Shown here: one piece after another, positions 1 to 64,000 of the stretch
How the letters are laid out: each line of letters begins with the position of its first letter
Position numbering within the stretch: the stretch's first letter is position 1
Origin: Brasilonema sp. CT11
GTDB taxonomy: Bacteria > Cyanobacteriota > Cyanobacteriia > Cyanobacteriales > Nostocaceae
Direction: 5' to 3'
Assembly (NCBI RefSeq): GCF_017982655.1
Contig: NZ_JABXYX010000015.1
Span: 1 to 64,000 of the forward strand
Length of the DNA stretch: 64,000 bases
Translations under genes and position numbers: made by a program
Notes under the pieces: model-generated
Told to the model about the DNA's origin: nothing
Databases searched by the model: none
The model's input: only the letters and a program-made list of their open reading frames with translations

Positions 1-163
1 GACTTAAAGATAACTCTACTACCGAGCTAGCGCCAACCGAGTTGCCAGCCATAGCATCAAGTAAATCGATGATGCTATCACTGTATGAGTTAAAACAATC
101 ACGTAGTTGTTGCCTGAAAGAACGGAATTGCGCTATGAATTGATTGTAATTATATGTTGACAT
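1..163 (-). CDS. Transposase, N-terminal part (cut by window edge)
   Basis: An open frame begins with ATG at 163 on the minus strand and runs off the left edge after 54 codons. The residues (MSTYNYNQFIAQFRSF, then LLDAMAGNSVGASSVVELSL) resemble the start of a DDE-type transposase family that is common in filamentous cyanobacteria; this is recognition from memory, not a search. There is no in-frame stop, so the element may be intact outside the window. Decayed transposase pieces just to the right fit a transposon-rich border. Confidence 0.5.
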   Translation of the reverse strand, partial: MSTYNYNQFIAQFRSFRQQLRDCFNSYSDSIIDLLDAMAGNSVGASSVVELSLS

Positions 164-366
164 AGCTATCAGCATTCTCAATACACAAGAATTTCGATAT
201 TACTATGTATTCAAAAACTGATGGCTATTTTCATCGCATCAATACCCCTGTTGAAAGTGACTGTTTCTAGTTCTACTGCTTGTCGCACAACGCTAGCTTT
301 AATGATATATCTATTAGCTGAGGTAAAAATCGCGTATATAGCTCGCGAACAATAAAACTTTTGCCT

Positions 367-762
367 ATGCTAAGGGATGTTAAAGCCTCTAGACAAAGTG
401 ATTTAGCTACACGTACTGACCAATTAGTTAGTACAATAGAGCGTTTGGAGAAAGAAATTAAAGATCTCCAAGCAACTGGATTAGTTGCTCCACCAGGATG
501 CTGGATAGTGCGCTACTTGGCTAAAGGGAAAAGCGGAGCTTACTGGTACTATAAGCTACAGGCAACGCAAGCTATCTTCCCCACAAAAACCAAAGGGACG
601 TTTACGAAATATAAACATCTTGGAAAAGCTGGTAGTAAAGCTTACCTTATGGCAGTTGAGCAAGTCGCTATTCGAGCCAAGATTGAAGGACTGCAACGAG
701 CTATAGATACTTTACTGCAAGGGTCAGCCGATTTGATAGACGAAGCTGAAAAATATAAATAA
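367..762 (+). CDS. Hypothetical protein, 131 aa
   Basis: I do not recognise a function. The frame is open for 131 codons from ATG 367; a TTG two codons earlier is an alternative start. The N-terminal third (about residues 5-40) is a charged, heptad-like helix that could form a coiled coil. The centre has aromatic/basic sequence (CWIVRYLAKGKSGAYWYYKL) followed by KYKHLGKAGSKAY, and the C-terminal third is again helical and charged. This helix, basic core, helix layout resembles small cyanobacterial proteins found beside transposons and might bind nucleic acid, but that is speculation. No clear Shine-Dalgarno sequence precedes it. It lies between a transposase start and transposase fragments, so it may be cargo or an accessory gene of a mobile element. 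Confidence 0.5.
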   Translation: MLRDVKASRQSDLATRTDQLVSTIERLEKEIKDLQATGLVAPPGCWIVRYLAKGKSGAYWYYKLQATQAIFPTKTKGTFTKYKHLGKAGSKAYLMAVEQVAIRAKIEGLQRAIDTLLQGSADLIDEAEKYK

Positions 763-772
763 GACTAATCAT

Positions 773-973
773 TCATTCATTAAGTTCGCGAATAATATCC
801 GCGAACTCACTTTTTTGTCCAAAGTCCAAAAGAGAGAAATCTTCCATTATCTCTGCCAGACGTGTGCAACCTGGGTACTTTGATTCTGCCAGTAGAAACA
901 GAGTATAAGTGTTCAGGTCACACTTGGCGGTGGATGGTTTAGTAATTGCTCTGATTGTCCGAACCCTCAACAC
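773..973 (-). pseudogene. Transposase N-terminal remnant
   Basis: The stretch KCDLNTYTLFLLAESKYPG followed by CTRLAEIMED matches from memory the start of a cyanobacterial DDE transposase family. In such proteins the next residues introduce a long catalytic domain. Here the reading changes after IMEDFS into unrelated sequence and stops at residue 66, so only the N-terminal piece survives. It belongs to a different family from the C-terminal remnant at 1300-1542. Confidence 0.5.
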
Positions 974-1018
974 AGACAGATAAATTATCTGTTTTTCATG
1001 CTTCTGGTAACTAGCGAT

Positions 1019-1047
1019 ACGCCCTTGGCGTCTGCCCTTTGGGCAAT
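1019..1047. repeat. SDR5-like small dispersed repeat inside a HIP1 octamer (29 bp)
   Basis: Removing these 29 bases joins GCGAT to CGC and restores a perfect HIP1 site (GCGATCGC). The insert contains the short palindrome GCCCTTTGGGC and matches, in reverse complement, the 29-bp insert at 22177-22205. The family called SDR5 in Nostoc punctiforme is known to occur only within HIP1 octamers, and this copy behaves the same way. Confidence 0.75.
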
Positions 1048-1118
1048 CGCCTGTTTTGTCCTGATTCTTATCACTGCATTGTTTGTCTAATTTGTCAATG
1101 CGTAAGTTCTACAGTTTT

Positions 1119-1176
1119 TGACTGACAACCGTTCACGTTTGCTCTAACAATCAAGATTCTTCTCGGTTGTCAGTCA
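1119..1176. repeat. 58-bp element with 13-bp perfect inverted ends
   Basis: The ends TGACTGACAACCG (1119-1131) and CGGTTGTCAGTCA (1164-1176) are exact reverse complements around a 32-bp centre. It lies between two transposase fragments in sequence with no gene. It could be a tiny non-autonomous element or the folded remains of transposon termini. Confidence 0.5.
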
Positions 1177-1299
1177 CCGCGCTCGCTAAAACTGGTTTGA
1201 AATGAGATTTCGGTACATTATCTGTAGATATGCTCAAATTCTCGATTCGATTGTTACTTCACTACCTAAAGTATAGAGAAATACCTGTATTTTGCTGAA

Positions 1300-1542
1300 T
1301 CATCCCGCATTTATGCAACGCCGATGTTTGGCGGTTTTAAACCATCCCTCGATCTGCCAACGTCGTTTACCCCACCATTTGAGAGTAGAAGCTTTAATAG
1401 GTCGAGTAGATAAGACAAAACGTTTTTCCAGCTTTCCTTTGTCGCGTTTTAGGTAATACCAAGATACGGTAACAGGGAACTTTAAACCGAGAAATACATC
1501 TAAAGAAACAAGACGTTTCGTATTTAATATTATTTTTTTCAT
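1300..1542 (-). pseudogene. Transposase C-terminal fragment
   Basis: The 80-residue frame carries KWWGKRRWQIEGWFKTAKHR, a segment typical of the C-terminal catalytic part of a DDE transposase (IS4/IS5-like fold). It starts without the N-terminal half and ends prematurely just after KTAKHR, where the related copy at 3236-3670 continues with FGLHRFG. It is therefore a double-truncated remnant. The same orientation as the copy on the other side of the 1657-3234 gene suggests both derive from one element family. Confidence 0.65.
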
Positions 1543-1656
1543 TTATGTTTATCAAGTAATAAATTTGTCAAAATCATAAAGTGTATTTGTAGCATAGGCA
1601 TCCCTGCCTGTGCTTGTATTCTCTCGCCTGTGTCTGTATCTTAAACTTAAAACTTC

Positions 1657-3234
1657 GTGAACATCAAAGCCACTATTCTAAGCGGATTGTTCCTTCTGGC
1701 AGCTACCTCCCCAGTTCAATCCCAGCAACCCCAACCACAGTTAAAACAATTAAACCAAACAACCCCAACAAGAAATATTACTCCCCCACTTCCAACACGA
1801 GAATTTCGGGGTGTATGGGTTGCTACTGTAGCAAATATTGACTTCCCCTCTCAACCTGGACTCAGTACTGACCAACAAAAAGCTGAACTGATAGCTATTT
1901 TAGATAGAGCCGTACAATTAAAGCTGAATGCAATAGTTTTTCAAATCCGTCCAATGGCTGATGCTTTATACGCATCATCATACGAACCTTGGTCAGAGTT
2001 TCTCACGGGCAAAATGGGGCAACCACCACAACCATTTTATGACCCTCTAGAATTTGCGATCACAGAAGCGCGTAAACGCGGTTTAGAATTACATGTTTGG
2101 TTTAACCCTTACCGCGCGAGTCATATTCAATCTAAATCACCCGTTTCTCCAAACCATATAACTAAAACACGTCCAGATTTAGTTAGAAAATATGGTAAAT
2201 ATATGTGGTTAGACCCAGGAGAAAAAGAGGTTCAAGACTACTCGTTAAAAGTTATGATGGATGTAGTCAACCGCTATGATGTAGATGGAATAACTATCGA
2301 CGATTATTTTTATCCTTATCCAGTACGAAACGAAAAGAAGCAAAATATAGAGTTTCCTGATGAAGTCAGTTATTCAAAGTATCTACGTTCCGGAGGTAAA
2401 CTAAATCGTAACGACTGGCGCCGAGAAAACATTAATGTATTTGTTAAAAGGTTATATCAAAGCGTCAAAACAGCTAAACCTTGGGTAAAAGTTGGTATTA
2501 GTCCTTTTGGTGTTTGGAAACCTGGATATCCTCAACAAATATCCAATACAGGGGGTTTTAATGCTTATGAACAAATATATGCTGACTCTCGAAGATGGTT
2601 GACAGAAGGTTGGTTAGATTATTTTTCCCCACAGCTTTATTGGAAAATTGAACAAACCGCACAAAGCTATCCAGTACTACTAAATTGGTGGAAAAGCCAA
2701 AACCTTAAAAATCGCCATCTTTGGGCATCAGTTTACACTAGTAGAGTTGGCAACAAAGAGGATCAAAACTGGAATCCTGACGAAATAGTCTATCAAATAA
2801 AAAGCACGCGCGGTATACTTGGCGCCAGTGGTAACATACACTTTAGTATGAAACCCTTGATGCAAGACGGTTCAGGAATATCAGATTTATTATTGCAGAA
2901 AAGTTATGTAAATCCAGCATTGGTACCAGCATCACCCTGGCTAAACAACATACTACCTAGTAAGCCAATATTGGATATTCAGAAAAATACTTTTACCAAT
3001 ATTAATCAACTGACTTGGAAACCAACAGGTACACAACCAGTATCACTATGGGTTTTACAAACAAAAACAGGAAATGAATGGAAGACAAATATCTTGCCAG
3101 CTAATCAAAACACATTTCCATTAACTGATATTAATGTTGACACAGTAGCCGTTTCTGGCGTCAGTCGTTATGGCATACAAAGTTCAGCAAACATCATTCA
3201 AATAAATAGTTTTATCCCCCCAACCCCCCCTTAA
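1657..3234 (+). CDS. Secreted GHL10-type glycosyl hydrolase (family 10-like, DUF187)
   Basis: The 525-residue protein starts at GTG 1657 with a signal peptide (hydrophobic GLFLLAATSPV, cleavage near QSQ), so it should act outside the cytoplasmic membrane. The catalytic barrel starts at about residue 48 with EFRGVWVATVANIDFPSQPG. It contains FQIRPMADALYASSYEPWSE, ELHVWFNPYRA and DGITIDDYFYPYP, all hallmarks of the GHL10 family found in many cyanobacteria. The acidic IDDYFYP segment is the likely active-site region. The last 100 residues form a beta-type appendix. The substrate is unknown; cell-wall or exopolysaccharide glycans are plausible. Transposase remnants flank it on both sides on the opposite strand, so it may have been moved or isolated by transposition. 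Function is confident at family level only. Confidence 0.85.
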   Translation: MNIKATILSGLFLLAATSPVQSQQPQPQLKQLNQTTPTRNITPPLPTREFRGVWVATVANIDFPSQPGLSTDQQKAELIAILDRAVQLKLNAIVFQIRPMADALYASSYEPWSEFLTGKMGQPPQPFYDPLEFAITEARKRGLELHVWFNPYRASHIQSKSPVSPNHITKTRPDLVRKYGKYMWLDPGEKEVQDYSLKVMMDVVNRYDVDGITIDDYFYPYPVRNEKKQNIEFPDEVSYSKYLRSGGKLNRNDWRRENINVFVKRLYQSVKTAKPWVKVGISPFGVWKPGYPQQISNTGGFNAYEQIYADSRRWLTEGWLDYFSPQLYWKIEQTAQSYPVLLNWWKSQNLKNRHLWASVYTSRVGNKEDQNWNPDEIVYQIKSTRGILGASGNIHFSMKPLMQDGSGISDLLLQKSYVNPALVPASPWLNNILPSKPILDIQKNTFTNINQLTWKPTGTQPVSLWVLQTKTGNEWKTNILPANQNTFPLTDINVDTVAVSGVSRYGIQSSANIIQINSFIPPTPP

Positions 3235-3235
3235 C

Positions 3236-3670
3236 TTATATCTTGCACCTGAAAATTTGAATGTTAATTCCTTGACTAAGTGCCAGTTCTCTCAAACGTT
3301 CAATATCTTGTAAAAGAAGTAACACTACCAAATGGGGGGAATATAGTTTGGAACGCAATTTCTGCGGCTTTTCCCCAATCAGGTAGATTTGTAGAGGTGA
3401 CAGCACTGGATAAATATGCCCAATGCGCCAAAACATAAGAAATCAGGGACAATACCAACCAACGATAAACGCCTAAAAGCGTCCCCTGCCCCTTCGGGGA
3501 TGACCTTCCGGTCACGCTTCGCTAACGCAGTCGCCTAGGTCGGGAAACCCTCCTGCAGCGCTGACTCACCAAACCGATGTAACCCGAAACGGTGTTTTGC
3601 AGTTTTAAACCAACCCTCTATTTGCCACCGTCGTTTACCCCACCAAGAAATGGTGCTAGCTTTGAGTCAG
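3236..3670 (-). pseudogene. Transposase C-terminal remnant, frameshifted and interrupted by small repeats
   Basis: Reading the minus strand from about 3670 gives KASTISWWGKRRWQIEGWF, then KTAKHRFGLHRFG, the same transposase C-terminus as at 1300-1542. The frame is then broken by a cluster of palindromic repeats (about 3480-3570, including GGGAAACCCTCCTGCAG). It resumes with GVYRWLVLSLISYVLAHWAY, shifts frame again, and ends with LLQDIERLRELALSQGINIQ. The pieces together cover the normal C-terminal third, so this is a decayed gene. Confidence 0.65.
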
Positions 3671-3781
3671 CGTTCGACTGCCCTTCGGCAAGTTCAGGAA
3701 CCGCGATCACGCCGAAGTCCGAACGGAAACAGGGAATAAGGAAATCTTAGCGCTTAACTCTTAACAAGCAAGAAGTTTGAT

Positions 3782-4510
3782 TCACCAATATTTTGGGTAT
3801 CTACTTTCACGAGTCAAATTATTATAGAGAAGCGCAAAAAAGATTAAAATTATTGCCCCAAAAAAAGTCGGAAACAGTAGAAAACTCCATGCTGGTTTGC
3901 TTAGATAAATAATAACTGGATTAGAACCTGCTGGAGGGTGAGTTGTTCGGGTAAGCATCATTACAGAAATAGCAGTACCAACGGCTATAGCAACTGACCA
4001 CCAAGTTGCTCCAAAAAGCGTCAGACATACCAAACCAATAAAGGAACTCAAAAAATGACCTACAACCACATTTCGTGGTTGTGAAAAAGGCGCATCTGGG
4101 AACCCAAAGACCAATACACAAGACGCTCCAAAAGAGCCTAGTACAAGTGCTACAGACAATGTATGAGACAGAAGTACAACCGCACTTATTGCCAGAAATC
4201 CTCCTAACCAAGCAAAGATGATTGCTCTCGCTGAATGCTTGGCAGGTAGTTTAGTATTATCCCCTTTTAGCTTCTGAAAAAAAGTTATCCAAGACGCTGT
4301 TTTTCTAGGGGAGCGTCTCCAATTTGTAAATTGTATCCCTAGGTTCTGAATTGCCATTGCGAGAGCAACATAGCGAAGCGAAACAATCCCATATCTTGCG
4401 ATTGCTTCACTACGCTGTTGCTTTGTTTGTAATGACAAACATGTTCTTGCAAGATTAGAATGCTCGCTTTTTTTAGTCCTATCAGGATGGCTGTTGAATT
4501 GCTTAAGCAT
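3782..4510 (-). CDS. HPP family integral membrane protein with repeat-encoded N-terminal extension
   Basis: Residues from about 85 to 235 form four or five hydrophobic segments with HPP-family features: GSFGASCVLVFGFPDAPFSQPRN and the signature TRTTHPPAGSNP. HPP proteins are inner-membrane proteins, some of which help nitrite uptake in chloroplasts and cyanobacteria; the substrate here is not shown. The start ATG is at 4510. Codons about 15-67 coincide with a MITE (4308-4466), so the N-terminus is partly repeat-derived and has no membrane segment. A downstream start, such as the internal methionine in MAIQNLG, cannot be excluded. A dyad resembling a TetR operator lies about 33 bp upstream of the start. 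Confidence 0.75.
   Translation of the reverse strand: MLKQFNSHPDRTKKSEHSNLARTCLSLQTKQQRSEAIARYGIVSLRYVALAMAIQNLGIQFTNWRRSPRKTASWITFFQKLKGDNTKLPAKHSARAIIFAWLGGFLAISAVVLLSHTLSVALVLGSFGASCVLVFGFPDAPFSQPRNVVVGHFLSSFIGLVCLTLFGATWWSVAIAVGTAISVMMLTRTTHPPAGSNPVIIYLSKPAWSFLLFPTFFGAIILIFFALLYNNLTRESRYPKYW
4308..4466. mobile_element. MITE (GGGAG...CTCCC family) inside the HPP gene
   Basis: This 159-bp stretch matches over most of its length, allowing mismatches, the two intergenic copies at 49106-49412. Shared parts include TGTTTGTCATT, GAAGCAATC, TCTTGCGATT and CTCGCAATG. The degraded termini (GGGAGCGTCTCCAA on one side, GAATGCTCGC on the other) correspond to the GGGAGCATCCCAA inverted ends of the family. 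The HPP reading frame stays open right through it. Confidence 0.65.
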
Positions 4511-4542
4511 ACACTTTTACCTCAAATTATTAGCTTGTTTGT

Positions 4543-4556
4543 ACAGATTGGTCTGT
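4543..4556. promoter_or_regulatory. Operator-like dyad ACAGA-N4-TCTGT
   Basis: ACAGATTGGTCTGT forms an imperfect dyad 33 bp upstream of the HPP start. It has the same ACAGA/TCTGT half-sites and spacing as the larger perfect palindrome at 4701-4722. A dyad of this size is typical of TetR-family binding sites; no complete regulator gene is present in the window. Confidence 0.4.
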
Positions 4557-4581
4557 CTAATCCAGTCAAAAAAATAAATGC

Positions 4582-4730
4582 TTAACTAATTAATTGCCTA
4601 ACTGCTTCTTGTGCAGCTTGAATAGACCGTGTTGACCTATAAATTTGACTCTTAGTAATTGCTCTTTCAAACAGAAGATAAATGACATCCGCTGAATACT
4701 CTAGACAGATAAATCTGTCTAGATTCAATC
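4582..4730 (-). pseudogene. Possible TetR-family C-terminal fragment
   Basis: The minus strand reads YSADVIYLLFERAITKSQIY, then RSTRSIQAAQEAVRQLIS, and stops at 4582. This amphipathic helical text looks like the end of a TetR-type regulator, but there is no start codon or helix-turn-helix part upstream; the adjoining sequence belongs to the ligase gene. If real, it is the tail of a regulator whose operators remain at 4543-4556 and 4701-4722. This is a guess from pattern only. Confidence 0.25.
4701..4722. promoter_or_regulatory. Perfect 10+2+10 palindrome, TetR-operator-like
   Basis: CTAGACAGAT and ATCTGTCTAG are exact reverse complements separated by AA. It lies just downstream of the ligase stop codon and about 190 bp upstream of the HPP start. 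It has no U-run, which makes a terminator less likely than a protein-binding site. Confidence 0.45.
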
Positions 4731-4739
4731 TGAATATTT

Positions 4740-6368
4740 TTAAATTTTCAGTTTGCAGTGGGTAAGCGCCTCTGTGACTAACAAGTCCTTACGAACCTTA
4801 CCTGTCGCCGTCTTAGGTAAGTCAGTGAAGAACAACACTTGAGGTTGCTTGTAAGAAGCAAGTTGAGATCCACAAAAATGATGCAAATCTTCTTTAGTGA
4901 GGGTTTGAGAGTCCCTTGCCTCAACGAAAGCCACTAGCAGGGTGCGATTTTTTCCAAGTTCTTCAGGTGAGATACCGATGACCGCAGCTTCTTTGACCTG
5001 TTCGTGCCGGCACAACACATTCTCAATCTCGATGGAGGAAATATTTTCCCAACCGTAATCGGTTTCTACGTAAATTAAGTCTTTCAGGCGGTCTCGAATT
5101 TCCAGATAACCGTCTGGATGCATAATTGCCATGTCACCAGTGTGAAACCACCCATCGCGAAAGGCTTTTTCGGTAGCTTCCGGATTGTTGTAGTAACCTG
5201 TCGCTACTGTATTACCTGCCACAATCACTTCCCCCAAGGTACGACCATCCCAAGGAACGTCTTGGCTTGAGGCATCAACCACCCGCAACCCCGTTCCAGC
5301 ATGAATCGTTGCTACCCCTTGACGGGAACGCTTGAGAACACGGCTTGAGGAGGGCAATGCCTGCCATTCTTCTTGCTCTTCACAAACGACATAAGGGCCG
5401 TAGGTTTCATTCAATCCATATTGATGGATGAAGTTGACTCCCATTTCATCTAATTGTTGGATTAAGGTGGGAGAGGGAGCAGCTCCTCCTGTAGTAATCG
5501 TCAGCCCACGAAACACTTTTTTGTCGCCAGGGGCTGAGGCTAGCGATCGCACAAGCCGGGGAGCACCACACAGATGAGTAATCTTGTACTGGGAGAGTGA
5601 TTGGAGTAAATCCGCAGAACCATCTCGGATTTGATGACATGGGAGAACGACTTGGGTGGCTCCCACAGCGACATTTGCCCAGATATGTCCCCATCCATTC
5701 ACATGAAACATGGGGAGCAGCCACAGATACTTTGAGGCTCGGTTGAGTCCAATCATCAACGCCTGCCCCAGTGCATTTAGGTAAGCGCCTCGGTGATTGC
5801 ACATGACCCCTTTTGGACGACCAGTGGTACCGGAAGTAAAGTTGATGGCGATGGGATCAAGTTCGCTTACAACGGTTCGATCCAGCCTAAAATCTCCATT
5901 TTCACCCGCCAGACAGGTTTCGTAGTCGAGAACCCCAGAATAGCTTGGGTTGGCAGCACCATTGATAACAATAACTTGTTGCAAGTGGGAAAGAGTAACC
6001 TGAGAGTTAAGGAAAATTTTCTCGCTCAAGGAAGCATCTACAATCAAAACTTTCGCCTCGCAATAGTCCAGCAGGGATAGAAGATCTTGCTCTGCCAGCC
6101 AAGGATTGAGCATTACGATCACAGCACCGATGGCTGGAATGCTGAAGTGGGCTTCGATGATCTGTCGATTGTTCTGTGTCAGGAGAGCAACTCGATCTCC
6201 ATATCCTACTTGGAGTCGCTTCAGCACTTGTGCCAGACAGCGAGAGCGGTGCAATAGTTCGGCGTAAGTTACTATTCTATCAGGATAGACGATCGCGCTT
6301 CGGTTAGGAAATGCCTGACCACTGCGCTCTAAAAAAGTAGTTGGACTTAAGGGTACATAGGAATGCAT
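4740..6368 (-). CDS. AMP-dependent acyl-CoA synthetase / ligase (ANL superfamily)
   Basis: The 542-residue enzyme should activate a carboxylic acid as acyl-AMP and usually then transfers it to CoA or a carrier thiol. Clear ANL motifs are present: the P-loop-like FTSGTTGRPKGVMCNHRGAY, QYGLNETYGP, the adenylate-binding GWFHTGDMA with YLEIRDRLKDL, and the C-terminal PKTATGKVRKD with the catalytic lysine. I chose ATG 6368 because AGGAGA precedes it by 6 bases; the frame is open further upstream but without a ribosome site. It is most like medium/long-chain or aryl acyl-CoA synthetases. The acid substrate is unknown. It lies 300 bp downstream of the cupin gene on the same strand and may serve the same pathway. 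Confidence 0.88.
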   Translation of the reverse strand: MHSYVPLSPTTFLERSGQAFPNRSAIVYPDRIVTYAELLHRSRCLAQVLKRLQVGYGDRVALLTQNNRQIIEAHFSIPAIGAVIVMLNPWLAEQDLLSLLDYCEAKVLIVDASLSEKIFLNSQVTLSHLQQVIVINGAANPSYSGVLDYETCLAGENGDFRLDRTVVSELDPIAINFTSGTTGRPKGVMCNHRGAYLNALGQALMIGLNRASKYLWLLPMFHVNGWGHIWANVAVGATQVVLPCHQIRDGSADLLQSLSQYKITHLCGAPRLVRSLASAPGDKKVFRGLTITTGGAAPSPTLIQQLDEMGVNFIHQYGLNETYGPYVVCEEQEEWQALPSSSRVLKRSRQGVATIHAGTGLRVVDASSQDVPWDGRTLGEVIVAGNTVATGYYNNPEATEKAFRDGWFHTGDMAIMHPDGYLEIRDRLKDLIYVETDYGWENISSIEIENVLCRHEQVKEAAVIGISPEELGKNRTLLVAFVEARDSQTLTKEDLHHFCGSQLASYKQPQVLFFTDLPKTATGKVRKDLLVTEALTHCKLKI

Positions 6369-6668
6369 AGGTTCTCCTCTAATACGAATTGATATAGTAA
6401 TTGGACTTGATTGGTGAACATATCTCTGTTGTCTCGTGCTGTGTTGCATGTTAAGTTGCCCGTTCATGAATCAAATAGGACTACTAACTGTGCTGCTTGA
6501 TTTATTTCATTTTCAAGCGTTCTACTGTGCGCGGTTAATGAGAATTACTTGGTATCTCGGCTCAATGGCTAATTGCGGTGCCGGAATATATACGTAACCA
6601 AAATAAAGAAATCACCGTTGAAGATGCTGCTACTCTGATTCCAAAATCAGAAAACTTCACACCAAACA

Positions 6669-7232
6669 CTATCTTGAAACAGGCTTAATATCTTCGTGCT
6701 GTACAGCAAACTCGTTCCACAAATCAGGGCGCTGCTTAACTTTGATATAACGCGTAGCCAAAATAGTGCAGCCATTGATAGAAGCCATTGTATGAAAAGT
6801 ACCTGGTGAGCGAAGTATTAATGATCCGGGCAAGAATGTAACACCATTCTCAATATAATCCCCGGTTAATACTAGAACCATTTCGTACCCTATATGTTCA
6901 TGCAAGGCAACAAATGCGCCAGCCTCATATTTAAGAATTGCAGCATCGGGACCTTGGGGATCTTGGTCTACCAAACTAAAGATTGTGTGAATCTCAATAC
7001 CTTTTCTAACATCTGGTTGATAGGGCACGAACTCAAGATCACTAGGCAAGGAAATATTTTCCATACCCAAGAATTTCAATTCTCTATCGTTGATGGAATT
7101 GTATGGGAATGGGTCGAACCTTATTTGACCATTGCTCATTAATTGACCATTTCTTGGAATAGGACCGTCACCTTTGTTTTTGCCGTTGTATCCCACTGGA
7201 GGTTTTTTTGACATTTGATCGTTCTTTAACAT
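6669..7232 (-). CDS. Cupin-domain protein (ChrR-like metal-binding cupin)
   Basis: The 187-residue protein has one cupin fold at about residues 90-170. The first motif is GAFVALHEHIGYEMVLVLTG, with HxH and a glutamate for metal binding, and the second is PGSLILRSPGTFHTM, with the last metal-binding histidine. Such cupins may be dioxygenases, isomerases or anti-sigma-type sensors; the N-terminal 60 residues are polar and match nothing I know. ATG 7232 is preceded by GAGG at good distance. The gene starts 17 bp after the tautomerase stop, so the two are very probably co-transcribed. Its role in the block is inferred from context only. Confidence 0.75.
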   Translation of the reverse strand: MLKNDQMSKKPPVGYNGKNKGDGPIPRNGQLMSNGQIRFDPFPYNSINDRELKFLGMENISLPSDLEFVPYQPDVRKGIEIHTIFSLVDQDPQGPDAAILKYEAGAFVALHEHIGYEMVLVLTGDYIENGVTFLPGSLILRSPGTFHTMASINGCTILATRYIKVKQRPDLWNEFAVQHEDIKPVSR

Positions 7233-7249
7233 TTGCTTATCCTCAATAT

Positions 7250-7645
7250 TTAAGTTGATTGAATCTTTCTTTGTTCCTGGCTAAAACCGTTATAACCCCA
7301 GCTTTTTCCATCTATTTCCTGAATTGAAATATAGTTGGGGTAGGGCGCACAGCCAAGAGCTTCTGTAACAAGTTTCCAGGCTTGTGCTATCCAAAGAGCT
7401 TTTTCTTCGTCGGTATTTGTTCCTTTTGTGATAATAATGCTCAACTCAAAAATTGCTTCATCATCACTTTTAACAGCACCGCCTACATACCATTGCGCTC
7501 GTTGATCAGCGGCTTCAAAATGAACAACAATGACTTCTTTATTTTTGCGAAGAATTCTCTCGGTTATCAGAGATAAACTTTTAGCAAGGCTATCTCTGAT
7601 TTTTTCAGAAGATATCTTATTAGCCTTTAACGTAATGAGCGGCAT
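7250..7645 (-). CDS. Tautomerase-superfamily protein (4-oxalocrotonate tautomerase-like)
   Basis: The protein starts MPLITLKANK, leaving the catalytic N-terminal proline of the tautomerase superfamily after methionine removal. At 131 residues it is about twice the length of a 4-oxalocrotonate tautomerase monomer and similar to the fused MSAD/cis-CaaD-type members. It ends with SIQEIDGKSWGYNGFSQEQR, a pattern seen in this longer group. Expected chemistry is keto-enol tautomerisation or hydration/dehalogenation of a small oxo-acid. AAGGA precedes the ATG. It sits between the heme-oxygenase-fold gene (105 bp upstream) and the cupin gene (17 bp downstream), which suggests one operon. Confidence 0.75.
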   Translation of the reverse strand: MPLITLKANKISSEKIRDSLAKSLSLITERILRKNKEVIVVHFEAADQRAQWYVGGAVKSDDEAIFELSIIITKGTNTDEEKALWIAQAWKLVTEALGCAPYPNYISIQEIDGKSWGYNGFSQEQRKIQST

Positions 7646-7750
7646 AGCTTGTATTCCTTCTGGTTTAGTTGGTACTGCTATTAATGCTTAAGCCGTAACC
7701 GCAAATACATGCACTTCGGCTTTAAGCATTTCAAACACCACGCAAGGCGT

Positions 7751-8767
7751 TCAGGGGAGGGAGAGTCTTTTGTCGGCTAGATAGCGGCGTTCCAGAATAC
7801 CGTTGAGAATGCCGTCATAAACTCCGGCTCTAGCTTCGAGCATCCGCATTGCAGCACAGAACACCTTTTGCAGGTCTTCAGAGGTATGTATGTAAGGCAT
7901 TCCCGCAGCGAACCATCCATCCCCGTGGTCTTCATCAAGTTCGCAGTGAACAACAAAGAATTTCACCATGTCTTCACTCAAACCACGACGACGCAGATGT
8001 GCCAAAACTCGGCGCTGTTGCAGGGGAATTGCTAATTCCAAAGCTCCCATCCCACCAATACCGTAATGAAGTCCATCGGCAAACCAGCAAAGGTTAATTT
8101 TGGTATTGAGTAGATTACAAGTTTCTGGGTTAATATCCTCTTCCCACGCTCCACCGAAGTGATCCATTAAGGGTTCAAATAAATTGGGATGAGCCTCAGC
8201 GAAATTCCCCTGACCAAACTCGTCATAGAGATTGTGATAAAGTTCTTCACGCATCTCAAAGGGCACAATCAGGCTGAAGGCAGCAACGTGCAGGTGAAAG
8301 CGTTGCATGTTAACTCGGTAATTAGCAAGGAAGTAACGGACTTCTTCATCGCTCAAATCATCGCGATCAAACAGTTTAAATAATGGATGATGGTTGACAC
8401 GATGCTGGCTAATCCGCTCTTTCAGCCACGGCATGAAAAGTTCAACACTCGTGACTTCAGGAGGAAGTTGCTCTTGAGGTAAGTATTGCTGCTCAACCTG
8501 CTCAATAACGTGGCGAAGTTCCCATTCTCTCAAGAAGCGGGGAGTTCCTAACCCAAACCCCTCTCGCATCAAGCGTAAGTTCATATCAAATACAAGGAAC
8601 TGAATTTTTTGCCAAGCAGAAGCTCCTTTATTTTGAAAAGCTTCATGTGCCAAATTTTCGACTTCCTCGACGGAGTAAACAGACTCCTTAAAATACTGCT
8701 TAAGTACTTCCCAGGAATTAGTCTGTGCTAAGTTCGATTTTACTGAGAATCTTCCGATAGTAGCCAT
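7751..8767 (-). CDS. Heme-oxygenase-fold diiron-type oxidase (iron-containing redox enzyme family)
   Basis: The 338-residue protein has the all-helical architecture of the TenA/heme-oxygenase-like group. Candidate metal ligands are seen in LYDEFGQGNFAEAHPNLF (E and H) and in HCELDEDHGDGWF (E, D and H). These match the pattern of heme-oxygenase-like diiron oxidases/oxygenases, whose known members (UndA, SznF, BesC) carry out unusual oxidations in natural-product pathways. A strong AAGGAGA precedes ATG 8767. It heads the run of tautomerase and cupin genes on the same strand. Two copies of a 45-bp repeated element lie 180-370 bp upstream. The substrate is unknown; the family call is good and the diiron assignment is inference. 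Confidence 0.75.
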   Translation of the reverse strand: MATIGRFSVKSNLAQTNSWEVLKQYFKESVYSVEEVENLAHEAFQNKGASAWQKIQFLVFDMNLRLMREGFGLGTPRFLREWELRHVIEQVEQQYLPQEQLPPEVTSVELFMPWLKERISQHRVNHHPLFKLFDRDDLSDEEVRYFLANYRVNMQRFHLHVAAFSLIVPFEMREELYHNLYDEFGQGNFAEAHPNLFEPLMDHFGGAWEEDINPETCNLLNTKINLCWFADGLHYGIGGMGALELAIPLQQRRVLAHLRRRGLSEDMVKFFVVHCELDEDHGDGWFAAGMPYIHTSEDLQKVFCAAMRMLEARAGVYDGILNGILERRYLADKRLSLP

Positions 8768-8950
8768 TGTTGTTTCTCCTTAACAAATGAGTAAATTGAG
8801 TTAATCTGTGGTATAGTTGGCTTAGTTAAAGTAGTGATTAAAGCTTGACTACCAAGTAGTGGTAATAAAACTTAAGTCCTGTAAAAAGCCAAAAATTGTA
8901 GAAAAGTTAGCTGTTAGCCTTTAGCTGTTAGTAGCATTTGGCTGAGTTGT

Positions 8951-8986
8951 CTTTACTTTAGAAAGAAATCGGGAAGAACCAGGGAA
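8951..8986 (+). repeat. 45-bp element, copy E1 (diverged)
   Basis: The sequence CTTTACTTTAGAAAGAAATC followed by GGGAAGAACCAGGGAA is a shortened, diverged copy of the element repeated at 9088, 9491 and 10809. It lies in the upstream region of the heme-oxygenase-fold gene. Confidence 0.5.
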
Positions 8987-9087
8987 GGTTTGATTTCTTT
9001 ATCGAGTAGAGTATGAGTTAGAAGCAGCTTAATCGCGCTTTGCGGGTTTCTGTCTGCTAATCTCTCAGGTTTGATGTCCTCTCTTCC

Positions 9088-9132
9088 TTCGATACTTTTA
9101 ACTTTAGGGAGGGATCGGGAAGAACTAGGGAA
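9088..9132 (+). repeat. 45-bp element, copy E2
   Basis: The copy reads TTCGATACTTTTAACTTTAG, then GGAGGGATCGGG and AAGAACTAGGGAA. It is nearly identical to E3 (9491-9535), differing at only a few positions. It lies 321 bp upstream of the heme-oxygenase-fold gene and between two genes of the putative biosynthetic block. Confidence 0.65.
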
Positions 9133-9173
9133 TAAAATACAAGTTGTGAAAAGATTTTTTTAGTGAAAAAAGA

Positions 9174-9206
9174 AGCTCCCCGATTTCTTGAAGAAATCGG
9201 GGAGCT
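9174..9206 (-). terminator. Terminator after the 65-aa peptide gene
   Basis: AGCTCCCCGATTTCTT and its exact reverse complement flank a single base, making a perfect 16-bp stem. On the minus strand the stem is followed by TTCTTTTTT. It lies 51 bp beyond the stop of the 65-residue gene. Confidence 0.8.
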
Positions 9207-9257
9207 AAAAGTTAAAATAAATTTTCTAAATGAGTCGGTGAAATCTGCTAAACTAAT

Positions 9258-9455
9258 TCAGTAAATTAACCATTTACAAACTAACTTGCCATTTTCTATC
9301 TCCCATTTCGCACTGAGACGACTTTTTTTGAAAGAATCTGTGGACGAGTTGAGATAGTTATTTGTTATCTGCTCCTCAACCAAAGCTGAGGATTTAACTT
9401 CTTTTGTAGATAAAGAATTGGCTTTGAAGAATAATTGTTGTTTGTTGAGTAGCAT
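9258..9455 (-). CDS. 65-aa peptide of unknown function (possible precursor peptide)
   Basis: The small frame has its own signals: AAGGAAG about 9 bases before ATG 9455, a 45-bp element just upstream and a strong terminator just downstream, so it is very likely expressed alone. The first 40 residues are polar and charged, leader-like (VKSSALVEEQI). The C-terminus is SRLSAKWEIENGKLVCKW plus LIY, rich in aromatics with one cysteine. It has no signal peptide or membrane segment. It lies between the heme-oxygenase-fold gene and the methyltransferase gene. I recognise no family; a modified-peptide precursor or small regulator are both possible. The neighbouring methyltransferase contains a similar ESRLSAK string near its N-terminus, which may be coincidence. 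Confidence 0.55.
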   Translation of the reverse strand: MLLNKQQLFFKANSLSTKEVKSSALVEEQITNNYLNSSTDSFKKSRLSAKWEIENGKLVCKWLIY

Positions 9456-9490
9456 AGTTGAGTTCTTCCTTATTTGATACGGTCTGTTCC

Positions 9491-9535
9491 TTCGATACTT
9501 TTAACTTTAGGGAGTGATCGAGAAGAACTAGAGAA
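9491..9535 (+). repeat. 45-bp element, copy E3
   Basis: TTCGATACTTTTAACTTTAG is followed by GGAGTGATCGAG and AAGAACTAGAGAA. It sits 36 bp upstream of the 65-residue gene start, where a promoter or operator would be expected. Confidence 0.65.
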
Positions 9536-9603
9536 GAGCGACCGCTATTAAAAAAAACTTTGAGAAGTTCTGTCAGTCACATTATTTTGCTACCCAAAGA
9601 TAA

Positions 9604-9635
9604 AGCCCATGCCTGAATCACTCAAGACATGGGCT
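9604..9635 (-). terminator. Hairpin after the methyltransferase gene
   Basis: AGCCCATG and CATGGGCT form an 8-bp stem with a 16-base loop. Read on the minus strand it is followed by a T-rich stretch (TTTATCTTT). It lies about 40 bp beyond the methyltransferase stop. Confidence 0.65.
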
Positions 9636-9672
9636 GAATTTTGGGCAATTTAACAAATGCCAATAACTCAAG

Positions 9673-10524
9673 TCACTTTCTAGCTTTTAATTGGAGTAAT
9701 GTATAAACAAAAACACTGTCTTGGTTACTCTTAATAGAATGTAATTCTTGTTTCACTTTTTCTACTAAGTCCGGTGTAATTTGGTTCTGGGCTAGTAACA
9801 CCGGAGCGACACTCAGGAAACACTCAGTCCACACATTAACAAAAATTTCTCGCTGTTTAACATCCTTATTTCTGCTATCCAAGTGCGTGGGGACATAACT
9901 GAGTGTAGCTTCCCAAAAATCTGCTTTTAATGCTAAGTTAGACAGTTTTACACCTACATTAGGATCGCCCTGCAACTGTTTTTGGTAGTCATTAAAGATT
10001 TTCCAGTAATTATCAAAAGATGGGCATGGTGGATAAATATACACACTAGTATTAAACGCTTCCGTACAATAAAGTTGGCTACCAGGCTGGATAATCCGCT
10101 TTAACTCTTTAAGAAGGGTTAATGGCTCACTTGTATGTTCAAGAACAAAACAGACCAAAGCACCATCAAAACTATTATCAGCGAAGGGAAGATATCTACC
10201 GTCACTAACGTGCAGGGATACGCGACCAGAGTCGATATGAGGCTTGAGAAATTCGCGGGCACGGTTAATTTGAGATTGAGAGATATCAATACCAGTAACT
10301 TTCAAATGGGGCCATCGACGTAAGAGCAATTGTATTTGCGCTCCCACTCCACAACCTACTTCTAAAATATGGCTGCACTTGGAAAAATCAATGTCGGTGT
10401 AAATATAAGGCTCGAAAAATGTGCTTTGCCTGATTAGGCGGTCTTGCTCAGTTTTCGTGAAACCATGTATATATCCGTCGGTATTTATCTTGGCAGACAA
10501 TCTAGATTCACACGTTACAGACAT
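9673..10524 (-). CDS. SAM-dependent class I methyltransferase
   Basis: The 283-residue protein has a Rossmann-type SAM-binding core: motif I HILEVGCGVGAQIQLLL (about residues 53-69), an acidic motif II end in KVTGIDISQSQINRA, DGRYLPFADNSFDGALVCFVLEHTSEP, and GSQLYCTEAFN after motif IV. The C-terminal 110 residues carry few recognisable features and probably bind the substrate. ATG 10524 has GGAG about 10 bases upstream. It follows the 57-residue gene by 23 bp, suggesting co-transcription. Likely small-molecule methylation; the substrate is unknown. Membership of the nearby putative biosynthetic locus is inferred from orientation and the repeated elements. Confidence 0.85.
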   Translation of the reverse strand: MSVTCESRLSAKINTDGYIHGFTKTEQDRLIRQSTFFEPYIYTDIDFSKCSHILEVGCGVGAQIQLLLRRWPHLKVTGIDISQSQINRAREFLKPHIDSGRVSLHVSDGRYLPFADNSFDGALVCFVLEHTSEPLTLLKELKRIIQPGSQLYCTEAFNTSVYIYPPCPSFDNYWKIFNDYQKQLQGDPNVGVKLSNLALKADFWEATLSYVPTHLDSRNKDVKQREIFVNVWTECFLSVAPVLLAQNQITPDLVEKVKQELHSIKSNQDSVFVYTLLQLKARK

Positions 10525-10547
10525 AAGTTTTGCTCCGGAAATATAAA

Positions 10548-10721
10548 TTAACTAAGTTGAATTGCTATTTGATGAGAATAATTGCTAAATTTAGTACTAT
10601 CGTTGGCGAAGATAAATTCGCTGTAGTTTGCCAAGTCGTCAAGTCCAACAAAATTTAGGATGACTTCAGTTATTAGCCAAAATGCGATCTCGAATAACAC
10701 CTTTTTGTAATGAACTTGCAT
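10548..10721 (-). CDS. 57-aa small conserved-type protein with strong ribosome site
   Basis: ATG 10721 is preceded by AAGGAGAT at ideal distance. The peptide starts MQVHYKKVLFEIAFWLITEV and continues ILNFVGLDDLANYSEFIF. Residues about 8-25 are hydrophobic and could be a membrane or buried helix; the segment NFVGLDDLA-YSEF resembles very short proteins I recall from other cyanobacteria. Function unknown. It lies just upstream of the methyltransferase gene on the same strand (23-bp gap), so the two probably form a transcript. The upstream region holds copy E4 of the repeated element. Confidence 0.6.
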   Translation of the reverse strand: MQVHYKKVLFEIAFWLITEVILNFVGLDDLANYSEFIFANDSTKFSNYSHQIAIQLS

Positions 10722-10808
10722 ATGGTTTTATCTCCTTGAAAAGAAGGCAATTTGCACCTAAAGCTACATACCTGTTTAGTCTCTAAAGTTTTGAGTTAGA
10801 CTCAATCG

Positions 10809-10853
10809 TTCGATATTTTTAAATTTAGAGAGCGATCGAGAAGAACTAGGGAA
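10809..10853 (+). repeat. 45-bp element, copy E4
   Basis: TTCGATATTTTTAAATTTAG is followed by AGAGCGATCGAG and AAGAACTAGGGAA. It lies 88 bp upstream of the minus-strand 57-residue gene and 79 bp upstream of the plus-strand response regulator, so it could serve either. Confidence 0.6.
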
Positions 10854-10931
10854 GAGCAAATCTTTTCAACAAACGCGAGAGCGATCGCTTTGTTGTGAGA
10901 AAATTGTCAAAGGTAAGTACGCATAAATGCC

Positions 10932-13322
10932 ATGCGAATTTTGTTGATTGAAGATGACGAAGTTTTGCAAAGCGTGCTGCTGCAATCTCTCACCAGTCAG
11001 CACTACGTAGTGGATACAGTTGAAGATGGTCAAACTGGGTGGGAGTACGCCGAAAGCGCAAACTATGACTTGATTTTGCTCGACGTGGGGCTGCCCAAAA
11101 TTGATGGTATTACTTTATGTCAGCGCTTACGCGCCAAACGTTGCTCTGCTCCTATATTACTGATGACGGCGAAAGATGCCAGTAGCGATCGCATTCGCGG
11201 ATTAGACGCAGGCGCAGACGACTATTTAATCAAGCCCCTGGATTTAGCAGAACTCCAAGCACGGGTACGGGCACTATTGCGGCGCGGCGAGGTTTCTCCT
11301 ACAACCGTGCTACAGGTAGGCGATTTGCGTTTAGATCCTCGTAGCTGCCAAGTTACCTATAGCAAGAAACTCGTGGCATTAACTTCTAAAGAATACAGTC
11401 TACTAGAAATATTTCTGCGTAACCCTTCACGAGTCTTCAGTCGCGGACAACTAGTCGAGCATCTCTGGACGTTTGATGATCCCCCTTTAGAGGAGAGTGT
11501 CAAAGCACATATTAAAGGACTGCGGCAAAAATTAAAGAAAGCTGGAGCTGTAGATTGGATCGAAAATGTCTACGGTTTAGGATATCGATTACGGGAAAAT
11601 ATTCCCAAAAAAGAGGACGCACAGACGGATAGACGCGAGGACACGCAGGATTTATCAAAACAACTCTCCCCTTTTGATCCCCATCTCGCCCCATCTCCCC
11701 AATCCGTTGAACAGAAGTTCCAGCAGGGAATGGATAAACTGTGGCAGCAATATCAGGGGTTGATGACCGAACGCTTGGAAGCTTTGCAAATAGCCGCGAC
11801 GGCAGTACAAACGAAGACGCTGACTCAGGAGTTACGCGAAAATGCCAGACAGGCAGCACATAAGCTGGCGGGTGTGTTGGGGATGTTTGATCGGGAAGCA
11901 GGAACTATACTGGCGCGGCAAATTGAGGAGATTTTATTAGAAGATGAAGCTTTAGGACAAGGTGACAAAGGGGATAAGAAGTTCTTGTCTCTGGTGCGGG
12001 AGTTGGGTGAATTGCTAAATTTAGCTGATCCAGAACCATTTTCGCCCTCAAAAACATCTCGACTGCTGTTGATTGACTCAGACACAAATTTAACTCAAGA
12101 GTTACAGGAACTCGCACACTCACTCGACTTGAGTTGGAAACAGGTGACAACGTTGGAATTAGCGAAAACCTGGCTCCAGTCGCACTCCCCAGATTTAGTT
12201 GTGCTGGCTGTGGATGATATCGAACAGCAAGAAGATAGTTTGGCACTGGTGGCAGATTTTGCCGCTAGGACACCTCCAATACCAGTGCTAGTCATTGCCT
12301 CTAGAGATGGACTATTAGATCGTGTCACTGTAGCGAGTGCTGGCGGACAAGGATTTTTGGTTAGACCTGTGAGCGCTCCTCGGGTTTGGGAAATAGCAAC
12401 GCAACTGTTACAGCGTTCTCGCTCAAGAAGTGTCAGTGTATTAGCTGTTGATGATGACCCGGTGTTTCTGGCGGGACTGCGCTCTATGCTGGAACCTTGG
12501 GGTATACAAATAACAGAATTAGATGACCCGCTACGCTTTTGGGAAGTCCTGCGACGTACCGCTCCGGATTTGCTGATTTTGGATGTGGATATGCCTCAAC
12601 TGAGCGGCATAGAACTGTGTCAGGCAGTACGCACTGATCCGGACTTGCAGGGACTGCCGATTTTATTTCTTACTGCTCACCGCGATCGCGAAACTATCCA
12701 ACAGATATTTGCGACTGGGGCAGACGACTATGTTACCAAGCCAGTTGTGGCTGCGGAACTGCTAACCCGAATCACCAATCGTTTAGAGCGCACCCGTTTG
12801 CTCAAAACTCTGTCTACTAAAGATCCTCTGACTGGATTGGCGAATCAACCACAATCATATCGTGATTTAGAACTTTTAATTCAAAGCATGAAGCATACAG
12901 ATAAAAGCGCAAACTCTCATTCATCCCTTATTTGTGATACTTTTTGTTTGGTGGTGTTTCTGATTACAGAATTACCAGCAATTAATCTTCAGTATGGTCA
13001 TGCTACAGGCAATCAGATTTTACAAAGGTGGGGTCGTCTCTTCCAAGCTGCCTTTCGGGGCGCGGAAGTGCTGGGCTATTGGGGCAACGGAGAGTTTGTG
13101 GTAGGGACGCCAGGATTGACCAAACAACAAACAAGCGATACGCGGAGCGTCAGCCCTTTGGGCTATCGCCTCAGCGAAATTCTGACTACTTTACGGCAGC
13201 AAGTATTTACTGCACCAGACAGCAGCCGCTTTCAAGTCAGCTTTAGGTTCGGTATAGCTGAATATCCCAGTGATGGATTAACTCTACAATTTCTGTATCA
13301 AGTTGCTAGTCAAGCTTCGTGA
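10932..13322 (+). CDS. Multi-domain response regulator: REC - winged helix - Hpt - pseudoREC - REC - degenerate GGDEF
   Basis: The 796-residue protein begins with an OmpR-type receiver (IEDDE; phospho-acceptor D51 in LLLDVGLP; lysine in YLIKPL) and a winged-helix DNA-binding domain (about 130-225, VYGLGYRLRE end). A histidine phosphotransfer domain follows (His near 308 in AAHKLAGVLGMF). A second receiver-like domain at about 380-495 is degenerate: the conserved lysine is arginine in FLVRPV. A third receiver at about 500-620 looks intact (VDDD, LILDVDMP, YVTKPV). The C-terminal GGDEF-like domain has GYWGNGEFVVG in place of the GGDEF signature and is probably inactive as a cyclase. It likely acts as a phosphorelay transcription regulator; the partner kinase is not nearby. 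A 27-bp small repeat is inserted in frame near residue 737. Confidence 0.85.
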   Translation: MRILLIEDDEVLQSVLLQSLTSQHYVVDTVEDGQTGWEYAESANYDLILLDVGLPKIDGITLCQRLRAKRCSAPILLMTAKDASSDRIRGLDAGADDYLIKPLDLAELQARVRALLRRGEVSPTTVLQVGDLRLDPRSCQVTYSKKLVALTSKEYSLLEIFLRNPSRVFSRGQLVEHLWTFDDPPLEESVKAHIKGLRQKLKKAGAVDWIENVYGLGYRLRENIPKKEDAQTDRREDTQDLSKQLSPFDPHLAPSPQSVEQKFQQGMDKLWQQYQGLMTERLEALQIAATAVQTKTLTQELRENARQAAHKLAGVLGMFDREAGTILARQIEEILLEDEALGQGDKGDKKFLSLVRELGELLNLADPEPFSPSKTSRLLLIDSDTNLTQELQELAHSLDLSWKQVTTLELAKTWLQSHSPDLVVLAVDDIEQQEDSLALVADFAARTPPIPVLVIASRDGLLDRVTVASAGGQGFLVRPVSAPRVWEIATQLLQRSRSRSVSVLAVDDDPVFLAGLRSMLEPWGIQITELDDPLRFWEVLRRTAPDLLILDVDMPQLSGIELCQAVRTDPDLQGLPILFLTAHRDRETIQQIFATGADDYVTKPVVAAELLTRITNRLERTRLLKTLSTKDPLTGLANQPQSYRDLELLIQSMKHTDKSANSHSSLICDTFCLVVFLITELPAINLQYGHATGNQILQRWGRLFQAAFRGAEVLGYWGNGEFVVGTPGLTKQQTSDTRSVSPLGYRLSEILTTLRQQVFTAPDSSRFQVSFRFGIAEYPSDGLTLQFLYQVASQAS
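13140..13166. repeat. SDR5-like repeat inside a HIP1 site, in-frame in the response regulator (27 bp)
   Basis: Deleting these 27 bases joins GCGAT to CGCC and restores GCGATCGC, and the frame then reads TSDRLSEIL across the site. With the insert the protein gains nine residues (TRSVSPLGY). The insert carries the core palindrome GCCCTTTGGGC seen in the copies at 1019 and 22177. Confidence 0.8.
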
Positions 13323-13392
13323 AAACAGTATCTTATCTGCTGTATAGTCTCTTTTTTTACAATCTAAAATCTGTATTGTGTATTCTGTGTTC

Positions 13393-14523
13393 TTAGTTTT
13401 TCAATAAAGCCAAACAATCAGTTTGGGCCCACCAAGCATAAATAGGAGTTTCACGATTTGGCAAATTACCAAAAGTATTGGGCTGCAAAACGGTAATGCG
13501 TACACCGTTTGTCAATTGCACAATATAATTAACGTGGGTTCCGAGATACATGATGTTGACGAGCCGTCCTTCAAAGCAGTTCGTTTGCAAACTGGGTTTA
13601 TAAAGCGAAAGCTGAATTTTTTCTGGACGTACGCTGACGACGACCGCTTGCGATATTTCAGTTGGTGTGTCATGCTGGCGAGCAACTACAATTGAGAATC
13701 CTGTTTTTGTAAAAATTATGACACTATAAGCATCTACACCTGCTATCTCACCTTCAAATAAATTAGTTTCACCAATAAAATCAGCTACAAATGCTGTAAG
13801 TGGTTCTTCGTAGATTTTGCCAGGGGTACCTATTTGTTCAATTTTGCCTTGATTCATCACAGCAATACGATCCGACAAGGATAATGCTTCTTCCTGGTCG
13901 TGAGTCACCATAATAAAGGTCAGCCCTAGTTGTTGATGTAAATTTGAAAGTTCAACCTGCATTTCCTTACGCAGTTTTAAGTCTAGCGCCCCAAGAGGTT
14001 CATCTAGTAGCAAGACTGCGGGTCGATTCACAAGTGCCCGTGCTAATGCTACTCTTTGCTGTTGACCACCAGATAGTTGATTGGGAAAGCGCGATCGCAA
14101 CCCTTCCATTTTCACCAATTCCAAAGCTTCTTTAACTCTGGTTTGAATTTGGGACTTATGTATTTTTTTTAACTTTAGTCCAAACGCGACATTTTCCCAA
14201 ACATTTAAGTGATTAAACAAAGCATAGCTTTGAAAGACTGTGTTGACAGGTCGGCGATAAGGGGGAACGCTTGTCATGGACTGACCTTGAATCAACACCT
14301 TACCAGCATCGGCTGTTTCAAACCCAGCAATTAAGCGTAGGGTAGTTGTTTTGCCACACCCAGAAGGACCTAAAATACTGAAGAATTCTCCGTGTCTGAC
14401 GCCTAAGTCTACCCCGTGTACTGCTGGATCTTGGTTAAAAAACTTGAAAACGTTATGCAGTTCAACATCCAACGACTCAAAAGCCGTCCTCCCAGCCTGA
14501 TTCTGCGTCAAATGTTGAGCCAT
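13393..14523 (-). CDS. potA: ABC transporter ATP-binding protein, PotA/spermidine-putrescine type
   Basis: The 376-residue ATPase shows Walker A GPSGCGKTT, Q-loop FQSYALF, signature LSGGQQQRVALARAL, Walker B VLLLDEPLGALD and the H-loop VTHDQEEA. The C-terminal 110 residues form the OB-type (TOBE) regulatory domain with SVRPEKIQLS, typical of the PotA/FbpC/CysA branch. The best match by eye is PotA, which energises polyamine uptake at the inner membrane. No permease or binding-protein gene is adjacent, so its partners are encoded elsewhere and the substrate is not proven. It is transcribed divergently from the first PBP2 gene, with 209 bp between. Confidence 0.8.
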   Translation of the reverse strand: MAQHLTQNQAGRTAFESLDVELHNVFKFFNQDPAVHGVDLGVRHGEFFSILGPSGCGKTTTLRLIAGFETADAGKVLIQGQSMTSVPPYRRPVNTVFQSYALFNHLNVWENVAFGLKLKKIHKSQIQTRVKEALELVKMEGLRSRFPNQLSGGQQQRVALARALVNRPAVLLLDEPLGALDLKLRKEMQVELSNLHQQLGLTFIMVTHDQEEALSLSDRIAVMNQGKIEQIGTPGKIYEEPLTAFVADFIGETNLFEGEIAGVDAYSVIIFTKTGFSIVVARQHDTPTEISQAVVVSVRPEKIQLSLYKPSLQTNCFEGRLVNIMYLGTHVNYIVQLTNGVRITVLQPNTFGNLPNRETPIYAWWAQTDCLALLKN

Positions 14524-14732
14524 AATCCACCAGTTAGATCCTATTATCTTCAGTTTTTTTGTTGATTAATATAGTCGATTCGGCAAACCACAGGTTACAC
14601 TTTGGTTGATTCGACTCACCAAGAAGAATTTACAAAAAATATGCTGTTCCGGTTATCTTAACGCGGAATACAGAAAAGAATTTCCCCTAATTTTATACCA
14701 ATAAAAATTATTTTGGAATTGGATATTTTTCT

Positions 14733-16586
14733 ATGTCTACAGTAAAGTCCCGTCCTACCAGCAAAAATAGAGAAGTACGTACAGTCGGACAAGGTTTGCA
14801 GCCTATATTTTTTATTGTATTTACCTTGTTGATGCTTACTGGTATCAATATTCGCTTAGGATATTTGCAAATTCTTGAAGGACATAAATTCAAGGAACGA
14901 GCACAGGCAAACCGGGTTCGGACAATTTCAAAACAACCAGAACGAGGTAATATTTTTGACCGGAATGGCAAACTATTAGCGACAACTCGCTATCCGCGTT
15001 CTGTATATTTGTGGCCAATGGCACAGACTAAGCCATCCTGGTCAGTCGTCGCTCCGCGTCTTGAGAAAATTCTTAATATACCCCAAGAGGAGATAGAAAA
15101 GAAGTTAGACGAGGCTGGTGCTAGCGCCACTAATTTAGTACGGATTGCTCGCGACCTCAGCGACGCACAAATCACCGCATTAAAGGAGTATGAAAACGAA
15201 CTACCAGGCGTGGAAATTAATACAGAAGCCGTACGCTACTACCCGCATGGCAAGGAGTTAGCTCATATACTAGGTTATACTAGAGAGTTGACGCCCGAGC
15301 AGTTGAAAAAAAAGAAATCAGAAGGCTACCGCTTGCAAGATGTGATTGGTCAGATGGGGGTAGAAAAAGCGTATGAACAACTGTTGCGGGGTGAATGGGG
15401 TGGTCAGCAAGTAGAAGTAGATAGCAAAGGTCGCCCAATTCGAGTCTTAGGAGAAAAACAAGCAAAAGCAGGTAATGATATTCACCTGACTATAGATTTA
15501 GATGTGCAAAAGGCAGCCGAAAAAGCTTTAACACTTCGTAGGGGTGCAGTTGTCGCACTAGATCCTAATACAGGGGCTATTTTAGCAATGGTGTCTCATC
15601 CCACTTTTGACCCAAATATCTTCTCCAAGCAAAAACTTTCTCAGAAGGACTGGCAAACTCTACAAGGTAGTGAACATCCCTTAGTCAATCGCGCCTTGAG
15701 TGCTTTTCCACCTGCGAGTACTTTCAAAATCATTACCACAACTGCGGGGTTGGAATCGGGTAAATTTTCTCCTAGCACAGTGCTGCAAACTTACGGTTCT
15801 CTGACTGTTGGGGGAGTAACCTTCGGTGAGTGGAACCACGCGGGATTTGGTGCACTGGGATTTCAGCGTGCGATGGCTATGAGTAGCGATACATTTTTCT
15901 ACCAAGTTGGTCGCAGAGTCGGTGGGCCAACCTTAATTGAATGGACTCGCAAGTATGGATTTGGAAAAAGAACCGGTTTTGAGTTTTCAGATGAAGAATC
16001 AAAAGGTAATGTTCCAGATGATGCTTGGAAGCGAAAACTGTGGAAAATGCCTTGGACTGTGGGCGATACTATCAATATGTCCATTGGTCAAGGTGCTTTG
16101 CAAGTCACTCCACTACAATCTGCAATTATGTTTTCTGTCCCTGCTAACGGTGGCTATAGAGTAAAACCACACTTGCTCAAAGACCATGAAGAAGCAAAGA
16201 ACTGGCGGGAATCTCTGAATATGAAGCCAAGTACGATCAAAGTTCTTCGCGAAGGATTGCGCCAAGTGATCACAGGTGGTACAGGGACACTGTTGAATGT
16301 ACCATCAATTGCCCCTGCAGCAGGTAAGAGTGGTACTGCTGAAGCTGGTATTAATCGCCCAAATCATGCTTGGTTTGGAGCATATGCGCCAGCTGATAAG
16401 CCAGAGATAGTCGTTGTAGCGTTTGGTGAAAACTCTGGTGGGCATGGTGGTACCGACTGCGGACCAGTTGTCTTACAGGTCTTGCAAGAGTATTTTAACA
16501 AGAAACATCCAGGTAAGTATCAAAAATCTGAGGCTCAAGAGTCAAAAGTGAAAACTAGAAACTCAAGAGGTAGATCTGGAGATTAA
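14733..16586 (+). CDS. mrdA: Penicillin-binding protein 2, copy 1 (peptidoglycan transpeptidase)
   Basis: The 617-residue protein has one N-terminal membrane anchor (PIFFIVFTLLMLTGINIRLGY) and a dimerisation region starting KQPERGNIFDRNGKLLATTR. The transpeptidase domain has catalytic serine near residue 329 in PPASTFKI, the SxN-type motif in MSSDTF, and KSGTAE near 531. PBP2 works with RodA in side-wall elongation in the periplasm. It ends with a basic tail (KVKTRNSRGRSGD). A second, closely similar PBP2 gene follows 447 bp downstream on the same strand. Length and motif order fit a functional enzyme. Which of the two copies is the ancestral mrdA cannot be told here. Confidence 0.88.
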   Translation: MSTVKSRPTSKNREVRTVGQGLQPIFFIVFTLLMLTGINIRLGYLQILEGHKFKERAQANRVRTISKQPERGNIFDRNGKLLATTRYPRSVYLWPMAQTKPSWSVVAPRLEKILNIPQEEIEKKLDEAGASATNLVRIARDLSDAQITALKEYENELPGVEINTEAVRYYPHGKELAHILGYTRELTPEQLKKKKSEGYRLQDVIGQMGVEKAYEQLLRGEWGGQQVEVDSKGRPIRVLGEKQAKAGNDIHLTIDLDVQKAAEKALTLRRGAVVALDPNTGAILAMVSHPTFDPNIFSKQKLSQKDWQTLQGSEHPLVNRALSAFPPASTFKIITTTAGLESGKFSPSTVLQTYGSLTVGGVTFGEWNHAGFGALGFQRAMAMSSDTFFYQVGRRVGGPTLIEWTRKYGFGKRTGFEFSDEESKGNVPDDAWKRKLWKMPWTVGDTINMSIGQGALQVTPLQSAIMFSVPANGGYRVKPHLLKDHEEAKNWRESLNMKPSTIKVLREGLRQVITGGTGTLLNVPSIAPAAGKSGTAEAGINRPNHAWFGAYAPADKPEIVVVAFGENSGGHGGTDCGPVVLQVLQEYFNKKHPGKYQKSEAQESKVKTRNSRGRSGD

Positions 16587-16635
16587 CAACAAAGAACGCA
16601 GAACACAGTTGTCATAAGCGCGTTTGTACTCAATG

Positions 16636-16673
16636 ACCTTACCCCTCTGCTTAACAAGGGGTGAGGTTCTTTT
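16636..16673 (+). terminator. Terminator after PBP2 copy 1
   Basis: CCTTACCCCT and AAGGGGTGAGG pair with a 9-base loop and are followed by TTCTTTTATG. It lies 50 bp past the stop codon. Confidence 0.65.
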
Positions 16674-16689
16674 ATGTTTATCATGCGGA

Positions 16690-16727
16690 CATGGTAGAGG
16701 CGATCGCTCCGGTGATCGCCTCTACCA
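16690..16727. repeat. Inverted repeat with HIP1-like core
   Basis: TGGTAGAGGCGATC and GATCGCCTCTACCA are exact reverse complements around a short loop that includes GCTCCGGT. It may act as a second terminator or be a repetitive palindrome; it has no T-run. Confidence 0.5.
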
Positions 16728-16792
16728 TTTGGCTCGCCTTTTCAGCCAAATTCTTAGCATAATCCCCTATTTTCTCTGAATAACGCTCATTA

Positions 16793-16863
16793 GACGTCTT
16801 GCAAAAGTGAGATTTTTGATGGTTCTGTTAAGCGTTAAGAGTTCCCAACTTCTCCAAGAAGTC
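16793..16863. mobile_element. Short MITE-like element flanked by TA
   Basis: The left end GACGTCTTGCAAAAGT and the right end AAGAAGTC are inverted, with TA directly outside both ends. The left end matches the termini of the 170-bp element at 45464-45633. A TA duplication is the hallmark of IS630/Tc1-type movement. This copy is short (71 bp) and its right end is degraded. Confidence 0.45.
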
Positions 16864-17033
16864 TATTGATGTATTTCCTTATGCAAAATACTGAGAACAA
16901 TTTGGTTTATTCTATATAACAAAAACCAAATGACAAATGCTGCACTACCGGGGTTGTTTTTCTTGTAATCCCAGGTAGATATTTGGCGCGATCGTATACA
17001 GTTCATGCGATTCCGAGAATCGCTATTTGTGAC

Positions 17034-18893
17034 ATGAGGCTACTGCAACAACCTCAATTAGCGAGCAAAAAAGAGACACGTACTGTAGGACGGGGTTTCC
17101 AGCCGTTGTTCTTCATCATATTTACCTTATTGATGACAGCGGGTATTGGTGCTCGTCTAGTATATTTGCAAATTGCGGAAGGTGCAAATTATCGCAAGCG
17201 AGCTGAGGCAAACCGGATTCGGATGATTCCCAAACAACCGGAACGGGGTAATATTTTTGACCGTAATGGCAAACTACTGGCAACAACTCGCCATCCGCGT
17301 TCTGTGTACTTATGGCAAATGGCACATACTAAGCCTTCCTGGTCAGTCGTTGGTCCGCGCCTGTCGAAAATTCTCAACATTCCTGTAGAAGAGATGGAAA
17401 AGAAATTAGAAGAGTCTGGTTTTAACTCTTCTTTGGTACGGATCGCTCGTGACCTGAACGACGCAGAAATTACGGTATTGAAGGAGTACGCCAATGAACT
17501 TAAAGACGTAGAAGTTCATACAGAAGCTGTACGCTACTACCCGCAGGGTGACAGGTTAGCTCATGTGCTGGGTTATACTAGAGAACTGACACCCGAACAG
17601 TTGAAACGAAAGAAACAAGAAGGTTATCGCCCAGGAGATATGATTGGTCAAATGGGGGTAGAAAAGGCGTATGAAAAATTGTTGCGGGGTGAAAGAGGTG
17701 GTCAGCAAGTAGAAGTGGATGGTAAAGGTCGCCCAATTCGAGTGTTAGGAGAGAAACAGGCAAAAGCAGGTAGTGATGTTCACCTGACTATAGATTTGAA
17801 TTTGCAAAAAGCAGCCGAAAAAGCTTTAACTGGACGTAACGGCGTTATTGTTGCACTAGACCCCAATAACGGTGCTGTTTTAGCAATGGTGTCTCATCCC
17901 ACCTTTGACCCGAATCTCTTCTCCAAGCGAAGACTTTCTAAAAAAGATTGGCAAAGCATACAAGGTGAAAACCATCCCTTGCTGAATCGTGCTGTCGCTA
18001 GCGCCTTTCCACCCGCCAGTACTTTCAAAATAGTCACTGCGACAGCAGGGCTGGAATCCGGCAAATTTTCTCCCGATACAGTACTGCAAACCTATGGTTC
18101 TCTGACTGTTGGCAGAGTCACGTTTGCGGAGTGGAACCACGCTGGATTTGGTCCATTGGGATTTACAAGAGCCTTAGCAATGAGTAGCGATACTTTCTTT
18201 TACCAAATCGGTAGAGGAGTAGGCGGTCCAACCTTAATTGAATGGACTCGCAAATACGGATTTGGTCAAAGAACTGGCATTGAGTTCACGACCGAAGAAA
18301 CCAAAGGTCATGTTCCAGATGAAGGGTGGAAGCAGAGAACGTGGAAAATTCCTTGGACTGCAGGGGACAGCATTAATATGTCCATAGGTCAAGGAGCTTT
18401 GCAAAGTACACCACTACAAGTTGCTGTGATGTTCTGTGTCCCAGCAAATGGCGGTTATAAAGTCAAACCACACTTGCTCAAAGACCATGAACAAGCAAAA
18501 AACTGGCGAGAATCTCTGAATATGAAGCCAAGCACCGTCAACACTCTGCGTGAAGGACTGCGGAAGGTGATAGCTGAGGGTACGGGTAAGGCTCTTAATG
18601 TGTCAACAATTCCTCCAACATCCGGTAAAAGCGGTACGGCTGAAGCATGGAAGAATCATGTGAAAGCAAACCATGCATGGTTTGGAGCATATGCTCCCAG
18701 CGATAAGCCAGAGATTGTTGTGTTGGCATTTGCTGAACACTCTGGCGGTGGTGGCGGTAGTGTTGCTGCGCCAATGGTGTTACAGGTGATGCAGGAATAT
18801 TTTCAAAAGAAATCTCCGAATGAGTATAAAAAAGTTGATACTGAGGCTTCAAAGCCAAGAACTTATAGTTCAAGGATAAGGCGGCGAAATTAA
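17034..18893 (+). CDS. Penicillin-binding protein 2, copy 2 (peptidoglycan transpeptidase)
   Basis: The 619-residue protein is a close paralogue of the gene at 14733-16586, aligning along nearly its whole length with the same anchor, KQPERGNIFDRNGKLLATTR, PPASTFKI and KSGTAE motifs. I chose ATG 17034 because it gives an N-terminus matching copy 1; the frame is open 17 codons further up only with a TTG start. Differences include GGGGGSVAAP near the C-terminus, where copy 1 has GGHGGTDCGP, and a basic, arginine-rich end. Tandem duplication is clear. The two copies may have specialised, for example for vegetative and differentiated cells, but nothing in the sequence shows this. Confidence 0.88.
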   Translation: MRLLQQPQLASKKETRTVGRGFQPLFFIIFTLLMTAGIGARLVYLQIAEGANYRKRAEANRIRMIPKQPERGNIFDRNGKLLATTRHPRSVYLWQMAHTKPSWSVVGPRLSKILNIPVEEMEKKLEESGFNSSLVRIARDLNDAEITVLKEYANELKDVEVHTEAVRYYPQGDRLAHVLGYTRELTPEQLKRKKQEGYRPGDMIGQMGVEKAYEKLLRGERGGQQVEVDGKGRPIRVLGEKQAKAGSDVHLTIDLNLQKAAEKALTGRNGVIVALDPNNGAVLAMVSHPTFDPNLFSKRRLSKKDWQSIQGENHPLLNRAVASAFPPASTFKIVTATAGLESGKFSPDTVLQTYGSLTVGRVTFAEWNHAGFGPLGFTRALAMSSDTFFYQIGRGVGGPTLIEWTRKYGFGQRTGIEFTTEETKGHVPDEGWKQRTWKIPWTAGDSINMSIGQGALQSTPLQVAVMFCVPANGGYKVKPHLLKDHEQAKNWRESLNMKPSTVNTLREGLRKVIAEGTGKALNVSTIPPTSGKSGTAEAWKNHVKANHAWFGAYAPSDKPEIVVLAFAEHSGGGGGSVAAPMVLQVMQEYFQKKSPNEYKKVDTEASKPRTYSSRIRRRN

Positions 18894-19400
18894 TCAAGAG
18901 GATGAGGAAGATGAGGACAGAAGGTAGGAAATTCTCCCTCACTTCCTCATTCCCAGCCTACGGCGATCTACGATCCACTTCGTTAACGCTAGCCCCTACG
19001 GGGCAAAGCTCGCCGGGGGATACTCCCCCCGGCAGACTTTGACGCTCTTGCAACGCGCTTGACCTGTTTTGAATTCACGCATTCGCTCATTCAAAGTTCA
19101 ATCCGGAACAAGAGGAAGATTTTTGAATTAACCCTTCGGACTCAGCCGAAGGGTTAATTACTCCTTTCCCGCCCGAAGATTACCGTTTAGACAGCAGAGG
19201 AGCAGGGGAGTAGGGGAGCAGGGGAGCAGGGGAGAAGAAATTACATCGGTAATCTTACACCGGGAAGGGAGTAATTCCGAGTACAGGCTCCCGCTAAAGC
19301 TTCGTTTTCAGCGGTCTTCAATCGGTGGGGGCACCAAGCCACCAGCGATTGTCTTAATTTTTGAATTTTGAATTTTGAATTTTGAATTGTTTTGACTCCC
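18894..19400. other. 507-bp gene-free stretch filled with small repeats
   Basis: No gene is seen. It holds a palindromic repeat cluster (about 18955-19065, with GCTAGCCCCTACGGGGC), a 12-bp perfect hairpin TTAACCCTTCGG at 19128-19157, the 119-bp inverted-repeat element at 19157-19275, and tandem TTTTGAA heptamers at about 19358-19388. The 19128 hairpin could end transcription from the PBP2 gene but lacks a U-run. Confidence 0.6.
19157..19275. repeat. 119-bp element with about 29-bp imperfect inverted ends
   Basis: The left end reads ATTACTCCTTTCCCG, then AAGATTACCG; the right end is its reverse complement with a few mismatches (CGGTAATCTT, then CGGGAAGGGAGTAAT). The middle is a run of GGGGAGCA-type octamers. 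This looks like a small non-autonomous element or a folding repeat invaded by a tandem repeat. Confidence 0.55.
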
Positions 19401-20255
19401 TCACTTCTTCATCTGGCCCCCACTCCCCGACTCTTCCTGTTGCGAGATTTGAGCGGGTTTCAAATTTCTGGCTTTGTAGAAAGTTTCCAAGCTATCGCGA
19501 TCGCCCACAAAACGCCAATGCCAAGGTTCATAACTCACACCTTGAGCATTGTTTTTAGGAAAGGACATTTCAAAGCTGAAACGTGCTGCATTAGCTTGTA
19601 GCCATTGATAAGCCTTAGTTTTTTCAAAGTTGGTAGTGAGATTTGTTGCTGGTGCAGCGCCATCCCCAACATCTAAAGCATAACCTGTGTGATGTTCGCT
19701 GTGACCAGGGGGGGCGCTGACAGCAGCCCGTTGCGCTGGCGTCTGATTCCGCTGGGCACCAACGGTAAAAAACAACTGTTCTTGCTCTTTTATAGAGCGA
19801 AAAGCAGAAACAGGTACTACTACCACACCTGCATTCCGTGCGGCTGCCGCCATTTCTATAAACTTTTGCGCGGCTGCTTTTCGCATTCTCAGACGTCTAT
19901 CACTAGAAATCGGTTGTAGTTCAGACTCAGGCGCTTCTGAGTAAGGAAAATGACCTAAAACTGTATTATCTTTTGAGGTGGCGGAATTACCCGATTTTGA
20001 CGGAGTTGCGGGAGTTGAACTCGCAGGGGAAGGTTGAGAATCTTTCGTCTTTTTTGGTGTGACAACGAAAAATAAAAAACCGCTCGCAACGGCTATCAAG
20101 AGAACTCCTACCACTCCACCAATGATCAAATACAACGGGCGAATGCTGACCTTCTTGGGTGCTGCATCAGGAGTATCACGCAAAGCTTCCGGAATATCTG
20201 GGCCGGAACTAGATGGTTTGTTTTGCGGTTTCTCGGAAAACCCAGCATTATCCAA
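19401..20255 (-). CDS. M15-family D-alanyl-D-alanine carboxypeptidase (VanY/LdcB type)
   Basis: The 284-residue protein has a cytoplasmic proline-rich start, one membrane anchor (LYLIIGGVVGVLLIAVASGFLFF; about residues 41-63) and a Ser/Pro linker, which place the enzyme domain outside the membrane. The M15 zinc motifs are present: SAFRSIKEQEQLF, GHSEHHTGYALDVGDG (His and Asp ligands) and EPWHWRFVG (catalytic Glu and His ligand). It should trim D-alanine or tetrapeptide stems of peptidoglycan. The position close to two PBP2 genes fits a cell-wall theme, though it is on the other strand. It is divergent from the AEC permease gene. Confidence 0.85.
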   Translation of the reverse strand: MDNAGFSEKPQNKPSSSGPDIPEALRDTPDAAPKKVSIRPLYLIIGGVVGVLLIAVASGFLFFVVTPKKTKDSQPSPASSTPATPSKSGNSATSKDNTVLGHFPYSEAPESELQPISSDRRLRMRKAAAQKFIEMAAAARNAGVVVVPVSAFRSIKEQEQLFFTVGAQRNQTPAQRAAVSAPPGHSEHHTGYALDVGDGAAPATNLTTNFEKTKAYQWLQANAARFSFEMSFPKNNAQGVSYEPWHWRFVGDRDSLETFYKARNLKPAQISQQEESGSGGQMKK

Positions 20256-20359
20256 AGCTCAACTCCTGCGTTTGCTCAATATCATAACAAATTGTAAACT
20301 GGAGAAAAGGGAATGCAATACGTAAAATTTTGCATCTATCTACATCTGGTGGTTTAATT

Positions 20360-21277
20360 TTGACAAACCTCCTAGAACTCTATCTCAAATTAGTGTTCCT
20401 AGTCCTAGTAGGATACATTTTAGGACGCAGGCTGTCTTCGACAGTTCCAAAGCGTTTGGCACAGTTCCTTTTTTGGATAGGAGTGCCGATAGGTATTATC
20501 GTTTTTCTACGCAAAGCTGACTTATCAGGACAAATTTGGATTGCACCAGCGATCGCCTACTCAGCCATTTTACTAGGAGCACTTTTCGCTCTTGCAGCAA
20601 TTAAAGGACAGGCTTATCTCACAAAAACCGCTCCCCGAAAATCGACTCAAGGGAGTTTTATCTTAGCGGCGATGGTGGGTAACACAGGATATATTGGCTA
20701 TCCCGTTACCCTGTCACTTGTTGGCACACAATACTTTGCTTGGGCGTTGTTTTATGATTTGCTGGGGACAACATTGGGAGCTTATGGACTCGGTGTTGCC
20801 TTGGCAGCTCGTTTTGGTGGTGGTATTCATAGTCATTTGCAGGTTCTTAAGGCAATTGCTATCAATCCTGCTTTATGGAGTTTTGGGTTTGGCTTGCTGT
20901 TTCGGGAAGTCAAAATCTCTGTAGCCGTTGAATTTTGGCTAGATCTAGTTGCTTGGAGTATGGTAGCTCTATCTCTAATCTTGATTGGGATGCGATTAAG
21001 CAAACTGACTTCGTGGCACAGTTTACCGAGGGCAAGCATCAGCATCGCAATCAAAATGCTACTCGTCCCGCTGATTTTAGGTAGTATTTTACCATTTTTT
21101 GGTTTAACTGGGACAATTGCACGGGCGATTGTTCTGCAAATGGCTATGCCGCCAGCTTTTGCTACGCTGGTGATTGCCGAAACTTTTGATCTTGACCGCG
21201 ACCTTGCTGTGACTGCATTGGCTATGGGTTCTATGATGTTGCTACTGACTCTGCCAATTTGGTTGTGGCTGTTTTGA
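20360..21277 (+). CDS. AEC-family permease (auxin efflux carrier-like)
   Basis: About ten hydrophobic segments fill the 305-residue protein, starting TNLLELYLKLVFLVLVGYIL. The region MVGNTGYIGYPVTLSLVG is typical of the AEC family, and the C-terminal half has MAMPPAFATLVIAETFDLD, another family signature. AEC proteins are secondary carriers for organic anions or related molecules in the inner membrane; the substrate is unknown. I prefer the TTG at 20360 as start; an upstream TTG at 20330 is also possible, and no ATG is available nearby. Confidence 0.8.
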   Translation: MTNLLELYLKLVFLVLVGYILGRRLSSTVPKRLAQFLFWIGVPIGIIVFLRKADLSGQIWIAPAIAYSAILLGALFALAAIKGQAYLTKTAPRKSTQGSFILAAMVGNTGYIGYPVTLSLVGTQYFAWALFYDLLGTTLGAYGLGVALAARFGGGIHSHLQVLKAIAINPALWSFGFGLLFREVKISVAVEFWLDLVAWSMVALSLILIGMRLSKLTSWHSLPRASISIAIKMLLVPLILGSILPFFGLTGTIARAIVLQMAMPPAFATLVIAETFDLDRDLAVTALAMGSMMLLLTLPIWLWLF

Positions 21278-21527
21278 TTTTAGGAAATTTCTCCCAGGTA
21301 CACGCAACTTTACTAAACATAAATTCGTCAATAAATGTGCTGTGTTTCCGTGGAAACAGGTAAACCAAAGTTGGTATTCTTGCATTTACAGTTGCAGTTA
21401 AAAGCGGTTGTTATCGTAAATTAGGGGTAGAAATCACCAACTGAAAAGATATTTCATTTTGAGAGAAGTCTGAGCGCCGGCTTCCGGCGATCAGAACTTC
21501 GGTGATTTTGAATTTTGAATTGTTATC

Positions 21528-22386
21528 ATGCGTCAGCTTCTAAGTGCTCTTTCATTGGTCGGACTACTGCAATTATAGCCATTCTCGGTTGCGTGCAATA
21601 CACAACTGTAGAGAACGCCACATCGATCAACGCGGGAAACCCGCGCACTTCTTGTGGCTCCGTTACATTTACGTGCTCTACATTATTCGTAGTGGTGTAT
21701 GTGATTCAAATGAGAACCGCTATAGTTCCTAATATAGTTTTTGCCCAAGAAAAATTTAGTACTGAAAAAACATCCAACCCAATTGCACAGGTAGTTGCTG
21801 CCAAAGTGATGACGAACTACCCGGATGGACAGTTCTATCCAGAACGTTTGCTAAGTCGGGCAGAATTAGCCTCTATTATGGTGAAAGTTTTTCAACTTGA
21901 TAAACGACAAGCTGTTACCAAAGAGAATGTAAAAGTGACAGATGTCGCTTCTTCCAATCCAGCATTTAATGACATTCAGATAGTCTTAAAAACCGATATT
22001 ATGAAAGGCTATCGCGGCAATCTTTTTTTTCCAAATCAAAGAATAACTAGGGCTGAAGCTTTGGCTGTTTTTGCCCAGGCATATGGAGTTTTTCAATTTC
22101 CAGATGAAAGTGTAAATAAGATTCTTTCCCAATATCCAGATGCCGGTTCTATTCCGGGTTGGGCAAAAAAGGCGATTGCCCAAAGGGCAGACGCCAGAGG
22201 CGTATCGCCACAGTAGCAAGTGAGGGATTTCTCAATACAGATACAAAAGGCAATCTTTCACCATCACAACCGATGACGCGTGGGGATATGGCTGATGTAT
22301 TAAGTAAATATTTGCAAAGACAACAGCCACAAGCCGAAACGCCAGAAGTTCCAGGTGGTAATAATAATCCAGAATCTTCTCCCTGA
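21528..22386 (+). pseudogene. SLH-domain (S-layer homology) protein gene, broken by small-repeat insertion
   Basis: The body encodes SLH motifs: VVAAKVMTNYPDGQFYPERL, LKTDIMKGYRGNLFFPNQRI and, after the break, ASEGFLNTDTKGNLSPSQPM. The frame stops at 22216 because a 29-bp SDR5-like repeat (22177-22205) inserted into a HIP1 site; removing it joins KKAIA to TVASEGF and restores the frame to the stop at 22386. The 5' end is also abnormal. ATG 21528 opens a signal-peptide-like MRQLLSALSLVGLLQL in another frame with early stops, while the SLH frame is open from TTG 21515. Intact relatives would anchor to the peptidoglycan or outer envelope. Either a recent pseudogene or a truncated product. Confidence 0.7.
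22177..22205. repeat. SDR5-like repeat in a HIP1 site, frameshifting the SLH gene (29 bp)
   Basis: The insert splits GGCGAT and CGCC; removing it restores GCGATCGC and the SLH reading frame. It is the reverse complement of the copy at 1019-1047 apart from two or three bases, with core GCCCAAAGGGC. Its length, 29, is not a multiple of three. Confidence 0.85.
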
Positions 22387-22585
22387 AGCAAATATATACA
22401 TTGTTTTAATGACTCTCAGCATTTACGTAAAACTTTGTAAATGCAAAGGTGTTGATTTCCGTTCAAACTATTGCTATACCTCAACTCCAGTCTTGGTAAA
22501 TAAATGGCAGACTGTATGAGGTACTGCTTTACCTGAGCGTGGGAAAATCAAAAATACGAAAAAGTAGAGAGGAAAACACTACAAT

Positions 22586-24493
22586 ATGCACTTGAGTGAG
22601 ATTACCCATCCTAACCAGTTACATGGTTTATCAATCAGACAACTGCAACAGATTGCTCGTCAGATTCGAGACAAACATCTTCAAACTGTAGCAGCTACTG
22701 GCGGACACCTAGGACCGGGATTGGGTGTTGTAGAGTTGACGTTGGGGCTTTACCAAACGCTGGACTTAGATCGTGATAAAGTCATTTGGGATGTAGGACA
22801 CCAAGCATATCCTCACAAACTGATTACAGGGCGCTACGATCGCTTCGATACTTTACGGCAAAAAGATGGAATCGCTGGTTATCTTAAGCGCGGTGAAAGT
22901 AAGTTTGACCACTTTGGCGCAGGGCATGCTTCTACCAGTATATCTGCAGCTTTGGGTATGGCTTTAGCGCGGGATATGAATGGCGAAAAATTTAAAGTTG
23001 CTGCTGTTATCGGTGATGGTGCACTGACTGGCGGTATGGCATTAGAAGCCATCAATCATGCTGGACACATGCCTAAAACGAACTTGCTTGTTGTCCTCAA
23101 CGACAACGACATGTCTATATCTCCCAACGTCGGCGCAATACCCCGCTATTTGAACAAAATGCGCCTCAGTCCGCCGATGCAGTTTCTCAAAGACAACCTT
23201 GAGGAACAGTTTAAGCAAATTCCTTTCGTGGGTGAATCTCTTTCTCCTGAACTGGGACGCATTAAAGAAGGGATGAAGCGCTTGGCTGTTCCCAAAGTCG
23301 GCGCAGTGTTTGAAGAACTGGGCTTTACCTACATGGGACCTGTGGACGGGCATAATTTAGAAGAATTGATTGCGACTTTCCAACAAGCACATCAAATCCC
23401 AGGACCAGTTTTGGTACACGTCGCAACAGTCAAGGGTAAGGGCTATGAAATTGCCGAACTAGATAAAGTTGGCTACCACGCCCAAAACCCCTTCAATATC
23501 TCCACTGGAAAAGCCGTCCCTTCCAGTAAACCCAAACCCCCTGCTTACTCCAAAGTATTTGCCCATACCCTAGTTAAACTCGCTGAACAAAACCCCAAAA
23601 TCATTGGTATTACTGCCGCAATGGCAACAGGGACAGGGTTAGATAAACTGCAAGCCAAACTACCTGATCAATATATTGATGTGGGTATTGCCGAACAACA
23701 CGCTGTCACCCTTGCTGCCGGATTAGCAACTGACGGAATACGTCCTGTTGTCGCCATCTACTCCACTTTCTTGCAACGCGCCTTCGACCAAATCGTTCAC
23801 GACGTTTGTATCCAAAACTTGCCAGTATTCTTCTGTCTGGACAGGGCGGGAATCGTTGGTGCTGATGGTCCGACTCACCAAGGAATGTACGACATTGCCT
23901 ATCTGCGTTGCATCCCTAACATGGTACTGATGGCACCCAAAGATGAGGCAGAACTACAACGAATGATAGTCACTGGCGTCAATCATACCACAGGACCAAT
24001 CGCCATGCGCTTCCCTCGCGGTAATGGTTACGGCGTTCCCCTGATGGAAGAAGGTTGGGAAGCTTTAGAAATCGGCAAAGCAGAAATTCTCCGTAACGGT
24101 GATGATGTGTTGATCCTAGGTTACGGCACAATGGTGAATACGGCACTGCAAGCGGCGGAAATTCTTTCAGAACATGGCATCGAAGCCACTGTGATTAATG
24201 CCCGTTTTGCTAAGCCTCTGGATACCGAATTAATTTTGCCATTAGCCCAGAAAATTGGTCGCGTAGTCACCTTGGAAGAAGGTTGTGTTATGGGCGGCTT
24301 CGGTTCAGCAATTGCAGAAGCGCTGTTAGATGCGGACATCGTTGTTCCTGTTAAACGCATTGGTGTGCCAGATGCTTTAGTGGAACATGCTGAACCAAAT
24401 CAATCTAAAGCAGAAATCAGTTTGACGAGTCCTCAAATAGCCCAAACAGTATTACAAGCTTTCTTCAAGCGAGAACTTTCTGCTGTCGGCTAA
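22586..24493 (+). CDS. dxs: 1-deoxy-D-xylulose-5-phosphate synthase
   Basis: The 635-residue enzyme condenses pyruvate and glyceraldehyde 3-phosphate to DXP, the first step of the MEP isoprenoid pathway that feeds carotenoids, phytol and quinones. It shows the thiamine-diphosphate motif [18 protein letters not shown] with NDNDMSI, the transketolase-type middle domain with [15 protein letters not shown] and [14 protein letters not shown], and the C-terminal domain with [16 protein letters not shown]. Length is normal for the family. ATG 22586 follows an AG-rich stretch (AGAGAGGAAAAC). It stands alone, with a terminator 20 bp after its stop. Confidence 0.97.
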
Positions 24494-24510
24494 ACTGTTG
24501 GCAAATCTAA

Positions 24511-24572
24511 TGTAGGGTGTACATTGCTCAAGAATTATCCACAAAGTGGGCAAGTACACCCTAATTTTTTGT
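24511..24572 (+). terminator. Terminator after dxs
   Basis: GTAGGGTGTAC and GTACACCC pair as the base of a long hairpin, with ATTGC/GCAA further in, followed by TAATTTTTT. It lies just past the dxs stop codon. Confidence 0.7.
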
Positions 24573-25028
24573 GCAGGTAAATAGGTAAGCGTAAAGAAAC
24601 GCGCATTTTATAGCTAAACCTGTCTTTCGTTAAAACCCTTGCCCCAAGTGCGCTCATAGTGATCGCCGCAGGCGCACCTAGCTTAACGCTAAAAACTAAT
24701 AATATATTTCGTCTGTTGCCAGGAAACATCTATCTCAAGTAAACGTCTAACCCTAACTAGAGACATTAACGGTTTCACCGCTTAAAATTAAGGAGACTAA
24801 AACGTCAGATAACCCTAAACTAGGACACTAGTTGCGCGGTTAAATTCTTTGTTAAGTTTCTTTGCAAACAAAGTAAAAGACTTCTTACCTACTCGGTAAT
24901 AAGCAACTGTTTGGACATCTACTATCAGTGTTATCCAAAAAGAGAACAATATTTGGGTAAGATAAAGAAGCTATCTTTTCTGCATCGCAGACACTGAAAG
25001 CTTCTCATATCCGAAGGAGATATCTCTA
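24573..25028. other. Gene-free stretch upstream of psbI
   Basis: No convincing gene in either strand. A minus-strand frame across 24535-24729 is composed of terminator and AT-rich sequence and has no coding character. The last 20 bases hold the psbI ribosome site (AAGGAGAT); the promoter should lie upstream of 25000 but I cannot point to -35/-10 boxes with confidence. Confidence 0.5.
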
Positions 25029-25145
25029 ATGCTGACTTTAAAAATCATTGTTTATATAGTTGTTGGCTTCTTTGTCTCTCTGTTCGTCTTTGGATTTTTG
25101 TCGAACGACCCTGCTCGTAACCCTGGTCGTCAGGATGGCGAGTAA
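25029..25145 (+). CDS. psbI: Photosystem II reaction centre protein I
   Basis: The 38-residue protein, [20 protein letters not shown] followed by [18 protein letters not shown], is an almost textbook PsbI. It is one transmembrane helix in the thylakoid membrane next to the D1 subunit, involved in early PSII assembly and dimer stability. AAGGAGAT precedes the ATG. Length is exactly that of the family. Confidence 0.97.
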
Positions 25146-25328
25146 AAGCGCGACAAATCTTCGACTACCGGAAGGCGGATGACATTATACGCCAAAGGAC
25201 ACTTAGCTCAAATTGGGGAACCTTCGCCAGTCGCCTGCATAGGAATACCTCCCAGAGGTTACGCTCAGACTTCATAGTGTCCTCCTCCGGGGCGGCTTGC
25301 CTAAATCTTAATCTAGATCAAAGGCAAC

Positions 25329-25363
25329 AGCTGGAAGGCACAATGTGTAATGTCCTTCCAGCT
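25329..25363 (+). terminator. Hairpin downstream of psbI
   Basis: AGCTGGAAGG and CCTTCCAGCT form a 10-bp perfect stem with a 15-base loop, followed by ATTTATT. It is 184 bp past psbI and 40 bp before the next gene. Confidence 0.6.
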
Positions 25364-25402
25364 ATTTATTGGCTGTTTGTTAGCTTGATTCGGTGCTAGA
25401 TT

Positions 25403-27904
25403 ATGCCTCATCCAGTTCCGCCGCCCGAACCGTCTCCTATTGTTGAATCTTTACAATCTGCAAATCCTATCTCAGTCGTAACGACTGACACAAAACCACT
25501 AAAAAAAGAGAAATCACTAAGACAACAAGAAACGACTCCACTGCAAACTGCTGGGCAAAAGCCATTAATTTATAGTGCCAAAGCTTTAGCAGCACCAAGT
25601 GAACCGGAAAGTTTACCGCCGGAATTTTCTCCTATCACCGCTTCTAAAAGTGCAGGTTCATTGAGTGAGGTTTCAGTTGGCTATCCGCTACAGCAGCCCG
25701 AAACCACTCATCCATCCAATGGTGACACTACAAATCCAGCAACTAAAATATTTTTTGCTGGAGAACCAGTAGCTGAAACACTCACTAAACTGAAGAACTT
25801 ATCTCAAAAGGTGTCGCGACAGGTAATCAAGACAGCCCAAACACCAACTCAGGGTGACGCCTCAACAGAAAAATCACCCAATGATCAACCAGTACACATC
25901 GAATTCAAAACTCGCAACCAAACAACTGAACCATCCACTCCTGTCCCAAATTCCCAAACTCAGTCAGCACCAATAGGACAACAGAAGAACACAACTGAGC
26001 AAAAAAGTCAACCATCTGGCACAACTCCACCATCCAACACACCGACAAGTGGAGGAAGAATTGTGGAAGTGACTTCTGATAGACAGGAGTATGACGAGCA
26101 GCGGCGGATTGTCACGGCTGAAGGTAATGTGGTAGTACGGTTTGATGGTGCAGTTGTAGATGCTGATCGCCTGCAAGTCAGTTTGAACAATTTGATTGCA
26201 GTCGGAGAAGGAAATGTTGCTTTAACACGGGGCGGTCAAGTTTTACGCGGTGAACGCTTTACTTATAACCTTGTCCAAGATAATGGAGAACTGACAAACG
26301 GCAGAGGTGATATTTTCCTACCAACAGCAGCGCAAGATTTATCTTTCCTACCCACGGACATCACAGCGGGAGGAACACCAGCGCGTCCTCTGAGCGATCG
26401 CATTATAGAAAATCAACCTTTGCAAGCAAGCAGTCCTGGAGGACTTAACGTTAACGTAGGTGGTGGAAGGGGTGCGAATAACCTAGCTGCACCAAAACAA
26501 GGCGGTCAAGTCAGACGAGTACGTTTTGAAGCTGGGCGAGTTGATTTTAATCCCCGAGGTTGGCAAGCAAGGGATGTCCGCCTGACGAACGATCCTTTTT
26601 CACCTCCAGAGTTAGTCATCAGGGCAGACAAAGTGACTCTGACGCGCGAGACGCCTTTACGAGACCGGATTAAGACACAGGGACAACGTTTAGTATTGGA
26701 TCAACGAACGTCTTTACCCATTCCTAAGGATGAGCAGGTGATTGACCGTAACAAGCGAGATGTTACCCCTGCGATCGCATCTGTTGGCTTTGATGGAGAT
26801 CAACGAGGGGGCTTATTTGTTGAGCGTAGCTTCCAACTCATCAATACAGAAGGGACGAGCTTTAGCATTGCACCGGAATTTTTCGCTCAAAAAGCAGTCA
26901 CTGGTAACATTGGTAATGTTGTATCGCTGTTTGGCTTCAAGTCAAGATTGAGGTCTACTTTGGGTCCACGAACGGATGTAACGGGTTCTGCATTGTTGAC
27001 GAGTCTTGACTTAGGCGATATACAAAACAATTTGCGGGCGAATTTGCAGCTGCGCCAGTTATTAGGTGATCAAAATCCCTACAAGGCGACATTTGAATAT
27101 AGTTACCGCGATCGCTTTTACAATGGTAGCCTCGGCTTTCAAACCGTCCAGAGTAGTATTGGCGGTATTCTTACTTCTCCTGTGATTCCTTTAGGCAACA
27201 CCGGTGTCACTTTGAGCTATCAAGGTAGTGCTCAATATATTGATGCTGATACAGACCGCCAAGACTTGCTCAAACCTAAGCGAGATAATGATCGTATTTC
27301 ACTGAGTCGTCTGCAAGCGAGTGCAGCTCTCAATAAAGGCTTTTTACTCTGGCGGGGAAAAGGATTACCACCAACACCCACTGAGGGATTACGATATACA
27401 CCAAACCCAGTCGTTCCCTTTGTTCAAACTTTTGCTGGGCTGACTGGTACTACTAGTTATTACAGCAGTGGTGATACTCAAAACACCTTTACTGGTACGG
27501 TTGGTCTAGAAGGGCAGTTTGGTCATTTCTCTCGACCCTTATTTGATTATACCGCCTTTAGAGTTAGTTACTCCCAAGGTCTAAATAGTGGCTTATCGCC
27601 TTTCAAATTTGACCGTTCTGTTGATAACAGAGTATTTAGTGGTGAAATTGTACAGCAAATTTACGGACCATTCCGGGTTGGCTTTCAAACAACAATCAAC
27701 TTAGATACAGGGGCACGTACCAGCACCGACTACATCGTGGAATATAGTCGCCGCACTTATGGAATTACCTTGCGTTACAATCCAGTGCAAGAATTAGGTG
27801 GTATAAGTTTCCGAATTAGTGATTTCAATTGGAGTGGTGGTACTGATCCATTTTCTGATCCTTCTGAAGTTAAGCCGGTTGTCAATGGTGTCAGGCGGGA
27901 TTAG
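25403..27904 (+). CDS. DUF3769 protein: LptD/OstA-like outer-membrane LPS-assembly protein
   Basis: The 833-residue protein has a long Pro/Ser/Thr-rich N-terminal region (about 1-210). An OstA/LptA-like beta-jellyroll section follows, reading EVTSDRQEYDEQRRIVTAEG, NVVVRFDGAVVDADRLQVSL and GEGNVALTRGGQVLRGERF. The last 400 residues alternate polar and hydrophobic residues, as in an outer-membrane beta-barrel (TFEYSYRDRFYNGSLGFQ; GITLRYNPVQELGGISFRIS). This matches the cyanobacterial DUF3769 family, thought to be the LptD counterpart. No signal peptide is visible at ATG 25403, so the true start may be upstream or the gene annotation incomplete at the 5' end. Confidence 0.8.
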   Translation: MPHPVPPPEPSPIVESLQSANPISVVTTDTKPLKKEKSLRQQETTPLQTAGQKPLIYSAKALAAPSEPESLPPEFSPITASKSAGSLSEVSVGYPLQQPETTHPSNGDTTNPATKIFFAGEPVAETLTKLKNLSQKVSRQVIKTAQTPTQGDASTEKSPNDQPVHIEFKTRNQTTEPSTPVPNSQTQSAPIGQQKNTTEQKSQPSGTTPPSNTPTSGGRIVEVTSDRQEYDEQRRIVTAEGNVVVRFDGAVVDADRLQVSLNNLIAVGEGNVALTRGGQVLRGERFTYNLVQDNGELTNGRGDIFLPTAAQDLSFLPTDITAGGTPARPLSDRIIENQPLQASSPGGLNVNVGGGRGANNLAAPKQGGQVRRVRFEAGRVDFNPRGWQARDVRLTNDPFSPPELVIRADKVTLTRETPLRDRIKTQGQRLVLDQRTSLPIPKDEQVIDRNKRDVTPAIASVGFDGDQRGGLFVERSFQLINTEGTSFSIAPEFFAQKAVTGNIGNVVSLFGFKSRLRSTLGPRTDVTGSALLTSLDLGDIQNNLRANLQLRQLLGDQNPYKATFEYSYRDRFYNGSLGFQTVQSSIGGILTSPVIPLGNTGVTLSYQGSAQYIDADTDRQDLLKPKRDNDRISLSRLQASAALNKGFLLWRGKGLPPTPTEGLRYTPNPVVPFVQTFAGLTGTTSYYSSGDTQNTFTGTVGLEGQFGHFSRPLFDYTAFRVSYSQGLNSGLSPFKFDRSVDNRVFSGEIVQQIYGPFRVGFQTTINLDTGARTSTDYIVEYSRRTYGITLRYNPVQELGGISFRISDFNWSGGTDPFSDPSEVKPVVNGVRRD

Positions 27905-28012
27905 CTTTTTACGTAAAATTTAGACGTGCTTCGTCGCGTGCGTACATAATCGCAGGATGGAGATGCTTTGGAAAGAAATATCGCCTATTAATCTACAAAC
28001 TTGTTGAAAAGT

Positions 28013-28717
28013 TCACTCCCGGCTGTTATTTGGCTGCGCTTGGCGAGTATATTTTTCTATATATTTTGGTAAAGCAGTTTCTGTATGCAAACGTGGATCA
28101 GCGATCGCATCACCAGTAACCACTTGCAAAGGCAAAACACCCGCCCATACGGACAAGCTATAATCTTCCTCATCATCCAATGGTGGACCTGTCCGCACTT
28201 TAGCAGATGCTTCTGTAATCGGCAGGGAAAGCACTAAAGTTCCCTGTAATTCTTGACGATTGGGTGAGCGAACCTCAGCCCATCGTTCTGGTACAAGGTG
28301 CTCTGTAAAAGCTTGTAGTGCTTCTAGTTTTTGCTCAGCGTCTTGTACAAGGGTAGCTGTACCAAATATCACCACAGAACGGTAGTTCATGGAATGATGA
28401 AACGCTGAACGTGCTAGTACTAAACCATCCAACAAAGTGACTGTTACGCAAACTTCAATACCTGTAAGCAAAGAACGCAACATTCGACTTGCAGGTGAAC
28501 CATGAATATAGAGTTTGTCTTCCACACGAGCGTAAGCAGTTGGAATGACAAACGGCTGATTATCTACAACAAATCCTACGTGACAAATCAACCCTTGATC
28601 TAAAATTTGATAGATAAGTTGATGTTCGTAATAACCGCGCTGAGGGATTCGCTTAATTGAGGTGCGTTGTGTAGGAGTTGACTGTTCCTGGTTAATAGCA
28701 TTGTCTAAAGTACTCAT
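28013..28717 (-). CDS. Pyridoxamine 5'-phosphate oxidase-family flavoprotein (NimA-like)
   Basis: The 234-residue protein has the split-barrel FMN-binding fold: GLICHVGFVVDNQPFVIPTAYARV, then YIHGSPASRMLRSLL and NYRSVVIFGTATLV. The C-terminal part has PPLDDEEDYSLSVWAGVLPL, typical of NimA-like proteins. ATG 28717 is preferred; a TTG five codons upstream is less likely. It follows a GNAT acetyltransferase gene on the same strand (44-bp gap) and both are divergent from a MocR-type regulator. That is the usual arrangement for MocR targets, so control by the divergent regulator is inferred. Substrate unknown. Confidence 0.8.
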   Translation of the reverse strand: MSTLDNAINQEQSTPTQRTSIKRIPQRGYYEHQLIYQILDQGLICHVGFVVDNQPFVIPTAYARVEDKLYIHGSPASRMLRSLLTGIEVCVTVTLLDGLVLARSAFHHSMNYRSVVIFGTATLVQDAEQKLEALQAFTEHLVPERWAEVRSPNRQELQGTLVLSLPITEASAKVRTGPPLDDEEDYSLSVWAGVLPLQVVTGDAIADPRLHTETALPKYIEKYTRQAQPNNSRE

Positions 28718-28761
28718 AGTTTTGTATTCCAATTGCGAAATAAGTATTGAGTTTTGTAACT

Positions 28762-29238
28762 TTACAAATCTAGATGCATAGCGTTACTGTGTAAAAAACC
28801 AAGTTGCTCATACACTGGTTGACCTAAGGGAGAGGCGTTAAGAACCACTTGCGTACAACCTATTGATTTGAAATAGTTAACTGTTGTGCTGGTTAATTGC
28901 TTAGCAATACCTTGTCTACGGTAAGCTGGCTCAACGTAAACGCCCCAAATGTATCCATATTTGCGGTAATGTGGCATGAGAACATTTGGGTATAAACCAG
29001 AGTAAAGTTGACAACTAACAGAACCAACAACTGAACCATTAACCTCTGCAACAAACGCTTTGTAAAACAAATCCCGACGCGCTTGTTCTATGAACTTGAG
29101 GGTTATCTCAAGCCAGTTGGGGTTGATGGCGTCATCAGGAACACCAATATCTCGCCACAAATTACACGAGTGCTTTGCAACCAGTGAATCTTCTTGTGGA
29201 GTTGCTTCTCTGACCTGAATTGTTGATTGTGTCCGCAT
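28762..29238 (-). CDS. GNAT-family N-acetyltransferase
   Basis: The 158-residue protein shows the GNAT acetyl-CoA-binding block GYIWGVYVEPAYRRQGIAKQL (a glutamine-rich R-x-x-G-x-A motif) and the end motif ALxxG-like VVLNASPLGQPVYEQLGF. ATG 29238 has GAGGTG upstream. It is the first gene of a probable two-gene unit with the NimA-like flavoprotein. Acceptor substrate unknown. Confidence 0.8.
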   Translation of the reverse strand: MRTQSTIQVREATPQEDSLVAKHSCNLWRDIGVPDDAINPNWLEITLKFIEQARRDLFYKAFVAEVNGSVVGSVSCQLYSGLYPNVLMPHYRKYGYIWGVYVEPAYRRQGIAKQLTSTTVNYFKSIGCTQVVLNASPLGQPVYEQLGFLHSNAMHLDL

Positions 29239-29412
29239 AAGTAACTTCACCTCAAATTTGGAATTATACCAAAAGAGGCTAATGATAGAAAAAGTGTATG
29301 TTAGGCAAAAGTTTTGCTCGATAGTCTATTGTTAGGATAATTTTTCATAGTGGTTTTTTACAAGAGCCACTTTTCTTATTTTATATAAGTCCACTTTGAA
29401 CGCTCAGCAAGT

Positions 29413-30900
29413 ATGGATTTTGCCATTACGCTCTTATGCAATTCCCCTTTACCACTTCATCAACAGCTTTACGAAGAACTGCGTCAAGCCATTCTTGGGG
29501 GGAGGTTATTACCAGGAAGACGAATTCCTTCTACACGTCAGCTTGCCAAATCTTTAGGGATTTCTCGCACGACTGTGACTCAAACTTACGATCAACTCTT
29601 GAGTGAGGGATATATAGAAACTGTTGTAGGTTCTGGTACTTTTGTTTGTACTCAACTTCCTGATGATTTACTGCGTTCAACGCCGATTTCATCAACTGAA
29701 AAAATGACTCGTCCACCAGTCAAGTTGTCTAAATATGGTGATTCTTTAGTTAAGACAGAAAATGTCCCCAGAATTCCTGAACCGGAAATGTCGATAAATT
29801 TCCGCTACTCACGACCAGCTTTAGAGCAATTTCCGATCAAGCTATGGCGCAAACTACTTTCTCATTACTGTTGCTCTGATTTGGAATGGCTTGATTACTC
29901 AAGGGATATTCTAGGATACAAACCTTTGCGGGAAGCTATTTCTCGATATCTCCGTCGTTCCCGCGCTGTCAACTGTGAACCAGAGCAAGTCCTCATTGTC
30001 AATGGAACTCAGCAAGCACTCGATTTAATTATGCGCTTGTTCATTGAACCTGATGATGTTATTGCTATGGAAGACCCAGGATACTTAAGCGCACGGCTTA
30101 TCTTTCAGACTCATGGTGCTAAGCTCTTACCCATTGGTGTGGATGATTCGGGCTTAATAGTTAAAGATTTAGCTGATCATTCTAACGAACAAATCCGGCT
30201 TGTTTACGTGACACCTTCTCACCAGTTTCCCACAGGTGCAATACTTTGTCTACCTCGACGATTAGAATTACTCACTTGGGCACGACAAACAGGGGCTTTC
30301 ATCATCGAAGACGACTATGATAGTGAATATCGCTATGGTGACAAACCGATTCCAGCTTTACAAGGATTGGATCGCAGTGATTCTGTACTTTATATTGGTA
30401 CGTTTTCCAAAGTGCTGTTTCCTTCGCTGCGAATTGGTTATTTAGTCCTACCAAAAAGTTTGATTTCTGTTTTTGCTCGTGGTAAATGGTTGAGCGATCG
30501 CCACTTACCAATACTCGAACAACAAGTTCTCACAGACTTTATCGATCAAGGGCATTTAGAACGCCATATTAGAAAAATGCGATCGCTTTACGATCAGCGT
30601 CGTCAAGCCCTTGTGAAGGCATTAAACATTTATTTTGGAGACAAAGCAACGATTTTAGGAGAGAAGGCGGGACTCCATGTCATGGTGAGATTAGACAGTC
30701 CTTTTAGTGATCAAGAGATTATCCAACGTGCTGCTTCGCATGGTATTGGGATGATGTCTGCTGCACCTCATTATCTGAGATCACATTCTCAAGGAGAATT
30801 TATTTTTGGTTACGGTGAACTAACACAGCAGCAGCTGATGGAGAGCATTTGTAGAATAGCTCAAATTTTAATTACCCCGAAACCGCCTCCGCACAAATAG
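29413..30900 (+). CDS. MocR/PdxR-type regulator: GntR winged helix fused to PLP aminotransferase-like domain
   Basis: The 495-residue protein starts with a GntR-type DNA-binding domain (LYEELRQAILGGRLLPGRRI; RQLAKSLGISRTTVTQTYDQ). After a linker, an aminotransferase fold I domain spans about residues 130-490, with NGTQQALDLIMRLF, the PLP-phosphate/aspartate region in EDDYDSEYRY and the PLP lysine in YIGTFSKVLFPSLRIGYL. MocR proteins sense PLP or amino compounds and control neighbouring, often divergent, genes. The divergent GNAT and flavoprotein genes are the probable targets. Its last 33 bases overlap the end of the converging 625-residue gene. Confidence 0.88.
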   Translation: MDFAITLLCNSPLPLHQQLYEELRQAILGGRLLPGRRIPSTRQLAKSLGISRTTVTQTYDQLLSEGYIETVVGSGTFVCTQLPDDLLRSTPISSTEKMTRPPVKLSKYGDSLVKTENVPRIPEPEMSINFRYSRPALEQFPIKLWRKLLSHYCCSDLEWLDYSRDILGYKPLREAISRYLRRSRAVNCEPEQVLIVNGTQQALDLIMRLFIEPDDVIAMEDPGYLSARLIFQTHGAKLLPIGVDDSGLIVKDLADHSNEQIRLVYVTPSHQFPTGAILCLPRRLELLTWARQTGAFIIEDDYDSEYRYGDKPIPALQGLDRSDSVLYIGTFSKVLFPSLRIGYLVLPKSLISVFARGKWLSDRHLPILEQQVLTDFIDQGHLERHIRKMRSLYDQRRQALVKALNIYFGDKATILGEKAGLHVMVRLDSPFSDQEIIQRAASHGIGMMSAAPHYLRSHSQGEFIFGYGELTQQQLMESICRIAQILITPKPPPHK

Positions 30901-32745
30901 ACCAATTCTTACAAATATATCTTCGAGCCAAAGCATAATTTGGTCAAGCCATTCAAGAACTTGCTCCAGAGGATGTTTTTCATAGCCAATCGTTTGAGCT
31001 TGTGCTTCAATCCAATCTGGTTTCGCCTCAACCTGAGTCGTTTGCTGCTGCTGATAAAGAATTTCTCCCTTGTTATCTTTAATTAGGTTGCTCTCAGTTT
31101 CTGATTGAGAAATAAGGGAATGGGAAGATGAGGAAGACTTCCAAATTTTCTTTGCGTAGCCTGCTTGTAGAGCAGATTTTGAATTTTGAATTAGCTGTTT
31201 TGCTTGACTCAAAACGCTGAGGTATTTTAAATGGATTTGTCTCCTTATCTTCACATCAGGATTCGCGGGGAGAGAAGATTTTGGAGACGAAATCTTCACA
31301 TCAGGACTCGCAGGAAGAGCAGATTTTGGAGACTCAGATGATGTCACTAAAAATTGTTGTTCGTTAAGAACCTCTGTTACTTCATGTAAACCCCCAAACA
31401 AATCGTCCATTGTTAACCAAGGATCTGCTATATTCTCGCTTGGGAAATCAGGGCTTTCGGGTAAAGCTGAGGCAAAAGGACGCTGTGGTAACTGTACCGT
31501 TTTTTGTTTTTTCTTTGAACCTATTGATAAAAATTGGTTAATACTATTTTTTGGAGTTTTATGCTCTAGTTTCTTCGTGTTGGAATCGCCAAAAAAATAA
31601 TTAATTGCTCCCCAAATTAGAGCTTGGATTTTCGACGTTTGATGTTGTGAATCACCATCTAATGTTTTTCGTTCAGTGCTCAGTTGCTGCTCTTTACCGT
31701 AGACAAAGATATTTAGCTGATTTTGAACAGTTCGGAGCAATTGTCCAGTCGTACGAGATATTGTGACTACAGCACCAGATTCTATTTGGGCGATCGCTGC
31801 GTCTAGTAATGGTAGTCTTTGGAATATACCAGGTAATTCTTGATACTCTTTTTTATCTTCGGTTTCCGTTGCTTGAGGTAGGGCAAGTATGCTTTGAGGA
31901 CTACCCGTCAATTTGTTCAGAAGACGATCAATTTCAGATAATACTTTTGTTTCGTCTTTGCTTTGAATCAACTGCCAAGAACGGCATCTAGCAACTTCCT
32001 GAAGAATCCGGTTTTGCAATATCTCCTGCTGCCGAAGCGTTAAAATATCGAGAATTTTATTTTCAATCGTAACGAGTACCAAATTACGACTTCCCAAATC
32101 TGAAGCAATTCCCCGCACTATTGGGGGAGATGAGACAGTGGGGAGGCTGTGCGTTGCTGAGCCAGTACTTGATGAGGGTTTCCCGACAGAGGTATCTGGC
32201 GTTGGGGTTCCCGAGCCAGTGCGTTGGGCGGGTTCCCCGACTTGTAGACGCCCGGAGGGCGGCTTCCCGAAGGGTAGCACCTGGCGTCCCGTTGTAGCAC
32301 CTGCCGTGGAGTTAGGGTGTGAGACAATCAGGGGAGATGAGACAGTGGGGAATATAGAAAAGTAAGGTATCCAGACAGTTAGGGAGTTCTTTTTCCCGGC
32401 TTTTCCCGGCTTTGGTGCTTCTGCAGTTTCCAGAGTCACCGCTGCTTTTAGAACTCGCTGAATTGGAGTATCTACAGATGAAACAGTTTCGGAGTTAGTC
32501 TGACTTTCTTGTAACTGGAATCTGGGTTGTTGCTCATTTGTATGCAGTTGTTTCCCGGCTGACTCTGTTGCTTTGTGAATCAGCATATACACGCTCGTAA
32601 GTAGAGCCTCTAATGACCAATTAGCAGCGACTTGTACATGCCGTATGGTACGCTCAAACTGTTCACCCCAGCGTCGAGATTGCTGGTGGAAAAAGTTGAA
32701 AACTCTGCTTTGATAACGACCAGGGGTAGCAGGAGGCATAGGCAA
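30868..32745 (-). CDS. Hypothetical cyanobacterial protein, 625 aa, with inserted repeat region
   Basis: I recognise no known enzyme domain. Two segments look conserved-like: residues about 210-270 (ASDLGSRNLVLVTIENKILDIL; LRQQEILQNRILQEVARC) and the C-terminal 80 residues (PDWIEAQAQTIGYEKHPLEQ; WLEDIFVRIGLFVRRRFRGN), which end in a basic, amphipathic helix that might touch a membrane. The middle is low-complexity and charged. A 207-bp block flanked by a direct repeat (32124-32351) encodes a Pro/Ser/Thr/Gly-rich insertion around residues 130-205. Its stop overlaps the end of the converging MocR gene. Likely expressed, function unknown. Confidence 0.7.
   Translation of the reverse strand: MPMPPATPGRYQSRVFNFFHQQSRRWGEQFERTIRHVQVAANWSLEALLTSVYMLIHKATESAGKQLHTNEQQPRFQLQESQTNSETVSSVDTPIQRVLKAAVTLETAEAPKPGKAGKKNSLTVWIPYFSIFPTVSSPLIVSHPNSTAGATTGRQVLPFGKPPSGRLQVGEPAQRTGSGTPTPDTSVGKPSSSTGSATHSLPTVSSPPIVRGIASDLGSRNLVLVTIENKILDILTLRQQEILQNRILQEVARCRSWQLIQSKDETKVLSEIDRLLNKLTGSPQSILALPQATETEDKKEYQELPGIFQRLPLLDAAIAQIESGAVVTISRTTGQLLRTVQNQLNIFVYGKEQQLSTERKTLDGDSQHQTSKIQALIWGAINYFFGDSNTKKLEHKTPKNSINQFLSIGSKKKQKTVQLPQRPFASALPESPDFPSENIADPWLTMDDLFGGLHEVTEVLNEQQFLVTSSESPKSALPASPDVKISSPKSSLPANPDVKIRRQIHLKYLSVLSQAKQLIQNSKSALQAGYAKKIWKSSSSSHSLISQSETESNLIKDNKGEILYQQQQTTQVEAKPDWIEAQAQTIGYEKHPLEQVLEWLDQIMLWLEDIFVRIGLFVRRRFRGN
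32124..32351. repeat. In-frame insertion bounded by a 21-bp direct repeat
   Basis: GGGGAGATGAGACAGTGGGG plus A occurs at 32124-32144 and again at 32331-32351, 207 bp apart. Between them are short palindromic repeats (for example around CGCCCGGAGGGCG and TTCCCGAAGGG). 207 is a multiple of three, so the 625-residue frame is preserved and PTVSSPPIV/PTVSSPLIV appears twice in the protein. Confidence 0.65.
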
Positions 32746-32905
32746 TTCAAAATTTAAAATTCAAAGTTCAAAATTAAGAAAACTAGTGTGCTAGTAATTG
32801 GTCTAGTCCCTAGCTGTGTACAAGTTCAATGCGTGAGGTAATGGTGAACTTTTGTTAAAAGTGTTGCTTAGCTGTCGGACTCGCACCAAACAATAAATCG
32901 AAACG

Positions 32906-35900
32906 ATGATTGATGATAATGAGTTTCCTCATCTTAGCGAAATTATGACCTCTCCAGTATCTCAAGCTAATACTAAATTTCTCTTGGAAGCAATTGAGAA
33001 ATTGCGCTCCTGTGTAAGAGTAAATAATTTGTCATCCTGGCAATGCTTGGAAGCTGACTTGCCCGTGGCTGACATTAGCACCTGCGACTTTTCGCTTTGG
33101 AGTCTTGCCCAGTTAAATACCAAAGGACACATTGCTTGGACTGGCGGGCAAAAAGTGCTATGGTTGGTGCAAAAATTAGTTATTCCCCAAGATTTACAGG
33201 GTTACCCGCTACAAGGTTTGTCTTTGCGGCTATCACTGGTTTGGTGGGGAGATTCTGCTCAAGTTTATGTCAATGGAAAGTTGGTGCTTGAGGGAGATTT
33301 GTTTGATAGTTCGCCAAGAGTACTACTGAGTGATGCGGTGACACCAGGAGATGAATTTATCATAGCTTTGCGTTTGGTAAGTCCGGGGCATTGTGATGGT
33401 GCTCTTGTTAAGTCGCTGCTGATTTATGAGTCTACGGATGAGAATCGCCCAGATCCTGGTTTTGTGGCTGATGAGTTGGCTGTGATGCAGCGGTTTTTGG
33501 AAACTTTTGAGCCGCAGAGGTTGGAGGATTTGACGGGGAGTGTGGCGGGGATTGATTGGGAGGAAACGAACCGCCCTTCGGGGAAGACCTCCGGTCTCGC
33601 TGCGCTAACGCCAATCCCCCATCGTGACGGAAGCCGCCAAGACGGGGGCTGGACTCACCAAGGCGCAAAGGACGCCAAGGAAGATAAGAAAGAATTTGAG
33701 AATTTACTGTTTGCGGTTCGTCAGAGGTTGCTGGAATCGAAGATTCAAAATCTTAATTCAAAAATCTACTTATTAGGTCATGCTCATCTTGATTTAGCAT
33801 GGCTTTGGCCTGTGAGTGAAACTTGGAAGGCTGCACAAAGTACTTTTGAGTCGGTTCTTAAACTTCAGCAAGATTTTCCGGAGTTGATTTTTTGTCATTC
33901 TTCGCCGGTGCTTTATGCTTGGATTGAAGAACATCGCCCGGATTTGTTTGATGCGATTCAAGAAGCGGTAAAAGCTGGGCGTTGGGAAGTTGTGGGAGGT
34001 TTTTGGGTTGAACCGGAACTAAATTTAATTGCAGGTGAATCTATTGTCCGTCAGTTGTTGTATGGTCAGCGCTATGTGTTGGAGAAGTTTGGCAAGCTTT
34101 CTCCTGTGGTGTGGGTACCAGATAGTTTCGGTTTTTGTGCAACTTTGCCGCAGTTTTTCGCAAGTGCTGGTGTTGAGTATTTCGTGACTCAGAAGTTGCG
34201 CTGGAATGATACGACGAAGTTTGATTACGGTGCTTTTTGGTGGCGATCGCCTGACGGTAGTGAAGTCTTTAGCTATATGTCTGCCCTTGTTGGTGAAGGT
34301 ATCGATCCTGTTAAAATGGCATCCTACGCGTGTGAATGGCAAACTCAAACAGGTCTTTCTGATGCCCTTTGGCTTCCTGGCGTGGGTGACCACGGTGGCG
34401 GTCCCACTCGTGATATGTTAGAAACTGCCCAGCGTTGGCAAAAATCTCCTTTGTTCCCGAAGCTAGAATTTACGACTGCCGAAAATTATCTACAGCAAAT
34501 CAAGAATAGACAACAAAATAATTCTCCCCCTACTCCCGCTACTCCCGCTACTCCCGCTACTCCCCCTACTTCCCCTTCCTCATTCCCCACTTGGGAGGAC
34601 GAACTTTATCTAGAATTCCATCGCGGCTGTTATACCACCCACGCTGACCAAAAACGTTGGAATCGTCGTTGTGAAGGGCTATTGTACCAAGCAGAACTGT
34701 TTGCGGCTTTGGCAACAATTAGCTCTGGGGTGACATATCCGAAAGCTGAACTAGAAACGGCGTGGAAAAAGGTCTTATTTAATCAGTTTCACGATATTCT
34801 GCCTGGTTCTTCGATTAATCAAGTTTATGCGGATGCCCTTCCAACTTGGCAGGAGGTGGAGAAAGTTGGCAATGACATATTGCAGGAGTCTTTGAGTCAT
34901 CTTGCATCCCAAATAAACTTAAGCGAGCCGCCCCAACCCGATGCTGTACCAATTTTCGTCTTTAACTCCTTGAATTGGCAGCGCTCTTCGGTTGTCGCTG
35001 TTGAGCTACCTCAACCTGACTTGGATGCTTGCGTTTATAATCTTGAAGGAGAACTTTTGCCTTCCCAACTGAGCAACGACTCAAAGCTGCTGTTTATAGC
35101 AACCGATGTTCCCTCTGTTGGCTATCGCGTTTTTTGGCTTTGTCCTCAACTGCCTAAAAAAGGCAATAACATAACCCAGTCTGATGATACCAATTCGAGT
35201 TTGCGAAAGCAAGAATATTTTGATCGAAAAAGATTGACCCTGAGCGTTCGCGTAGCGTGTCCGCAGGACTCAGCCGAAGGGTTGACTTTTGAAAATGAGT
35301 TTTTGCGGGTAACTGTTGACGAAGAAACTGGTAATTTGTCGAGTCTTTTTGACAAAGTTAATGATAGAGAAGTTCTCAACGGCGCTGGAAATCAATTACA
35401 AGCTTTCCAAGATAGTGGTCAATATTGGGATGCTTGGAATATTGACCCTAATTATTCTGAGCATCCTTTACCACCAACGCAGCTAAAATCTATTGAGTGG
35501 CTCGAAACTGGACCTGTGCAAACTCGTCTGCGTGTGGTGCGCCAGCTGGGTGAATCAGAGTTTTGCTGTGATTACATATTACAAGGGCGATCGCCAATCC
35601 TGAAAATTACCACAACTGTCAACTGGCAGGAACGTAACTGTTTGGTGAAAGCTGCTTTTCCTTTGAATTTAGAGGCGGACTTTGCCACTTATGAAATTCC
35701 TTGTGGAGCTATTCGCCGTCCGACCAAACCCGAAACTCCAGCAGAAAAGGCGAAATGGGAAGTCCCGGCTTTACGTTGGGCAGATTTAACAACTCCCGCC
35801 ACCGTTAACAATGAAGATACATACGGTGTTAGTCTGTTAAATGATTGTAAATATGGGTACGACAGCCAATCCAATCAATTACGCTTAAGTCTGTTACGCA

Positions 35901-36346
35901 GTCCAAATTGGCCTGATCCAGAAGCAGACAAAGGATTTCATGAATTTACTTATGCTTTGTATCCTCATGCTGGTAGCTGGGAATCAGCCCATACAGTCAG
36001 ACACGCTTATGAATTGCATCTACCGATGGAAGTAATGATGTTGAGTTCTAAGCATCACCAGAACAATAAGTCTTTACCGCCTGTTGGTCGTTTATTAGAT
36101 TTGTCGGCTGACAATTTAATATTAATGGCGTTTAAGCAAGCAGAAGACAACCCAAAACAATGGATTCTCCGATGTTACGAATCTCACGGACAGACAGGCG
36201 ATTTGCAGTTGCAAAGTGATTTGGGGTTGACTCTGGAAGAGTCAGTGGACTTGTTAGAGCACTCTTTGCCCACACCCGAATTCTCATCTGGGCAACAAAT
36301 CTTTACAATTCAACCTTGGAAAATTAGCAGCTTTAGGGTTAGCTGA
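32906..36346 (+). CDS. Alpha-mannosidase, glycoside hydrolase family 38
   Basis: The 1146-residue enzyme hydrolyses terminal alpha-mannose residues. GH38 features are present: the zinc-binding LGHAHLDLAWLWPVSET (about residue 290), the nucleophile region WVPDSFGFCATLPQFF (Asp near 405) and a second-histidine region in FHDILPGSSINQVYAD. The N-terminal 170 residues form a beta-sandwich-like domain and the C-terminal half the usual beta domains (FENEFLRVTVDEETGNLSSL). No signal peptide, so cytoplasmic. The gene holds at least three in-frame repeat insertions: about 33569-33665, 34520-34590 and 35239-35286, adding low-complexity text to surface positions. Length (1146 versus roughly 1050 expected) is explained by these. 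Confidence 0.9.
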   Translation: MIDDNEFPHLSEIMTSPVSQANTKFLLEAIEKLRSCVRVNNLSSWQCLEADLPVADISTCDFSLWSLAQLNTKGHIAWTGGQKVLWLVQKLVIPQDLQGYPLQGLSLRLSLVWWGDSAQVYVNGKLVLEGDLFDSSPRVLLSDAVTPGDEFIIALRLVSPGHCDGALVKSLLIYESTDENRPDPGFVADELAVMQRFLETFEPQRLEDLTGSVAGIDWEETNRPSGKTSGLAALTPIPHRDGSRQDGGWTHQGAKDAKEDKKEFENLLFAVRQRLLESKIQNLNSKIYLLGHAHLDLAWLWPVSETWKAAQSTFESVLKLQQDFPELIFCHSSPVLYAWIEEHRPDLFDAIQEAVKAGRWEVVGGFWVEPELNLIAGESIVRQLLYGQRYVLEKFGKLSPVVWVPDSFGFCATLPQFFASAGVEYFVTQKLRWNDTTKFDYGAFWWRSPDGSEVFSYMSALVGEGIDPVKMASYACEWQTQTGLSDALWLPGVGDHGGGPTRDMLETAQRWQKSPLFPKLEFTTAENYLQQIKNRQQNNSPPTPATPATPATPPTSPSSFPTWEDELYLEFHRGCYTTHADQKRWNRRCEGLLYQAELFAALATISSGVTYPKAELETAWKKVLFNQFHDILPGSSINQVYADALPTWQEVEKVGNDILQESLSHLASQINLSEPPQPDAVPIFVFNSLNWQRSSVVAVELPQPDLDACVYNLEGELLPSQLSNDSKLLFIATDVPSVGYRVFWLCPQLPKKGNNITQSDDTNSSLRKQEYFDRKRLTLSVRVACPQDSAEGLTFENEFLRVTVDEETGNLSSLFDKVNDREVLNGAGNQLQAFQDSGQYWDAWNIDPNYSEHPLPPTQLKSIEWLETGPVQTRLRVVRQLGESEFCCDYILQGRSPILKITTTVNWQERNCLVKAAFPLNLEADFATYEIPCGAIRRPTKPETPAEKAKWEVPALRWADLTTPATVNNEDTYGVSLLNDCKYGYDSQSNQLRLSLLRSPNWPDPEADKGFHEFTYALYPHAGSWESAHTVRHAYELHLPMEVMMLSSKHHQNNKSLPPVGRLLDLSADNLILMAFKQAEDNPKQWILRCYESHGQTGDLQLQSDLGLTLEESVDLLEHSLPTPEFSSGQQIFTIQPWKISSFRVS
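33569..33665. repeat. Nested repeats inside the alpha-mannosidase gene
   Basis: The stretch contains CGCCCTTCGGGGAAGACC and CGCTGCGCTAACGCC, blocks of dispersed cyanobacterial repeats. It ends in heptamer-type CGCAAAGGACGCCAAGG like that at 53284. The frame stays open and encodes RPSGKTSGLAALTPIPHRDG and further filler. This looks like repeats inserted within an older heptameric repeat. Confidence 0.6.
35239..35286. repeat. 48-bp small-repeat insertion in alpha-mannosidase with TTGAC duplication
   Basis: TTGAC occurs at 35234-35238 and again at 35282-35286. Removing 48 bp gives a continuous KRLTFENEF reading. The insert encodes LSVRVACPQDSAEGLT and includes the palindromic GCGTAGCGTGTCC block also seen at 61345 and 45551. 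The length is a multiple of three. Confidence 0.65.
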
Positions 36347-36347
36347 G

Positions 36348-36382
36348 GGGTTTGTGATTGTGTTAAACACAATCACAAACCC
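36348..36382. terminator. Bidirectional terminator between alpha-mannosidase and psbN
   Basis: GGGTTTGTGATTGTGTT and its exact reverse complement flank one base: a perfect 17-bp stem between the convergent ends of the two genes. Confidence 0.75.
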
Positions 36383-36389
36383 ATGAACT

Positions 36390-36521
36390 TTAATCTTCGT
36401 GATCTTCAAAGGGATCGCTCAATTCCTTACCAGGAGGGCCAAAAGAGGTATAGATGGAGAACGCCGTAATGAGGATCACAACAGCGCCGACAGAAATACT
36501 AAGAACTATTGCGGGTTCCAT
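36390..36521 (-). CDS. psbN: Photosystem II assembly protein PsbN
   Basis: The 43-residue frame reads MEPAIVLSISVGAVVILITA, then FSIYTSFGPPGKELSDPFED and HED, which is PsbN. It has one transmembrane helix and is needed for PSII repair and assembly rather than being a stable subunit. It lies on the strand opposite psbH, which begins 84 bp away, the conserved arrangement in cyanobacteria and plastids. The psbB and psbT genes are not adjacent here. Confidence 0.96.
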   Translation of the reverse strand: MEPAIVLSISVGAVVILITAFSIYTSFGPPGKELSDPFEDHED

Positions 36522-36604
36522 GACAAGTATCGATTATGTGTCCTATTCCTATAGAATATTACAGAAGATTAAAAAATGCTTTGGCAACTCATATTAGGTG
36601 AACT

Positions 36605-36811
36605 ATGGCACAAAGGACGCAATTGGGAGATATCCTCAAACCTTTAAACTCTGAGTATGGTAAAGTGACTCCAGGTTGGGGTACTACCCCCGTGATGGCT
36701 GTTTTTATTTTGCTATTTTTCGTGTTTCTGTTGATTATTCTGCAACTCTATAACAAGTCCTTCACGATCCAAGATGTTTTGGTTGACTGGCGGGCTTTGG
36801 GCGTTAAATGA
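36605..36811 (+). CDS. psbH: Photosystem II protein H
   Basis: The 68-residue protein starts [20 protein letters not shown] and has one thylakoid-membrane helix ([20 protein letters not shown]). Ends [12 protein letters not shown]. PsbH stabilises PSII and assists electron-acceptor-side assembly. Divergent from psbN. A factor-independent terminator follows 43 bp after the stop. Confidence 0.97.
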
Positions 36812-36853
36812 TGTTTCTAGTCCAAAAACCTGGATAACAATATGTTACTCCAC

Positions 36854-36878
36854 ACCCGGCTCCCGTCCGGGTTTTTTT
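36854..36878 (+). terminator. Terminator after psbH
   Basis: ACCCGG and CCGGGT pair around a short loop and are followed by TTTTTTT. Classic intrinsic terminator. Confidence 0.85.
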
Positions 36879-37072
36879 GTCAGTTGTGAGGGCATGGCGA
36901 TCACCAATGGTTGCTCCCTGTGTCCCTTGGACACGCTGCGCGAACGGAGCATCGCACAATTCATATCCTGATTCAGGAACGCCAAAATTATGATCGCAGC
37001 AATGACGGTAACTATTGATTAAACTACATATGTGGGTTTCCAATGCGGTTTTTGATGTGACTGGAGAAAAAC

Positions 37073-37369
37073 ATGAATGTATTTGGTATCGGTTTGCCGG
37101 AGATGGCTGTAATCTTTGTGGTAGCACTGTTAATATTTGGTCCGAAAAAGCTACCAGAAGTTGGTCGCAGTCTAGGAAAAGCAATTCGTGGTTTTCAAGA
37201 AGCTTCTAAGGAGTTTCAAAACGAGTTTCAAAAAGAAGCAGTTGAGTTGCAAGAAGCAGTGAAAACGACTGCTGAACTAGATACCAAGCAAACAACTCAA
37301 CCAGAAACTAAGCAAATAGAAGCAACTAAGTTGGAGCAAGACACTGCGAGTTCTGCCCAAAAAAGCTAG
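37073..37369 (+). CDS. tatA: Twin-arginine translocase subunit TatA/TatE
   Basis: The 98-residue protein begins MNVFGIGLPEMAVIFVVALL with the membrane helix, then the hinge FGPKKLPEVGRSLGKAIRGF and a long charged amphipathic helix. It forms the channel for folded proteins in thylakoid and plasma membranes. The polar C-terminal tail rich in Gln/Glu/Thr is normal. It is followed 12 bp later by pth, suggesting co-transcription. Confidence 0.93.
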   Translation: MNVFGIGLPEMAVIFVVALLIFGPKKLPEVGRSLGKAIRGFQEASKEFQNEFQKEAVELQEAVKTTAELDTKQTTQPETKQIEATKLEQDTASSAQKS

Positions 37370-37381
37370 ACACAAGGCAAA

Positions 37382-38023
37382 ATGACAGAAGCTGTTGCTA
37401 AAAAAACTTTGGTCATTCCCCAGCTAATTGTCGGGTTGGGGAACCCAGAACCCAAGTATGATCAAACACGCCACAATATTGGTTTTGCTGCTGTAGACGC
37501 GCTATCTCGTTCTTGGAAGATTCCCTTGGCAGAAAATCGTAAGTTTCAAGGCGAATATGGCGAAGGAATTGCACCAAATAGAGATAAAATCCGTTTGTTG
37601 AAGCCACTGACTTATATGAATCTTTCAGGACAAGCAATGCAAGCCGTTACAAGCTGGTATAAGCTGCAACCTGAGTTGGTTTTAGTTATTTATGATGATA
37701 TGGATTTGCCTTTGGGAAAAACTCGCTTGCGCTTATCTGGTTCCGCTGGAGGACATAATGGTATGAAAAGCGCGATCGCACACCTTGGGACACAAAACTT
37801 TCCTCGTTTACGTATCGGCATTGGTAAACCAAAAAATGCAGCGAGTAACGACGAACATGGTACTGTTTCTCATGTCTTAGGACGATTTTCTGCTGCTGAA
37901 AATCAGATGGTTTCTGTTGTACTACAGTTTGTGGGCGAATGCGTAGAACTCAGCCTGAAGCAGGGAGTAGAAAAGGCGATGAATGTCTGTAATAGCCGCT
38001 CTTTTGATAGTTCGCAATCTTAG
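37382..38023 (+). CDS. pth: Peptidyl-tRNA hydrolase
   Basis: The 213-residue enzyme releases tRNA from peptidyl-tRNA that drops off the ribosome. Signature regions are present: IVGLGNPEPKYDQTRHNIGF with the catalytic histidine, LKPLTYMNLSGQAM, VIYDDMDLPLGKTRLRLSGS and AGGHNGMKSAIAHLGTQNFP. It starts 12 bp after tatA. Confidence 0.96.
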   Translation: MTEAVAKKTLVIPQLIVGLGNPEPKYDQTRHNIGFAAVDALSRSWKIPLAENRKFQGEYGEGIAPNRDKIRLLKPLTYMNLSGQAMQAVTSWYKLQPELVLVIYDDMDLPLGKTRLRLSGSAGGHNGMKSAIAHLGTQNFPRLRIGIGKPKNAASNDEHGTVSHVLGRFSAAENQMVSVVLQFVGECVELSLKQGVEKAMNVCNSRSFDSSQS

Positions 38024-38190
38024 GTGTATTTTTGACATTCCCAGTACTGAAATAGGTGAGCTAAGCTCACCCATTTCAATAAGAAGTAGAATTGTTGGGC
38101 TGAGTGCGGCTGTTCTTCACTTCAAATATTACACATAAGACATGAGTTTCTGACTCACTTGGCGTATTCTATGGTTTTGTAAACCGACTA

Positions 38191-38217
38191 AATCGTACCC
38201 CTGTAGGGGGTACGATT
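38191..38217. terminator. Bidirectional terminator between pth and rpsU
   Basis: AATCGTACCCC and GGGGTACGATT are exact reverse complements around a 5-base loop, between convergent genes. Confidence 0.6.
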
Positions 38218-38310
38218 CATGTTGTCTAATTTTTATATCAAGGCTACCGAATCTATTTAAGCTTCTCTAACATAGTGAACGTAGTCAAGGAACGTCAGTT
38301 CCAATTCGGT

Positions 38311-38490
38311 TTATCTCATACTTCGCTTGCGTCTTGCAGCTACAGCCTTGCGTTTACGTTTTTCTAATGGTGTTTCAAAGTGTCTGTGAAACTTGACATC
38401 AGCTAAGATTCCTGCTTTGGAAACTTGCCGTTTAAATCGACGCAAAGCCGAATCAATTCCTTCATTGTCTCCTAAAAGCACTTGGGTCAT
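38311..38490 (-). CDS. rpsU: 30S ribosomal protein S21
   Basis: The 59-residue frame reads [20 protein letters not shown], then [20 protein letters not shown] and [19 protein letters not shown]. It is a typical cyanobacterial S21 with the basic C-terminal helix, and it joins the 30S platform near the anti-Shine-Dalgarno. A purine-rich GAGGAAGA precedes the ATG. Confidence 0.95.
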
Positions 38491-38611
38491 TCTTCTTCCT
38501 CATGAACAATACTCTCATTGTAGTGCGACTGCAACCGGCAGCGAAACTTCCCTTGACAAAAGTAGGAGAAAGGGAAAAGTAGAGGGAATCAGGGAACAAG
38601 AAGATTAATGA

Positions 38612-39472
38612 CTAATAACTATCTTGCTCGGGCATTTTGATAGAAAGAGCTAATTGATATAATTGACGACGGGGAAAGGAAATTTCTTTTGATAACTGAC
38701 GGCTGGCTTGCGATCGCGATATTCCCTGACTCATGATCTTTTGTAACTCTGCTTTGAGTTCTTCTTCTGAAAGTTGCGGTTGAGTGGGTGGTGTTCCTCC
38801 GACAACTAAAGTGTATTCACCTTGAGGTTCGCGTTGGGTGTAATGAAGAATTGCTGATTCAATACTTCCCCGCAAAAATTCCTCATACAACTTAGTTAAC
38901 TCCCGCGCGATGACGATTTGGCGAGTGTTTCCAAAGACTTCTGCTAAATCTTCCAAAGTTTCGCGTAGGCGGTGAGGAGACTCGTAGAAAATGAGTGTGC
39001 GAGGTTCTATTTTCAGGGATTCTAAGTGCGATCGCCTTTGTTGACTTTTAACTGGTAAAAATCCTTCAAAAACAAATTTATCCGTTGGTAATCCAGCTGC
39101 ACTTAATGCAGTCATTGCTGCATTTGCACCAGGGATTGGCACAACTGTTATCCCAGCCTCAACAGAAACTTTAATGAGTTCATATCCAGGATCAGAAATT
39201 CCTGGTATACCTGCATCAGTCACCAGAGCGATCGCTTTCCCGTTACTGAGTTGCTCTAATAACTCTGGAATCCGACTACTACGGTTGTGTTCATGGTAAC
39301 TCACCTGTGGCGTTGTCACTTGAAAATGTTGTAGCAATCTACCTGTGTGGCGTGTATCTTCCGCCGCAATGATATCCACTGTCTGCAAAATTTTCACTGC
39401 CCGGAATGTCATATCTTCCAGGTTACCAATAGGTGTGCCGACAACGTAAAGTGTTCCTGGTTTTATATCCAT
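38612..39472 (-). CDS. rsmI: 16S rRNA (cytidine1402-2'-O)-methyltransferase RsmI
   Basis: The 286-residue protein has the tetrapyrrole-methylase fold: GTLYVVGTPIGNLEDMTFRA, AAEDTRHTGRLLQHF, VTDAGIPGISDPGYEL, and PGANAAMTALSAAGLPTDKF, all RsmI signatures. It methylates C1402 in the ribosomal decoding centre with SAM. It ends in a helical tail (LKAELQKIMSQGISRSQASR) as usual. Confidence 0.95.
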   Translation of the reverse strand: MDIKPGTLYVVGTPIGNLEDMTFRAVKILQTVDIIAAEDTRHTGRLLQHFQVTTPQVSYHEHNRSSRIPELLEQLSNGKAIALVTDAGIPGISDPGYELIKVSVEAGITVVPIPGANAAMTALSAAGLPTDKFVFEGFLPVKSQQRRSHLESLKIEPRTLIFYESPHRLRETLEDLAEVFGNTRQIVIARELTKLYEEFLRGSIESAILHYTQREPQGEYTLVVGGTPPTQPQLSEEELKAELQKIMSQGISRSQASRQLSKEISFPRRQLYQLALSIKMPEQDSY

Positions 39473-39588
39473 GAATAAATATTATCTTGTGTGTTGAGTG
39501 GAGCTTCTGACAATTTTTAATTGTGTGTATTCTATCCAGCGAAAAGCGTACGATAGAAAGAAAAATTTATTGTAGTCACTTTTTACGA

Positions 39589-40950
39589 ATGGACACGATC
39601 AAATACACGCTTAGCGAAAACCAAATACCACAGTCCTGGTATAATATCCAGGCTGATTTACCCACGCCGATGGCACCAGTGTTACACCCTGGTACACATC
39701 AGCCAATTACAGCAAAAGACTTAGAACCCCTTTTTCCAGCAGCCCTGATTTCCCAAGAGGTTACCACTGAACGCTGGATTGAAATTCCTGAGGAAGTACA
39801 ATCCATTTACCGTCAGTGGCGACCAACTCCACTTTACCGCGCCCGACGCCTAGAGCAAGCCCTTGATACCCCTGCTAAAATTTACTACAAGTACGAAGGT
39901 GTCAGTCCAGCTGGTAGCCACAAACCTAATACAGCGATTCCACAGGCTTATTACAACAAGCAAGCAGGGGTAAAGCGCCTGACAACAGAAACTGGTGCAG
40001 GGCAATGGGGTTCTTCGCTGGCAGTTGCTGGTGCTTTTTTTGGCTTAGAAGTCGTGGTTTACATGGTAAAAGTAAGCTATCGACAAAAGCCATATCGTCG
40101 CGCTTTTATGGAATCTTTTGGTGCGCGTGTTATAGCTAGCCCCAGTGATGAGACACAAGCAGGGCGAAAGATTCTCCAAGAAAATCCTGATAGCACAGGC
40201 AGTTTGGGCATCGCCATTAGTGAAGCGGTAGAAGTGGCAGCTCAAGATGAGCAGACAAAATATGCATTAGGTAGCGTGTTGAATCATGTGCTACATCATC
40301 AAACTGTCATCGGTCAAGAAGCGCTGACACAACTGGAACAAGCAGGTGACTATCCTGATATTATCGTGGGTTGTACAGGTGGCGGTAGTAACTTTGCTGG
40401 TATTGCCTTTCCCTTCATGGGTGCAAAGCTGCGCGGTGAGCAGAATAATATCAAATTTGTAGCAGTTGAACCGGCTGCTTGCCCAACCTTAACTAAGGGC
40501 AAATATACATATGACTTTGGTGATACAGCACATCTCACTCCCCTTGTCAAGATGCACACTTTGGGCAGTACCTTTATTCCCCAAGGCATTCATGCAGGCG
40601 GGTTGCGGTATCATGGTATGGCACCTTTGCTCAGTCACGTTGTAGATTTGGGTTTGATTGAAACAAGAGCTTTCACACAACTTGATTGTTTTGCATCTGG
40701 TTTAACTTTTGCCCGTACTGAAGGTATTTTACCTGCCCCTGAAGCCAATCATGCAGTCAAGGGTGCGATTGATGAAGCACTACGCTGCAAGGAAGAAGGA
40801 GTGAGTAAGACCATCCTATTCAATTTGTGTGGTCACGGTCACTTCGATATGCAAGCGTACATGGATTATCAGGCAGGATTGTTACGCGATACTGAATATA
40901 GTGCTGAAGAAATAGCGATGGCGCTGTCAGGCTTGCCTGTGATTCGTTGA
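39589..40950 (+). CDS. trpB2: TrpB2-type tryptophan synthase beta chain
   Basis: The 453-residue PLP enzyme condenses indole and serine. Motifs: [16 protein letters not shown] (PLP lysine), [29 protein letters not shown] (phosphate cup) and [14 protein letters not shown]. The long N-terminal extension and sequence type place it in the TrpB2 group, which differs from the trp-operon TrpB1. ATG 39589 matches the family start; the frame is open 22 codons upstream. Its end overlaps or abuts the PfkB gene (5-bp gap to ATG), implying one transcript with the kinase. Confidence 0.92.
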
Positions 40951-40955
40951 ACTAT

Positions 40956-41816
40956 ATGAAAAAAAATGGGTTATTTGTCGGTTTAGTCACTTTAGATTTG
41001 ATTTACCTTGCCCAATCTCCTCCTCAGAGTAATCAGAAAATAGTCGCTGCTGACTACACTGTTGCAGCAGGTGGTCCAGCAACAAACGCGGCTGTTACTT
41101 TCAGTCATTTGGGTAATCAAGCGACAGTCTTGGGCGTAGTAGGTTGTCATCCCATGACGCAGTTGATAAAAGGAGATTTAGCAAATTATAAAGTTGAAAT
41201 AATTGACCTTGATCCCAACACACAAAACGCGCCACCAGTTTCTTCTATCATTGTCACCCAAGCAACTGGTGAACGCGCAGTCGTTTCCATAAACGCTGTC
41301 AAAACTCAAGCAAACCGTGAATCTATTTCGCCAGAAATTTTACAAGACGTTGACATTGTTTTAATAGATGGACATCAAATAACTGTTGGAAGTGAAATTG
41401 CCCAAATAGCTAAAGCAAGGAATATCCCAGTTGTTATCGATGGTGGTAGTTGGAAAAACGGGTTTGAGAAAGTTTTACCTTTTGTAGATTACGCTATTTG
41501 TTCTGCTAATTTTCATCCGCCCAACTGCGAAACTGAAGATGAGGTTTTTAGCTATCTGAGTGGATTTGGTATTTGTCACATTGCTATCACTCATGGAGAA
41601 AAACCGATTCGATATCTTGAAGATGGAAAAGCTGGCGTTATAGATGTACCTGCTGTTCAAGCTGTTGATACACTGGGGGCTGGAGATATTTTCCACGGTG
41701 CTTTTTGTCATCATATTTTACAGGAAAGTTTTATCACTGCGTTGCAGCAAGCAGCTCATATGACGGCTTTATCCTGTCAATTTTTTGGCACGCGGCGCTG
41801 GATGCATTCCCAGTAG
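40956..41816 (+). CDS. PfkB-family carbohydrate kinase
   Basis: The 286-residue protein starts MKKNGLFVGLVTLDLIYLAQ and has the PfkB signature AAGGPATNAAVTFSHLGN and the ATP/anion-hole motif AVDTLGAGDIFHGAFCHHIL with catalytic Asp. It phosphorylates a sugar or nucleoside-like substrate that cannot be named from sequence. It sits between trpB2 and cysQ on the same strand, 5 bp after trpB2. A TTG three codons earlier is an alternative start. Confidence 0.85.
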   Translation: MKKNGLFVGLVTLDLIYLAQSPPQSNQKIVAADYTVAAGGPATNAAVTFSHLGNQATVLGVVGCHPMTQLIKGDLANYKVEIIDLDPNTQNAPPVSSIIVTQATGERAVVSINAVKTQANRESISPEILQDVDIVLIDGHQITVGSEIAQIAKARNIPVVIDGGSWKNGFEKVLPFVDYAICSANFHPPNCETEDEVFSYLSGFGICHIAITHGEKPIRYLEDGKAGVIDVPAVQAVDTLGAGDIFHGAFCHHILQESFITALQQAAHMTALSCQFFGTRRWMHSQ

Positions 41817-41865
41817 TCGATTGCTGATTTTAAAATAGGCAGGGGACAAACAGACAAGGAAATAA

Positions 41866-42705
41866 ATGAAAGACTTAGAAAAAATTTTAGAACTAGCTCG
41901 TTCCGTGGGTTGGGGGGCAACAGATAGACTACGATTTTATTACCGCCAGACCGACAACATAGAAGTACAGTATAAACAAAATGAAAATGAGCCTGTCACT
42001 ATTGCAGATGTCAATGTCAATAATTACATCCTGGAGAATCTACAAGTTGCTTTAGGCAAAGAGGATTTTGCTTACATTAGCGAAGAAACTTACAAAGGGG
42101 AACAAGTTCAGCAAGAATGGGTATGGATCATTGACCCTTTGGATGGTACACGAGACTTCATCAAAAAAACTGGGGAATATGCTATCCACATCGCATTAGT
42201 GCAGGGAACACGCCCAGTGCTCGCCGTGGTAGCAGTACCTGAAGCAGAAAAGTTGTATTATGCCATAAAGGGAGGCGGTGCTTTTGTAGAAACGCGCGAA
42301 CGCAAAACTTTACCACTACAAGTATCGTCACGAGAACGCATTGAGGATTTAACTTTAGTTGTCAGTCGTAGCCACCGTAACGAAAGATTAAATTACCTAC
42401 TGCAACACCTACCATGTCAAAATCAGAAATCAGTTGGCAGTGTGGGCGGCAAAATTGCTGCAATTGTGGAACAACGAGCAGATATTTATATTTCTCTTTC
42501 TGGTAACTCTGCTCCCAAAGATTGGGATATAGCTGCTCCGGAACTGATTTTAACAGAAGCAGGTGGTGAGTTTACTCATTTTGATGGCACCCCGTTGCAA
42601 TATAACATTGGTGATGTGAATCAGTGGGGAGGTTTGCTTGCAAGCAACGGGCAGTATCACGAGGTGCTGTGTCGGGAAGCCGAAAGGATTTTAGCAGAGT
42701 TTTAA
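41866..42705 (+). CDS. cysQ: 3'(2'),5'-bisphosphate nucleotidase / inositol monophosphatase family (CysQ type)
   Basis: The 279-residue protein has the metal-dependent phosphatase motifs YISEET (Glu ligand), WIIDPLDGTRDFIKKTGEYA (DPLDGT) and the C-terminal PKDWDIAAPELILTEAGGEF. The FIKKTGEYA segment points to the CysQ branch, which degrades PAP (3'-phosphoadenosine 5'-phosphate) from sulfate assimilation, rather than inositol phosphatase. It is 49 bp after the PfkB gene. A hairpin with CCGCAG/CTGCGG base follows the stop. Confidence 0.9.
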   Translation: MKDLEKILELARSVGWGATDRLRFYYRQTDNIEVQYKQNENEPVTIADVNVNNYILENLQVALGKEDFAYISEETYKGEQVQQEWVWIIDPLDGTRDFIKKTGEYAIHIALVQGTRPVLAVVAVPEAEKLYYAIKGGGAFVETRERKTLPLQVSSRERIEDLTLVVSRSHRNERLNYLLQHLPCQNQKSVGSVGGKIAAIVEQRADIYISLSGNSAPKDWDIAAPELILTEAGGEFTHFDGTPLQYNIGDVNQWGGLLASNGQYHEVLCREAERILAEF

Positions 42706-42717
42706 AGTTATTTATAA

Positions 42718-42789
42718 CCGCAGGTGGATGCCAAAGTAGATGAACATAGATAATTTATCTGTGTTTATTTGTCTCCATCTGCGGTTTTA
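42718..42789 (+). terminator. Long hairpin after cysQ
   Basis: ACCGCAGGTGGATG near 42719 and CATCTGCGGTTTTAT near 42775 are inverted, with GATAATTTATC in the apex. The pattern is that of the GCAGATGAA-type heptamer repeats that often end cyanobacterial genes. The T-run is short. Confidence 0.5.
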
Positions 42790-42898
42790 TATTAAAAAAG
42801 AAGTTCAACATTATATAGTCAACTTTGAATTGCTATATAATGAAGGTTTCCACTATTTATTGTTATCTGGGTCAGCTACTGTATTAGGATTGGAACGT

Positions 42899-43069
42899 AT
42901 GAAAAGAGAGCGCCAACCAGCAGTCGTTAATGAACGACTTAGAGAGATCATAGCTCAAGTAGAGGCTAGATCGGATGCGAACCATCTTAAGTTACTCGAA
43001 CCTTCTCAACCTGTACAGATATTGCCAAACACGAGTCGTTCTTGTGGTGAGGATGAGACTCCTAATTGA
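42899..43069 (+). CDS. Hypothetical small protein, 56 aa
   Basis: From ATG 42899 the frame reads MKRERQPAVVNERLREIIAQ and continues VEARSDANHLKLLEPSQ. The first 25 residues could be a charged helix. The frame is open upstream to 42740, but that part lies in the cysQ terminator and AT-rich sequence, so it is unlikely to be coding. No Shine-Dalgarno sequence is clear. Weakly supported. Confidence 0.3.
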   Translation: MKRERQPAVVNERLREIIAQVEARSDANHLKLLEPSQPVQILPNTSRSCGEDETPN

Positions 43070-43155
43070 AACAATTGTAACTTATTTTGGCAAAAGTAAC
43101 AAATAGATCACAGGTTAGTTTTACATAGCTTCGTCAAATGTTTGTAAGGTTCGTT

Positions 43156-43197
43156 ATCCCCTTGCCATCATACTATAAAAGGCAAGGGATTATTTTG
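43156..43197 (+). terminator. Intrinsic-terminator-like hairpin
   Basis: ATCCCCTTGCC and GGCAAGGGAT pair with one bulge and are followed by TATTTTGTG, about 70 bp before the ABC ATPase gene. Confidence 0.5.
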
Positions 43198-43267
43198 TGT
43201 TGCAAAAATATTTAGTGTAAATTTCAAATTTAAGCGTTTTCATCTGGCACAATGGGCACAATATGTG

Positions 43268-44146
43268 ATGAAATTTTCGGATGCGTTGCTACCCATGACT
43301 GTTGCTGTTCATTTAGAAAACGTCCACAAAACTTACAATAACATTCCTGTGGTGAATGACCTCTCATTCACTATCAATGCGGGAGATATGTTTGGTTTAC
43401 TTGGTCCGAATGGTGCAGGGAAATCTACTACAATTCGGATGTTAACCACATTGACAAAACCAACCCAAGGACAGATAGAGGTATTTGGATATGATGTCGT
43501 CAGCCAACCCATACTAGCAAAACAGTGTCTTGGTGTTGTGTTGCAAGCAATTAGTGTAGATGGAGATTTAACAGTATGGGAAAATATGGAGCTGCACGCA
43601 AGGCTACATCACATTGCCAATCCTGGGCGACAGCGCCTAATTGATCAATGGCTGGAGTATGTTGAACTCGCACCTAGACGTAATAGCTTAGTAAAAACTC
43701 TGTCTGGAGGTATGAAGCGGCGGCTACAGATAGCAAGGGCTTTGTTGCATCAACCGCAAATTCTGTTTCTAGATGAACCAACAGTGGGATTAGATCCTCA
43801 AACAAGGCGACGTCTTTGGGAAATTATTCGGGATTTGAATAAGCAAGGCATGACGATGCTGCTTACGACTCATTATATGGATGAGGTCGAGTATTTGTGC
43901 AATAACATTGGCATTATGGACGGCGGAAAATTAATATCTCTTGGCACTCTACAAGAGTTACGCTCTACTCATGGTGAGGGTTTAGTCGTCAAGCAAGTAG
44001 GAGAACGTTGGGAATATGTTTTTTTCCCAACTTTGGAAGATGCTAACTTGTATCTTAATCAACAAGAAAACAAAACTGGCATGATGGTTCGTCCCTCCAA
44101 CTTGGAAGATATTTTTGTTGAATTAACCGGACGCAAGTTGGACTAA
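43268..44146 (+). CDS. ABC-2-type transporter ATP-binding protein (DrrA-like)
   Basis: The 292-residue ATPase shows Walker A GPNGAGKSTT, signature LSGGMKRRLQIARAL, Walker B ILFLDEPTVGLDP and H-loop TTHYMDEVEYLC. The tail PSNLEDIFVELTGRKLD is typical of drug/polysaccharide ABC-2 exporters. No permease gene is adjacent: the next gene converges after 2 bp. Its partner must be elsewhere; the substrate is unknown. GTG 43265 directly before the ATG is an alternative start. Confidence 0.85.
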   Translation: MKFSDALLPMTVAVHLENVHKTYNNIPVVNDLSFTINAGDMFGLLGPNGAGKSTTIRMLTTLTKPTQGQIEVFGYDVVSQPILAKQCLGVVLQAISVDGDLTVWENMELHARLHHIANPGRQRLIDQWLEYVELAPRRNSLVKTLSGGMKRRLQIARALLHQPQILFLDEPTVGLDPQTRRRLWEIIRDLNKQGMTMLLTTHYMDEVEYLCNNIGIMDGGKLISLGTLQELRSTHGEGLVVKQVGERWEYVFFPTLEDANLYLNQQENKTGMMVRPSNLEDIFVELTGRKLD

Positions 44147-44148
44147 TT

Positions 44149-44832
44149 TTATCCTTTCAAAGTTCGTAGTACGGCTTCTATCCTAACTACGCCGTCCTGT
44201 TTACCTTGCTTTTGGTATAAACTCCTCGCTTGTTGAAATGCTGCGATCGCATCTTTTGATTTACCCTGCTTCATTAAGATGTTACCTCGCAACTCATAAA
44301 CTTGGGGATTTTTGGGATCAAGGCTAACAGCTTGTTCGTATGCCCATTTCACATTGTCTTTCTCTCCCAAACGCAACAAAACTGTAGCTAACCCTATGTA
44401 AGCGTTGACGTTACTCCGGTTACTTTGAATTGCACGCCGGTAGGCGTCCTTTGCTGCTTTATTGTCTCCTAAATTACCACTGACATAACCCAAAGCATAT
44501 TGATAATCGCTATTGTCCGGATTTAAAGCAACAGCACGACGGTAAGCTTGTAGTGATGACTGAAAGTTTCCTAGTTGGGCGTAGAGGTAGCCAATGCCAG
44601 AATAAATCGTAGCGTTTTTTGGCTCCAGAGTGGATGCTCTTTGATAAAGAGCGATCGCCCCATTATAATCACCGCTATCTACTAGCTTGCGTCCTTCTTG
44701 TAAAAGTCCTTTTATCTCTTGGCTACTTTGTTGTTGTGGGAATGCATCTTGAGCTTGAGCAACCAAAGGGATTGTTGCCAGAAAGCTCCCAACTAAAAGA
44801 ACACTTACTATAAATGATGTTCGTTTGTACAC
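44149..44832 (-). CDS. Exported TPR-repeat protein
   Basis: The 227-residue protein has a signal peptide (FIVSVLLVGSFLATIPLVAQAQ, cleavage after AQA). About five TPR repeats follow, e.g. GDYNGAIALYQRASTLEPKN, GNFQSSLQAYRRAVALNPDN and GDNKAAKDAYRRAIQSNRSN. It is a periplasmic or luminal scaffold; no catalytic residues are seen. Its end lies 2 bp from the converging ABC gene. Confidence 0.85.
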   Translation of the reverse strand: MYKRTSFIVSVLLVGSFLATIPLVAQAQDAFPQQQSSQEIKGLLQEGRKLVDSGDYNGAIALYQRASTLEPKNATIYSGIGYLYAQLGNFQSSLQAYRRAVALNPDNSDYQYALGYVSGNLGDNKAAKDAYRRAIQSNRSNVNAYIGLATVLLRLGEKDNVKWAYEQAVSLDPKNPQVYELRGNILMKQGKSKDAIAAFQQARSLYQKQGKQDGVVRIEAVLRTLKG

Positions 44833-45088
44833 AGTAAATTACCTAAAAGTTCCTGCAACTTTTGTTCCACAATCTCCGTGGCTGATTGTCTATTAAAACA
44901 GATTTTTTTGATTTTACAAGATCTCTAAGTTTATATTTACAAAATATTTACGATAATTTTCTTTTTTTTTTCAGATTACAATAAATTAACAGTTTTTTTT
45001 CATAAAATCTGCTTTCCAAGTATCTGCTTCGACGTTTAAAAATCCAAGCAGGAATATGAGCCGATAGTTACCTTTTTGAGGGAAATCT

Positions 45089-45415
45089 ATGATTGTAACC
45101 ACAACTGATGTCATTCAAGGAGCCGTCATTCAGTCATATTTAGGCATCGTGACGGCGGAAGTTGTCTACGGTAGCAATTTCTTACGAGATTTTTTTGCTA
45201 GCATCCGGGATGTTGTTGGCGGGCGCACAGGTAGCTACGAACGCCTCTTTGAGGAAGGTCAACGCAAGGCTATACAAGAATTAGAGCGACGGGCCTCACG
45301 TCTAGGGGCAGATGCTGTTGTTGGTATTGAAGTCGATACTGGCACAATCAATGTTGACCAATCAGGTGTTCTCATGCTTATTACTGCTACAGGTACTGCG
45401 GTGAAACTGCGTTAG
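45089..45415 (+). CDS. YbjQ/UPF0145-family protein
   Basis: The 108-residue protein has the family text DFFASIRDVVGGRTGSYERL, EEGQRKAIQELERRASRLGA and DAVVGIEVDTGTI. YbjQ-type proteins form ring-like pentamers and were once called heavy-metal-binding, but their function is unproven. A GAGGG sequence lies about 8 bases before ATG 45089. Confidence 0.88.
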   Translation: MIVTTTDVIQGAVIQSYLGIVTAEVVYGSNFLRDFFASIRDVVGGRTGSYERLFEEGQRKAIQELERRASRLGADAVVGIEVDTGTINVDQSGVLMLITATGTAVKLR

Positions 45416-45463
45416 CAGTTATCAGTCATCAGTTGTTGCTTATCATCTGTTCACTCATCACTA

Positions 45464-45633
45464 GACTTCTTGCAAAAGTCAAAAAACGTGAATGTCATTC
45501 TGAGCGAAACGCAGTGTAGCGTTAGCGTTTGCGCAGCGCCCCCTTAGGGGCTAGCGTGTCCGAGGGACATAGAATCTCCTCCAGATGTTTCGCTCCGATC
45601 AACATGACAATTCAAGTATTTTTGCAAGAGGTC
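45464..45633. mobile_element. 170-bp MITE with TA target duplication and nested small repeats
   Basis: The ends GACTTCTTGCAAAAGT and its near-inverse ATTTTTGCAAGAGGTC define the element, and TA lies directly outside both ends, as for IS630/Tc1-type insertion. Inner ends TGTCATTCTGAGCGAA and TCAACATGACA also show partial inversion. The centre carries a nested dispersed-repeat cluster (TTTGCGCAGCGCCCCCTTAG at 45528, also found at 61401). Confidence 0.6.
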
Positions 45634-45976
45634 TACTGACGGCTGTTAACTGTTCACTCATAACTATTTGCAACTTAATGAAAGACGCTTATTTATCATT
45701 CCCATTAAATGACTAGAGATAAAATCAAAACATAATGAAGTTATGTTGATTGCTATTGTTAAATTATGTTAATTTTTACAGAAAGTTTTTCGCTTGATCA
45801 AAGTATGATCACCTAAAAAAATATCATTGAAAATCATGATAATTATGTGACTAAAGATATAGTTATTAATTATTTCTGATGATAGAGATAAAAGATTTTT
45901 AGAGGTAGTTTAATTTGAACCATCAGCATAAATAGCTAAAAAAAAGTTTACTGGAGTACTAAGGAATAAATAATCT
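45634..45976. other. AT-rich upstream region of the 210-aa membrane gene
   Basis: No gene is seen. The AT-rich sequence with TATGATCA and AATCATGATAATTATG may hold the promoter of the following gene, but no site can be named safely. Confidence 0.35.
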
Positions 45977-46609
45977 ATGTCATATACAAATCGAGCCGGT
46001 GATCAAGTTGTTACCGAGCATACAGTAGTAGATAGAGTAGCTGACTATCACGATCGCGTTCGTTGGGGTCCGATCATTTCTGGTTTGTTAATTGCCCTAG
46101 CAACTCAATTGGTTTTAAGTTCTATTTTTGCTGCGATCGGAGCAGGTACCGTTGAAGCTTCAGGTAGACCGAGAACAATTGCTTCAGATGTCACAGGTAA
46201 TGTTGGTATTTGGTCTACTATTGGTTTATTAATTTCACTATTTACTGGTGGTTGGGTAATGGCTCGTGCTTGTGGTCCGATGAACCGCAACACAGCTCTT
46301 CTCAACGGTGCAATACTTTGGGCAACAACACTAGCAGTTGGCTCTTGGTTACTAGCAAGCGGAGTATCCGGCGCTTTTGGTGTTGCTGCTTCTAATGCTG
46401 GTGCTGTCGTTAACCAGGTGCAACAAGGTGGTGCGAATATACCGCAAAACACACCTAACGTCAGTGCTCAACAGGCAAGAGAAATTGCAGCAAATGTACG
46501 TTCCGGTTTATGGTGGTTTGTCTTTGGTTCCTTGTTAGGTTTACTCGCTTCAATGATTGGAGCTGCTACTGGAACTCGCAGTCCACGTGCTAATCATTAC
46601 GTCTCATAA
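45977..46609 (+). CDS. Hypothetical membrane protein, 210 aa
   Basis: Three or four hydrophobic segments are visible: about residues 32-58 (GPIISGLLIALATQLVLSSI), 75-97 (GIWSTIGLLISLFTGGWVMA), 105-140 and 175-200. The polar start MSYTNRAGDQVVTEHTVVDR is charged and cytoplasmic or stromal. It resembles glycine-rich cyanobacterial membrane proteins of unknown function. A GGAGTAC-type ribosome site is present. An intrinsic terminator follows. Confidence 0.75.
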   Translation: MSYTNRAGDQVVTEHTVVDRVADYHDRVRWGPIISGLLIALATQLVLSSIFAAIGAGTVEASGRPRTIASDVTGNVGIWSTIGLLISLFTGGWVMARACGPMNRNTALLNGAILWATTLAVGSWLLASGVSGAFGVAASNAGAVVNQVQQGGANIPQNTPNVSAQQAREIAANVRSGLWWFVFGSLLGLLASMIGAATGTRSPRANHYVS

Positions 46610-46662
46610 CTTCTTTTTAAAAACCTGTTTAGACAAATTAATGTCTCAGTTTTCTTTACAGA

Positions 46663-46688
46663 GTACCTTTATTAAGGTGCTTTTTTTT
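46663..46688 (+). terminator. Intrinsic terminator after the 210-aa membrane gene
   Basis: GTACCTT-TATT-AAGGTGC forms a 7-bp stem with one G-T pair, followed by TTTTTTTT. Confidence 0.75.
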
Positions 46689-46739
46689 GTTAAGTAGTTC
46701 AACATAATTAAATGTAAAATCTTCTTCGCCACGAATAGT

Positions 46740-49025
46740 TTAAATATCTGGTTTATTCAATCCCATTCCGCACCGCGTACAGAACTTGCAATTAGTAGAA
46801 TTCTGATGACCGCAACTGGTACATGAAATATAATCTGGAATCAAAACAGAAGTTGCAACTGTAGTTTCTTGAATAGGTGCTAGATTCCTTGGAACATAGT
46901 AATTGGCAAAGTGCTGGCGTAACAAATCATGCATAAACCGATAGCCGCCCCCTACTCGTTGTAGAAATAGGCGATTGGTGCAGTAGTTAAGAAACTTGGC
47001 ATAATTCCAAGGAGCGTAACCATTAGCCCAGAGAATTACGCGTAAAACAAAATGTTTAATTGCTGGTGCTCCACTTCTAGGTATTGCAATAAGCAGTCCA
47101 ATAGTTAATCCATACACTGGACTAGAACCTAAGTCTAGCTTCCATCCAAATATTTTTATCCCTATAAAAAGTATTAATGTAGCCAATAAAAAAGTGACCG
47201 TTGATATAATAACAGTGTTAATAACTGATTGGCGAATTCCTTTATTAGGAATAGTTTTGTTTTCAATTTGTCGCCCATCAATTCCAAAAATCAGCCCTAA
47301 AATCAGCCCTGAAATCAGCCCAAAAATCAGCCCATTAATCAGCCCAAAAATCAGCCCATTAATCAGCCCAAAAATCAGCCCTAAAATCAGCCCAATTGAA
47401 GACTTTTTTAGAGAAAATTTTATAATCTCAACTGTTTGAATTTCATCTCCAATCAGCCCAAAAATCAGCCCATTAATCAGCCCAAAAATCAGCCCATTAA
47501 TCAGCCCATTAATCAGCCCATTAATCAGCCCAAAAATCAGCCCAAAAATCAGCCCATTAATCAGCCCATTAATCAGGTTTTTTATAGTTGTTAACCTAAC
47601 AGTTCTGAGATGATTAATTAATTTAATCTTTTCTATTTTATTTTCTATTATATTTCCAATCAGCCCATAAATCAGCCCTGAAATCAGCCCATAAATCAGC
47701 CCATAAATCAGCCCTGAAATCAGCCCTGAAATCAGCCCATAAATCAGCCCTGAAATCAGCCCTGAAATCAGCCCTAAAATCAGCCCATAAATCAGCGTTC
47801 CTATAAATCCCCATGCAATCAAATTATAAACAAATTTGTGAATTTTATTTTTCAACCAACTCGGTTGAATTCTTTCAATCAAAAACTCAGTTGCACTTTC
47901 ATCCTTCAACCTTTGCGCCAACCAACTTAACCAGCGTTTAGTCTTTTCTGGATCAGGTTGTTTCCCTCTATAGTTACGTTTTAGCATTCTACTGATGTAA
48001 GCCTCAAATAGATAGCTTAGGCGTTCCTGAGAAGACTTTAAGTCCTGCCACGTTTCTATTGATAGTTCTTGAGCCGAAAGTACAATAATATTTAATAAAA
48101 GTGGTGTTTTCGCTAATTTGCTTAACTCTTCATCCTGATTAATACTGTCACACAATTGTAAATTATTTGTGTTTTGTAAATATTGGTTCACTTGCTCTTG
48201 AGTAAAAGGGCATAGTTCCAAAGAATTATTTAGTTGAAGTAAAGCTTTATAACGTTGATACTCTTGTATTCGACTGCAAATAACTAAAGGATTGCTCCAT
48301 CCAGAGTTTATAAAATCATTAATTTTGACAACACATTTTTCTTGACGTTCTGCCGCTAGTTCATCCAACCCATCTAGAAGGGGTAGAATTTCTTGATTTT
48401 CTATTAACTGTTTACCAATATCTTTCCGTACCCCATATTTATGTTTAAGCTGGTCTACTAACCAATCTTTAATACTGTTACTATCATTTTTCCAGGAAGA
48501 TAAAGCGAATAACACTGGAATCGGATGTGCTGAGTCATTTTTAGCACGGTTGACTAGTTCCTCAGCTAACTTAAGAAGCATGGTAGTTTTTCCAACACCA
48601 GGGTTCCCCAGAATCAATAATCTACCTGCAATATCAGGTTGATCATAGATTGCGATTATTTCGGTATTTGTTAAATGAATTTTTGGTGTGGAACCCACCT
48701 TTATCTCACTTGCCCAAGGTAATTCAATCTCAGAGGGATTTTGGTCTGTATCTTGGACAATATAAATCCGATTATGGAGAGAGGTACTTATGCGGCTTTC
48801 AACTTCAGTGCTGACTTGTTTTAACAGTATTTGTTGTACACGACTTCTGGGATTGAGTGATTGATTGCTAGATCCAGAGAAGAAATTGCCAATATTCCAG
48901 ATATCGCCGCCTATACGCTCAGCATTAACGTTCTCAGCATCGATAAGCCCACCACCAAACTGGGTATTGCGTAAGTCATTATTAGAGACTTTTTTAGGGT
49001 CTTTGGGGTCTTCTGACTCCGGCAT
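46740..49025 (-). CDS. NACHT NTPase with N-terminal signalling motif, GLIx membrane repeats and C-terminal zinc ribbon
   Basis: The 761-residue protein has, in order: a disordered start; a short motif at about 22-43 (TQFGGGL, VNAERIGGDI) also found in the divergent CHAT protein; a STAND/NACHT NTPase core with Walker A GNPGVGKTT (140-148) and Walker B ILPLLDGLDEL (213-223); three blocks of tandem GLIx units (about 414-457, 487-525, 545-581; some 30 units) that should form packed membrane helices; two further membrane segments (about 601-625 and 635-650); a conserved NACHT-tail segment (LQRVGGGYRFMHDLLRQHFA); and a zinc ribbon CTSC...CTRC (735-752). It is probably a sensor that oligomerises at a membrane. 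It is likely one half of a conflict or cell-death system with the neighbouring CHAT protein; that pairing is inference. Confidence 0.85.
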   Translation of the reverse strand: MPESEDPKDPKKVSNNDLRNTQFGGGLIDAENVNAERIGGDIWNIGNFFSGSSNQSLNPRSRVQQILLKQVSTEVESRISTSLHNRIYIVQDTDQNPSEIELPWASEIKVGSTPKIHLTNTEIIAIYDQPDIAGRLLILGNPGVGKTTMLLKLAEELVNRAKNDSAHPIPVLFALSSWKNDSNSIKDWLVDQLKHKYGVRKDIGKQLIENQEILPLLDGLDELAAERQEKCVVKINDFINSGWSNPLVICSRIQEYQRYKALLQLNNSLELCPFTQEQVNQYLQNTNNLQLCDSINQDEELSKLAKTPLLLNIIVLSAQELSIETWQDLKSSQERLSYLFEAYISRMLKRNYRGKQPDPEKTKRWLSWLAQRLKDESATEFLIERIQPSWLKNKIHKFVYNLIAWGFIGTLIYGLILGLISGLISGLIYGLISGLISGLIYGLIYGLISGLIYGLIGNIIENKIEKIKLINHLRTVRLTTIKNLINGLINGLIFGLIFGLINGLINGLINGLIFGLINGLIFGLIGDEIQTVEIIKFSLKKSSIGLILGLIFGLINGLIFGLINGLIFGLISGLILGLIFGIDGRQIENKTIPNKGIRQSVINTVIISTVTFLLATLILFIGIKIFGWKLDLGSSPVYGLTIGLLIAIPRSGAPAIKHFVLRVILWANGYAPWNYAKFLNYCTNRLFLQRVGGGYRFMHDLLRQHFANYYVPRNLAPIQETTVATSVLIPDYISCTSCGHQNSTNCKFCTRCGMGLNKPDI
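47285..47394 (-). repeat. 12-bp coding tandem repeat, block I (GLIx units)
   Basis: The plus strand repeats ATCAGCCCAAAA/ATCAGCCCATTA, i.e. on the coding strand GGGCTGATT plus a variable codon. It encodes nine Gly-Leu-Ile-x units (x = N, F, S, L), residues about 545-581. Confidence 0.9.
47450..47576 (-). repeat. 12-bp coding tandem repeat, block II (GLIx units)
   Basis: Ten GLIx units with x mostly Asn or Phe (residues about 487-525). The same 12-bp DNA unit as block I, separated from it by non-repeat sequence encoding a charged loop. Confidence 0.9.
47658..47796 (-). repeat. 12-bp coding tandem repeat, block III (GLIx units)
   Basis: Eleven GLIx units with x mostly Ser or Tyr (residues about 414-457). 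Units read ATCAGCCCTGAA or ATCAGCCCATAA on the plus strand. Block-specific x residues suggest each block expanded separately. Confidence 0.9.
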
Positions 49026-49105
49026 GGCTTCTTTGGGCGTTGTTGGTTAGTTTGTATTATATATGTCTCCACCTTGTCTGCTTTGATTCCGGATGAAAGA
49101 GAATA

Positions 49106-49255
49106 GGGAGTATTCCAAATGTGTAAGTTATATAAAATCCAGGTTATGAATTGTCATTGCGAGCGTAACGTAGTGGAGCGAAGCAATCGCAAGATATGAG
49201 ATTGCTTCATTCCGCTTCGCTTCATTCGCAATGACAAACATGTTTTGCAAAATTG
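49106..49255. mobile_element. MITE copy A (GGGAG...TTGGG ends), upstream of CHAT
   Basis: It starts GGGAGTATTCCAAATGTGTA and ends TTTTGCAAAATTGGGAG, with internal TGTCATTGCGAGCG and CGCAATGACA inverted inside. It lies back to back with copy B, sharing the terminal bases. The two are about 95% alike. Confidence 0.75.
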
Positions 49256-49412
49256 GGAGCATCCCAAATGTGTAAGTTATATAAAATCCAGGTTATGAAT
49301 TGTCATTGCGAGCGCAACGTAGTGGAGCGAAGTAATCGCAAGATATGAGATTGCTTCATTCCGCTTCGCTTCATTCGCAATGACAAACATGTTTTGCAAA
49401 ATTGGGATGCTC
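49255..49412. mobile_element. MITE copy B, tandem with copy A
   Basis: It starts GGGAGCATCCCAAATG and ends TTGGGATGCTC, almost perfect inverted termini. With copy A it fills most of the 451-bp gap between the divergent NACHT and CHAT genes, so any promoters for these genes lie within or beside the repeats. Confidence 0.8.
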
Positions 49413-49476
49413 GCGATTTTCCTTCCCCTACACCCCTACACCCTTACACCCTTACACCCCTAATTTTTGTAAATCT

Positions 49477-50187
49477 ATGCCAGAAACTCCTAATAGACAA
49501 TCTAATTTCAACTTACAAGGCGCTCAATTTGCTGGAGGTCTTGTAAACGCTGATTCAGTGAACGCCCATCAAATAGGTGGTGATATTACCAACTACAACC
49601 AAGTTGCACAAACACAAGCCAACAATTCTGCAGTCAAAACAATTCTAATTTTGGCAGCAAATCCAAAAAACAGTTTGCCCCTGCGATTAGGTGAAGAGGT
49701 GCGAGAAATTGACGCTGCATTGCAACGAGCAAAAAAACGAGAATTATTTGACCTAAAACAGCGTTCGGCTGTGCGTGTTCAAGAAGTTTACCAATCGTTA
49801 TTGGACTTTAAGCCACAAATTGTTCATTTTAGCGGTCATGGTACAGGTGATGATGGTTTGGCACTGGAGGATGAAACCGGGAATGTGCGATTAGTGGATA
49901 CACAAGCTTTGGCTGGACTATTCGAGTTATTTGCTTCTCAGATTGAGTGCGTTGTTCTCAACGCTTGTTACTCAGAAGTTCAAGCCCAAGCGATTGTTAA
50001 GCATATTCCCTACGTGATTGGAATGAACAAGCAGATTGGTGATCAAGCTGCAATTAAATTTGCAACAGCTTTTTATAATGTATTGGGTGCTGGAGAATCG
50101 GTTGAATTTGCTTATAAGCTTGGGTGCAACGTTATTCAGCTAGAGGGTATTCCAGAATATTTAACTCCTGTATTAAAGAAGAAATAG
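49477..50187 (+). CDS. CHAT-domain (caspase-like) protease with N-terminal signalling motif
   Basis: The 236-residue protein starts at ATG 49477; upstream frame extends into a MITE and is not needed. Residues 17-36 (AQFAGGL, VNAHQIGGDI) match the N-terminal motif of the divergent NACHT protein. The CHAT domain covers about 54-230, beginning TILILAANPKNSLPLRLGEE. It has the catalytic dyad: His in IVHFSGHGTGDDGLAL (H121 the likely base) and Cys164 in VVLNACYSE. CHAT proteases are bacterial relatives of caspases/separase used in defence and programmed cell death. The expected role is as effector released or activated by the NACHT sensor. The MITE abuts the stop codon. Confidence 0.88.
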   Translation: MPETPNRQSNFNLQGAQFAGGLVNADSVNAHQIGGDITNYNQVAQTQANNSAVKTILILAANPKNSLPLRLGEEVREIDAALQRAKKRELFDLKQRSAVRVQEVYQSLLDFKPQIVHFSGHGTGDDGLALEDETGNVRLVDTQALAGLFELFASQIECVVLNACYSEVQAQAIVKHIPYVIGMNKQIGDQAAIKFATAFYNVLGAGESVEFAYKLGCNVIQLEGIPEYLTPVLKKK

Positions 50188-50349
50188 GGAGCATCCCAAT
50201 TTTGCAAAAACACCTGGCGAATAGAATTCGCAGCTATACAGACAAAGCCTGCCTCCGCAGGCTAGATGTATTAGTCCGCGCAGGCGGACTTGGTTTGTAT
50301 AGCCCCAGACTTCCAGTCTGAGGGGAATTTACATATTTGGGATGCTCCC
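50187..50349. mobile_element. MITE copy C in the CHAT stop codon, with 9-bp target duplication
   Basis: The 163-bp element has termini GGGAGCATCCCAATTTTGC and ATTTGGGATGCTCCC. GAAGAAATA directly precedes it (50178-50186) and directly follows it (50350-50358), a clean 9-bp target duplication. The interior differs from copies A and B and holds other palindromes (GCCTGCCTCCGCAGGC; GTCCGCGCAGGCGGAC; ACTTCCAGTCTGAGG). Before insertion the CHAT gene would have ended AAG AAG AAA TAA; now it ends AAG AAG AAA TAG, so the protein is unchanged. Confidence 0.9.
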
Positions 50350-50390
50350 GAAGAAATAAGTAGATTGTTAAAATAAAGTTAACTCGTTAA

Positions 50391-50463
50391 GGCAGTGAAC
50401 AGTAAACAGTGAACAGTGAAAACTGGTAACTGATAACTGGTAACTGATAACTGATAACTGATA
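50391..50463. repeat. Heptameric tandem repeats (AACAGTG, ACTGATA types)
   Basis: The stretch reads as AGTGAACAGTAAACAGTGA followed by repeats of TGGTAACTGATAACTGATA. The seven-base units are typical short tandem repeats of heterocystous cyanobacteria. They end 4 bp before the next gene's stop codon. Confidence 0.7.
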
Positions 50464-50466
50464 AGC

Positions 50467-50727
50467 TTACCACTTTAAATAAGCTGCCTCAATTCCTTGC
50501 TCTCGTCGAATCTTTCCATCTTTTTCAAACCAATCAATCACCTGCTGGGCTGTTAAATCTTCAATGTTCACTTCGTTTTCTTGGGCGATTTGTTTCAAAA
50601 GTCTCAGAGATGAAATTGTCAATCGGGTTAAAAATTTCTCTGGTGAAGACAGCAATGCTCCATCGACTTTTACTAACTCTTCTGGAGTTATAAATTGTGA
50701 GGTTGATTGTGGTGATGGTAACTCCAT
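50467..50727 (-). CDS. Conserved-type hypothetical protein, 86 aa
   Basis: The protein is acidic and helical (LTRLTISSLRLLKQIAQENE; VNIEDLTAQQVIDWFEKDGK), with a stop at 50467 right after the heptamer repeats. No known domain is recognised; similar short acidic proteins occur in other cyanobacteria. It lies between the CHAT locus and sufR. Confidence 0.6.
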   Translation of the reverse strand: MELPSPQSTSQFITPEELVKVDGALLSSPEKFLTRLTISSLRLLKQIAQENEVNIEDLTAQQVIDWFEKDGKIRREQGIEAAYLKW

Positions 50728-50886
50728 AACTTTTATTTAAGATTTGCCTAAATTTTACTCAAATGTTGCGGTTGTAACGGGTTAGAGATCACTGGTTCGT
50801 AAATCCGATAACTAACTACCTATAATCTTTAGTTTAAACTTAATAAAAATGCTCACTCGTTGCGGCTACTCACTTAATGAAAAAAC

Positions 50887-51564
50887 TTAAAGTTTGTTTT
50901 TTCGCTCTTGTACTAAATAGCCGCAGCGATGTTCGCCGTTAATAATCCAGTGAGTACGTTCTACTGTACAATCAGGTAAAACTGTAGCAAACATTTCTAA
51001 TTCATGACCACAAATACTGGGGAAAGATTCTGCAACGTTAGAAATCGCGCAGTTGTGTTCGGTTAAAATAAATCCGTCGCCTTGTGATGACTCACTCGAT
51101 TCTACAGGATGACACTCAGCCATAAAGCCCTCAGCTTTTCTCAGTTTTACCAAAATTGCCACCCTTTCTGAGAGGGAAGTGTTTCCCAGGCGATCGCGAT
51201 ATTCTTCTGCTTTGCGTTCCCATTGCTTGCGTAAAATCGAACTAACTTGGTCGTGTCCGACCGTTTCTGCTAATGTGTCCAATAGAGAAACCGCAAATTG
51301 ACCATAACCATCAGCACCATCTGGACGCAGGCGATCGCGTCCACTACGAGTCAATTGATAAACATGCTGTGGACGCCCCATTCCTCCCTGCACTGACAAT
51401 GAGAAAGAAATCAACTCCTCGCCCTCTAAATCCTTCAGATGACGACGAATTGCTTGGGGGCTAATATCGAGCGCTTCGGCTAAGTCAAAAGCTTTAGCCT
51501 GTGAGTGTTTCAAAAGATATTCTAGAATATCTTGCTTTGTTGAGGACTGGTGGGTAGTCTCCAT
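50887..51564 (-). CDS. sufR: Iron-sulfur cluster biosynthesis transcriptional repressor SufR
   Basis: The 225-residue protein has a DeoR/ArsR-like winged helix at the N-terminus (QDILEYLLKHSQAKAFDLAE; ISPQAIRRHLKDLEGEEL). Cysteines for an Fe-S cluster are in the C-terminal half (AECHPVESSE; HNCAISNVAESFPSICGHEL; CTVERTHWIINGEHRCGYLV). This is SufR, which with an intact cluster represses the suf genes. It is divergent from sufB, and two CAAC-N6-GTTG operators lie between. Confidence 0.95.
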   Translation of the reverse strand: METTHQSSTKQDILEYLLKHSQAKAFDLAEALDISPQAIRRHLKDLEGEELISFSLSVQGGMGRPQHVYQLTRSGRDRLRPDGADGYGQFAVSLLDTLAETVGHDQVSSILRKQWERKAEEYRDRLGNTSLSERVAILVKLRKAEGFMAECHPVESSESSQGDGFILTEHNCAISNVAESFPSICGHELEMFATVLPDCTVERTHWIINGEHRCGYLVQERKNKL

Positions 51565-51610
51565 CGTCGTCCCAAAAGTTCATTTGATTTGCAGAAAAAT
51601 ATAAGTTTGA

Positions 51611-51624
51611 CAACAATGTTGTTG
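51611..51624. promoter_or_regulatory. SufR operator 1 (CAAC-N6-GTTG)
   Basis: CAACAATGTTGTTG matches the inverted repeat known to be bound by SufR in other cyanobacteria. It lies 47 bp upstream of the sufR start. Confidence 0.8.
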
Positions 51625-51655
51625 TTAATCTAGCTTAAAATGAATATACATTAAA

Positions 51656-51669
51656 CAACAATGTTGTTG
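51656..51669. promoter_or_regulatory. SufR operator 2 (CAAC-N6-GTTG)
   Basis: An identical CAACAATGTTGTTG sits 45 bp (about four helix turns) from operator 1, 128 bp upstream of sufB. Two sites allow control of both divergent promoters. Confidence 0.8.
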
Positions 51670-51796
51670 TTTTAGTCTATATAGTTATTTTAGCAGTCTC
51701 GTAACCACTCGGTGACGAAACATGGGAATCGGTTAAAAAAGCCCGTCTCCCTTCCTTAAAGAGATTCTACATAGTGAACGCAAGAGAAAACTACCA

Positions 51797-53236
51797 ATGA
51801 GTGCCACTGTCAAAACATTAGTCAACCAGCCATACAAGTACGGCTTTATCACCGACATCGAAGCCGACACAATAGCGCGTGGACTAAACGAGGACACCAT
51901 CCGCCTTATCTCGCTCAAGAAAAACGAGCCAGAGTTCATGCTGGATTTTCGCCTGAGAGCTTTTCGCCAGTGGCAAAAAATGGCAGAACCAACTTGGCCA
52001 AGCGTTAAGTATCCGGTGATTGATTACCAAAATATCATTTATTACTCCGCGCCGAAACAAAAGAAAGAAAAGCTTAAGAGCTTAGATGAAGTTGATCCCG
52101 CTTTGTTGGAAACCTTTGAAAAGCTGGGACTTCCCCTGTCAGAACAGAAGCGACTGTCAAACGTCGCCGTGGATGCGATTTTCGATAGCGTTTCTATCGG
52201 AACCACCTTTAAAGAAAAACTCCTCAAAGAGGGTGTCATATTCTGTTCCATTTCTGAAGCCTTACAAGAATATCCAGAATTGGTGCAGAAGTATTTGGGT
52301 AGCGTTGTCCCAATAGCAGATAATTATTTTGCTGCGCTTAATTCCGCCGTGTTCAGCGATGGTTCCTTCGTTTACATTCCCAAGGGTGTGAAATGCCCGA
52401 TGGAACTGTCTACCTACTTCCGGATCAACAATGGCGAAACTGGACAATTTGAGCGGACACTGATTGTTGCTGAAGAAAACAGCTATGTCTCCTACCTGGA
52501 AGGCTGTACTGCACCAATGTACGACAGTAACCAGCTACATGCTGCTGTCGTAGAACTCGTCGCCCTCGACAATGCCGAGATTAAATACTCCACCGTGCAG
52601 AACTGGTACGCTGGAGACGCAAACGGTAAAGGCGGTATCTACAACTTCGTTACTAAGCGCGGTTTGTGTCAAGGTGTGAATTCTAAGATTTCTTGGACAC
52701 AGGTAGAAACTGGTTCGGCTATCACCTGGAAGTATCCTAGCTGCGTGCTGGTGGGTGATAACTCTGTGGGTGAGTTTTACTCGGTAGCGCTGACGAATCA
52801 TATGCAGCAAGCTGATACGGGTACCAAGATGGTTCACGTTGGTAAGAACACCCGCAGCACGATTATTTCTAAGGGTATTTCAGCAGGAAACTCTAGCAAT
52901 AGTTATCGTGGTTTGGTGAAAATCAATCCGAAGGCGCAAGGGGCGCGGAACTATTCCCAGTGCGACTCGATGCTGATTGGGGATAATGCTCACGCCAATA
53001 CTTTCCCTTATATTCAGGTACAGAATAATACTGCGAAGGTTGAGCACGAAGCTTCTACTTCTAAGATTGGGGAAGATCAATTGTTCTTCTTCGCGCAGCG
53101 GGGCATTTCCTCAGAAGATGCTATTTCGATGATGATTAGTGGCTTCTGTAAGGATGTGTTTAATCAGCTACCGATGGAGTTTGCGGTGGAGGCTGATAAG
53201 CTGTTGAGTCTGAAGTTGGAAGGTAGTGTTGGGTAA
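51797..53236 (+). CDS. sufB: Fe-S cluster assembly scaffold SufB
   Basis: The 479-residue protein is the SufB component of the SufBCD scaffold complex: [20 protein letters not shown], then [11 protein letters not shown]-like [60 protein letters not shown] and the C-terminal [20 protein letters not shown]. The beta-helix core carries the cluster-assembly cysteines. It is followed 110 bp later by sufC. Confidence 0.97.
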
Positions 53237-53283
53237 ATGGAACTGCAGATGAATACAGAGATATTGGTGTTCATCTGTGGTTT

Positions 53284-53317
53284 AAAAAAAAAAACCGCCA
53301 AGACGCCAAGTGCGCCA
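53284..53317. repeat. Heptamer repeat in the sufB-sufC gap
   Basis: AAACCGCCAAGACGCC and AAGTGCGCCAAGG form a CGCCAAG-type seven-base tandem run, preceded by an A-tract. The same unit type appears in the alpha-mannosidase gene (33655-33680). Confidence 0.6.
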
Positions 53318-53346
53318 AGGAAGAGAAGAGAAGAGAGAGAAGAGCG

Positions 53347-54135
53347 ATGATTATTGAGAATAGTGAAGTTGTGCTGTCAGTACGAGATTTGACGGCTGAT
53401 GTTGATGGGACGCCGATTCTTAAGGGTTTGAATCTTGAGGTACGTTCGGGTGAAATCCATGCCATTATGGGACCGAATGGTTCTGGTAAGAGTACTTTTT
53501 CTAAGGTTCTGGCTGGACATCCGGCGTATGAGGTGACTGGCGGTGAGGTGATTTTCCAGGGGCAAAATCTGCTGGAGATGGAACCGGAGGAACGCGCCAG
53601 AAGTGGGATTTTTTTGGCGTTTCAGTATCCGTTGGAAATTCCGGGTGTGAGTAATTTGGATTTTCTGCGGGTGGCTTATAATTCTCGTCGTAAGGCGCAG
53701 GGTTTAGAGGAATTGGATGCGTTTGATTTTGATGATTTGATTGAGGAAAAGCTGGATGTGGTGAAGATGAATCCTGCTTTCCTGAGTCGGAGTTTGAATG
53801 AAGGTTTTTCTGGTGGTGAGAAGAAGCGTAATGAGATTTTGCAAATGGCGCTTCTGGAACCAAAGTTAGGAATTTTGGATGAGACTGATTCCGGTTTGGA
53901 TATTGATGCTTTGAAGATTGTGGCGAACGGGGTAAATCAGCTGACGAGTCCGGAAAATGCCACGATTATGATTACTCACTATCAGCGGTTGCTGAATTAT
54001 ATTGTGCCAGACTTCGTTCATGTGATGGCAAATGGACGAATTCTCACGAGTGGTGGTAAGGAACTGGCGTTGGAATTGGAATCACGCGGTTATGACTGGG
54101 TGTTGGAAGATGCGCTTGATGAGGTGGGTGTGTGA
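53347..54135 (+). CDS. sufC: Fe-S cluster assembly ATPase SufC
   Basis: The 262-residue ABC-type ATPase shows Walker [15 protein letters not shown], signature [17 protein letters not shown], Walker [17 protein letters not shown] and ITHYQRLL. It powers conformational changes in SufBCD. Its TGA stop overlaps the sufD start by one base. Confidence 0.97.
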
Positions 54136-55541
54136 TGAGCGTTCTAGTTTCCCCTAGTCCCGTTCCTAATTCAAATCCAGTTGATTTGGCGTCTGCTGTG
54201 TTGGATAGGGATGCTGAACTGACTGGGTTATTAAATCAGATCATAGATGATCACACGTCTTTTGACGGTGCTGATGCTTGGTTGCAGGAGTTACGCGATC
54301 GCGCTACGCTTTGGGTGCGTAAATCGGTTCTTCCCACCACTCGCGATGAGGAATGGCGCTTTAGCGATTTGTCGTCTTTGCGGAAAGTAAAGTTTGAAGG
54401 TGTTGGGAGTCAGCCAAGAGATATCAGTTTATCGGATATTCCTTCGATACCAGAAGCTGCGAACCGTTTGGTGTTTGTGAATGGGGTTTATGCGCCTGAG
54501 TTATCTGCGGTTGCAGGTTTGCCAGATGGGGTTATCGTTAGTAATTTGGCTGATTTACCTGTAGGCGATCGCCAGCGTGTGCAGCAGTATTTGGCTCAAA
54601 CTGAGGGGGCGCATGAGGTGTTTACTGCGCTCAATACCAGTGGAATCAAAGATGTAGCTGTGGTTTGGGTGGCGAAGAATGTGGTGGTGGAAACACCGAT
54701 TCATTTGATGTTTGTTACTGCTGGTGAGTGTGCGACGATTTCTTTACCACGTTGTTTGGTGGTGGCGGAGGTTGGTAGTAGTGTGACGTTGGTGGAAGAG
54801 TATACGAACCGCAGAGGCGCAGAGGGCGCAGAGGAGAAAGAGGAGAAGAGGGTTTACTTTAGCAATGCGGTGACGGAGATTTGGATTGAGGAAAATGCTC
54901 AAGTGAATCACACTCGGCTTGAGTTGGAAGGTGCGGAGGCTTTCCATGTTGGAAAGACTGCTGTTTCTCAAGCTCGTTACAGTCGGTATACTTGTCATGC
55001 AATCACTTTTGGTGGAAGGCTGTCGCGTCACAATTTAGAGATTTTACAGGCTGGTGAGCAAACGGAAACGATTCTGAATGGGTTGACGGTGATTGGGGGG
55101 AACCAGTTGGCGGATACTCATAGTGCGATCGCTCTCAATTATCCTTATGGCAGAAGTCAGCAATTGCATAAGTGTATTATTGGCGATCGCGCTCATGCTG
55201 TGTTTAACGGTAAGGTTTTTGTTCCCAAGCCTGCACAGTTGACAGATGCAGCACAGTTGAACCGTAATTTGTTACTATCGCCGAAGGCTAGGGTTGATAC
55301 TAAGCCGCAATTAGAAATTACCGCAGATAATGTGAAATGTGCTCACGGTGCTACCGTTAGTCAGTTGGAGGATGATGAAATCTTCTATTTGCAAAGCCGG
55401 GGTATTGATCAGGATAATGCCCGTAACTTATTAATTAATGCGTTCGCGGCTGAAGTTATTAACCAAATACCTGTCCCTTCTTTACAAGAAAGACTCACAC
55501 AAATAGTTAACAGTTATCAGTCAATCACCAATGATTTATAA
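54135..55541 (+). CDS. sufD: Fe-S cluster assembly protein SufD, with in-frame repeat insertion
   Basis: The 468-residue protein is the SufB-like partner SufD, with DEEWRFSDLSSLRKV, VNGVYAPELSAVAGLP, HNLEILQAGEQTETILNGLT, DRAHAVFNGKVFVPKPAQ and YLQSRGIDQDNARNLLINAF. ATG 54135 overlaps the sufC stop; a GTG just before is possible. A stretch at 54806-54850 encodes NRRGAEGAEEKEEKRV from heptamer repeats and is unlike any SufD; it lies in a surface-loop region. Confidence 0.95.
   Translation: MSVLVSPSPVPNSNPVDLASAVLDRDAELTGLLNQIIDDHTSFDGADAWLQELRDRATLWVRKSVLPTTRDEEWRFSDLSSLRKVKFEGVGSQPRDISLSDIPSIPEAANRLVFVNGVYAPELSAVAGLPDGVIVSNLADLPVGDRQRVQQYLAQTEGAHEVFTALNTSGIKDVAVVWVAKNVVVETPIHLMFVTAGECATISLPRCLVVAEVGSSVTLVEEYTNRRGAEGAEEKEEKRVYFSNAVTEIWIEENAQVNHTRLELEGAEAFHVGKTAVSQARYSRYTCHAITFGGRLSRHNLEILQAGEQTETILNGLTVIGGNQLADTHSAIALNYPYGRSQQLHKCIIGDRAHAVFNGKVFVPKPAQLTDAAQLNRNLLLSPKARVDTKPQLEITADNVKCAHGATVSQLEDDEIFYLQSRGIDQDNARNLLINAFAAEVINQIPVPSLQERLTQIVNSYQSITNDL
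54806..54850. repeat. Heptameric repeat inserted in frame in sufD
   Basis: GAACCGCAGAGGCGCAGAGG, then GCGCAGAGGAGAAAGAGG: a GCAGAGG-type seven-base repeat normally seen between genes. The sufD frame stays open across it. Confidence 0.75.
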
Positions 55542-55560
55542 CTAAGGACTCATAACTAAT

Positions 55561-56823
55561 ATGACCTTTACCCAAGAAAAAACCCTTGCTGATCAAGTCC
55601 GTGCTGACTTCCCAATATTACACCAACAAGTCAACGGCAAACCCTTAATTTACTTTGACAACGCTGCTACGTCACAAAAACCTTTGCTCGTTCTCAACAC
55701 CCTGCGAGACTATTACGAGCAGTACAATTCCAATGTACATCGCGGTGTACACGCTCTCAGCGCTAAAGCGACGGAAGCTTATGAAGTCGCCAGAGACAAA
55801 GTTGCTGCGTTCGTAAATGCTGCATCGCGCCAGGAAATTGTTTTCACTCGCAATGCTTCTGAGGCGATCAATTTGATTGCTTACAGTTGGGGAATGAGCA
55901 ATTTGCAGCCAGGGGACGAAATCATCCTCTCGGTGATGGAACACCACAGTAATTTAGTACCTTGGCATTTTGTCGCCCAAAAGACGGGTGCGGTGCTGAA
56001 ATTTGTTGAACTGGCTGCAGAAGAAACTTTTGATTTGGAACAGTTCAAAAAACTGGTTTCCGACAAAACGAAATTGGTGTCGGTGGTGCATGTTTCTAAC
56101 ACTTTAGGTTGTATCAACCCAGTCAAGGAAATTTGCGAAATTGCTCACCAACACGGTGCTAGAGTATTAATTGATGCTTGCCAAAGTGTCCCTCATATGC
56201 CTATCAATGTACAGCAAATTGGCTGTGATTGGTTGGTAGCTTCTGGTCACAAAATGTGTGCTCCAAGTGGGATTGGCTTTTTGTATGGTAAGTTAGACTT
56301 GCTGCGATCAATGCCTCCTTTTTTGGGTGGTGGTGAGATGATTGCGGAAGTATTTTTAGACCATTCTACCTACGCAGATTTACCACATAAATTTGAAGCG
56401 GGGACACCAGCTATTGGGGAAACAATTGCTCTTGGTGCAGCGGTAGATTATCTTAGCAGCATTGGTATGGACAAAATCTATACATATGAAGCTGAGTTGA
56501 CTGGCTATCTGTTTGAGCAGTTAGAACAAATTCCTCAACTTCGCATCTACGGTCCTAAACCTAAAATAGCAGGTTTGGGCAGAGCTGCTCTTGCTGCGTT
56601 CACCGCTGGCGAAATCCACGCTAACGACATATCTACATTATTAGACCAAGAAGGCATTGCCATTCGTTCTGGACACCACTGCACGCAACCATTGCACCGT
56701 CATTTAGGTATTGCGGCTACTGCACGAGCGAGTTTATCTTTTTACAATACTCGTGAAGAGATAGATGTTTTTGTGAAGGCGTTGAAGGAAACGTTAGATT
56801 TCTTTGGCGGTTTCTTAGGGTGA
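55561..56823 (+). CDS. sufS: Cysteine desulfurase SufS
   Basis: The 420-residue PLP enzyme supplies sulfur for Fe-S assembly. Motifs: [30 protein letters not shown], the PLP-lysine region [18 protein letters not shown], and the active-site cysteine in [16 protein letters not shown]. It is the last gene of the suf run, 19 bp after sufD, with an intrinsic terminator following. Confidence 0.97.
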
Positions 56824-56939
56824 AATTGCAATACGGTTCGGTTAAGCTCTAAGTGCGGTTTCGGTAGAAGATACGGCAACGCTGCGCTAACAATAATTAG
56901 TCGGTGTATGAGTTGGTGCGTGGAGATCGTCCCAGCCTG

Positions 56940-56972
56940 AAAGGCGCAAGTCCTGCGCCTTTGCATTTTTTT
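56940..56972 (+). terminator. Terminator after sufS
   Basis: AAAGGCGCA and TGCGCCTTT form a perfect 9-bp stem with a 5-base loop, followed by GCATTTTTTT. Confidence 0.85.
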
Positions 56973-57316
56973 CTTGTAAGTGCCTGAATTAAAGTCCCTA
57001 AGCTTAGACACTTCCGGACTGCTTGATTTTTTTTAAACTATATGACATGATACTTAACATAAAACTACTGCAAATCAATCAAGTTAGTGTACTTTATCTG
57101 CACTATTAGCAATTTCTCATTTTGCTGAGTATTGATTGGATTGATTTCATTAGAAAACCTTCCATGCCTACTGTTCTGTTTGAGAGACACAACGTATGAT
57201 GAATTTTCCTCCCGATTAGACATCTCCGATTGAGCAAACATCTGTCTTTACCAGTTCAGAACCTAATTGCACTCATTTGTTCACCTTATTAAGAAAGTTA
57301 GCTTGGAAAGTTTTGT
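56973..57316. other. groES upstream region
   Basis: No gene is seen. The region should hold the groESL promoter. GCACTC occurs at about 57268, but its partner arm GAGTGC is missing, so no complete CIRCE (HrcA operator) can be claimed. A GTACTTTATCTGCACTATTA stretch upstream has no clear boxes. Confidence 0.45.
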
Positions 57317-57628
57317 ATGGCAGCTATAGCGTTGAGCGTATCTACTCTTAAGCCTCTGGGTGATCGCGTTTTCATCAAAGTTAGTGAGTCCGAAGAGAAA
57401 ACAGCAGGAGGCATTCTTCTGCCTGATAGCGCTAAAGAAAAACCCCAGGTGGGTGAAATTGTTGCAGCCGGTCCTGGTAAACGCAACGATGACGGCACCC
57501 ATCAAGCAATTGATGTTGCAGTTGGCGATAAAGTTCTCTATTCTAAGTACGCTGGCACCGACATTAAGCTTGGTACGGAGGATTATGTGCTGTTGTCTGA
57601 GAAGGACATTCTGGCAATTGTTTCATAG
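57317..57628 (+). CDS. groES: Co-chaperonin GroES
   Basis: The 103-residue protein has [20 protein letters not shown], the mobile loop [20 protein letters not shown] and [20 protein letters not shown], the classic Hsp10 pattern. It caps the GroEL ring. It is followed by groEL after 119 bp. Confidence 0.97.
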
Positions 57629-57741
57629 TCAATACCGTTAGCTATTAGTCATTCGTACTCCACAAGCCAAATAGCGAATGACAAATAACTGATGACAGTT
57701 GCAACTGATCAACTTACACACTACTTACACAGAGAACTTGA

Positions 57742-59388
<1,647 letters not shown>

Positions 59389-59460
59389 TGATTCATCAAC
59401 AGTAACGGTGAATCGCTGTTGCCTGAATCAAAAAAGCTCAGTTTCAACCGTGCAAAGTAT

Positions 59461-59508
59461 CAATCTCAAGAGGTGACCCTCAGATGCTGAAATCACCTTT
59501 TGAGATTG
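59461..59508 (+). terminator. Hairpin after groEL
   Basis: CAATCTCAAGAGGTGA and TCACCTTTTGAGATTG are inverted with one mismatch around a 16-base loop, followed by a short T-rich stretch (CGATTTCTCTTT). Confidence 0.65.
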
Positions 59509-60062
59509 CGATTTCTCTTTGTGTAGTCCCAAGTCTTCTCGAAGCAGAGTTTGAGTAGGTGTCAGGAGAAACGCATCTTATTTCCTAATAAAAATTAAAG
59601 AGGATTTCCAAACAGGGCAAACGCACCAAAATTACAAAAATAATTACAATCATGGCATCCTATTGAAATTAGATGCTTTTTACCTAGTAGTCCGCCACAG
59701 CAACTTTGACGGGTTGATTCGGTGAAAAAATTCTTACTCTCTCCTACTTCACGGCAGGTGCTACAACGGGGGGAACCCCAACGCCAGATCCCTACGGAGG
59801 GAAACCCTCCTGCAGGACTGGCTCCGCAACGCACTGCCTCCCCTACTTCCCTTTCAAGGGTAGGTTTTTTGGAATCTCGAAAATAGTTGAGAAAATTCTC
59901 AGGTATTTAACGTAGTTTGGTCGTTTCAGGATTTAAGGGTCGGCTGAAATCGTCAAAAAATGACCAAATCCAAAATACCTACCTTTGTAAGCTACTTCCC
60001 CTATTCCTCCTGCTTGCCTTAACCCGGCAATTTTGGGTTGACAGACCACTAGACGACCACCT
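59509..60062. other. Gene-free stretch with dispersed repeats
   Basis: A palindromic cluster lies at about 59750-59850 (CTACAACGGGGGGAACCCCA; ACGGAGGGAAACCCTCCTGC; GCAACGCACTGCC). A 79-codon minus-strand frame across 59595-59834 is made of this repeat and has no coding character. The rest shows nothing I can name. Confidence 0.5.
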
Positions 60063-60383
60063 TTAATGATAAAAAATCATGCCCATAAATTGTTCCATGA
60101 ACTGTGAAATATAGGGGGTCAAGTAATTGCTCACCAAATCTGGTGTTGACAATGGAAAGAGTATGAAGATAACTGCTAATGCGAAGCTAAAAATGGCAGT
60201 TGTTAAAGCTAGAAATCTCCCAAAACAACCGGGATTAATTTCAAGAAAAAACAACTTTGCTTGACCAATTACTGCAATTATTAAGCCAATTATTCCAAAA
60301 ATTAACAAGAAATTTGTCATTGATAAGCTCATCATCTCATGATTTACAGTGGTGGTTTGACTTTGATGGAAGCCATCAATCAA
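60063..60383 (-). CDS. Hypothetical small membrane protein, 106 aa
   Basis: Hydrophobic segments at about residues 23-42 (MTNFLLIFGIIGLIIAVIGQ) and 55-77 (GRFLALTTAIFSFALAVIFI) suggest two membrane helices with a short soluble tail. The methionine in MMSLSMTNF may be the true start. No family recognised. Confidence 0.55.
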   Translation of the reverse strand: MIDGFHQSQTTTVNHEMMSLSMTNFLLIFGIIGLIIAVIGQAKLFFLEINPGCFGRFLALTTAIFSFALAVIFILFPLSTPDLVSNYLTPYISQFMEQFMGMIFYH

Positions 60384-60628
60384 GTGCTTAATTTTCAGTT
60401 TAAATAAGTTGCTTAATAATTACAAATATTATTTTTATTCAGATTGATAACTTTCAGTGATTAAAAATTATAATTGCAAATTATTGGGCACTGATAAGTC
60501 ATAAAAGTAAGATCCAAAGAAGTCGGGAATCTTGTTGCTCACGAATTATTTAGGATTGCTATAGCAATCCTATTTGATTGTGGAAAATCAGCCACACTCC
60601 AAACTAAACAACCGAGGAAAGGAATCGG

Positions 60629-61126
60629 TTATGATATTGGCTTAACAGTGATAGCTCCTGAATTACTATCTATTGTTATATCAGAATCAGATTGAGGAAC
60701 TTGAAAGAGTGATAAATCGGTATTAACTGTCCCTTTTAAATAAGTCTCGCCAGCGACTTCGCCTCCTAAATCTATTAAGCCAAAAATTTCTTGCGTGACG
60801 GTGTTGAAGTTGAATTGGAAATATTTAGGTATTGATACGCCATCTACAACGTTATTATAAGTAGCAATAACATTCTTCAGAGGATCGAAGAAAGAAACAT
60901 TGAGGGATTGTAAAATATAAGTCTGTCCAGCCGCTTTTTCAGAAAAGCTTGCTGGCGCGGTGTTTTCATCATAACTAAATGAACCAATAGCAGAATAATT
61001 ATTATTACCATTCCAGTTGAAATTCAATGTAATAGCATGAGCGGGAGTTATTCCCATCAGTACGATAATTAAAGCTGTTGTAATTGGAATGGTTATTTTG
61101 AAAAGAAGTATTCTCATAGCTTTCAT
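60629..61126 (-). CDS. Exported hypothetical protein, 165 aa
   Basis: A signal peptide is clear (KITIPITTALIIVLMGITPAHA, cleavage after AHA). The mature part is beta-rich: NFNWNGNNNYSAIGSFSYDE, LNVSFFDPLKNVIATYNN, FQFNFNTVTQEIFGLIDLGG. It resembles the front part of cyanobacterial PEP-CTERM exported proteins but ends DSNSGAITVKPIS without the PEP motif, membrane helix or arginines. It is either a variant without the sorting signal or a shortened gene. Confidence 0.65.
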   Translation of the reverse strand: MKAMRILLFKITIPITTALIIVLMGITPAHAITLNFNWNGNNNYSAIGSFSYDENTAPASFSEKAAGQTYILQSLNVSFFDPLKNVIATYNNVVDGVSIPKYFQFNFNTVTQEIFGLIDLGGEVAGETYLKGTVNTDLSLFQVPQSDSDITIDSNSGAITVKPIS

Positions 61127-61589
61127 TTAGTGGCAATAGAGAATACTATATACGAAATCTAATCGCTTCATACTAAGTTGCATTCATACAGAGAATTTTT
61201 CCTCTCTTTTTCTCTGTGTTCTCTGCGCCCACCGCGAACTTTGCGGGAGGAACATCCACACCGCAAATTCGCTCTCTGCTGTTTTTTTCTTTGAACGCAA
61301 CTTGCTATCATATCAAGTCCGGTTAATTAGTTATCAAAAGTCCGCAGCGTTAGCGTAGCGTGTCCGAAGGACATACGGAACGAAGTGAAGTGTAGACGCG
61401 TTTGCGCAGCGCCCCCTTAGGGGCTAGCGGCTTCCCGAAGGGTAGCAATCGCAGGGGTTTGAGATTGCCACGCTGCGCTAACGCAATTGACTTGTGATCA
61501 TCCGGACATGATATCACTTACTAGCAGCGGAGCCGCTTTGATTGCGTTTCCAGGTTCTACCTGGAAACGAGATTTTAGCTTTGTCACAT
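61127..61589. other. Gene-free stretch with heptamer and palindromic repeat clusters
   Basis: 61200-61290 holds CTCTGTG/TTCTCTG/CGCCC-type heptamers interrupted by a palindromic AACTTTGCGGGAGG block. 61340-61490 holds a run of dispersed repeats: GCGTAGCGTGTCCGAAGGAC, TTTGCGCAGCGCCCCCTTAG (same as 45528) and GGCTTCCCGAAGGGTAGC. No gene. Confidence 0.6.
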
Positions 61590-62432
61590 TTATTCGTCGT
61601 GCGCAAAGCGGCGGTAGAGGTAGTCAAGGACGTGGTTCCGCAGTCTGTAGTATTCTGGATCTTCCATAATCCGGGCGCGATCGCGCGGACGAGGAAAAGG
61701 AATTTGGATATCTTCACCAATTTTGGCAGCAGGTCCGTTAGTCATCATTACTAAACGGTCTGCTAGGAATAGTGCTTCATCAATGTCGTGAGTAATCATC
61801 AACACTGTGCATCGTCGTTCGTTCCAAATTTTCAACAATTCTTCTTGCAATTCTTCTTTGGTGATTGCATCTAATGCCCCAAAAGGTTCATCTAAGATTA
61901 AAACTTGGGGACGAATTGCTAAAGCGCGGGCGATCGCAACCCGCTGTTTCATCCCCCCAGAAATTTGCGTTGGTTTTTTGTCAGCAGCTTCTGTGAGTCC
62001 CACCAGTGCTAAATGTTCGCGTACAATTGCTGCCTTTTGTGCTTTTGGCTGATTTGGGAAAACGGCGTTAATCGCTAAGTAAATGTTTTCAGAAGCTGTC
62101 AACCAGGGTAACAAAGCATAGTTCTGGAATACCATCATTCTATCTGGTCCTGGTTGAGTGATGGGTTTGGAGTTGAGTAGCACTGATCCGTGGCTGGGTG
62201 TGGCGAACCCAGCAACCATGTTCAATAGAGTTGATTTACCACAACCAGAGTGACCGATGACGCAGATAAACTCGCCCTCATTCACGGTGAGGTTCACGTC
62301 TTGTAGGACTGTATAAGGACCTTTCGCTGTGGGATAGATTTTGGAAACGTTCTCAATCAGTAAAAAAGGATTTTGGTGTGTGGCTGTTGCCCCGGACTGT
62401 CTGTAAGTGTTAGAAAAAGTGCGCTCGTACAT
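61590..62432 (-). CDS. nrtD: Nitrate/nitrite ABC transporter ATPase NrtD
   Basis: The 280-residue ATPase shows Walker A GHSGCGKSTLLNMVAGF, FQNYALLPWLTASENI, signature ISGGMKQRVAIARALA, Walker B VLILDEPFGALDAITKEELQ and ITHDIDEALFLADR. It ends with DPEYYRLRNHVLDYLYRRFA, as in NrtD/CmpD. The first good ATG is at 62432 (MYERTFSNTYR). It energises high-affinity nitrate uptake with NrtB and NrtC in the plasma membrane. It lies 46 bp after nrtC on the same strand. CmpD (bicarbonate) is the alternative; narB is not seen downstream in the window. Confidence 0.85.
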   Translation of the reverse strand: MYERTFSNTYRQSGATATHQNPFLLIENVSKIYPTAKGPYTVLQDVNLTVNEGEFICVIGHSGCGKSTLLNMVAGFATPSHGSVLLNSKPITQPGPDRMMVFQNYALLPWLTASENIYLAINAVFPNQPKAQKAAIVREHLALVGLTEAADKKPTQISGGMKQRVAIARALAIRPQVLILDEPFGALDAITKEELQEELLKIWNERRCTVLMITHDIDEALFLADRLVMMTNGPAAKIGEDIQIPFPRPRDRARIMEDPEYYRLRNHVLDYLYRRFAHDE

Positions 62433-62478
62433 GTCAGTATTTCCCAATTCAAAATTCAGAATCAAAAATCTACAATTC

Positions 62479-64000
62479 TCAAGAAACTGCCGAAATCTGG
62501 CGTGAGTTAATGACAACTTCTGCTATTGACACATTGCGTTTAATGTCGAGACTGTTGAGATAGGCGATAGGGTCATCAGCATTAAACACACTACCGTCAA
62601 ATAACTCGATGGGACCACGATGATACTTCATATCAAGTAGACCGAGTTCTCGTGCTGCGGTACTAAACACACTAACTCGACAAACTCGTTCCAGGATTTC
62701 TAACCAGTTCCGGGGGAAGGGAATATCTTCCCAACGTGCCATCTGAGTCATCATCCACAGATGTTCTGTTCGACTGGGACGATTCACACCATCTCCGAAA
62801 AATAGGTGGTGGGCATACTGCCGCATTGGTTGTTCTAGACTACATACGTAGGAGTTTGGATCGCCAAGTTGGATGTAATCCTCACTTGTACTGACATACT
62901 CCCGCCCAGATAAAATTTGGCGAACTTCCTGAAAATTCTTCTCATCAGCGCAGTATTGACAAGCCTCCAACAAGGCTTTGACTAAGGCGATGTGGGTGTT
63001 AGGATAAGCATTTGCCCAGTCTTCCCGAACTCCTAAAACTTTGCCTGGGTGTCCTTGCCATATTTCCAAATCTGTAGCGATAGTAAAGCCAACACCTTCC
63101 ATTGACGCCCTGAGGTTCCAAGGTTCACCCACACAGTAACCATCAATAGTCCCTGCTTGCAAGTCAACCACCATTTGAGCTGGAGGAATCGTTTTCAGGG
63201 AAACATCATAGTCAGGATCAATTCCACCAGCTGCTAACCAGTAACGCAACAGCATGTTGTGCATCGAGGAAGGATGAACCATCCCGAGAGTATGACGTTG
63301 ATCTGTAGAATATTGCAGCAATCGTCTAAAGTCTGCCAGGGAATATATTCCTTGGTCATAAAAACGTTTATCCAGGGTGATAGCATTACCATTACGGGTG
63401 AGAGTAAGAGCGCTAACAACTGGTACAGGACGACCTTTATCGCCTCCCACTGTCATCCAAACTGGCATCCCAGAAGGCATTTGCGCTGCATCTAAATATC
63501 CGCCACTAATACCATCGGTAATTCCGCGCCAACTCGCTTCGCGCACCAGAGTCACTTCATCTAAACCATGTTTGGCGAAGAAACCCTTTTCTTTAGCGAC
63601 AGCCAGAGGGGCGCAAGCAGTCAGAGGAAGGAAACCAATTTCCAGGTTCACTTTTTCTAAACCATGACGGGCGATCGCTGCTGTTTTCCTTGCCCTAATT
63701 TTCTTAATCCGTTTTTGTTGATTCAGGAAGTAAATCATCTCACTGCGCAAGCTGTAGTAGCTAGGATGTTCTACCACTTCCATCCGCCTGCGAGGTCGAG
63801 GAATATCCACCTCCAAAATGTCTCCAATTTTGGATTCTGGTCCGTTTGTCAGCATCACAATTCGGTCGGACAACAGCACCGCTTCATCGACATCGTGAGT
63901 CACCATAACAGCAGTGACTTGGTTTTCTTGACAAATTTGCATCAACTGTTCTTGCAAGTTACCACGTGTGAGTGCATCTAACGCTCCAAACGGTTCATCC
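62479..64000 (-). CDS. nrtC: Nitrate/nitrite ABC transporter NrtC: ATPase fused to NrtA-like domain (5' end outside window)
   Basis: Only the 3' part is present; the frame enters from the right edge with EPFGALDALTRGNLQEQL, MVTHDVDEAVLLSDR (Walker B to H-loop). It continues into a linker and an NrtA-like substrate-binding domain: LEIGFLPLTACAPLAVAKEK, SWRGITDGISGGYLDAAQMP, TIDGYCVGEPWNLRASMEGV. This fusion is diagnostic for NrtC/CmpC; the C-terminal domain senses nitrate and mediates inhibition of uptake. nrtD follows. Nitrate is preferred over bicarbonate by similarity but not proven. Confidence 0.88.
   Translation of the reverse strand, partial: DEPFGALDALTRGNLQEQLMQICQENQVTAVMVTHDVDEAVLLSDRIVMLTNGPESKIGDILEVDIPRPRRRMEVVEHPSYYSLRSEMIYFLNQQKRIKKIRARKTAAIARHGLEKVNLEIGFLPLTACAPLAVAKEKGFFAKHGLDEVTLVREASWRGITDGISGGYLDAAQMPSGMPVWMTVGGDKGRPVPVVSALTLTRNGNAITLDKRFYDQGIYSLADFRRLLQYSTDQRHTLGMVHPSSMHNMLLRYWLAAGGIDPDYDVSLKTIPPAQMVVDLQAGTIDGYCVGEPWNLRASMEGVGFTIATDLEIWQGHPGKVLGVREDWANAYPNTHIALVKALLEACQYCADEKNFQEVRQILSGREYVSTSEDYIQLGDPNSYVCSLEQPMRQYAHHLFFGDGVNRPSRTEHLWMMTQMARWEDIPFPRNWLEILERVCRVSVFSTAARELGLLDMKYHRGPIELFDGSVFNADDPIAYLNSLDIKRNVSIAEVVINSRQISAVS

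Follow-up and report, generated by a model that had tools for sequence, protein, structure and literature searches.

GLIx arrays in a putative membrane module of a cyanobacterial NLR-like NACHT protein encoded beside a CHAT protease

What is a long series of Gly-Leu-Ile repeats doing in the centre of a signalling NTPase? The window, as we call the whole stretch of DNA analysed here (64,000 nucleotides of the cyanobacterium Brasilonema sp. CT11), encodes on its minus strand a NACHT protein of 761 aa (46740..49025) that consists of an N-terminal motif, a NACHT NTPase, a winged helix interrupted by an insert and a zinc-ribbon-like end. The insert holds the repeat, and the adjacent gene encodes a CHAT protease. 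We argue that the NACHT protein most likely sits in the membrane as an NLR sensor or anchor and controls this protease. The repeat itself is real, family-specific and biologically coherent; we see in it a recent and extreme form of a known type of NLR, unusual for its putative membrane insertion.

Arrays and architecture of the NACHT protein

The protein contains 30 in-frame GLIx units in three runs of 11, 10 and 9 from N- to C-terminus, all of them spelled GGGCTGATT-NNN, i.e. GGG CTG ATT followed by a variable codon. Read in plus-strand order, this direct count is exactly that of the first-pass annotation of this DNA, which had described three blocks of 9, 10 and 11 units, about 30 in total. 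By unit count in the translation, block 1 (11 units, aa 414-457, 47655..47786, on the minus strand like all parts of this gene) has mostly S or Y at position x, block 2 (10 units, aa 487-526, 47448..47567) mostly N or F, and block 3 (9 units, aa 545-580, 47286..47393) F, N, L or S. Each block is followed by a charged linker. Linker 1 (47568..47654), between blocks 1 and 2, is found in part of the family; linker 2 (47394..47447), between blocks 2 and 3, was delimited by alignment and charge profile, and linker 3 (IENKTIPNKGI; 47214..47285) by alignment. Tandem Repeats Finder reports periods of 12 and 24 bp in both array regions, and also of 36 bp in block 1, and the order of the x codons agrees with the higher-order periods of 24 and 36 bp. 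The prevalence of S/Y in block 1 and of N/F in blocks 2 and 3 had been taken as a sign of separate expansions. We concur, since the blocks differ in x codons and in higher-order periods, and thus read as grown separately. When aa 400-592 were shuffled 10,000 times with composition preserved, runs never exceeded 3 units and GLI counts never exceeded 8, against the 11 and 30 observed.

The arrays had been placed in a NACHT protein, and Pfam bears this out: PF05729 matches aa 136-285 (48171..48620) with E 1.7e-12 and 47.9 bits (cut-off 26.7), which confirms the P-loop NACHT domain. The whole-protein structure model, built from 13 sequences, matches NLRC4 and NLRP3 in this domain. It has the NBD-HD1-WHD fold, with NLRC4, NOD2 and NLRP3 as the closest solved structures in the PDB structure comparison. 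NLRP3 (residues 134-538) and the model (residues 61-714) have 324 aligned residues at Z 14.6, and the roughly 250 model residues left unmatched in this span probably correspond to the insert, a reading of the predicted structure in which ranges rather than residue pairs were compared. A PDB sequence search gave weak matches, mainly to P-loop NTPases and to a few unrelated proteins (best 60 of 64), with one NLRC4 chain (E 0.043) among these best 60 of 64. PADLOC matches to the protein were also weak (best E 0.00024). At the other end, Pfam found no C-terminal sensor (LRR, TPR or WD40) in the 761 aa, only an end of some 50 residues that resembles a zinc ribbon (aa 733-756, 46758..46829; PF13240 21.5 bits, under its cut-off of 25). 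A C-terminal sensor is part of the tripartite NLR plan, but is not obligatory for NACHT proteins.

The insert interrupts the part of the protein that should act as a switch. A helix directly before it (aa 359-375, 47901..47951), placed by the model and by alignment with homologues that have little or no insert, is probably the first helix of the winged-helix domain. Then come the putative membrane module (aa 376-655, 47061..47900), delimited as the stretch whose sequence the positional orthologue L041/L075 (see below) does not share, and two more long, mostly hydrophobic helices (aa 595-667, 47025..47243; structure model and hydropathy). The winged-helix end (helix, two strands, helix; aa 671-708, 46902..47015) is visible in the secondary structure of the model. 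Block pLDDT is 67-88 over aa 121-380, 71-82 over aa 671-710 and 32-59 over the insert. In our reading the insert falls within the winged-helix (switch) part of the NACHT module or close to it, the exact helix assignment being more conjectural.

The composition of the insert suggests that it would enter the membrane. The three GLIx blocks have zero charge and a mean hydropathy of 1.8-2.2, and the linkers carry 3 to 6 basic residues each. Eight long helices appear in the insert region both in the full model and when the insert is modelled alone (pLDDT 48.6, pTM 0.27), at low confidence, so that any topology drawn from them is tentative. The earlier suggestion that glycine at every fourth residue packs membrane helices is compatible with these hydrophobic, charge-free blocks, themselves predicted helical at low confidence; such glycine stripes should favour close packing of helices, and glycine-zipper packing is plausible. 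A strict arrangement of two helices per block was considered, but it is not upheld by block lengths across members: block 1 is down to about 24 residues in L011 and no fixed hairpin size is kept across orthologues. Pfam matches to DUF5862 and DUF5518 in the arrays lie under cut-off and were read as low complexity.

Variation of the insert within a locus and across the family

Is the insert a fixed part of the protein? Our family set comprises 72 ORFs with NACHT and tail from the loci fetched, 70 after removal of duplicates. In seven homologues that lack the insert or have little of it, the sequence on either flank can still be aligned. The distance between anchors across the insert is 67-70 in 2 members, 89-106 in 5 and 178-440 in 39, counted over 46 of the 70 members (the other 24, whose anchor patterns were unmatched, were dropped). 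The homologues thus show by sequence that the insert is separable, being almost absent, short, non-repetitive or GLIx-rich. Short-insert forms all fall in one clade and may be secondary losses. This natural series stands on matching scaffolds and includes one same-locus pair; it provides ready-made controls for swaps.

Four genomes of the genus share a locus where an ABC-transporter gene, a TPR gene and two small genes precede the NACHT gene. In the window, G004 and G002 the locus continues from NACHT to CHAT and then to two more genes, which we take to be SufR and SufB; the contig of G003 ends right after NACHT. At this locus array blocks are longer or shorter by as many as 39 residues while NACHT remains 87-94% identical to that of the window (313/342 in G004, 322/342 in G003 and 297/342 in G002, L041). 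A 12-bp unit had been expected to change in number without frameshift, and the repeat numbers of these relatives agree, as array lengths differ between close species and the reading frame is intact. The gene of G002 (L041/L075) has a non-repetitive insert with low identity to the window across aa 376-655. Its flanks are very similar, with 12/15 identical residues at aa 361-375 and 14/15, 19/20, 23/25 and 43/46 after aa 655. A GLIx-bearing copy lies at another place in G002 (L010/L057). Among the collected ORFs we could not find a donor for the L041 insert, whose best match other than itself is 35% identical; a swap is therefore no more likely than rapid divergence with sharp edges. The first-pass annotation had named two findings that would weigh against its view of the repeat, homologues with ordinary, non-repetitive helices and confinement of the repeat to one culture. 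The former do exist, even at the same locus, and GLIx is hence not indispensable to the family; the repeat, on the other hand, is not confined to one culture.

Such variability is what one would expect if the insert were only a membrane anchor, the arrays being tolerated products of slippage, with any hydrophobic Gly-Leu-Ile helix sufficing and sensing taking place elsewhere (N-terminus, NACHT surface or partner). Array length and x residues vary between close species, the positional orthologue has a non-repetitive insert, and the periods of 12, 24 and 36 bp are compatible with slippage. Yet linkers 2 and 3 hold conserved residues across 13 aligned members and the switch region is an unlikely place for a mere anchor. 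We keep this reading as a tentative one, on the improbable side.

How widespread are these arrays? Some match to the NACHT protein, in many cases partial, occurs in 86 of 99 related genomes. Three tandem GGGCTGATT copies with free spacers are present in 18/99 relatives (14/89 genera) and in 12/386 genomes across the phylum (12/143 genera), two samples that overlap; the reversed control pattern gave 0 among the matches listed. All 19 tandem-nonamer places in the 18 relatives (two in G006) are in this NACHT family and in the GLI frame, one being a broken copy, and in 3 of the 18 tandem-nonamer ORFs either the P-loop or the tail signature pattern was unmatched. Six more places from the phylum-wide search are also NACHT family members, with the tail pattern unmatched in two. 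The proposed search for other GLIx-bearing NACHT proteins has therefore been rewarding, and always within this gene family. An insert profile with short flanks matches 36 of the 292 cyanobacterial genomes sampled (28/116 genera), all within the class of the window except one weak match (G322). In a NACHT-domain tree of 69 rows the state 'at least 10 GLI' needs 10 changes, 8 of them forced by well-supported branches, a count to be read with caution as regards L102 and L054, long branches that meet. Viral contigs gave 0 matches to three tandem nonamers, and a plasmid DNA search with the repeat DNA returned 20 records with no single place covering 80% of the query. One plasmid match, in Aeromonas, is the antisense of an NQPG repeat gene and was discarded as chance.

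Naturally, repeats are prone to assembly error and the window assembly is in 411 contigs; its unit number could be off by a few. That the arrays as such are an assembly artefact or a chance low-complexity stretch is nevertheless extremely improbable: the frame is open throughout, the same-locus orthologue of G004 has 28 GLI tripeptides in a 3-contig assembly, and tandem units recur in the 18 relatives, with no reversed pattern among the matches listed.

The spelling of the unit is informative in itself. Its fourth codon varies, the spacer (x) codons differing between genomes, while the coding 12-bp unit holds one synonymous spelling, the common nonamer, in many genera. GGGCTGATT spells 191/266 array units and 101/278 isolated GLI of the family, against 0/38 GLI in non-family ORFs (a control of 327 ORFs, from which those similar to or overlapping the family were excluded). 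An earlier, loosely filtered control (GGGCTGATT in 34/101 from other ORFs) did not bear out this contrast, but it could hold family fragments and was replaced. These frequencies, and the recurrence of GGGCTGATT in several genera, might point to a DNA- or RNA-level element (e.g. recombination or G-run structure) with only a secondary effect on the protein. But every place checked is in the GLI frame and in this NACHT family, and block 1, as single-stranded DNA, folds within the range of the shuffles (z -0.8, -1.3). Since shuffling breaks up the repeat itself, the strong z of block 2 (-7.6, -4.1) and of RNA (-6.7) are difficult to interpret, and for this reason the RNA value was set aside as evidence. 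Moreover, repeated amplification keeping the ancestral unit accounts for the spelling equally. We consider a nucleic-acid element very unlikely, and constraint at this level is not favoured over amplification; the shared spelling is best explained by repeated amplification from a common ancestral unit. On the comparative evidence, GLIx arrays are a recently amplified form of a hydrophobic domain inserted in the NACHT module.

The CHAT neighbour and the shared N-terminal motif

On what might this NACHT protein act? The adjacent, divergently transcribed gene (49477..50187, plus strand) encodes a CHAT (caspase-like) protease of 236 aa from its ATG, recognised by Pfam (PF12770 E 1.1e-12, 48.5 bits, cut-off 24) and by PADLOC (chat, E 2.2e-19). 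It has the His of SGHG and the Cys of LNAC, presumably the catalytic residues. By sequence comparison, a motif at 49480..49596 of this gene matches the NACHT N-terminus at 51% over 39 aa; in the NACHT protein it lies at about aa 17-46 (48888..48977, minus strand). Of the 3 places of the motif in the 8.8-Mb genome, two are the NACHT gene and its CHAT neighbour, and the third is a pentapeptide-repeat gene on a different contig. A motif common to the NLR N-terminus and the adjacent effector is typical of the NLR-associated bacterial amyloid signalling (BASS) pairs, with Bell, CHAT or TIR effectors, which the present pair resembles also in that the motif is short and Gly/Asn/Gln-rich, with CHAT as the product of the adjacent gene.

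This motif (A) is found in both NACHT and the adjacent CHAT in 8 genomes: those of the window, G004, G002, G011, G041, G037, G009 and G027. No CHAT match was present in the 10-14 kb fetched beside the motif-A NACHT genes L057 (the second G002 copy) and L073 (G042). For the motif-A NACHT gene of G003 the contig ends, hence no CHAT match in the stretch fetched. GLI counts in the eight CHAT-paired NACHT proteins go from 1 to 31, which indicates that the pairing goes with the scaffold rather than with the repeat. The first-pass annotation overlooked the N-terminal motif in common with this CHAT gene, as well as the insertion in the switch region and the wholesale difference of the insert in a positional orthologue.

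Across the family, 15 of the 50 testable members have an N-terminus in common with a neighbour at z 12 or more, in five motif types, one of them helical; the other 35 had no N-terminal motif in common with a neighbour at this sensitivity. The test skipped neighbours less than 50 bases away, such as the caspase pair of the own-genome paralogue and the CHAT pair of G009. A Pfam scan of 9 more members, picked mostly for extra length, revealed an N-terminal protein kinase in three, CHAT in one and a cyclase in one, and at the C-terminus WD40 in one (L079) and TPR in one (L055), both with the insert. In the excerpted text of PMC7889193, NLR/effector pairs of such a layout are associated with amyloid signalling, CHAT being among the rarer partners.

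These outputs matter for a further alternative, which takes up the pore-forming part suggested in the first-pass annotation and in which the GLIx insert is itself the effector: an activated NACHT ring would gather glycine-zipper bundles and open a pore or rupture the membrane, and CHAT would be a regulator or a second output. Glycine at every fourth residue and polar x residues (N, S, Y) within hydrophobic stretches suit this idea, and the same excerpt of PMC7889193 provides a precedent of NLR-coupled membrane effectors in HeLo-type and BELL domains. It is unlikely, however, as the output position is held by enzymes in several members (CHAT, kinase, cyclase), the N-terminal motif ties the NACHT protein to a protease, and a repeat that is missing from the positional orthologue, in a family with some members almost without insert, is not a conserved effector.

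Membrane module and NACHT switch

We propose instead that the polytopic insert in the switch region holds the NACHT receptor in the membrane and that the N-terminal motif signals to the adjacent CHAT protease, a proposal that we see as evenly poised between right and wrong. A membrane event would change helix packing through the glycine stripes, and the changed packing would release the NACHT switch. The released switch would then cluster N-terminal motifs and so recruit the CHAT protease, whose activation would lead to cell arrest or death. The insert might enter this chain as sensor or as anchor. It is the best candidate for a sensor because 61 of the 70 collected members have 18 residues or fewer beyond the winged-helix tail profile, the usual site of the NLR sensor. 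Yet the two members with insert and a WD40 or TPR tail (L079, L055) mean that it need not be one, and we gave up the idea of an insert that takes the place of the sensor throughout the family. If the proposal is true, the membrane belongs to the switch itself in one type of NLR of filamentous cyanobacteria, and this type allows a concrete test of the way in which NLRs lacking C-terminal repeats perceive danger.

One might speculate further that a membrane domain wired into the nucleotide switch makes an NLR sensor of membrane state, or of attackers acting on membranes, that fires CHAT via a prion-like motif. The sensor would be hypervariable by 12-bp amplification and by wholesale allele replacement at one locus, as antigen sensors diversify by other means. 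We regard this extension as doubtful.

How does the proposed receptor compare with known systems? A central NACHT NTPase followed by a winged-helix end, with an N-terminal output module or adaptor, recalls bNACHT and the NLR-related STAND proteins. Unlike in bNACHT, a hydrophobic, presumably polytopic module interrupts the winged helix here and 61/70 members are without a C-terminal sensor-like part. KAP P-loop NTPases have TM segments inserted inside the NTPase domain and thus resemble this protein in having membrane helices (putative here) within a signalling NTPase. But here the insert (aa 376-655) follows the P-loop core (NACHT, aa 136-285) rather than lying inside it, and the KAP family is absent among the Pfam matches listed (best 25 of 26). 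Fungal HELLP/HeLo and bacterial BELL similarly tie a hydrophobic membrane part to NLR signalling, and HELLP carries a glycine-zipper feature; in these systems the membrane part is a separate effector, whereas here it is inside the receptor. In the open-licence literature we found no paper that joins 'NACHT', 'glycine zipper' and 'cyanobacteria', and among the matches listed neither GLIx arrays nor a NACHT winged helix with a membrane insert appear in the open-licence titles and abstract openings. Cyanobacterial caspase proteins in which NACHT and a transmembrane segment occur together, in some cases along with WD40, have already been noted (excerpt of PMC7475262). L079, with NACHT, insert and WD40, is similar to these orthocaspases, compared here by description only, and neither a winged-helix insertion nor GLIx arrays are described in that excerpt of PMC7475262. 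Caspase-like partners recur closer by: a caspase C14 gene adjoins the NACHT paralogue in the genome of the window itself. Finally, a Nostoc plasmid pair of this family has a RHIM-like stretch in common.

N-terminal sequences of NACHT proteins and their neighbours

The window's own genome carries a NACHT paralogue (L038, G000:C66:6164-8350) whose insert is long and non-repetitive, and this paralogue adjoins a caspase (Peptidase_C14) gene. The N-terminus of the paralogue contains FQIGDRIYQ and the caspase ends in FHIGDVVHNN, a neighbour that lay outside the shuffle test for shared N-termini. Within that test, a GLIx NACHT protein and a nearby 257-aa protein (L064, 4262-8921) have in common a helical N-terminal domain, which we presume to be EAD-like. 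On the Nostoc plasmid pNPM5 (L153, 1240-5688), adjoining pentapeptide and NACHT proteins both contain a RHIM-like VLGDGN stretch, and the insert of this NACHT protein is rich in GLI/GLS.

Motif A and pentapeptide repeats

Motif A, the N-terminal motif common to the window's NACHT and CHAT proteins, has a hydrophobic residue at every fifth position (48888-48977 in the NACHT gene). It is also found in pentapeptide-repeat proteins, one of them encoded in the same genome (L039, G000:C165:9422-9661). Motif A may be a stray pentapeptide-like coil. L039 shares its contig with a frame of 922 aa that has matches to NACHT as well as to CHAT.

DNA of the GLI arrays

Across the family, a single synonymous spelling of the GLI unit, GGGCTGATT, predominates in several genera (47286-47786 in the window). 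The spacer codons between units vary, and the predominant spelling places GGG at 12-nt intervals on the coding strand. Opposite to the NACHT gene, an 81-aa ORF (47194-47439) reads the array as ISPx units; we take it to be a by-product of the repeat.

Other tandem repeats in the window

Between the NACHT and CHAT genes, a 149-bp unit with imperfect inverted arms of 41 bp is present twice in tandem (97%; 49102-49399). Short 7-bp tandem repeats occur at 19359-19388, 32744-32775 and 50417-50464, of the kind known as STRR in heterocystous cyanobacteria.
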